Below, one piece after another: positions 1-33,211 of a stretch of DNA of 33,211 nt. Within the stretch, counting starts at the first letter, position 1. The number at the start of each line of letters is the position of its first letter. The notes under the pieces were generated by a model that was not told the origin of the DNA, made no database searches, and worked only from the letters and a program-made list of their open reading frames with translations. This DNA comes from Acidobacteriota bacterium. GTDB lineage: Bacteria > Acidobacteriota > Vicinamibacteria > Vicinamibacterales > CAVVIG01. The stretch lies in NCBI GenBank assembly GCA_028876655.1, contig JAGWRA010000036.1:1-33211 (forward strand), in the 5' to 3' direction. The translations under genes and the position numbers were made by a program.

Positions 1-531
1 ATGGTGCTCGACAAGGCCAAGCGCCTCGTCGAGCACGGGCACGACGTCGTCATCCTGCTGGACTCGCTCACGCGCCTGGCCCGCGCCTACAACGCCGTCG
101 CGCCCGCTTCGGGCAAGGTGCTGTCGGGCGGCGTCGACAGCAACGCCCTGCAGCGGCCGAAGCGGTTCTTCGGCGCGGCACGCAACATCGAGGAGGGCGG
201 ATCGCTGACGATCATCGCCACCGCCCTGGTCGACACGGGATCGCGGATGGACGAAGTGATCTTCGAGGAGTTCAAGGGGACCGGCAACCTCGAGATCCAC
301 CTCGACCGGAAGCTGACCGACCGGCGCGTGTTCCCCTCGATCGACATCCAGAAGAGCGGGACGCGGAAGGAAGAACTGCTGATCCCGAAGGACGACCTGA
401 ACCGCGTGTGGGTGCTGCGGAAGGTGCTGAACCCGCTGTCGCCCGTCGAGGCGATGGAGCTGCTGCTGTCGAAGATGGCGAAGGCCAAGAGCAACGCCGA
501 CTTCCTCAGTGCGATGAGCAGCGGCAAGTAG
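1..531 (+). CDS. rho: Transcription termination factor Rho, C-terminal part (5' end outside window)
   Basis: Translation contains the Rho ATPase C-terminal motifs [70 protein letters not shown] and [16 protein letters not shown]; open at the window start. Confidence 0.97.
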
Positions 532-533
532 CG

Positions 534-2213
534 ATGGCCGATGCGGGGGACCGGGACGCGCGTGCCGGACTCCGCTGGACGGGCCTCCTGGCCGCCGGCT
601 GGCTGGCGGCCGTCCTGCTCGTCAATCCCCTCGGCAACTTTCCGCTCGCCGACGACTGGTCCTTCGGACTGGCCGTCCGGACGCTCCTGACCGATCACCG
701 GCTCCGGCTGATCAGCGTCACGCAGATGACGCTGATCACCCAGATTCTCTGGGGCTGGCTCTTCTGCCTTCCGGCCGGCTTCTCGTTCACCGCCCTCAGG
801 CTGTCGACGCTGGTCGCCGGCCTGGTCGGGGTCGGCCTCGTCTTCCGCCTCGCCCGTCAGCTGGGCCTTCGCCCCGGGCCAGCCGCGCTCGTCGCGGCTG
901 CCATCGCCTTCAACCCACTCTACTTCGCCTTGTCCTTCTCCTTCATGACGGACGTGCCGTTCACCGTCCTGATGGTGGCGGCCATCCTGGCCTTCGTGAA
1001 GGCCTGGCAGGATGGCCGGTCCCGGTGGTTCTGGGCGGGGATCGCACTGACCGCGCTGGCGACGCTTCTCCGCCAGCTGGGGCTGGCGGTGGCGCTCGCC
1101 GCATCCTTGGCGGAGGCCATCCGCGCCCGCCGCGTCCGCTCGCTGGCACCGCTGGCTGCCGCCCTGACGGCCCTCCTCCTGTGGGCGGTCGTGCTGAGAT
1201 CCGGTCCGGGCCTGCCGTCGGCCTATGACGGCCGCCTCCAGCAGTTGTTCGCACAGATCCGCCTGGGGCTCGCTCCGGTGCTCTGGCGGGTCGTGATCAC
1301 GATCGGCACGGGCTTCGTGTACACCGGCCTGTTCACGCTGCCGGTCCAGGCCGTCCTGCCGCCGGCGAGCCTGACCGCTCCGTCCCGCAGTGCGGCCCGC
1401 GCGGCCCGGGCGATCGCGCTCCTGGCCGGTGTCGTGTCGGCTGCGACCCTCATCGCGCGGCGAGCGACGATGCCGCTCAGCGGCAATATCCTGACCAATC
1501 TCACGCTCTTCCCCGTCATGATGCCGGGCGCCGCGTCTCATCCCACCGCACCGCTCTGGGTCTGGCAGCTGACGACAGCCGCCGGGGTCGTGGGCGGAGC
1601 CCTGCTGGTCGAGCGGCTGATCATCGGCGGCGTCTGGATCGCCACGAACGGGACGGCCAGGCACCGCCCCGATCCGGTCGTGGGCACCTTCCTGTTCGGG
1701 TGCGCCGCCTGGTACATGCTGCCGCTGCTGCCATTGCCCGCGGCCGGGTTCTACGATCGCTATCTGCTGCCCCTGATCGCGGTGATGGCGCTGCTGACGA
1801 TCTGGACGGCCTCCGGGACACCGGCCCCGCCCTCTCGCGCGCGGTGGCTGGGTGCAGGGGCCATCCTCGCCGGGTTCGCGCTCTTTGCCGTCCCGGCGAC
1901 CCACGACACGCTGGCGCTGAACCGCGCGCGGTGGCAGGCCGTCCACTGGGCGATGGACGAGCGAGGCGTAGCGCCGGACGCCATCGACGGCGGCTTCGAG
2001 GTCAACAACTGGTACTTCTTCGCTGGCGGCGGACGCTCGCCGCTCCTCGATCAGATCTGGATCCGGCCCGCACATCCACAGGCCATCGTGTCGCTCGCGC
2101 CAGTGGCCGGCTACCGGCCGGTGCGACAGTTCCCCTTCGGCCGCTGGCTGCCACCGGGACGCGCGTCGGTCGCCCTGCTGGTGCCGCAGGTCCCTGCGTC
2201 GGACCGTCGCTAG
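534..2213 (+). CDS. Polytopic membrane protein, GT39/ArnT-like glycosyltransferase family (putative)
   Basis: ATG at 534, 2 bp after the rho stop; many hydrophobic segments; early ADDW acidic motif and overall layout like GT-C membrane glycosyltransferases. Confidence 0.7.
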
Positions 2214-2300
2214 GCCCGCCACGGTGCGGTTCCCGGCCGGGCGGAGCTGCGGCCCGCGGCCGCCCACCAGCCGCGCGGCGGTGGGTATTATGATTACGCC

Positions 2301-3266
2301 ATGCGCTATCGGACCTTCGGACGCACGGGCTGGGACATCGCCGAAATCGGCTACGGCATGTGGGGCATGGGGGGCTGGACGGGATCCGACGACCAGCAGT
2401 CGCTGCGAGCGCTCGCGCGATCCGTCGAGCTGGGGTGCAACTTCTTCGACACGGCCTGGGCGTACGGCCAGGGCCGCAGCGAGCGGCTGCTGGGCGAGAC
2501 GCTCCGGGCCTTCCCGGACCGCCGGCTCTACATCGCCAGCAAGGTGCCACCGGCGACGTTCAAGTGGCCCGCGCGGGCCGGCGATCGGCTCGATGACGTC
2601 TTCCCGCCGGGCCACATCCGCGAGTACACCGAAGCCAGCCTGAAGCACCTGGGGGTCGAGACCCTCGACCTTCAGCAGCTGCACGTCTGGAACGACGAGT
2701 GGGCCGGCGACGAGCGGTGGCAGCGCGAAGTCGACGACCTCAAGCGTGAAGGACTGATCCGCGCCTTCGGCATCAGCGTCAACCGGTGGGAACCCGCCAA
2801 CGTCCTGCAGGCCCTGGCGACCGGGATCGTCGACGCCGTGCAGGTCGTCTACAACATCTTCGACCAGGCGCCGGAAGATGCGCTGCTGCCGGAGTGCCGG
2901 CGGCGCAACATCGCGGTCATCGCGCGCGTCCCCTTCGACGAAGGCAGCCTGACCGGGCAGTTGACGGCCGATTCCCGATGGGCGGAGGGGGACTGGCGGA
3001 ACGTGTACTTCGCGCCGCCCCACCTCGCCGAGGTCCTCGAGCGGGTCGAACGGCTGGGCCATCTGGTGCCCGAAGGGATGGACCTGCCCGAGCTGGCGCT
3101 CCGGTTCATCCTGGCGAATCCCGACGTCACGACGACGATCCCGGGGATGCGACGGCCACTCCACGTCGAGCGGAACCTGTCGGCCAGCGATGGCGCTCCC
3201 CTGCCACCCCGGCTGCGGGACGCCCTCCGGGCGCACCGGTGGGACCGGACGATGGTCATCATGTGA
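2301..3266 (+). CDS. Aldo/keto reductase
   Basis: [44 protein letters not shown], then IASKV, GISV and the C-terminal [19 protein letters not shown] typical of the AKR superfamily. Confidence 0.92.
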
Positions 3267-3345
3267 GAGCGGGGGCCGATTCAGGCCTGAAACCGGGGGG
3301 TCGGGCGTGACCGGCCTGCCAGGGTCTTGCGCCGGGCGGCCGTGG

Positions 3346-3351
3346 TATAAT
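3346..3351 (+). promoter_or_regulatory. Perfect extended -10 (TGGTATAAT) upstream of rpmE
   Basis: TG at 3343-3344, then G, then TATAAT at 3346-3351; GTG start at 3384 preceded by AAGGAG (3372-3377). No convincing -35. Confidence 0.6.
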
Positions 3352-3383
3352 GGCGTTTTGACTGAATCCGCAAGGAGCCGGCT

Positions 3384-3671
3384 GTGAAGGAAGGGATTCA
3401 CCCCAAGTACTACGAGGTCGAGGCGCGCTGCGCGTGCGGGGCGACCTGGAAGACCCGCTCGACCAAGCAGGAGCTGCACCTCGAAATCTGCTCGAACTGC
3501 CACCCGTTCTTCACGGGCCGCCAGAAGCTGGTGGACACCGAAGGGCGTGTGGAGCGGTTCACCAAGAAGTTCGGGAAGCAGACGGTCGAGAACGTCGTGA
3601 ACCGGAAGAAGGCAGCCAAGGCGAAGCGCGACGAGAAGGCCGCGCGCACACCCCAGGGCGCCGACGCGTAA
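3384..3671 (+). CDS. rpmE: 50S ribosomal protein L31 (cysteine-containing form)
   Basis: [64 protein letters not shown]; zinc-binding Cys pairs; near rho as is common. Confidence 0.96.
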
Positions 3672-3697
3672 CCCGCAGACCAGCTCGCACGATGCAG

Positions 3698-3719
3698 ACG
3701 GCGGCCCTCCGGCCGCCGT
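3698..3719. terminator. Strong hairpin between convergent rpmE and mrfB-like genes
   Basis: Perfect 9-bp inverted repeat ACGGCGGCC-CTCC-GGCCGCCGT between converging stop codons (3671 and 3738). No clear U-tract. Confidence 0.55.
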
Positions 3720-3737
3720 TCGTGCGTACGGGCCGCG

Positions 3738-5093
3738 TCAGTTCCCCTCGCCCGCCAGCAGTCCGCCCGGGCGCCGCGACTCCGCTCCTTCCAGCTTCCG
3801 CTCGACCCGGGCGAGCCGCTTCCGCGCCTGCTGTTCCGCACGGGTGCCGGTGTGCGTCAGGCACCGCCGGGCGTAGCGCCGCGCCGCCAGCAGGTCGTGC
3901 GATCGGTGCTCGTGATGGATGGCGAGCGCCTCGGCTGCCTCGCGGGCGACGCCCGGCGGGCAGTCCTCGTCGCGGACCAGCGCCTCCCACAACCCGGCCG
4001 CCTCGGCATGCCGGCGCGCGCGCCGGTGCAGGGCGGCCAGCCGCCGCACCGCCTCGACGCGTATCACGCCAGTCCCGCGCCCCCAGCCGGCCGCCCGCTC
4101 GTAGCAGCCGGCCGCATCGTCTGACCGACCGGCCCGCTCGTACATCCGGCCGATCGCCAGGCATTCGCGCGCGGTGCGCGCGGCCGCCGGTCCGCCGTCG
4201 ATGAGACGCAGCGCCCGGACCGTCAGGCCGGCCAGTGACAGGAGGTCGAGGCGGTTGTGCTCGAGCACCGGCGCCAGCGGCCCGGCCTCGCCCGTGCGGA
4301 CGTACTGGAAGTAGCGGGCGGGAATCTCGCTGCCCGGCACGTCGCCCGTCCGACGGAAGCCGAGCACCGCCTGCTCCAGGGCGCCGAGCGAGCAGCCCGA
4401 CGGCGCCTCGTCTTCGCCCTCGACGTGGCGACTCTCGTCGTCCCGCAGACCACGCCACATGCGGCGCGCCGGATGCAGCATGTCGAGATGCGGCAGATCC
4501 GCACTCGGGACAGCCAGCCGGTTGAAGAGGTACCGCGTTTCGATGACCGGCAGGTCGAACGTCTTGCCGTTGAAGGTGACGAGCGCGCCGGCGCCGGCCA
4601 GTTCCGTCGCCACCGAGGTCAGCAGGCGCCGCTCGACGGCGTAGCTCGTGAGGAAGAACTGCCGCGTGCGGAAGGCGTCGCCGTCGAAGAACCCACAGCC
4701 CACGAGAAAGGCGTGGGTCCCGGCACCGCCGCTCAGGCCGGTCGTCTCGAGGTCGAAGAAGAGCAGCGGCAGGCGGACGAGGTCGTCGAGCCGTCCGCTC
4801 AGGAGGCCTGCGTGACCGATGAGCGCGCGCGCCTGTCGCGCGTACTCGCCGATGACATCGTCGCCGTGGCGCCCCCGCCCCTCGTACTCCCGTTCGACGA
4901 CGACGCAGGCGGTCGCGGCGTCCGTCGCGCCCTCGAAGACGCCGCCGAGCGCCCGGAGGATGGCCTCGCCTGCCGCGGCGGCGCGCGCGGGCGGCGCCAC
5001 GGCGGCGTCCGGCGGCTCCGCCGCCGGCACCGGATGCGCGCCCCCCTGGCGGAGGACGTCGCGGATGCGCGAACCAAGGCGCGAAGGTTCCAT
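3738..5093 (-). CDS. MrfB/YprB-like DEDD-type exonuclease with C-terminal TPR-like region
   Basis: FFDLETTGLSGGAGTHAFLVG, VTFNGKTFDLPVIETRYLF and EHNRLDLLSL are RNase H-fold exonuclease motifs as in B. subtilis YprB; helical-repeat C-terminus; immediately downstream of the YprA-like helicase. Confidence 0.85.
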   Translation of the reverse strand: MEPSRLGSRIRDVLRQGGAHPVPAAEPPDAAVAPPARAAAAGEAILRALGGVFEGATDAATACVVVEREYEGRGRHGDDVIGEYARQARALIGHAGLLSGRLDDLVRLPLLFFDLETTGLSGGAGTHAFLVGCGFFDGDAFRTRQFFLTSYAVERRLLTSVATELAGAGALVTFNGKTFDLPVIETRYLFNRLAVPSADLPHLDMLHPARRMWRGLRDDESRHVEGEDEAPSGCSLGALEQAVLGFRRTGDVPGSEIPARYFQYVRTGEAGPLAPVLEHNRLDLLSLAGLTVRALRLIDGGPAAARTARECLAIGRMYERAGRSDDAAGCYERAAGWGRGTGVIRVEAVRRLAALHRRARRHAEAAGLWEALVRDEDCPPGVAREAAEALAIHHEHRSHDLLAARRYARRCLTHTGTRAEQQARKRLARVERKLEGAESRRPGGLLAGEGN

Positions 5094-5107
5094 GTCCGGA
5101 GCCCGGT

Positions 5108-7636
5108 TCAGGGTTGCAGCGTGGCGGCGGCCGGCCGGACCGGCGCGTCGAGCAGCAGGTCGAGAATCCGCAGCGCCGCGGTCTTCGCGAGCGGCCCGGT
5201 CTGGCCGGCCGGGCCGACGCAGGTCGGACACCCGGACTGGCAGCCGCACCCTGCGATGAGCGCCTGGGTGCCAGCGAGCAGTTCCGCGTGCATCCGGTAC
5301 AGCGGTTCGCTGAACCCGATCCCGCCCGGATAGCTGTCGTACACGAAGATGCGGGGCTCGGTGCTCAGCGCCGTCGCCGCTTCCTCACCGCTCTGGTCGA
5401 CGGAAATCCCGATGTCGTGCCGGTCGCACATCAGCAGCAGCTGCGCGACCTGCCGCATGGCGAACGCCAGGCCGCTCACGCCGTCGCGCCGGTCGTCGGC
5501 CGCGAAGGGCAATGCCGTCATCACGGCCGCCGGAATCGTCAGCCAGTAGGCGGTGGTGTGCATCTGCTGCTCGGGCAGATCCAGCTCGCCCGAGCCGACG
5601 TTCTCGTTCGTGTAGAACTTGATCTTCTTGAACCCGACGACGCGCGAGACGACATGGACTTCTCCATGGGAGTGCGGGGACCCGCTTCGCAACGGCTCAG
5701 GGCTGCCACGCTCTGACAAGGCACGTGCATCACTGGAAGCCGCGAACTCGTCGAGGATCGTCACGCGCGAATAGGTGATGGCGTCGGTGTAGTAGTCGCA
5801 GTCGATCTCGCGGACGTAGGCCTTGCGCCCCTCGAAGTCGAGTATCTCGACCTGGAACAGGCGGCCCTCCATGAGATAGATCGCCTTCGGGTGCAGCGTC
5901 GACAGCGCGCTGGTGAAGTCCGTCTCGCCGATGACACGAGGCTCGTGCGTGGTGTCGACGACGACGAAGTTGTCGGAGCTGACCGAGCGCAGGCTGACCG
6001 CGTCGGCCGGGTACGATTCGCTGGTCCAGTGCCAGGTGCCGGCGGTCTCGTCCGCGGCATCGAGGTCGTCGGCAGGCACGGACCGGTGGACCAACCCCTC
6101 TTCGGCCAGAATCCCCAGGATCTCCTGCAGATCGTGCGCGCCGAAGCGCTCGGCCGTGCCGAACGGGAGCTCGAAGGCCGCGCACTTGATGTGATCGACG
6201 AGGATGTGCAGGTTGTCGGGGTCGATGAGCGCCCGCTCCGGCGAGGCATCGAAGAAGTACGACGGGTGCTGGATGACGAACTGATCGATCGGCGCGCTGC
6301 TCGCGACGAGCACCGCCGCCGACCGGCTCGCCCGCCGTCCCGCCCGCCCGGCGCGCTGCCAGGTGGCCGCAATCGTCCCCGGGTAGCCGACCAGCACGGC
6401 CACGTCGAGCGCGCCGATGTCGATCCCGAGCTCGAGTGCGCTCGTCGACACGACCGCCCGGACGTGCCCCTCGCGCAGCCCTTTCTCGATCTCCCGCCTG
6501 CGGTTGGGCAGGTAGCCGCCGCGATAGCCGCGCACGGCGCCGTGACTGCCAGGCTCCTGCTCGAACTCGTCCTTGAGGTACGTCGTCAGGATCTCGGTGG
6601 CGAGCCGGCTCTGGGCGAAGACGATCCCCTGCAGCTGGCGCCGGATGAACTCGCCCGCCACGCGGCGCGCTTCTCCGAGATACGACCGGCGGATGCCGAG
6701 CTGGCGGTTCACCACCGGCGGGTTCACGAAGACGAACAGCTTCTCGCCGCGGGGCGCGCCGCTGCGCTCGACGATCTCGAAGGATCGCTCCGTGAGCCTT
6801 TCGGCCAGCTCTCTGGGATTGGCGATCGTCGCCGACGAACAGATGAACACCGGGTCGGATCCGTAGTGCCGGCAGATCCGCTGGAGCCGCCGCAGCACGT
6901 TGCAGAGGTGGCTGCCGAAGACGCCACGGTAGGTGTGCAGCTCGTCGATGACGATGTAGCGCAGGTTCTCGAACAGCTTCGCCCAGCGCGGATGGTGCGG
7001 CAGGATCCCCGAATGCAGCATGTCGGGGTTGCTCAGCACCACGTGGGCGCGCGTCCGGATCGCCCGCCGCGCGTCCTGGGGCGTATCGCCGTCGTACGTG
7101 AAGACGCCGATCTCCGCGCCGCACTCCTCGCCGACCAGGTCCGACAGCGCGTGCAACTCGGCGAGCTGGTCCTGCGCGAGGGCCTTGGTCGGGAACAGGT
7201 ACAGCGCGCGGCTCGCCGGATCCTGCAGGATGGCGTGCAGCACCGGCGCGTTGTAGCAGAGCGTCTTGCCCGACGCGGTCGGCGTCGTCACGACGACGTG
7301 CCGGCCGCTGAGGATGTGTTCGATGGCTTCGGCCTGGTGACAGTAGAGCGAGGTCACGCCGCGGCGGCCGAGCACACGGCGGACCCGCTCGTCGAGGTCC
7401 GCGGGAAAGGGCCCGGTGACGGCGTCGGCGGCCGGCAGGCGCCGCACGGCCGTCACGTGGCCATCCGGCGTGTCGGGACGGTCCTGGAGCCAGTCGGGCG
7501 CCAGCCGGTCGAGCGCGGCGTTCAGGGCGGTGTCGCGGCGCGAGCGGCCGGTTGCCGGCCGACTCGGCAGGCCAGCGGAGGGGCTGTCCGGCCCGGACAG
7601 CCCCTCGCCGGTCCCGCCGTTCACGCGGTTGCCCAT
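5108..7636 (-). CDS. MrfA/YprA-like DEAH-box helicase with DUF1998-type cysteine cluster
   Basis: Walker A TTPTASGKT, VIDELHTYRGVFGSHLCN, SATIANPRELAERL, STSALELGIDIG, QRAGRAGRR and C-terminal CGCQSGCPTCVGP. Confidence 0.93.
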   Translation of the reverse strand: MGNRVNGGTGEGLSGPDSPSAGLPSRPATGRSRRDTALNAALDRLAPDWLQDRPDTPDGHVTAVRRLPAADAVTGPFPADLDERVRRVLGRRGVTSLYCHQAEAIEHILSGRHVVVTTPTASGKTLCYNAPVLHAILQDPASRALYLFPTKALAQDQLAELHALSDLVGEECGAEIGVFTYDGDTPQDARRAIRTRAHVVLSNPDMLHSGILPHHPRWAKLFENLRYIVIDELHTYRGVFGSHLCNVLRRLQRICRHYGSDPVFICSSATIANPRELAERLTERSFEIVERSGAPRGEKLFVFVNPPVVNRQLGIRRSYLGEARRVAGEFIRRQLQGIVFAQSRLATEILTTYLKDEFEQEPGSHGAVRGYRGGYLPNRRREIEKGLREGHVRAVVSTSALELGIDIGALDVAVLVGYPGTIAATWQRAGRAGRRASRSAAVLVASSAPIDQFVIQHPSYFFDASPERALIDPDNLHILVDHIKCAAFELPFGTAERFGAHDLQEILGILAEEGLVHRSVPADDLDAADETAGTWHWTSESYPADAVSLRSVSSDNFVVVDTTHEPRVIGETDFTSALSTLHPKAIYLMEGRLFQVEILDFEGRKAYVREIDCDYYTDAITYSRVTILDEFAASSDARALSERGSPEPLRSGSPHSHGEVHVVSRVVGFKKIKFYTNENVGSGELDLPEQQMHTTAYWLTIPAAVMTALPFAADDRRDGVSGLAFAMRQVAQLLLMCDRHDIGISVDQSGEEAATALSTEPRIFVYDSYPGGIGFSEPLYRMHAELLAGTQALIAGCGCQSGCPTCVGPAGQTGPLAKTAALRILDLLLDAPVRPAAATLQP
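7578..7606. repeat. Perfect 13-bp inverted repeat with 3-nt loop inside the annotated 5' end of the mrfA-like gene
   Basis: GAGGGGCTGTCCG-GCC-CGGACAGCCCCTC read directly from 7578-7606. Confidence 0.9.
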
Positions 7637-7644
7637 GACGAGCC

Positions 7645-7673
7645 ATCCTAGCAGCGGCCGCAGGGGCGATCAA
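7645..7673 (-). promoter_or_regulatory. Sigma70-like promoter of the mrfA-like gene, predicted leaderless
   Basis: Minus strand TTGATC (7673-7668), 17-bp spacer, TAGGAT (7650-7645), 8 nt, ATG at 7636. Confidence 0.6.
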
Positions 7674-7699
7674 GAGGTGAAAGACCCCGTCCCCCTCGC

Positions 7700-7728
7700 T
7701 TGACCGGCTCCTGGAAGGCCTCTAGGCT
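7700..7728 (+). promoter_or_regulatory. Sigma70-like promoter of the APC permease gene, predicted leaderless
   Basis: TTGACC (7700-7705), 17-bp spacer, TAGGCT (7723-7728), 8 nt, ATG at 7737. Confidence 0.6.
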
Positions 7729-7736
7729 TACCGTCC

Positions 7737-9140
7737 ATGACCATCCGGACACCCGCGGCGCCCGCCGCTCCACCGGCGCTCGCCCGCCGCCTCGGCGGCT
7801 GGAGCGCCACCGCTCTCGTCGTGGGGATCGTCATCGGGTCCGGCATCTTCCGATCGCCCGCCAGTGTGGCGGCGCTCGTGCCGCATCCCCTGTTGATGCT
7901 CGGCGTCTGGATCGCGGGTGGCCTCGTCACGCTCTGTGGCGCGCTGTCGTTCGCGGAGCTGGCCGCGTCGCTGCCGAACACGGGCGGCATCTACGTGTTC
8001 CTGCGCGAGGGGTGGGGGCGCCTGCCGGCGTTCCTGTTCGGATGGTCGCAGCTGCTGGTCATCCGGGCGTCGGCGCTGGGCGGCATCGCCATCGTCTTCG
8101 GCGAGTACCTGCTGCGATCGTTCGGGGTCGACCCCGTCGCCCACGTGATGGCCGCGCGGGGCGTCGCGGCCGCGGCCATCGCATTCGCGGCGCTCATCAA
8201 CATCCGCGGGGTCTCGCTCGGCGCGGTGGTCGTCAACGTGTCGACGTCGTTGAAGTATGCAGCGCTCGCCGTCCTCGTGCTCGCGGCGTTCGCGCTCGGC
8301 GGCGCGCACGGCGCCACGGCGGCACACCTGCAGGCACCGGCGGGAACGCACGTGCCGTTCGGGGCGTTCGGCGTCGCGCTGGTCGCGGCGCTCTGGGCCT
8401 ACGACGGGTTCGCCGACGTGTCGTTCGCCGGGGGCGAGGTGACCGACCCCGGGCGCAACCTGCCGCGCGCCATCATCGCCGGCACGCTGTCAATCGTGGT
8501 CATCTATGTGCTGGTGAACCTCGCCTATGTCTACGTGCTGCCGATCGGGGTGATGGGCCGGTCGCCGCTCGTCGCGGCCGACACGATGGCGGCGATCTTC
8601 GGACGGAGCGGCGTCGCGCTGGTGTCGGTCTTCGTGATGATCTCGACCTTCAGCTCGCTGAACGGTATCACACTGGCCGCGCCCCGGATCTTCTTCGCCA
8701 TGGCCGACGATGGGCTGTTCTTCCGGAAGATGGCGGCCGTTCATCCGCGCTACCGGACGCCGTACATCGCCATCGTCCTCGCCGCCCTGCTCGGCATGGC
8801 GCTGGTCATGAGCCGCAGCTTCGAAGCGATGACGGGCATGTTCGTGCTGGCCATCTGGCCGTTCTACGCGCTCAGCGTGGCGGCGCTGTACCGGCTGCGC
8901 CGCACGCGCCCCGACCTGCCCCGGCCGTACCGCGTGGCCGGCTATCCGCTGGTTCCGGCCATCTTCATCCTCGTCGTCGTCTACTTCGTCGCCAACGCCT
9001 TCGTGCAGCAGCCGCTCTCGACCGTGCTCACCTTCGGCGTCATCCTCTCCGGCGTGCCCGTCTACTACCTGGTGTTCGGACGCGCATCCGGGGGGCGCCT
9101 CACGCCGCAGATCGAGCTGGACGGCCACGGATCCCGTTGA
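7737..9140 (+). CDS. APC superfamily amino acid permease
   Basis: GIVIGSGIFRSPASVA, LCGALSFAELAASLPNTGGIYVFLREGWG, WAYDGFADVSFAGGEVTDPGRNLPRAIIAGT; about 12 hydrophobic segments. Confidence 0.93.
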   Translation: MTIRTPAAPAAPPALARRLGGWSATALVVGIVIGSGIFRSPASVAALVPHPLLMLGVWIAGGLVTLCGALSFAELAASLPNTGGIYVFLREGWGRLPAFLFGWSQLLVIRASALGGIAIVFGEYLLRSFGVDPVAHVMAARGVAAAAIAFAALINIRGVSLGAVVVNVSTSLKYAALAVLVLAAFALGGAHGATAAHLQAPAGTHVPFGAFGVALVAALWAYDGFADVSFAGGEVTDPGRNLPRAIIAGTLSIVVIYVLVNLAYVYVLPIGVMGRSPLVAADTMAAIFGRSGVALVSVFVMISTFSSLNGITLAAPRIFFAMADDGLFFRKMAAVHPRYRTPYIAIVLAALLGMALVMSRSFEAMTGMFVLAIWPFYALSVAALYRLRRTRPDLPRPYRVAGYPLVPAIFILVVVYFVANAFVQQPLSTVLTFGVILSGVPVYYLVFGRASGGRLTPQIELDGHGSR

Positions 9141-9165
9141 CGCGCCCGCACACCGGCGCTACGAT
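9137..9165 (+). promoter_or_regulatory. Sigma70-like promoter overlapping the permease stop codon
   Basis: TTGACG (9137-9142), 17-bp spacer, TACGAT (9160-9165). Confidence 0.45.
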
Positions 9166-9194
9166 GCCGGCAGGGTGCTTCTGTGTACGATAAC

Positions 9195-9211
9195 GGCCCG
9201 CACGGCGGGCC
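9195..9211. other. Hairpin (permease terminator or leader structure)
   Basis: Perfect 7-bp stem GGCCCGC-ACG-GCGGGCC. Confidence 0.5.
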
Positions 9212-9299
9212 CCCGAACGGAACGGAGCGAGCCACAGTGCGAGCGAGTGCAGTGAGCCGGGGTTCGTGGCAGAGCCCCGACTGAAGAAAGGAGACGCTG

Positions 9300-9620
9300 A
9301 TGGAAGCAGCCGAGCCGCGGCCGCGGCGTCGGGGTTTCTTCTTGTCGTCGGCGGATCTCGAAGAGCTGGAAGCCACCGAACAGGGCGACCCTGAAGGGCT
9401 GACCAGCCGTCTGCGATTGTTCCGCCCGCGCACCCGCCTGGACAGTGCGGGTGTTTCCCGCCACACCTTCAGCGGCAGCCGGCGATCCGGCGGCCGACTC
9501 CCGGCCGCGCCGGTCTCGCTCGACGACGGCGCCGTCCAGATCCGGCCGGCACCGGTCAGGCCCCCCGCTAGATCAGCGACCGCGACTGGCAACCGTCGAC
9601 GGTCACGCAGGCGCCGCTGA
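9300..9620 (+). CDS. Possible small hypothetical protein (106 aa, Arg-rich C-terminus)
   Basis: ATG preceded by GAAAGGAGACGCTG (good SD); upstream promoter-like element; C-terminal ~50 bp overlap the convergent SDR gene, so it may be spurious. Confidence 0.35.
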   Translation: MEAAEPRPRRRGFFLSSADLEELEATEQGDPEGLTSRLRLFRPRTRLDSAGVSRHTFSGSRRSGGRLPAAPVSLDDGAVQIRPAPVRPPARSATATGNRRRSRRRR

Positions 9621-10347
9621 TCCAGCTCGCCCGCGGAGAGGCCAGGAAGGCCACCACGGCCCCGACTTCCTCGGGCCGGCCGAAGCGGCCGAACGGCAGC
9701 TCGCGGCGGATGAAGTCGGCGATCCCGTCCGGGTCCGCTTGCTGGCGGCGGTCCCACGAGCCGCCCGGGAACAGGATCGAGCCCGGTGCGATGCTGTTGA
9801 CCCGGATGTTGTCGCCGGCCAGCTGCTGGGCCAGCGACTTCGCCAGGCTGATCTCGGCCGCCTTCACCGCGTTGTAGGTCATCCGTCCGCCCGACTCCCG
9901 CCCCCAGATCGACGCGATCATCAGGATGACGCCGCCTCCCCGCCGCTTCATCAGCGGCACCGCGAGCCGCGAGGCCCGGATGGCCGGGTAGAGCGTCCCG
10001 TCGAACGCCTCCTGCCAGTCGGCATCCGACGTGTCGGCGATCGTCCCGCCACGGGCCAGCGCCAGGTTGTTCACCAGGATGTCGAGGCCCCCGAACGTCT
10101 CCACCGTCCGCTCGACAACGGTCGCCAGACCGTCGGCCGTGAAGAGGTCCGCCTGGACGGCGAGGACGCGCGCCGGATCGCCGGCCAGCTGCCGCAGGCG
10201 GCCGACGGCCTGTGAGAGCGCCGGTTCGGTGCGCGCGCAGACCGCGACGCGGCAGCCTTCCGCGACGAGCGCCTCGGCCGCGGCGAGGCCGAGGCCGCGG
10301 CTGGCGCCGGTAATGAGGGCGATTCTGTCGGTCAGTTGCAAGTCCAT
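9568..10347 (-). CDS. Short-chain dehydrogenase/reductase (SDR)
   Basis: MDLQLTDRIALITGASRGLGLAAAEALVAEG, LDILVNNLALA, MTYNAVKAAEISLAKSLAQQLAGDNIRVNSIAPGSI. Confidence 0.95.
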   Translation of the reverse strand: MDLQLTDRIALITGASRGLGLAAAEALVAEGCRVAVCARTEPALSQAVGRLRQLAGDPARVLAVQADLFTADGLATVVERTVETFGGLDILVNNLALARGGTIADTSDADWQEAFDGTLYPAIRASRLAVPLMKRRGGGVILMIASIWGRESGGRMTYNAVKAAEISLAKSLAQQLAGDNIRVNSIAPGSILFPGGSWDRRQQADPDGIADFIRRELPFGRFGRPEEVGAVVAFLASPRASWISGACVTVDGCQSRSLI

Positions 10348-10394
10348 GGGCGAGGTGCGTGCCGGGCCGGCGCCGTGGCGGCCGGCTGCCGGGC

Positions 10395-11258
10395 TCAGTC
10401 GCGGCGGGACATGTCGTTCAGCCGCCAGTCGAACTTCTGGTAGACGATCCGGAACGTGTTCTTCGCGACGAAGTCCTTCTCGAGCGTCAGCAGTTCCGGC
10501 CGGACGTAGGCCAGCACGGCCCGTTCGATCGGGCTCCGGGTGGCGTACATCGGCGCCGCGTGGCCGGCGTAGTCGGCCACGAAGTCCGCGCTGTCCCACG
10601 AGAAGATCGGCGACACGGCGATCTGGTTGCCGACCTCGTCGATCTGCGCGCAGGCGGACCGGTCGAGGCACTCGTCGCGCACGCTCGTCAACTGGGCCTC
10701 GAGGCGCATCGAGTCGTACGCCTCGCTGTGCAGGCGCCCCGACCCGATCGCTCCCCGCCCGAGGGCGAAATACAGGCGGGCGTCGTGGAACGTCGGCAGG
10801 ATCTGTTGCTCGATCTGATCGAGCGTAACCAGCCGACCGGCCGCCCGGTGCTGGATCCGGTCGAACGCGCCCGGTATCTGGCGGATGCTGTTCCGCGGGT
10901 AGTTCGCCGCCCGGCCCCGGATCGGATAGTGGTCGATCACCGTCTGCAGCACGAAGGCGTTGTACGCGTTCAGCCAGAAGGCGATCTGCCGGTTGCGGCT
11001 CCACGCCGCATAGGTGGCGGGCGTGATGGCGCCGAGCGCGCCGATGTAGCGGTCCAGCACCACGCGGTCCTGCTTCACCGCACCGTAATAGACGAGGCCG
11101 TCGCGCACGTACTCGTTGAGGAGCGTGTCGAGCGGCTTGTGGAGCGGATCGACCGCGACGGCGGCGCCGCCGCCCTGGGCCGCCAGGCCCGGCGCGAGCA
11201 GCGCGAGCGTGGCGAGCGCGGCGGCGGTCAGCGACAGGACGACACGGCGCGTAACCAT
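10395..11258 (-). CDS. DUF547-like secreted protein
   Basis: Signal-peptide-like N-terminus MVTRRVVLSLTAAALATLALLAPGLAAQ; NRQIAFWLNAYNAFVLQTVIDHYPI and FALGRGAIGSGRLHSEAYDSMRLEAQL match the DUF547 pattern. Confidence 0.82.
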   Translation of the reverse strand: MVTRRVVLSLTAAALATLALLAPGLAAQGGGAAVAVDPLHKPLDTLLNEYVRDGLVYYGAVKQDRVVLDRYIGALGAITPATYAAWSRNRQIAFWLNAYNAFVLQTVIDHYPIRGRAANYPRNSIRQIPGAFDRIQHRAAGRLVTLDQIEQQILPTFHDARLYFALGRGAIGSGRLHSEAYDSMRLEAQLTSVRDECLDRSACAQIDEVGNQIAVSPIFSWDSADFVADYAGHAAPMYATRSPIERAVLAYVRPELLTLEKDFVAKNTFRIVYQKFDWRLNDMSRRD

Positions 11259-11264
11259 GGGACG

Positions 11265-11270
11265 ACTATA
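11265..11270 (-). promoter_or_regulatory. -10 element of the DUF547-like gene, predicted leaderless
   Basis: Minus strand TATAGT (11270-11265), 6 nt (CGTCCC), ATG at 11258; no clear -35. Confidence 0.4.
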
Positions 11271-11287
11271 GCCGATCCCCAAATAAG

Positions 11288-11322
11288 CCCGCGAGCCATG
11301 CGTGAACCGCCGGGCTCGCGGG
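11288..11322. repeat. 10-bp perfect inverted repeat in a divergent intergenic region
   Basis: CCCGCGAGCC (11288-11297) and GGCTCGCGGG (11313-11322), 15-nt spacer. Confidence 0.75.
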
Positions 11323-11360
11323 GGCTGCATCCGGGCGGCGATTACGATAGGCTCTTGCGC

Positions 11361-11705
11361 ATGCTCACTGCCGCCGCACTGGGAATGGCCGGGTATGGCG
11401 CCTACTCCATCGGCTGGGCGATCCTCGATCTCCTGCGGGGCGCCCGGCTCGAATGGTGGGCCGAGCTGGCGCTCGTCCTCTTCGGCCTCCTGCTCATCCT
11501 CAGCGCCGCGTTCGTGCGGGTGATGCTGCCTGGCGGCCTCGCGTTCGCCCTGGGCTCGCTGCTCGGCCTGCAGGCCCTGGCCATCCACGATGCCGCCCAT
11601 CTGACGGGCCAGGTCGCGCTGGCGCCGCAGATCGCACGGGGCGTGTTCGCCCTCGCGCTGGTCCTGCTCGCCTGGCAGGGTTCCCGCGCCGTGCGCAGCG
11701 ACTAG
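11361..11705 (+). CDS. Small integral membrane protein, unknown function
   Basis: 114-aa ORF MLTAAALGMAGYGAYSIGWAILDLLRG..., three to four hydrophobic segments; sits between divergent and convergent neighbours. Confidence 0.65.
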   Translation: MLTAAALGMAGYGAYSIGWAILDLLRGARLEWWAELALVLFGLLLILSAAFVRVMLPGGLAFALGSLLGLQALAIHDAAHLTGQVALAPQIARGVFALALVLLAWQGSRAVRSD

Positions 11706-12718
11706 CGCGAGTCGATCCGGAGGACGATCTTGCCGAACTGCCCGGCGTCGTCCATCCGCGCATGGGCGGCGGCCGCCTCGGCCAGCGGGAACACCCGGTC
11801 CACCACCGGCCGGAGCGCGTGCCGATCGCAGAACGCCAGCATGGAGGCGAAGTCGCGGGCCGTCCCCATCGTGCTGCCGAGGATGGTCAGCTGCTTCCAG
11901 AAGATCCGCCGGACCTCCAGCTTCCCCGTGGCGCCCGTCGTCGCGCCGTAGGTGACGACGCGGCCGCCGGGCCTCGCCAGCGCCAGGGCCTGTCCGAAGG
12001 TCTCGCCGCCGACGCTGTCGACCACGACGTCCGGGCCATCCCCGCCGATCAAGCCACCCAGGCCCTTCACCCAGTCACCCGTCCGGTAGTTCACACCGGC
12101 TTCCGCGCCCAGCTGCCTGGCCCGGGCGATCTTCTCGTCGCTGCCCGACGTGACGAACACACGGGCACCGATCGCGTGGGCGATCTGGAGGACGAACGAG
12201 GAGACACCGCCGCCCGCGCCGGTGACAACGACCGTCTCGCCCGGCTGCACGCCCGCGCGGGTCACGACGGCACGATAGGCGGTGAGGCCGGCCAGCGGAA
12301 GCGCCGCGGCCTCCTCGAACGACAGGGCGGCCGGCTTCGGATGAACGTTGGCCGCCGGCACCTTCACGCGCTGCGCGTAGGTGCCGTTGTCGGGCAGGCC
12401 GAGGATCCGATAGGCGCGCCCCTGCGCCCGCTCATCCGGTCCCCAGTCCATGCCGGGGTCGATGACGACCGCGCGGCCGAGCAGGCTGCGATCGACCCCC
12501 TCGCCCACCGCGGCCACCTCGCCGGCGCCATCGGAGCCCAGGATGATCGGCAGCGTGATGCCGGCGTAGAGCCCCTGGCGGATGAAGGCGTCGCGGTGGT
12601 TGAGCGCCGCCGCCTTCAACTGCACCACCACCTCGCCCGGACCGGGGGCGGGATCGGGGACCTCTTCCAGCTTCAGGTTCGTCGGGGGACCGATCTCACG
12701 CAACACGACAGCTTTCAC
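11702..12718 (-). CDS. Zinc-type alcohol dehydrogenase / NADPH:quinone oxidoreductase (MDR family)
   Basis: MKAVVLREIGPPTNLKLEEVPDPAPGPGEVVVQLKAAALNHRDAFIRQG, VVVTGAGGGVSSFVLQIAHAIGARV; GTG start with AGAAGGAG SD. Confidence 0.93.
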   Translation of the reverse strand: MKAVVLREIGPPTNLKLEEVPDPAPGPGEVVVQLKAAALNHRDAFIRQGLYAGITLPIILGSDGAGEVAAVGEGVDRSLLGRAVVIDPGMDWGPDERAQGRAYRILGLPDNGTYAQRVKVPAANVHPKPAALSFEEAAALPLAGLTAYRAVVTRAGVQPGETVVVTGAGGGVSSFVLQIAHAIGARVFVTSGSDEKIARARQLGAEAGVNYRTGDWVKGLGGLIGGDGPDVVVDSVGGETFGQALALARPGGRVVTYGATTGATGKLEVRRIFWKQLTILGSTMGTARDFASMLAFCDRHALRPVVDRVFPLAEAAAAHARMDDAGQFGKIVLRIDSR

Positions 12719-12743
12719 GGGTTGACTCCTTCTGTCGCCGAGA

Positions 12744-13703
12744 TCAGATTTCGCCTCGTTCGAGGCGAACAGCCACCTGCAGGGGCCCTCTTTCGGCGAT
12801 GGCTGTCAAGAAGTCTTGATATGGAATCATTTCTCTGGAGAGTGAAAGATGCATGTTGATCTCGGCTCCCCTGAACGTGCGGTTGAACCCCCGCAGTCTC
12901 AGAGCATGAACTCGTTCGAACAGGAGGTCTCTGAGCAGGTGATGAGCGCGACGCGCTGAGATCACACGAAAATGAGAGCCTCTGACTTGGCTGCGAAGCG
13001 GCTCAACCCATCCCTCGGACAACAGGGATCTGACGATGGCCTCTTCAACCGCCCGACTGGAAATCGCCGCCAGCCAAGCGAAATCGTTTGACACAAGGGG
13101 CTCGATTTCAGCCCGGCGGATATCTGGCACGCTGATGATCAGAAAAACGTAAGGAACCCTCTCCTCATCCTGTCGGCGAAGCGCTCCGTGGATCTTGTAC
13201 GTGGCCAGCGCGAAGCAGTCTTCGGGCTCGAGTCCAACATACTGGGCCGACTCCCTGAACAGCGTCCCGTGGAACTTGATATTCAGGCGGCAGATCGGTC
13301 GACCTTCCGCGTCGATCAGGCGATAGTCCGTATCCGTCCGCCCCACACGCTCGTCTTCGACGCCAAACCCCTGTGCCCCCAGTACGTCCCGCGACAACTC
13401 TTCGAAATGAGTCTCAGCGAGCGACCCCAGAAGCATCTGGACAATACCTTGCCTGGCCCGAGCGAGCGCGTCCTGCGTCGGCTCGCTGGCATCGAGCCAT
13501 TCGTACAAGCCGCCCTGCTGAATGGAATCGGTCCAGTTGGACAGATGGAAACGGGACAACTTCGTCTGTTGGGCCACCTGCTCCAATGGCTCACCGCGAA
13601 CGACCCTGTCCAGGGCCCGAGCCCGCTGCAATAGCTTGGGCTCTTCGGGCGCGCCGTCGTACAACAAGCCCATTACCTTCAGGTACCGCGTCAGATCCTG
13701 CAC
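12744..13703 (-). CDS. Putative restriction endonuclease: N-terminal HTH plus PD-(D/E)xK-like core
   Basis: Abuts an M.PvuII-like methyltransferase; HTH-like LEQVAQQTKLSRFHLSNWTDSIQQGGL; nuclease-like D...-CRLNIKFHG segment (RTDTDYRLIDAEGRPICRLNIKFHG). GTG start at 13703; lower GC than flanks. Confidence 0.6.
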   Translation of the reverse strand: MQDLTRYLKVMGLLYDGAPEEPKLLQRARALDRVVRGEPLEQVAQQTKLSRFHLSNWTDSIQQGGLYEWLDASEPTQDALARARQGIVQMLLGSLAETHFEELSRDVLGAQGFGVEDERVGRTDTDYRLIDAEGRPICRLNIKFHGTLFRESAQYVGLEPEDCFALATYKIHGALRRQDEERVPYVFLIISVPDIRRAEIEPLVSNDFAWLAAISSRAVEEAIVRSLLSEGWVEPLRSQVRGSHFRVISARRAHHLLRDLLFERVHALRLRGFNRTFRGAEINMHLSLSREMIPYQDFLTAIAERGPLQVAVRLERGEI

Positions 13704-14630
13704 TTATGCTCGCCTGCGAGAACGGTTCTCGGTTGCTCGAGCCGCATCATTGGGTGGGAGGAATCGAAACCGAGAGCCCTTCAGATAGTCCTCAGCAAGC
13801 TCAACTGCAATCCATCGCCGGCCCGTATGCTCGGAAGCCTCCCCAGTGACGTTGGAGCCAGCGAACGGATCCAACACCGTATCGCCTTCATCGGTGCAAA
13901 GCTTGATGAAGAACTCAGGGAGGGACCTGGGAAACCTGGCTGGGTGGACAGGAAGCGAAGCCTCGACACAGGCCCTCAGATACCTGCTGTTGGAATCGTT
14001 ATTCCCGATCTCCAGCAAGTTCGGCGGAATGGCTCCACCGTGGTTCTTCTGGAATTTGTTCGTAATGTTGTGCCCGGACGGTCGTTCCTTCGCGCGATAT
14101 CCCTTCTCGATCAGCCGCAGCATGTCTCGGCTGTACGTCTTCAGCACTTCCCGATTGTTCGCTTTCGGCCACTCTGACTTGCTGAGCCAGCAGACGAGGT
14201 TCACAGCGCTCTTCACACGAATCCGCCTTACATTGACCCACTCAGCCGGAGCCGGAAGCGCAGCCGGATTGTACCAGTAGAAATCCTGGGCCAAGTGCAG
14301 GCCCACAGTGTCGCAGAGCGCAAGAATGAGGCGGTACTGGTAGAGAGAGCGTGTCGGCGTGCCTTTATTCCACACGCCGCCCAAGTCGATGACCAGGCTT
14401 CCGGTCGACTTCAGAAGCCGTCGACACTCCGCAGCGTAGGGTGTGAACCATTCGACAAATCGGTCCTCTCCCACAGAGTTATAGGGTTTCTTCTTACGGA
14501 AGGTCAGCGGGAATGGAGGGGAAGTCACGACGAGGTCAATCGACTCACTTGGCAGGTCAGACATGACCTCCAAGGAATCGCCCAGGTAGGCACGCCCGAA
14601 TCGCGTGGAATAGTAAGGCTTACGCTTCAC
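13704..14630 (-). CDS. Site-specific DNA methyltransferase, beta class, M.PvuII-like (probable N4-cytosine)
   Basis: VVTSPPFPLTFRKKKPYNSVGEDRFVEWF, DFYWYNPAALPAPAEWVNVRRIRVKSAVN, RPSGHNITNKFQKNHGGAIPPNLLEI, HPARFPRSLPEFFIKL, VLDPFAGSNVTG; motif order TSPPF first, FAGSNVTG last. GTG start at 14630. Confidence 0.9.
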   Translation of the reverse strand: MKRKPYYSTRFGRAYLGDSLEVMSDLPSESIDLVVTSPPFPLTFRKKKPYNSVGEDRFVEWFTPYAAECRRLLKSTGSLVIDLGGVWNKGTPTRSLYQYRLILALCDTVGLHLAQDFYWYNPAALPAPAEWVNVRRIRVKSAVNLVCWLSKSEWPKANNREVLKTYSRDMLRLIEKGYRAKERPSGHNITNKFQKNHGGAIPPNLLEIGNNDSNSRYLRACVEASLPVHPARFPRSLPEFFIKLCTDEGDTVLDPFAGSNVTGEASEHTGRRWIAVELAEDYLKGSRFRFLPPNDAARATENRSRRRA

Positions 14631-14696
14631 AGACCTGCACTCCAGACGCCGTATTCTACACCCAGCGGTTACGTCGCCGGAGTCAACGAGAGCCCG

Positions 14697-14733
14697 AAAA
14701 ACACGAATGGGGCAGCCACGGCCGCCCCATTCG
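14697..14733 (-). terminator. Rho-independent terminator of nrdJ
   Basis: Perfect 10-bp stem CGAATGGGGC (14704-14713) / GCCCCATTCG (14724-14733); read on the minus strand it is followed by GTGTTTTTCGG. About 30 nt after the nrdJ stop. Confidence 0.85.
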
Positions 14734-14761
14734 CTCAACGCCCACGAAGGCCGGACCGGAG

Positions 14762-17563
14762 TTACGCGCAGCCTGACGTATTGCCGCAGTTGGCGCACTT
14801 GTAGCAGCTGCCGCTGCGCACCATGATGGCGCCGCAGGTCGAGCAGGGCGGCGCGTCCTCCTGGTTCTGCATGGCCGCGAAGGCGCTGGCGGACGGCGCC
14901 GCTACCGGGGCCGGCGTCTGGACGCCGGGTGCCGGCGCCTCGGCCACTGCCTCCCGCACGTTGACGCCGGCGCGGAACTGCTCGTCCGGCGACAGGAACT
15001 TCGCCGCGAGCCACCGGAAGATGTAGTCGACGATCGACTTGGCGAAGCGCACCTCCGGGTTCTTCGTCATGCCGGACGGCTCGAACCGGACGTGGCTGAA
15101 CTTGTCGACGAGCACCTGCAGCGGCACGCCGTACTGCAGGGCGTAGGAGATCGCCTGGGCGAAGGCGTCGGCGAAGCCCGAGATCGTCGACCCTTCCTTC
15201 GCCATCACCAGGAAGATCTCGCCCGGGGTCCCATCGTCGAACAGGCCGGCGGTGATGTAGCCCTCGTGGCCGGCGATGTCGAACTTGTGGGTGATCGACC
15301 GCCGCTCGTCCGGCAGCTTCCGGCGGACCGGCTGGCCGGCGGCGGCCACCGCCGCCTTGGCGGCCTCGGCCGGGGCGGTGCCCTTCGAGGTGTTCAGCGG
15401 CTGCGTCCGCTTGCTGCCGTCGCGGTAGATCGAGATCGCCTTCGCGCCCATACGCCACGACTCGATGTAGGCCTGCATGATCTCGTCGACCGTCGCCTCC
15501 TTCGGGACGTTGACGGTCTTCGAGATGGCGCCCGAGATGAACGGCTGCGCCGCCCCCATCATCTTGATGTGGCCCATGTAGTGGATCGACCGCGTCCCCT
15601 TGGCCGCCTTGAACGCGCAGTCGAAGACCGGCAGGTCGCGCTCGCGCAGGCCGGGCGCCCCTTCGATCGTCTCGTGCTGGTCGATGTAGTCGACGATCGC
15701 CTGCACGGCCGCCGGCGCGTACCCGAGGCGCGACAGCGCCATCGGCACGGTCTGGTTGACGATCTTCATCAGGCCGCCGCCGACCAGCTTCTTGTACTTC
15801 ACGAGCGCGATGTCGGGCTCGATGCCGGTCGTGTCGCAGTCCATCATGAAGCCGATGGTGCCGGTGGGCGCGAGCACCGTCGCCTGCGCGTTCCGGTAGC
15901 CGTGCTGCTCGCCGAGCTCGACCGCCTCGTCCCAGGCATCCTGCGCCGCCTCGAAGAGGTCGGCCGGGACGGCCGGGGCGTCGACGTCGCGCAGCGCGTC
16001 GCGGTGCTTCCGCATGACGCGCAGGAACGGTTCGCGGTTCTTCTCGTAGCCGGCGAACGGGCCGCCGTGATCGCGGGCCACGCGGGCCGACTGCGCGTAG
16101 GCGTCGCCGGTCATCAGCGCCGTCAGCGCCGCCGCGTACGCCCGGCCTTCGTCGCTGTCGTACGGCAGGCCGCGCGACATCAGCAGCGCGCCCAGGTTCG
16201 CGTAGCCCAGCCCGAGCGGCCGGTAGTCGTGGCTGTTCTTCTCGATCGACCGGGTCGGATAGCTGGCGTTGTCGACGAGGATCTCCTGCGCCGTGATCAG
16301 CGTGCGGATCGCCGCCCGGTACGAGGTGACGTCGAACTCGCCGTCCTCCCGCAGGAACTTCATCAGGTTCAGCGACGCGAGGTTGCAGGCCGAGTCGTTC
16401 AGGAACATGTACTCGGAGCAGGGGTTCGACGCGTAGATCCGGTCGGTGTTCGGGCAGGTGTGCCACTCGTTGACCGTGGTGTCGAACTGCATCCCGGGAT
16501 CGCCGCAGACGTAGGTCCCCTCGGCGATGAGCTTGAGGAGATCCTTCGCCTTGTAGGTGTCCACCACCTCGCCGCTCGTCACCGCGCGCGTCCGCCACTC
16601 GCCGTCGTCGAGCGCCGACCGCATGAACTCGTCGGTCACGCGGACGCTGTTGTTCGAGTTCTGGAAGAACACCGACGAGTACGCCGTCCCCGTGAACGAG
16701 CCGTCGTAGCCGGCGTCGATGAGGGCCCAGGCCTTCCGCTCCTCCTCGACCTTGCAGTTGATGAAGTCGACGATGTCCGGGTGCTCGGCGTTCAGGATGA
16801 CCATCTTCGCCGCGCGGCGCGTCTTGCCGCCCGACTTGATGACCCCGGCGAACGCGTCGTAGCCCTTCATGAACGACACCGGCCCCGACGCCGTGCCGCC
16901 CCCCGCCAGCAGCTCCTTCGACGACCGGATCGGCGACAGGTTCGTCCCCGTGCCCGAGCCGAACTTGAAGAGCATCCCCTCGGTGCGCGCCAGCGTCAGG
17001 ATCGAGTCCATCGTGTCCTGCACCGAGTTGATGAAGCAGGCCGAGCACTGCGGCGCCTTCTCGAACCCGCAGTTGAACCAGACCGGGCTGTTGAAGGCCG
17101 CCTTCTGGTACACCAGCAGGTGCTTCAGGTCGTCGCTGAAGGCCTGCAGCGCCTCCTCGGAGGCGAAGTACTTCTGCGCCCGCGCCCAGTCGGTGATCGT
17201 CGTGACGACCCGCCCGATGAGCTGCCGCACGCTCCGCTCCCGCTCCGGCGTGCCGAGCTGCCCGCGGAAGTACTTCGACACCACGATGTTGGTCGCCTGC
17301 TGCGACCAGGCCTTCGGAATCTCGACGTCGCGCTGCTCGAAGACCGCTTCACCCTTCTCGTTCGCGATCACCGCCGCGCGCAGCTCCCATTCGACCTCGT
17401 CGAAGGGATCGCGCCCCGCCCGGGTGAAGTAGCGCGAGAACTCCAGCCCGGGAGCCGACGCACCGGTCGACTTCCGGGCCCGCGGAGCCTCGGATGCCTG
17501 GGAGCTGCCGCTCTCGACGAGCTGGCCCGCCCCCGCCGCCTCGTAAGCAGCGCCTTTTTCCAT
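14762..17563 (-). CDS. nrdJ: Vitamin B12-dependent (class II) ribonucleotide reductase
   Basis: KYFRGQLGTPERERSVRQLIGRVV, FGSGTGTNLSPIRSSKE, NPCSEYMFLNDSACNLASLNLMKF, LAPTGTIGFMMDCDTTGIEPDIALVKYKKLVGGG, C-terminal CSTCGAIMVRSGSCYKCANCGNTSGCA. ATG at 17563 with GGAGGAAGG SD. Confidence 0.97.
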   Translation of the reverse strand: MEKGAAYEAAGAGQLVESGSSQASEAPRARKSTGASAPGLEFSRYFTRAGRDPFDEVEWELRAAVIANEKGEAVFEQRDVEIPKAWSQQATNIVVSKYFRGQLGTPERERSVRQLIGRVVTTITDWARAQKYFASEEALQAFSDDLKHLLVYQKAAFNSPVWFNCGFEKAPQCSACFINSVQDTMDSILTLARTEGMLFKFGSGTGTNLSPIRSSKELLAGGGTASGPVSFMKGYDAFAGVIKSGGKTRRAAKMVILNAEHPDIVDFINCKVEEERKAWALIDAGYDGSFTGTAYSSVFFQNSNNSVRVTDEFMRSALDDGEWRTRAVTSGEVVDTYKAKDLLKLIAEGTYVCGDPGMQFDTTVNEWHTCPNTDRIYASNPCSEYMFLNDSACNLASLNLMKFLREDGEFDVTSYRAAIRTLITAQEILVDNASYPTRSIEKNSHDYRPLGLGYANLGALLMSRGLPYDSDEGRAYAAALTALMTGDAYAQSARVARDHGGPFAGYEKNREPFLRVMRKHRDALRDVDAPAVPADLFEAAQDAWDEAVELGEQHGYRNAQATVLAPTGTIGFMMDCDTTGIEPDIALVKYKKLVGGGLMKIVNQTVPMALSRLGYAPAAVQAIVDYIDQHETIEGAPGLRERDLPVFDCAFKAAKGTRSIHYMGHIKMMGAAQPFISGAISKTVNVPKEATVDEIMQAYIESWRMGAKAISIYRDGSKRTQPLNTSKGTAPAEAAKAAVAAAGQPVRRKLPDERRSITHKFDIAGHEGYITAGLFDDGTPGEIFLVMAKEGSTISGFADAFAQAISYALQYGVPLQVLVDKFSHVRFEPSGMTKNPEVRFAKSIVDYIFRWLAAKFLSPDEQFRAGVNVREAVAEAPAPGVQTPAPVAAPSASAFAAMQNQEDAPPCSTCGAIMVRSGSCYKCANCGNTSGCA

Positions 17564-17727
17564 GCCTTCCTCCAAACCGGAGACTGCCCCCGCCCCGGGG
17601 GCGTCCCATCCGACACACCTGAATTTGAAGTGACGCGGGCAGACGTGCGATGGGGACGAGGTCCCCTCGACGGCTTCAGGCAGGAGGCTGGGAACTCCCG
17701 CGGTTGTCTGTCGCGCTACGGCGGACA

Positions 17728-17756
17728 ACTATGCGCCCGCCTCTGGCGTTTGTCAA
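17728..17756 (-). promoter_or_regulatory. Sigma70-like promoter of nrdJ
   Basis: Minus strand TTGACA (17756-17751), 17-bp spacer, CATAGT (17733-17728); about 157-nt leader. Confidence 0.7.
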
Positions 17757-17764
17757 GATGTGAA

Positions 17765-17812
17765 CTACCAGATATTGTGTCCCCATTTTAGTTCAAACGC
17801 CAGATATTGTCG
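17765..17812 (-). promoter_or_regulatory. Two tandem NrdR-box-like sites
   Basis: Minus strand CGACAATATCTGGCGT and ACACAATATCTGGTAG; identical core CAATATCTGG, 32 bp apart, just upstream of the nrdJ -35. Confidence 0.7.
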
Positions 17813-17841
17813 AAACACGCCGGAAACGACTGGAATATCGA

Positions 17842-17860
17842 GGGGACGAACCTCGTCCCC
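17842..17860. repeat. Hairpin GGGGACGA-ACC-TCGTCCCC
   Basis: Perfect 8-bp stem, 3-nt loop; related stem GGGGAC-GAG-GTCCCC at 17652-17666 and further CTCGTCCC copies near 17872 and 17888. Confidence 0.75.
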
Positions 17861-17883
17861 GATCCGGGTTCCTCGTCCCTCCG

Positions 17884-18969
17884 TTACCGCTCGTCCCCCG
17901 CCGACCCGTGCCGCGGCATGACGCTGTCGAACGGATCGAGGTGCCAGTCCAGGAACGTCCAGACCCGGTTCCACGAGTCCCGCTGCTCGCGCGTGTTCTC
18001 GGGCTGCCAGGTCTTCGGATCGACGCGGCGATCGAAGGTGTGGCCGCCCAGCGGGTTGTCGTAGATCATCGTCTCGGCCAGGAACGGCTTCCGGGCGCGC
18101 AGCGCATCGACCAGTTGCGAGTCCTCCTCGAAGTTCACGTCCTGATCGTTGCGCGTCACGTGCACGAGCAGCGGGATCTGCAGCTTGTCCACCTGGTAGA
18201 GCGGCGAGCGCTCCTTGTAGATCTCGTGGCGCTCGGCGGGCAGCCCGCCAAAGCGGTTCGCCGGATCGATCAGCTGGTGCTGGTGCTCGACCCCCTTCCA
18301 GGCGAGCCGCTGGAACAGGTTCGTCACCGGCACGAGCGCAGCGGCGCACGCGAACGTCGTCGGCTCGCGGAAGATCGACAGCAGCGTAATCATGCCGCCG
18401 TGGCTCCACCCGATGATGCCGATCCGCGTCGGATCGACCTCCGGCACGTGCTGCTTCAGGTAGTCCACGGCCGTCAGCACGTCGTCCACCTCGGCGCCCC
18501 CGTAGTCGATCGCGTCGTAGAACGCCTTGCCGTAGCCGATGCTGCCGCGGTACTCGGGGGCGATCACGATGTAGCCCTTTGCGGTGGCCTCACGGATGTA
18601 CGGGATGTAGTGCTCGTAGAGGTGGCCGCGGATGTTCTCGTGGACCCACACCAGCGCCGGGTGCGACCTGGGCCCGCGCAGGTGCAGCGGCTTGAAGACG
18701 AACGCGGGAATCGCCAGCCCGTCCGCCCGGCTCGGATACGAGATCTTCTCCTCCTGCATGTAGCCCTGGCTGGCCTCCTTCCACGTCCGATCGGTCTCGG
18801 CCTGATGCTGGAGGTCGGCGGCGAAGTCGACGTGGCGCTGAGCCGGAGGCCCGGCCTGCGGCGCGGCCGCCGGTGGCTGTGGCGCACCGGCGCCGACACG
18901 GCCGGTGAACAGGGCGAGGAAGGTGAAGACGAGCGCCCGGCGGAGCGGGACGGGACGGCGGACAGACAT
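17884..18969 (-). CDS. Alpha/beta hydrolase, prolyl oligopeptidase-like (S9-type) secreted enzyme
   Basis: Signal-like N-terminus; HPALVWVHENIRGHLYEHYIPYIREATAKGYIVIAPEYRGSIGYGKAF, GIIGWSHGGMITLL (GxSxG nucleophile elbow). Confidence 0.88.
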   Translation of the reverse strand: MSVRRPVPLRRALVFTFLALFTGRVGAGAPQPPAAAPQAGPPAQRHVDFAADLQHQAETDRTWKEASQGYMQEEKISYPSRADGLAIPAFVFKPLHLRGPRSHPALVWVHENIRGHLYEHYIPYIREATAKGYIVIAPEYRGSIGYGKAFYDAIDYGGAEVDDVLTAVDYLKQHVPEVDPTRIGIIGWSHGGMITLLSIFREPTTFACAAALVPVTNLFQRLAWKGVEHQHQLIDPANRFGGLPAERHEIYKERSPLYQVDKLQIPLLVHVTRNDQDVNFEEDSQLVDALRARKPFLAETMIYDNPLGGHTFDRRVDPKTWQPENTREQRDSWNRVWTFLDWHLDPFDSVMPRHGSAGDER

Positions 18970-19085
18970 GGGCGGTCTCCTGGCTGCAAGGGTGGGCGGG
19001 ACCCGGCCGGACGCCGGATGCGATCCCCGATGCCGTTATTGTAGCGGCTGATGAGCTTCGGGGGACCGACGGGAGGCGCGGCGCC

Positions 19086-19649
19086 TCAGAGACCGCCGTG
19101 GAGCAGCGCCGCCAGGACGGCGGCTTTGTCGGCCAGGCTGCGGGCGAACACGTAGTTGCCGGCACTCAGGGCCTCTTCGGCCTGGCGGATGAACCGCCGG
19201 GCGGTGTCGTACTGCGCCTTCGCGTCCGTACTGAGCGACTGGTAGTCGACCTGCCCGAGATCGCTGCCCGCCTTCGCCAGCGTCTCGCGGATGCGTTGCG
19301 CCGCCTGCGGCATGCTGGCCGCCGGGGCCGTCTGCAGCATCGGCGGCTGCGCCGCGGGATGCGCCGGCGGCTCGGCGGCCGGTGCGGGCCTGGTACGGCG
19401 CCGCTCGACCGGCTCGTCCGGCACCGGCTTCTTCGCCGGCTCGGAAGCTCCGGCTCCGGGTCCGACCGGACCGGGGCTGGACGGCAGAGGGGCAGGCGTC
19501 ACGTCGTGCGGCGGCGCCGGCGGCAGCGCCAGGGGCGGGATCGCCGGTTCGGTGCGCGCGTGCAGACGCGCGCAGCCGCCCAGCGCCAGCGCCAGCGCTG
19601 CCAGGGCCAGGGCCGCCCGTATCGGTCGTCCGCGCCCGCTCGTCGTCAT
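19086..19649 (-). CDS. Putative lipoprotein with Pro/Ala-rich linker and C-terminal helical domain
   Basis: MTTSGRGRPIRAALALAALALALGGCARLH (lipobox LGGC); long P/A-rich segment; C-terminal AQRIRETLAKAGSDLGQVDYQSLSTDAKAQYDTARRFIRQAEEALSAGNYVFARSLADKAAVLA. Confidence 0.75.
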   Translation of the reverse strand: MTTSGRGRPIRAALALAALALALGGCARLHARTEPAIPPLALPPAPPHDVTPAPLPSSPGPVGPGAGASEPAKKPVPDEPVERRRTRPAPAAEPPAHPAAQPPMLQTAPAASMPQAAQRIRETLAKAGSDLGQVDYQSLSTDAKAQYDTARRFIRQAEEALSAGNYVFARSLADKAAVLAALLHGGL

Positions 19650-19702
19650 CCGCCTCCGATTATGCGCCTGTCCCGGATGGCACGGCACGGATATCGGCCT
19701 CG

Positions 19703-21595
19703 TCATCGGGTCAGCCCAAGTCCGGCGGGCGGCAAGGTCCCCCCGGCCTGCGGGAGCAGGACGCGGAAGGTCGTGCCGTGGCCGGGGGTCGACTCGACCT
19801 CGATCTCGCCGTCGTGCAGCTGGACGATGCGGTACACCATCGACAGCCCGATACCGCTGCCGGCGGACTTCGTCGTGAAGTAGAGATCGAAGATCCGCGC
19901 GAGGTCGCCCGGCGCGATGCCGACTCCCGTGTCCTGCACGCGCACCTCGACGCGGCGGCCGCGGGTCGCGCCGCACGAAATCCGCAGGGTGCCGCCGTCC
20001 GGCATCGCCTGGCAGGCGTTCAGGGCGAGATTCAGGAACACCTGCCGCAGCAGGCCGGGATCGCCGTTCACCTCCGGCACGTCCGCCGGACAGTCGAGGA
20101 CGATGGCCACGCCCGTGCGATCGGCTTCGGGCGCGATGGTCGACCGCAGGTCCTCGATCAGCGCCGGCAGGCGGAGGGGCTCCAGCTGGACCTCCTGCGG
20201 CCGGGTGAACTTCAGGAACCCCTGCACGACCTGGTCGAGCCGCCGGATCTCCTCGCCGATCGTGTCGACGTAGGCGAGCGCGCCCTGCTCTGAGGGGACG
20301 ACCGCGGAGGCCTCACCCTCGTCCCGCGCCAAACGCCCCGCGGCGCCGCCCGAGAGCGCCTGGCGGAGCAGCTCGAGGTGGATCGTCATGGCGTTCAGCG
20401 GATTCTTCACCTCGTGCGCCACGCCCGCCGACAGCCGGCCGAGCGCCGCGAGCTTGCGCGAATAGGTCAGCGTCGATTCCACCTGGCTCAGGTACCCGAC
20501 GTTGCGGGCCAGCAGCATCGCGCCGGTGAACCCGCGCGCGGCATCCTCCACCGCTTCGCAAAGCACCAGGCGCTCGCCGCCGGCTCCGCCCTCCTCGGGC
20601 TCCAGGTTCACCGACACGGGTCCGCGCGAGCGTCGGTCCCGCAGCGTGTCCTCGACGAGGCGACGGTAGGGATGGGACGCCGGCAGGAGGTCCGCCAGCG
20701 GCCGGCCCAGCGGATCGGCGGGCAGCACGGCCCGCATGGAGGGGTTGGCGAACAGCAGGCCCCCGTCGCGGCCGACGAGGGCGACGGCGTCTTCGAGCGG
20801 TTCGATAGGCGAGCCGGCCGCTGCCGGCCCGTCGCCGTGCCGGGCCCGGTCGGCCGACAGGCGCGCGCTGATGGCGTTGAACGAGCTGCCGAGTTCGCCG
20901 AATTCGTCGCCCGGCTTCAGGTCGAGGGTGACGCCGAACTCCCCCTGACCAAGGCGGCTCAGCCCCGAGCTGATGACGTGGATCGGCCGGAGCACGATCT
21001 GCGCGAGCAGCATGGCGACGAGCATCGCCACGAACAGGGCGGCGGCCGCGGTGACGAGGGCGGGCCGCAGGGCGGTGTTCAGGTCCTGCCGGATGAGCAG
21101 GGTCGAGACGCCGATCCGGATGGCACCGAACGTGACGTTGTCGAGCAGCAGCGGCTGCACGACCTCGAACGTCCGGCCGCGGCCCCGGTAGATGGCGGCC
21201 AGCTGGTCGACCGCGGGGCGGTCGAGCAAGCCGTCCAGCGCCGGCTCGGGCGCCAGGCGGCTTCCCTGCAGCGTCGGGTCGCTGTCCGCGATGACGGTGC
21301 CGTCGGCCGCGACGATGGCTGCATAGGTGACGTTCGGCGAGTAGGCGATGCTCGACTCGAGCAGCGAGCGGATCCCCGGGTCGGCCGCCAGCGCCGTCCG
21401 CGGATCGCCGCCCTGGGCGACGACGGCGCGCGCCCGCTGGAAGATCGCGCTCGACAGCAGACCGCCACGCGCGGCGCTCTCCTCGAGGCTCATGCGGGCG
21501 AGCGCCGCCAGCTGGATGGCGCTGAGCGCCACCACCACCAGCCCCACGATCGACGTGACGCCGAGTACCTGCTTGGCCTTGATGCCGAGCCGCAT
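19703..21595 (-). CDS. Membrane sensor histidine kinase (HAMP and PAS-like, NtrB-type)
   Basis: Two TM-like segments flanking an extracytoplasmic region, HAMP-like IVLRPIHVISSGLSRLGQGEF, H-box LSAGVAHEVKNPLNAMTIHLELL, N-box LNLALNACQAMPDGG, G-boxes DTGVGIAPGDLARIFDLYFTTKSAGSGIGLSMVYRIVQLHDG. Confidence 0.95.
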   Translation of the reverse strand: MRLGIKAKQVLGVTSIVGLVVVALSAIQLAALARMSLEESAARGGLLSSAIFQRARAVVAQGGDPRTALAADPGIRSLLESSIAYSPNVTYAAIVAADGTVIADSDPTLQGSRLAPEPALDGLLDRPAVDQLAAIYRGRGRTFEVVQPLLLDNVTFGAIRIGVSTLLIRQDLNTALRPALVTAAAALFVAMLVAMLLAQIVLRPIHVISSGLSRLGQGEFGVTLDLKPGDEFGELGSSFNAISARLSADRARHGDGPAAAGSPIEPLEDAVALVGRDGGLLFANPSMRAVLPADPLGRPLADLLPASHPYRRLVEDTLRDRRSRGPVSVNLEPEEGGAGGERLVLCEAVEDAARGFTGAMLLARNVGYLSQVESTLTYSRKLAALGRLSAGVAHEVKNPLNAMTIHLELLRQALSGGAAGRLARDEGEASAVVPSEQGALAYVDTIGEEIRRLDQVVQGFLKFTRPQEVQLEPLRLPALIEDLRSTIAPEADRTGVAIVLDCPADVPEVNGDPGLLRQVFLNLALNACQAMPDGGTLRISCGATRGRRVEVRVQDTGVGIAPGDLARIFDLYFTTKSAGSGIGLSMVYRIVQLHDGEIEVESTPGHGTTFRVLLPQAGGTLPPAGLGLTR

Positions 21596-21604
21596 GGGAA
21601 TCGA

Positions 21605-23008
21605 TCAGGACGGCTGTCCGGCCTCCCGGAACTTCTTCAGCTTGTTGTGCAACGTCTTCAGGCTGATGCCGAGGATCTCGGCCGCGCGCGTCTTGTTGTT
21701 GCGCGTGTGCTCCAGCGTCAGCAGGATCAGCCGCTGCTCCGCCTCGTCGACGGTCACGCCCGGCGACAGCGCCACGACGTCGGACGACGCGGCCGCCAGC
21801 CGCGGTTCGGGACGGACGACCTCGGGCGGCAGGTGCTCGCGCCGGATGAACTCCCCGTCGGCGAGGATGCACGCCCGCTCGATCACGTTCCGCAGCTCGC
21901 GCACGTTCCCCGGCCAGGCGTGCTCCTCGAGCAGGCGCTGGACGTCCGGGGTCACGCCTGCCACGTTCCGGTTGTGCTGCGTGTTGAACTCCCGCAGGAA
22001 GGCCTGCACCAGCAGCGGGATGTCCTCCTTCCGTTCGCGCAGCGGCGGCAGCACGATCGAGAAGACGTTCAGCCGGTAGTAGAGGTCCTCGCGCAGCTTG
22101 CCCTCGCGCACCGCCTCCTTCGGGTCGCGGTTGGTGGCCGCGATCACCCGGACGTCGACCGCCTGTTCCTGCCGCCCGCCGAGCCGCCGGAACCGCCGTT
22201 CCTGCAGCACGCGCAGCAGCTTGGCCTGCGTCACCGGCGTCATCTCCGCGATCTCGTCGAGGAAGAGCGTCCCCCGGTCGGCCAGCTCGAAGCAGCCCTG
22301 CCGCCGCTCGGTCGCCCCCGTGAACGCCCCCTTCTCGTGCCCGAAGATCTCGCTCTCCAGCAGCGTCTCGGGAATCGCCGCGCAGTTGAGCGCGACGAAC
22401 GGAAAGGCGGCCCGCGGGCTCAGCTGGTGGATGCTCTGCGCCACCAGTTCCTTCCCGGTGCCCGATTCGCCGGAGATGAGCACCGACGCCGAGGTGGGCC
22501 CGGCCGCCTCGATCACGCCGTAGATCTTCCGCATCGAGCCGCTGCTGCCGATCATCGGCCCGAACGCCCCGCGTTCGCGCAACTGCCGCCGCAGGACCTG
22601 CACCTCGCGCAGCGTCCCGAGGCGCTCGACGATCTTCTCCAGCAGGATCCGCAGGCGCTGCACGTCGACCGGCTTGGTGAGGTAGTCGTACGCGCCGTCC
22701 TTCATCGCCTCGACCGCGGTCTCGATCGTCCCCTGCGCCGTCAGGATCACCGTCGTGATGTCGTCCCCCTGCGCCTTCAACGTCCGCAGCAGCCCCAGGC
22801 CGTCGAGCCGCGGCATCACCAGATCCGTCACGATCACGTCGGGCTGCGCGCGCGCGATCTTCTGCAGCGCGTCCTCGCCGTCGACCGCCGACTCCGCCCG
22901 GTAGCCCCAGCTCCGGATGAGCTGCTCGAGACCGACGCGCGCCGACATGTCGTCCTCGACGATGAGCACCCGCTCGGGGTCCGGCTGCCCATGGTCCTGT
23001 TGAGTCAT
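21605..23008 (-). CDS. Sigma54-dependent response regulator (NtrC family)
   Basis: Receiver domain (VLIVEDD, VIVTDLVMP, YLTKPVD), AAA+ GESGTGKELVAQSIHQLSPR, GAFTGA motif (FGHEKGAFTGATERRQGCFELADRGTLFLDEI), C-terminal Fis-type HTH. Confidence 0.97.
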   Translation of the reverse strand: MTQQDHGQPDPERVLIVEDDMSARVGLEQLIRSWGYRAESAVDGEDALQKIARAQPDVIVTDLVMPRLDGLGLLRTLKAQGDDITTVILTAQGTIETAVEAMKDGAYDYLTKPVDVQRLRILLEKIVERLGTLREVQVLRRQLRERGAFGPMIGSSGSMRKIYGVIEAAGPTSASVLISGESGTGKELVAQSIHQLSPRAAFPFVALNCAAIPETLLESEIFGHEKGAFTGATERRQGCFELADRGTLFLDEIAEMTPVTQAKLLRVLQERRFRRLGGRQEQAVDVRVIAATNRDPKEAVREGKLREDLYYRLNVFSIVLPPLRERKEDIPLLVQAFLREFNTQHNRNVAGVTPDVQRLLEEHAWPGNVRELRNVIERACILADGEFIRREHLPPEVVRPEPRLAAASSDVVALSPGVTVDEAEQRLILLTLEHTRNNKTRAAEILGISLKTLHNKLKKFREAGQPS

Positions 23009-23213
23009 GCGGCTCCTCCTCACTCCTCGATTAATGTAATTCTTACACGTTTTCTGTGTTCTTTCGTGGCGGCCATCAGCGAAGCCGGACCGCGTTCTTC
23101 AAGGGATTTCCGGGCAGCCGTCGCAGACCGGCCGCCCCGTAACAGGCCGTTCAGCAAGAACATCGCCAGCGGGCCCGGACCGGGGCGGACGTCGAAAGTG
23201 ATAAAGTCCGGGG

Positions 23214-24035
23214 GTGTACCACGAGACCGATCAGCCGCCTCCGCAAGCGCCGGCCGCCGGGTCGTCGGATCCGGCCGCGCCCACGCCGCCGCCGGTCGAC
23301 GCCACGGGCGCGCCGACGCCGGCCGGCGGGGCCCCTGGCCTGGCCGCGCGATTCGGCGCGTTGTTCGAGGTGGTGCTCTGCTCGGACTACCCGACCCAGC
23401 TTGCGATCGCCGCGGGACTGGCGCTCGCCGGGTTCCAGCCGTTCGGCGCCAACGGCCTGCTGCAGCTGCCGTACGTGGCGGCCCTGTCGATCATCGACGC
23501 CGTGGTGCTGGTGGGGCTGATCCTGCTGTTGCTGCGCGCGCACGGCGAGCGGCCGCGCGACGTCCTGCTCGGCTCGCGTGCCGTCGGACGCGAGCTGCTC
23601 CTGGGGATTCCGCTGGCAGCCGTCGCGCTTGCCATCGGCGTCGGGCTGCTGCTGCTCATCCAGTGGCTCGTCCCGTCGCTGCACAACGTCAAGGTGAACC
23701 CGCTGGAGGGCCTCATCCGGACGCCCTTCGACGCGGCGCTCTTCGGGCTGGTGACGCTCGTGGCCGGCGGGCTGCGCGAGGAGATCCAGCGGGCGTTCAT
23801 CCTGCACCGGTTCGAGCGCTACCTCGGCGGCCCCGTGATCGGCATCGTCGTGGCGAGCATCGGCTTCGGCGCCGGGCACATCGTGCAGGGCTGGGATGCG
23901 GTCGTGACGACGGCGACGCTCGGCGCGTTCTGGGGCGTGGTGTACCTGCGCCGGCGGAGCATCGCCGCGCCGGCCGTCAGCCACGCCGGCTTCGACCTGG
24001 TCCAGATTGCGCAGTACGTGCTGTTCCATCACTGA
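23214..24035 (+). CDS. CPBP family intramembrane protease
   Basis: Polytopic; GGLREEIQRAFILHRFERYLGG (EExxxR-type motif), FGAGHIVQG, and AVSHAGFDLVQ. Confidence 0.87.
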   Translation: MYHETDQPPPQAPAAGSSDPAAPTPPPVDATGAPTPAGGAPGLAARFGALFEVVLCSDYPTQLAIAAGLALAGFQPFGANGLLQLPYVAALSIIDAVVLVGLILLLLRAHGERPRDVLLGSRAVGRELLLGIPLAAVALAIGVGLLLLIQWLVPSLHNVKVNPLEGLIRTPFDAALFGLVTLVAGGLREEIQRAFILHRFERYLGGPVIGIVVASIGFGAGHIVQGWDAVVTTATLGAFWGVVYLRRRSIAAPAVSHAGFDLVQIAQYVLFHH

Positions 24036-24104
24036 TGATCGGCGCCGGCGCGGCCGCGGCCGCGGGCCGGCCCGATCGCGAGTGCCACAGGAGGTGCGGC
24101 AACC

Positions 24105-25334
24105 GTGTCAGAGCGTGAGTGGCGCGAGGCCCCGGACATGCGGCGCTCGGTGCTCGGCCTGGCCCTCGTCCTGGTGGTGGCGGGCGTGCTGCGGTGCTGG
24201 CACCTGGCGACCGGGCTGCCGGCGACGGCCCTGGCGGGCGAGCAGGATCTGCTCGGGCGCGTCGTGCAGGCGATGGCCGGCGGTCGCTTCAATCCGCAGG
24301 CGTTCGACACGCCGTCGCTCTACTTCTACCTGCAGCTGGCCGTAGCCTGCCTGCGCTTCCTCGCGGGCGCCGCCCATGGCCTCTGGACGTCGGTGGACGC
24401 CTTCCAGCCGGCCAACGCCTACGGCTGGGCGCGGGGGATCTCGGCGCTCATCGGCGTCGCCACCGTGCTCGTCGTCTACCACGCCGGCGCGCGCTGGGGC
24501 GGCCGGCATGCGCTGCTGGCCGCCGGTCTGCTCGCAGTCCTGCCGGCGCACGTGCGCGCCTCGCACTACGCCCTGCCGGAGGTCGCCACCACGTTCTGGG
24601 CCGCGCTGGCGCTGGTGCTGACGCTGCGGACGCTCGAGCGTGATTCGCTCGAGCGGTTCGTCTGGGCGGGGGTGGCCGCCGGCCTCGCCGGGGCGACGAC
24701 GTACCGCGGCGGCATCACGCTGCTGCTGCCGCTGGTCGCCGTCTGGATGAGCTCGTCGACCGGCCCGTCGCGTCTGGCCAAGGCCGCCGGCACCATCGGC
24801 GCGGCCGCGGGCGCCTACCTGCTGGCGGCTCCCTACACGCTGCTCGATCTGCCGGCCTTCCTGAATGCGGCGGCGGCGAACCTGGCCGGAGCCGCGGCCG
24901 GCGGACCGGACCGGGCGGCCGTCGCGGCGACGCTGCTGGCGACGCTGCAGTGGCCGGCCCTGCTGCTCGCGCTGGCGGGCTTCGGCCTCGGGCTCGTGCG
25001 GTCGGTCACCGGTCCGGGCCACGCCCGGTGGGTCCTGCTCGTGTCGTTCCCGATCGTGTATCTCGGATCGATGGCCGTGGGCCGGACGGGCGACCCCGGC
25101 CTCTGGCTGCTGCCCGTCCTGCCGTTCGTCGCCATCCTGACCGCGATTGCGGTGATTTCTGGCGTGAGCCTGCTCCGCCGCTTCAGCATTCCCCGAGCGG
25201 TCCGCCAGGGCTTGATCACCGCCCTCACGGTGGCGGCGCTGCTGCCGCCGCTCGTCGCATCGATCCGCACGGATCGCGCCATCGGGGCGCCGGTTCAGCG
25301 CGGCGGCGCCGGGGCCGAGCTGCCCCCCAGATAG
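24105..25334 (+). CDS. GT39/ArnT-like membrane glycosyltransferase (putative)
   Basis: Polytopic; FDTPSLYFYLQLAVACLRFLAG, ARGISALIGVATVLVVYHAGARWGG; AGGAGGT SD before GTG. Confidence 0.78.
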   Translation: MSEREWREAPDMRRSVLGLALVLVVAGVLRCWHLATGLPATALAGEQDLLGRVVQAMAGGRFNPQAFDTPSLYFYLQLAVACLRFLAGAAHGLWTSVDAFQPANAYGWARGISALIGVATVLVVYHAGARWGGRHALLAAGLLAVLPAHVRASHYALPEVATTFWAALALVLTLRTLERDSLERFVWAGVAAGLAGATTYRGGITLLLPLVAVWMSSSTGPSRLAKAAGTIGAAAGAYLLAAPYTLLDLPAFLNAAAANLAGAAAGGPDRAAVAATLLATLQWPALLLALAGFGLGLVRSVTGPGHARWVLLVSFPIVYLGSMAVGRTGDPGLWLLPVLPFVAILTAIAVISGVSLLRRFSIPRAVRQGLITALTVAALLPPLVASIRTDRAIGAPVQRGGAGAELPPR

Positions 25335-25963
25335 AGAATCCTCAGGTTCCCGCGGACGCGCAGGCCCGCCAGCCATTCGGCGATGAGGGCGTTGCGCCGC
25401 TCGGCGTCGAGACGCGCCACGATCTCGTCGTGCACCTGCGCCAGCGGCAGCCGCACGCCGTTGCGCGTGAAGGCCGCGGCGTGCGTCTGGTAGTACTGCG
25501 CCACCTCCTCGTCGCTCGGCGCCGGTGGTGTCGGAAACCGCTGGTCGAGGTACGCCTGGATCCGGAGGTTGTCGCGGACCACCGCGCGCAGGTGCGCCTG
25601 GTCGAAGCCGGCGACGAGCAGCGCCTGCTCGTAGGCCGCCTGGCTCGGGAAGCGGGCGCGGATCGCCGCCAGGTCCCGGTCGATGGCCTTCGGATCGGGC
25701 TCCGGCGGCGCGTAGTGCTCGACCTCTCCGAGCATCAGGTCGCGGTCGATCAGCTGCTGCAGCACGGCGTTGATCGCGTCGACGCCGGGCGGCAGGGTGA
25801 CGAGGCCGAAGGTGCGGGCGGCGCGCGCGTCCGACAGGGTGATGACCTCGCCCGACACGACGGCGAGCACCCGGTCGATGATCTCGTCGGCGCGCAGGCC
25901 GGGCTGCACGGCCGCGGCCATCACGGCGGCCAGGACGACGATGGCGACGCGGCGGATGCGCAT
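25295..25963 (-). CDS. SurA N-terminal domain-like periplasmic protein, no recognisable PPIase domain
   Basis: Signal peptide then DEIIDRVLAVVSGEVITLSDARAARTFGL...LQQLIDRDLMLGEVEHY...; 222 aa. Confidence 0.75.
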   Translation of the reverse strand: MRIRRVAIVVLAAVMAAAVQPGLRADEIIDRVLAVVSGEVITLSDARAARTFGLVTLPPGVDAINAVLQQLIDRDLMLGEVEHYAPPEPDPKAIDRDLAAIRARFPSQAAYEQALLVAGFDQAHLRAVVRDNLRIQAYLDQRFPTPPAPSDEEVAQYYQTHAAAFTRNGVRLPLAQVHDEIVARLDAERRNALIAEWLAGLRVRGNLRILYLGGSSAPAPPR

Positions 25964-25980
25964 GTCGGGGCCGTCTCCCT

Positions 25981-28938
25981 TCAGAACGCCTCGCCGAGGC
26001 TGATGTTCAGCACCATCAGCTGCTCGCGGGCGCCGGACGCGAGCAGGTGTCGCGCCAGCTTGAACCCGAGATCGATCCGCAGCGGGCCGATCGGCGACTT
26101 GTAGCGGAAGCCGAAGCCGGCTGCCGCGCGGATCTCGGACGGATTGATGTCCATGACGTGTGCGAAGACGTTGCCCGCGTCGAGGAATCCGACGATGCCG
26201 ATGCTGCGCCAGAGGGGTGCGCGCAGCTCGGCGTTCAGGATGACGAGCGCGTCGCCGCCGATCGGGAAGCCGTTGGCGTCGATCGTCGCGGGGGTGCCGA
26301 GCTGATCGAGCGCGAAGCCGCGCACGGTGGTCGGACCGCCAGCGAAGAAGCGCTCGCTGATCGGCAGGTCGCGCACGGTCGTGGTCAGCATCTGGCCGCC
26401 GGGGCCCGGGATCGGCTGCCCCTGGGCATCGGTGGCGGGGACGACCCGCGGGAAGCCGGAGGCGAGGCCCAGGCGGACGTCGCTGGCGAAGACCAGGTGT
26501 CGCGTTCCCGGCAGCGTCCGGTAGACCGCCCCCTGCAGGAACGTCTTCGCGAAGCCCACCTCCGATCCGATCGCCCGCCCGGCCAGCTGGCCGTTGACCA
26601 CGAGCAGTTCGCCGCGCGTCGGGTCCAGCGGATCGTCCCGCGTGTCGTCGACGATCGAGCCGGAGAACGAGGACAGGCGGACCTGCGGGAACAGCCGGTC
26701 GACCAGCAGCTGGTCGGCCGGCGAGACCTGCACGTCGAACTGCCGGTTCCTGTCGATCGCGTAGTTGCCCGAGATACTGAGCGCCGGGCTGAGGCGCCGC
26801 GCGACCTGCGCGCTGAAGCCGCGGTGGGCGAAGTTGAAGCTGGTCCGGACGCCCTGCTCGATGACACCGGTCAGCAGCGCGTCGGCGGCGGTGCCGAACA
26901 GCCGGGGCTCGCGGTAGGTGGCGATGACGCGGTAGTCGCTGAACCCGTACCCGCCGTCCGTGCTGGTGCCGCCCGCGACGAACGGCGCCGCGTTCGGGCG
27001 GAAGCTGACCCGCGAGAACAGGCTCACCGACCGGTTCTTCCCGAACAGGTTGCGGCGGGTGATCTCGAACAGCGCGCGCGGCGCGAACTCCAGCTGGTCG
27101 ACGGCGAAGCCGGTCTGCCCGTTCGCCCGCGGCCGGACGCCGACCTCCAGACCGCCGCCGTAGCCGATCGTCGTCGTCGGCGCCTCCTCCACCGTGACGA
27201 GGACGTCACGCCGGGTGTCGGAGCCGTGGAGGAGCTGGCTGATGCGCACGCGGCGGAACAGGCCGAGCGCCACGAGACGGCGCTGACCGTCCGAGAGCGC
27301 CTGCAGGTTCAGCGGCTCGCCCGGCTTCAGCCCCAGTTCGCGCTCGATCAGCTTCGTGCTCGTCCGCGTGTTGCCGACGACCAGGATGTGCTCGATGAAG
27401 ATCTGCGGCCCTTCGCTGATGAGGTAGCGGATGGCCACGCGCGACCGGTCCGCGCTGAACCCCAGTTGCGGCGTGACGCTGGCCGACTGGTAGCCGCGAT
27501 CCTGGTAGGCCGTCTGGATGACGTCGCGATCGCGGGCGATGTCGGGATCGTAGAAGGGACGCCCGGGAATCGCCCGGAGGTCGTCACGCAGCACCGCTCC
27601 CGACACCGACGCGTTCCCGACCAGCTGCACGTCGTCGATGATCGTCCGCACGCCCGGGACCACCGTCACGCCGACGTCCACCGGCGCCACCCCCGGAACC
27701 GGGTCTCCGGCGCCCCGCGCCGGCGTCACCGCCGAGGTGACGCGCGCGGCACTGTAGCCGAGCTGCCGGTAGCGCAGCTCGAGGGCCGCCACCGCCGCGT
27801 CGAGCCGCGACTGCACGAAGGGCTGGCCCGGCCGCAGCTGCAGGTCGGCCGGCAGGTCGGCCAGGTGCACGGCCGTGTCGCCGGTCGACACCACCGCGGC
27901 GACGCGGTAGAGCGGGCCCCGATGGATCCGGAAGACGACCGCCAGCTCGTTGCCGTGCTGCTCGCGGCTGAACGACGCCGTCGCGTCGCGGTAGCCCTGC
28001 GCGCGGAAGTAGTCCTGGATCCGCCGGCCCGAGTCCTCCAGCAGATCCTCGTCGACCGAGCCCTCGCGCCGGATCGGCACGAGCTCGGTCTGCTCGTCCG
28101 GGGGCAGCGGGTCGCCCTCGAAGGCGATCGTGACGTGCGGCCCCGGCTCGATCGTGAGCGTCAGCGCCACCGTCGCGTCGTGCTCGCCCGGCACGATCGA
28201 CGGGTCGATCCGCGCCTCGTAGTAGCCGGCCGTCTTCAGCTCCTCGGTATAGCGATCGAGCCGCGCCCGCAGGTCCACGCGATCGTACGGGTCGCCCACC
28301 TTCAGCGCCAGGTGGTCGAGGATCTCCGCGCGGGTGCGGAGCGGGGAGCCGGCCAGGCGGATCGCCTCGATGCGGGCCCGCGGTCCGGCGTCGATGCGGA
28401 AGACCAGGGTGACGAGCTCGCGATCGGGCTGCGGATCGGTCTCGGGGGCGATCGTCGGCCGCAGGTAGCCGTGATCCTCGTACAGGCCGCGCAGCAGCCG
28501 CACCACCTCGTCGACCCGTCCGAGCGGCGGCGAGACGCCGTACCGATCGGTCACCGCGGTCCTGAGCTCGCGCGTGGGCAGCCCGAGCTGGCCCTCGAAG
28601 CGCAGCTGCCCGACGCGCTGCAGCGGAATCAGCTCGTAGGTGAGGAGGACGCCGTCGCCCTGGCGCGCGGCGTGGACGCGCACGTCCTGGAACCGGCCGA
28701 GGCTCATCAGGTGCGTGATCGTCTCCCGGACGTCGGCCATCGAGAGCGGGGCGCCGACAGCGGTGACCACCAGCTCGCGCAGGCGGGCATCCTGCTCGGT
28801 GTGCCCCTCGAAGGCGAGCCGGACGCCCGTCACCGGGCGCCCCAGGTACTCCGGCACGTCGGCGCGGACCGCGGGCACGCCGGCCAGCAGGACGAGCAGG
28901 ACGACGAGTGCCCGGACGGGCCGTCGGCCGATGACCAT
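25981..28938 (-). CDS. Omp85/BamA-TamA family outer membrane protein with multiple POTRA repeats
   Basis: Signal peptide; repeated POTRA-like units; C-terminal surface-antigen barrel with FFAGGPTTVRGFALDQLGTP and GFGFRYKSPIGPLRIDLGFKL. Confidence 0.93.
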   Translation of the reverse strand: MVIGRRPVRALVVLLVLLAGVPAVRADVPEYLGRPVTGVRLAFEGHTEQDARLRELVVTAVGAPLSMADVRETITHLMSLGRFQDVRVHAARQGDGVLLTYELIPLQRVGQLRFEGQLGLPTRELRTAVTDRYGVSPPLGRVDEVVRLLRGLYEDHGYLRPTIAPETDPQPDRELVTLVFRIDAGPRARIEAIRLAGSPLRTRAEILDHLALKVGDPYDRVDLRARLDRYTEELKTAGYYEARIDPSIVPGEHDATVALTLTIEPGPHVTIAFEGDPLPPDEQTELVPIRREGSVDEDLLEDSGRRIQDYFRAQGYRDATASFSREQHGNELAVVFRIHRGPLYRVAAVVSTGDTAVHLADLPADLQLRPGQPFVQSRLDAAVAALELRYRQLGYSAARVTSAVTPARGAGDPVPGVAPVDVGVTVVPGVRTIIDDVQLVGNASVSGAVLRDDLRAIPGRPFYDPDIARDRDVIQTAYQDRGYQSASVTPQLGFSADRSRVAIRYLISEGPQIFIEHILVVGNTRTSTKLIERELGLKPGEPLNLQALSDGQRRLVALGLFRRVRISQLLHGSDTRRDVLVTVEEAPTTTIGYGGGLEVGVRPRANGQTGFAVDQLEFAPRALFEITRRNLFGKNRSVSLFSRVSFRPNAAPFVAGGTSTDGGYGFSDYRVIATYREPRLFGTAADALLTGVIEQGVRTSFNFAHRGFSAQVARRLSPALSISGNYAIDRNRQFDVQVSPADQLLVDRLFPQVRLSSFSGSIVDDTRDDPLDPTRGELLVVNGQLAGRAIGSEVGFAKTFLQGAVYRTLPGTRHLVFASDVRLGLASGFPRVVPATDAQGQPIPGPGGQMLTTTVRDLPISERFFAGGPTTVRGFALDQLGTPATIDANGFPIGGDALVILNAELRAPLWRSIGIVGFLDAGNVFAHVMDINPSEIRAAAGFGFRYKSPIGPLRIDLGFKLARHLLASGAREQLMVLNISLGEAF

Positions 28939-31900
28939 CAGAAGGTGTGCCTCACCCGCACCTCGAGGGCGTAGGTGCGGTCCTCGTTCTGCGAGAGGAT
29001 CCACGACAGCCGGTCACCCTGGTCGTACTCGAGCAGGATGATCTGGTCGTTGATGGCCGAGCTGAGGCTGCGCGAATAGGTGATGTAGACCCGGTCCGAC
29101 AGCCGCTTGCCGATCGTCAGGCGGGCGGTCGGATTGAGCCGCGAACTCGTCTGGTAGGGATCGAACAGCGACGGCGTCAGCTGGAAGGTGTCCACGCCGA
29201 AGGTCTGCTCCACGACCTTGCCCACCTCGGAGGCCACCGGTCCGGTCAGCAGCTGCGTCGCGCGCGACGCCAGCAGGTCCTGCTGCACCTGGTTCGGGCG
29301 CTGCAGCGCCTGCAGCTCGGCGTCCTGGCTGGGGATCTCGTTGCCGAGCAGCAGCGCCAGCAGGTCGGCCGTCGGCAGCGGCGGATCCGACGTCAGCTCG
29401 GGCTGCAGCCGTTCGGTCGTCCCGGTCGCCTGCACGGTCACCTGATAGGTCTGACCCGGCACCCGCACGCGCGTCTCGGCCGCCACGTCGAAGAACGGTT
29501 CGATCTTCGTCGGATTCGTGAAGTCGATCGTCCCGTGCGTGATGAGGTAGTTCTTCCCCTCGAACAGGACCTGGCCGCGGTCGACCTCCGCCCGCCCGAA
29601 CAGCAGCGGGTGGCTGTAGGTCCCCTGCAGCGTCAGGTCGGCACGGGCGACCATGCGCACGAGGTTGTTCTCGACCCGGAGCGTGGAGGGGGCCTCGATC
29701 CGGACGTCGTAGTGCACCGGCAGCTCGGGGCCCGGCGGCCCCGGGACGGCCGGGGTGCCCGACCCGCCCAGGTCGAACAGGTTCCCGGTCAGCTGGAACC
29801 GGCGGCTGAACACCGCGCTCTTCACCGTGACCGTGCCGCCGAGGGTGGGGCTCTGCGCCCGGCCCCGCAGCGACAGGTCGGCATCGATCACCGACTGGAA
29901 GCCTTCGGGGTACCGGAGGTGCATGTCGGTGCCGTGCGCGGTGACGTTCAGCTCGCCCGGGCTGTAGCCGGACAGGCCGATGCGGCCGCCGAACTGGACC
30001 GGGCCGCCGCCCATCTGCGCCGTGAGGCCGTCGAGCACGACGCCGCGGTCGTCGAAGAGCACCGTGCCGTTGATCGCTTCGAGCGAGTTCGGCAGGGCGA
30101 AGTCGCGGATGCGGCCGTTGGTGACGACCGCCCGGCCGTTGAGCGCCGGCGCGGCGAGCGCGCCGTGCAGCTCGGCGGTCAGCTGCGCGCGTCCCGACCC
30201 GCGCACGTTGCGGAAGAAGCCCTGCAGGATACCGAGGTTCGCGTCCCCGGCGGCGCGCAGGTCGAGCCGCTGGTTCGGCAGATCGACCGCACCCGACAGC
30301 GTCAGCCGCGTGTCCTCGCCCACCAGCTGCATCTGCTGGACCTTCAGCGTGTCCTTGTCGAGGGCGAGACGGATCAACCCCGCGTTGCGCAGCTTGTAGT
30401 CGAACAGCCGGAGGTCCAGCTGCTCCACGGTCGTGTCGACCAGCAGGTGACTGACGTCGTCCAGCCGGCCCGTCACGCGGATCGTGCCGCTCGCCACGGC
30501 CGTGGTGAACGGTGACAGCTTCGGCTGGAACAGCCGCACGTAGGGGTCGAGCGAGGTGTCGGTGAACCGGAACTGCAGCTCGCTGCTGCCCTGCGGCTTC
30601 AGCGAGATCGTGCCGGTGCCGGAGACGGCCAGGCGCGGGGAGGCCGCCTCGACCTGCATGGTCAGCCCCTGGCCTCGCACGGCGAGCGACCCGGTGACCT
30701 GTCCGATCCCCTCGTCGGCGACGAACAGGCCGTCGATCCGCCCCTTCACGTCGTATTTCGGATCGTCGAACGTCCCGCTGCCACCCGCCGAGAACTCGAG
30801 GAGGCCCGACAGCGGCGCGCGGGGGTAGGACACCGACGCCAACTGCTCCATCGGGATCCGGCGGCCGTCCGCGTTGAACGAATAGGTGCCGTTCCAGCCG
30901 ACGAACGCCGCCCCGGTGATCGCGCCGGTCCCCTTCGCCACCTCGATGCCGTCGAGCCGGACGCCCCGCCCCTCGAAGCGCAGTCCGGCCGTCGCGTGCT
31001 CGAACGGCTCGCCGTACGCCGTGCCGCGATCGATCGTCATCCGGCCGAAGCCGAACGGGCTCGTGTACGCGCCGTAGAGGTGGAACTCGCCCGACAGCCG
31101 GCCGTCGACCGGATAGTCGTCGATGCCGAAGGCGTGGCGCAGCGCGTCGACCGGCCAGCGGGCGACGGTGAAGCGCGCGTTGATCTCCTCGCCGTGATCC
31201 TGGCGCGGGAAGCCGAGGGAGAACCGCCCGTCGGTGTCGAGGGTCGCCTCCCCCAGCCGGATCGCGCCGCTCGTCACGGTGACGTAGCCGTTCTCGACCA
31301 CGATGGAGGCCCGCCCGTCGCCCCACGTCTCGTCCCAGGCGCGCAGGTGCTGGCCGGTGAACGTCCCTTCGACCCGCGGGTCGCGGAACGCGTTCAGGAA
31401 GGTGCCGTCGAAGGTGCCGCGCCCGCCGAAGGCCACCGGGCCGGTCGGCGCGCCGAAGTCGGTCATGATGCCGGCCAGCACCTCGTCGCTCTCCTGCCAG
31501 TCGCTGCTCGTCACGTGGAAGGGGATGCGCGAGTGCTCGCCCCAGGCGGTGACGCCCTGGAACGTCACCAGCGTCTGCTCGGTCGCGAAGCGGCTGGCGC
31601 CGATGTCGATCCAGTCGGGCAGCAGCGAGTAGGTCAGGCTGCCGCTGATCGGCAGGTGCCTGGGCAGCGGCTGCGGCAGGTACGGCCCCGGCAGCGGCCC
31701 GATCCGGTCCTCGGCCGCCGCCCGCGCCGCCGCCAGCTCGGGCGTTAGCGTCGAGACGCCCGGCGGTGCCTCGACGTCGATCCGCCCGTCGCCGCGGTGA
31801 TCGCTGAAGCGATCCAGCGGCCACTCGAGCGTGTTGCGCCCGTTCGCCCGGCCAGCGAACCGCAGGCCGCGCAGCCCCACCGCGTCGGTGAACGCCGCGA

Positions 31901-32987
31901 GATCGACCCCCTGGTACGACGTCGTGAAGTGCGCCTGCGCCGGTGCCGGCGATCCCAGCGGCGCGATGCCGTAGTCGAACTGCATGCTGCCGCCGTAGAA
32001 GCGCGACGAGGCGTCGGAGACCTCGAACCGGCCCGGGTCCCACAGCAGGGCGCCGCGCACCTGGTCGAAGCGCAGGCCGTCGACCGTCGTCGACGGACTG
32101 GTGAAGCCGCCCTTCAGCTGGAAGCCGCCGTGGTACAGGTGGAACGTGCCGGCGAAATCGCCGTCACCGCCGACCGTGAAGCGGTCGTGCCCGAAGAAGA
32201 TCTCGCGCATCCGGGGGAAGCGGACCCGCGACCGGACCTGGTACAGCTGCTCGGGCCAGTGGGCGAAGTCGACGTCGCCGGTGACGACCGAATCCGCGCC
32301 GTCCGACTGCAGGTCGAGCCGGTCGAGGTGGAGGTGCGGGCCGTCGAGGGAGAACGTGCAGTGCATGTTCGCCCACATCGGCACGTAGTCCTTGATCCGC
32401 ACCAGCCCGTTGGTGAAGGTCGCCTGCCCGTGGTAGCCGTTCCGGTCGTTGATCGTGATGTCGAGGTTGCGGGCCGTGGTGCTCCACGGCGTGTCGTGAT
32501 CCTCGTAGATGAACTCGCCCCGGTAGGCGTGCAGGTGCCGGAGGGTGGTCGTGAACCGCTTCGGGCCGGACGGCTTGTCGGAGGTGAACTTCGGGAAGTT
32601 GTGTTCGTCGCCCCACTTCTCGACGCGCATCCGCCAGTCCGTCATCTCGACGTCGGTGATGGTCACCTCGCGGCGCAGCAGCGTCGCCCAGTCGAGCGAG
32701 ACCTCGATCCGGCGCGCCGTGAAGAACGGCCGGTCGCCGGGATGCAGCCCGTCGATCACGAGGCGGTCGACGACGAAGCGGCCCCGGGCGAGGCGGATGG
32801 AGAGCCGCCCGATGTGGATGGGCCGCTCGATGCGTTTGGATCCTTCGCGTTCGGCGAGATGGCGGAGGGAGGGGCCGAGATCGATCGTGAGGCTGCTGAC
32901 AATCGCAGCGGCGAGCGTCGCCGCGAAGATCGTCAGCGCGAGGCCGACGTAGCGCAGAATCTTCCGGGCGCGCTCCCTGCTCAGCAC
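28938..32987 (-). CDS. TamB-like translocation and assembly module protein (DUF490)
   Basis: N-terminal TM anchor, AsmA-like start, very long beta-rich repeats, C-terminal LTSDPPLPTADLLALLLGNEIP, GKRLSDRVYITYSRSLSSAINDQIILLEYDQGDRLSWILSQNEDRTYALEVRVRHTF. Confidence 0.92.
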   Translation of the reverse strand: MLSRERARKILRYVGLALTIFAATLAAAIVSSLTIDLGPSLRHLAEREGSKRIERPIHIGRLSIRLARGRFVVDRLVIDGLHPGDRPFFTARRIEVSLDWATLLRREVTITDVEMTDWRMRVEKWGDEHNFPKFTSDKPSGPKRFTTTLRHLHAYRGEFIYEDHDTPWSTTARNLDITINDRNGYHGQATFTNGLVRIKDYVPMWANMHCTFSLDGPHLHLDRLDLQSDGADSVVTGDVDFAHWPEQLYQVRSRVRFPRMREIFFGHDRFTVGGDGDFAGTFHLYHGGFQLKGGFTSPSTTVDGLRFDQVRGALLWDPGRFEVSDASSRFYGGSMQFDYGIAPLGSPAPAQAHFTTSYQGVDLAAFTDAVGLRGLRFAGRANGRNTLEWPLDRFSDHRGDGRIDVEAPPGVSTLTPELAAARAAAEDRIGPLPGPYLPQPLPRHLPISGSLTYSLLPDWIDIGASRFATEQTLVTFQGVTAWGEHSRIPFHVTSSDWQESDEVLAGIMTDFGAPTGPVAFGGRGTFDGTFLNAFRDPRVEGTFTGQHLRAWDETWGDGRASIVVENGYVTVTSGAIRLGEATLDTDGRFSLGFPRQDHGEEINARFTVARWPVDALRHAFGIDDYPVDGRLSGEFHLYGAYTSPFGFGRMTIDRGTAYGEPFEHATAGLRFEGRGVRLDGIEVAKGTGAITGAAFVGWNGTYSFNADGRRIPMEQLASVSYPRAPLSGLLEFSAGGSGTFDDPKYDVKGRIDGLFVADEGIGQVTGSLAVRGQGLTMQVEAASPRLAVSGTGTISLKPQGSSELQFRFTDTSLDPYVRLFQPKLSPFTTAVASGTIRVTGRLDDVSHLLVDTTVEQLDLRLFDYKLRNAGLIRLALDKDTLKVQQMQLVGEDTRLTLSGAVDLPNQRLDLRAAGDANLGILQGFFRNVRGSGRAQLTAELHGALAAPALNGRAVVTNGRIRDFALPNSLEAINGTVLFDDRGVVLDGLTAQMGGGPVQFGGRIGLSGYSPGELNVTAHGTDMHLRYPEGFQSVIDADLSLRGRAQSPTLGGTVTVKSAVFSRRFQLTGNLFDLGGSGTPAVPGPPGPELPVHYDVRIEAPSTLRVENNLVRMVARADLTLQGTYSHPLLFGRAEVDRGQVLFEGKNYLITHGTIDFTNPTKIEPFFDVAAETRVRVPGQTYQVTVQATGTTERLQPELTSDPPLPTADLLALLLGNEIPSQDAELQALQRPNQVQQDLLASRATQLLTGPVASEVGKVVEQTFGVDTFQLTPSLFDPYQTSSRLNPTARLTIGKRLSDRVYITYSRSLSSAINDQIILLEYDQGDRLSWILSQNEDRTYALEVRVRHTF

Positions 32988-33008
32988 ACGTCTCTCTCGC
33001 GCTGCGCG

Positions 33009-33211
33009 CTATTCCACCACGACGAGGAGGCTCCCGGCCTCGACCGACACCCCCTCACCCACCTTGATCTCCCGCACCACGCCGTCCTTCGGCGACCGGA
33101 GCTCGTTCTCCATCTTCATGGCCTCGACGACGACGAGGGGCTGCCGCACCGTGACGGCGTCCCCCGGGGCCACGAGCACGCGCACGACCTTCCCCGGCAT
33201 CGGCGCCACGA
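33009..33211 (-). CDS. Biotinyl/lipoyl carrier domain, C-terminal end of a biotin carboxyl carrier or carboxylase subunit (truncated by the window edge)
   Basis: APMPGKVVRVLVAPGDAVTVRQPLVVVEAMKMENELRSPKDGVVREIKVGEGVSVEAGSLLVVVE with the biotinylation motif EAMKMEN. Confidence 0.93.
   Translation of the reverse strand, partial: VAPMPGKVVRVLVAPGDAVTVRQPLVVVEAMKMENELRSPKDGVVREIKVGEGVSVEAGSLLVVVE

Follow-up and report, generated by a model that had tools for sequence, protein, structure and literature searches.

What occupies the interval between nrdJ and an oxidoreductase gene in this Acidobacteriota genome, and what might its two genes do together? The window, by which we mean the whole stretch of 33,211 nucleotides that was analysed (contig JAGWRA010000036.1), carries at this position two minus-strand genes with zero bases between the stop codon of one and the start codon of the other (Table 1), so the contiguity reported in the first-pass annotation is exact. 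That annotation had also called the pair AT-richer than its flanks and placed it between the nrdJ terminator and the oxidoreductase gene, and both statements hold. GC content falls from about 70% in the surroundings to 57-59% across the cassette, GC3 is 0.68-0.69 in both cassette genes versus 0.95 in nrdJ and 0.91 in the oxidoreductase gene, an intrinsic terminator was found at 14734-14703 on the minus strand, and the oxidoreductase was recognised by Pfam. The product name of nrdJ is one that we take from its sequence and from established knowledge; its coordinate 17728 is the start of the longest open reading frame, taken as such, and its C-terminal part has homologues in 29 of the 30 other genomes searched. 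The two cassette genes alone fill the nrdJ-oxidoreductase interval, and no separate control (C) gene of the XRE type was found there upstream of the nuclease gene. We consider it probable that the pair is a Type II restriction-modification (RM) system of two genes, horizontally acquired and made up of a PvuII-type methyltransferase (M) and a cognate, PD-(D/E)XK-like restriction endonuclease (R) of an uncatalogued family. As a type of system this would be ordinary; it is the nuclease family that appears to be new, judged against the models of Pfam, NCBIfam, PADLOC and PHROGs.

Table 1. Features of the cassette, its two proteins and its flanks; positions are those of the window.
Feature	Residues	Position	Strand	Details or basis
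Putative restriction endonuclease gene	319 aa	13703-12744	minus	GTG start
M.PvuII-type (presumed N4-cytosine) methyltransferase gene	308 aa	14630-13704	minus	GTG start; TAA at 13706-13704
TAA/GTG junction of methyltransferase and 319-aa genes		13701..13706	minus	gap of zero, same frame; sequence
nrdJ intrinsic terminator, upstream of cassette		14703..14734	minus	14-pair stem and T-rich tail; inverted repeat I4
nrdJ, adenosylcobalamin-dependent ribonucleotide reductase		14762..17728	minus	upstream flank; host-like GC3 0.95
Zinc-type alcohol dehydrogenase/quinone oxidoreductase		11702..12718	minus	downstream flank; PF00107/PF08240
N-terminal helix-turn-helix of 319-aa protein	aa 26-66	13506..13628	minus	HTH_28 E=0.0017, under Pfam cut-off
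Putative catalytic core of 319-aa protein, E97..E101..DTD126Y..N141-I-K143		13275..13415	minus	conservation and model
DCFALATYKI segment, after core strands	aa 162-171	13191..13220	minus	identical in five members
C-terminal region of 319-aa protein	aa 195-319	12747..13121	minus	conserved SAR(R/K)A and LERG; five-member alignment
Methyltransferase motif IV, TSPPF	aa 36-40	14525-14511	minus	
Methyltransferase motif I, DPFAGSN	aa 254-260	13871-13851	minus	

The cassette had been described at the outset as horizontally acquired, and this is probably correct, both because the GC3 of its genes is foreign to the surroundings and because in a genome of the same genus (G001) a different gene lies between nrdJ and the orthologous oxidoreductase gene: the cassette is absent there, and the interval holds a SnoaL/limonene-epoxide-hydrolase-like gene on the opposite strand. 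Among 162 genomes searched within the order, only the window genome and one other (G028, Acidobacteria MAG contig JAHECP010000247.1) carry the 319-aa nuclease, and the G028 pair is also located directly after nrdJ. A single insertion shared by these two genomes, with recombination across nrdJ, was considered and found to be unsupported. The spacers between nrdJ and the methyltransferase gene have little similarity to each other, and DNA identity between the two genomes falls from about 85% to 68% at the cassette border; we therefore refrain from proposing one common insertion. The region 3' of nrdJ may be an insertion hotspot, since three of the roughly 30 genomes inspected have a methyltransferase gene there. 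In G027, a genome of the same order, the gene directly after nrdJ encodes a D12-class (Dam-like) adenine methyltransferase (L073:4028-4867, G027:C17).

The upstream gene of the cassette encodes a protein that matches PF01555 (Pfam, E=1e-35) and the PADLOC model MTase_II (E=6e-108). The long motifs that it had been said to share with M.PvuII turned out to be part of a full-length relationship, with a phmmer match to M.PvuII (1boo) across residues 3-296 (E=9.6e-98) and about 50% identity to the pPvu1 gene. Its motifs follow the beta-class order, in which SPPF comes early and the FxG-type AdoMet motif late, and the protein is an M.PvuII-type, beta-class methyltransferase, presumably of N4-cytosine. 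From the methyltransferase similarity alone we infer that the target is probably a PvuII-like site, which may be CAGCTG, modified to N4-methylcytosine. CAGCTG is mildly under-represented in sampled host DNA (observed/expected 0.83, versus 0.68 in cassette-free G001), and a survey of palindrome avoidance in the same host sample brought out no candidate target, CAGCTG being without special avoidance. In the G001 sample (L114-L133) AACGTT is very rare, with 2 seen against about 25 expected, which hints at another restriction specificity in that genome. M.PvuII-like methyltransferases are widespread on plasmids and viral contigs, where their neighbours are varied: R.PvuII on pPvu1, annotated HNH nucleases in Thiothrix and Roseivivax, or no evident nuclease. 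Those with a partner of the 319-aa type do not strictly form one clade, and three partnerless relatives are nested among them.

The 319-aa partner is a different matter. It had been described as unlike the small R.PvuII and as possibly belonging to a new nuclease family, and in the searches made here neither description needs revision: comparison with R.PvuII gave no detectable homology (HH probability 0.3%), searches of PADLOC, PHROGs, NCBIfam and PDB sequences returned no match above cut-off, and Pfam returned a weak helix-turn-helix (HTH) match and nothing else convincing. Five relatives were found among the genomes and viral contigs searched. Three are in other Acidobacteriota families (G028, with 55% identity, G355 and G619), which with the window makes four families, and two are on viral contigs (L006, which has two matching viral records, and L008). 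Plasmid and phage records held no relatives of the 319-aa protein; none of the L006 protein were found in plasmid records, and none of the L005 protein in phage records. A search with the NIKFHG DNA pattern yielded 17 new viral loci, all of them unrelated. The scan of genome contigs recovered only the G028 copy; because it used two peptide patterns, and with the search beyond Acidobacteriota shallow, absence from other phyla is not demonstrated.

In all six family members the gene directly preceding the nuclease gene, on the same strand, encodes an M.PvuII-like methyltransferase, so that adjacent methyltransferase and nuclease genes are kept as a pair, as in a Type II RM system. Identity to the window proteins in the four aligned relatives is 55-77% for the methyltransferase and 34-55% for the nuclease; greater conservation of M than of R is the usual asymmetry of such genes. 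The constant pairing, the lack of a family match and the predicted core discussed below all lend support to the earlier suggestion that the partner is a cognate endonuclease of another lineage, in what may be an undescribed pairing with its methyltransferase. The neighbourhoods of two relatives also fit a role in anti-phage defence. The G355 pair adjoins a Bil (bacterial ISG15-like) system, identified by PADLOC as BilA/BilB/BilD immediately upstream (L074:5448-8298) and itself preceded by a UvrD/GajB-like helicase. The L006 viral contig encodes a TIR-domain protein (PADLOC TIR-TM) and an HTH_3 plus ImmA/IrrE-type (Peptidase_M78) protein (1030-1791, 6279-7628), as well as an open reading frame at 8532-9629 that was judged by eye to be tyrosine-integrase-like. 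Just past the G355 nuclease gene, and convergent with it, is a gene with a borderline Mrr_cat restriction-endonuclease match (L074:10945-11859).

The domain structure of the 319-aa protein was approached through profile matches and structure prediction. The weak N-terminal HTH match in the window protein has a counterpart in the G028 homologue (HTH_23, E=0.0013); no HTH model matched the L005, L006 or L008 proteins. An AlphaFold model built from two sequences was poor (pLDDT 56) and was replaced by one built from a five-sequence alignment (mean pLDDT 82.7, pTM 0.79), in which approximately residues 261-290 of the C-terminal region are of low confidence. In the model the N-terminal part is helical and contains the HTH; a long helix comes next, then three strands and, further on, another strand. 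Of the conserved residues, E97/E101 lie on a helix, and D126 and N141/K143 occupy two neighbouring strands. E97, E101, DTD126Y and N141-I-K143 are invariant in the five aligned members and present in the sixth. The topology and the placement of D126 and K143 in the model fit a PD-(D/E)XK nuclease, with Asn141 replacing the acid. Foldseek against the PDB gave no match with E<0.3 and low TM-scores, in a list rich in archaeal splicing endonucleases and Hjc, and it matched the HTH to a Pax5 entry (prob 0.99 over 49 columns, E=1.2). The nuclease fold on which the earlier proposal depended is thus present in the prediction as a nuclease-like core with weak statistics (E>0.3), and Foldseek lends weak support to calling this core PD-(D/E)XK-like. 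HH comparison of the family with Hjc found nothing, and the likeness to Hjc is therefore one of fold and not of homology. It is important to note that all six members have Asn where the (D/E)xK motif has its acid, so catalytic activity cannot be taken for granted; Asn is unusual here yet not disqualifying, because active restriction enzymes, HinP1I among them, can have Gln at this position. The C-terminal region may serve in dimerisation or target recognition.

When an RM system enters a new host, methylation has to precede cleavage, and the junction of the two genes may bear on how this order is kept. Stop and start codons abut in four of the six members (TAA/GTG in the window, TAG/GTG in G028 and G355, probably TAG/TTG in G619), the other two junctions being a 2-base gap (L008) and a short overlap (L006), and the nuclease gene starts with GTG or TTG in five of the six. 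We infer from this arrangement that R would be synthesised after M, in a reinitiation-coupled and sub-stoichiometric manner, and stop-start translational coupling of R to M is possibly involved. We propose that the methyltransferase would modify a short site, probably to N4-methylcytosine within a PvuII-like target, and so protect the sites of the host, and that the 319-aa partner, as the cognate endonuclease, would cut unmodified sites. The N-terminal HTH may aid DNA binding or regulate the operon, to which autoregulation might be added; the core would cut by means of E97/E101, D126 and K143, Asn141 standing where an acid is usual; and coupling of nuclease translation to the 3' end of the methyltransferase gene would let modification come first. 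It is tempting to go further and see here a new endonuclease family, defined by an HTH and an Asn-x-Lys variant of PD-(D/E)XK, whose expression is timed without a C protein through the zero-gap junction, either by reinitiation or by occasional M-R readthrough. Taken as a whole we regard this extended proposal as tentative and rather doubtful. In PvuII systems, expression is timed by a C protein that is sometimes fused to R (PMC3850674).

The invariant Asn and the N-terminal HTH might be expected if the 319-aa protein were a regulator, an analogue of C protein that joins an HTH to a dead PD-(D/E)XK-like domain and tunes an orphan methyltransferase; in viral contigs, moreover, the M.PvuII-like methyltransferases recovered are mostly without a partner of the 319-aa type. 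We think this unlikely, since no member departs from K143, D126 or E97/E101 and no part of the protein, the HTH included, is as well conserved as the nuclease-like core, which is the opposite of what would be expected for a regulator with a dead domain. Inactivity could instead be a property of the cassette, the acquired RM pair having degenerated so that it no longer works in the window host. The G619 nuclease contains a masked stretch and an in-frame TAG and may for that reason be broken, so decay may occur in the family, and CAGCTG shows no extra avoidance. Both window genes are nevertheless intact and contain every family-invariant residue, and pN is well under pS when the 319-aa gene is compared with the G028 copy (0.31 and 0.75, the latter saturated, so that no dN/dS ratio is given); a defunct cassette in the window host is accordingly very improbable.

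The resemblance of the predicted core to Hjc resolvases among solved structures raises the different question of whether the partner is a nuclease that is not cognate to the methyltransferase, being either methyl-dependent (Type IV-like) or a repair enzyme (Vsr-like or junction-resolving). A Vsr-like function sits poorly with this gene pair, since Vsr serves m5C deamination and is inapplicable to an N4-cytosine methyltransferase. A methyl-dependent nuclease would attack its own host if its site were that of the methyltransferase, and with another site it would need no pairing. In favour of the methyl-dependent form, DpnI shows that a PD-D/EXK domain linked to a winged helix may depend on methylation (PMC4081073). 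We hold a non-cognate nuclease to be quite improbable, and prefer a cognate restriction endonuclease as the partner of this methyltransferase.

Restriction nucleases diverge fast, and new families are therefore found mainly via their conserved methyltransferases; the 319-aa family is an example of one reached in this way. Because it went unrecognised by the models used here, defence surveys would probably label such loci as orphan methyltransferases. If active, the family would offer an unusual Asn-x-Lys active site together with a candidate expression-timing device that operates without a control protein.

Archaeal Hjc and splicing endonuclease are among the solved structures that come closest to the model core. 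In Pyrococcus Hjc (sequence confirmed as 1gef) we take the catalytic roles to belong to E9, D33, E46 and K48, whose spacing is similar to that of E101, D126, N141 and K143 in the window protein. The latter, however, has no sequence similarity to Hjc and carries Asn for Glu before xK, and it differs from both Hjc and splicing endonuclease in its extra HTH and C-terminal regions and in its methyltransferase partner. Small divergent genes beside sister methyltransferases in phage Dfl-JY14 and on a Methanothrix plasmid (L017:1427-2095, L013:1551-2162) carry PD-(D/E)xK-looking motifs (QVK, ECK); they were rejected as homologues, no similarity to the 319-aa family being detectable, and are perhaps further unrelated partner nucleases. 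Thiothrix (pThCT3_1) and Roseivivax likewise have an M.PvuII-like methyltransferase gene followed in tandem by a nuclease gene, there annotated as HNH, and the Thiothrix HNH protein was also set aside as a homologue, being without similarity to the 319-aa family. The PvuII system of Proteus vulgaris pPvu1 (M.PvuII, C.PvuII, R.PvuII) has a methyltransferase from the family of the window enzyme, with about 50% identity to it, but there M is divergent from C-R, whereas the window cassette is an M-R tandem without a C gene, and R.PvuII has 157 residues, in contrast to the 319 of the putative R in the window, which has no detectable similarity to it. Fusions of the CR.NsoJS138I type likewise combine an HTH and a restriction nuclease in one protein beside a PvuII-type methyltransferase (PMC3850674). 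In those C-REase fusions the HTH portion is a C protein, joined to an orthologue of R.PvuII (50-69% identity; PMC3850674), whereas the window protein joins an HTH of the HTH_28/HTH_23 type to a putative nuclease that is unrelated in detectable sequence.
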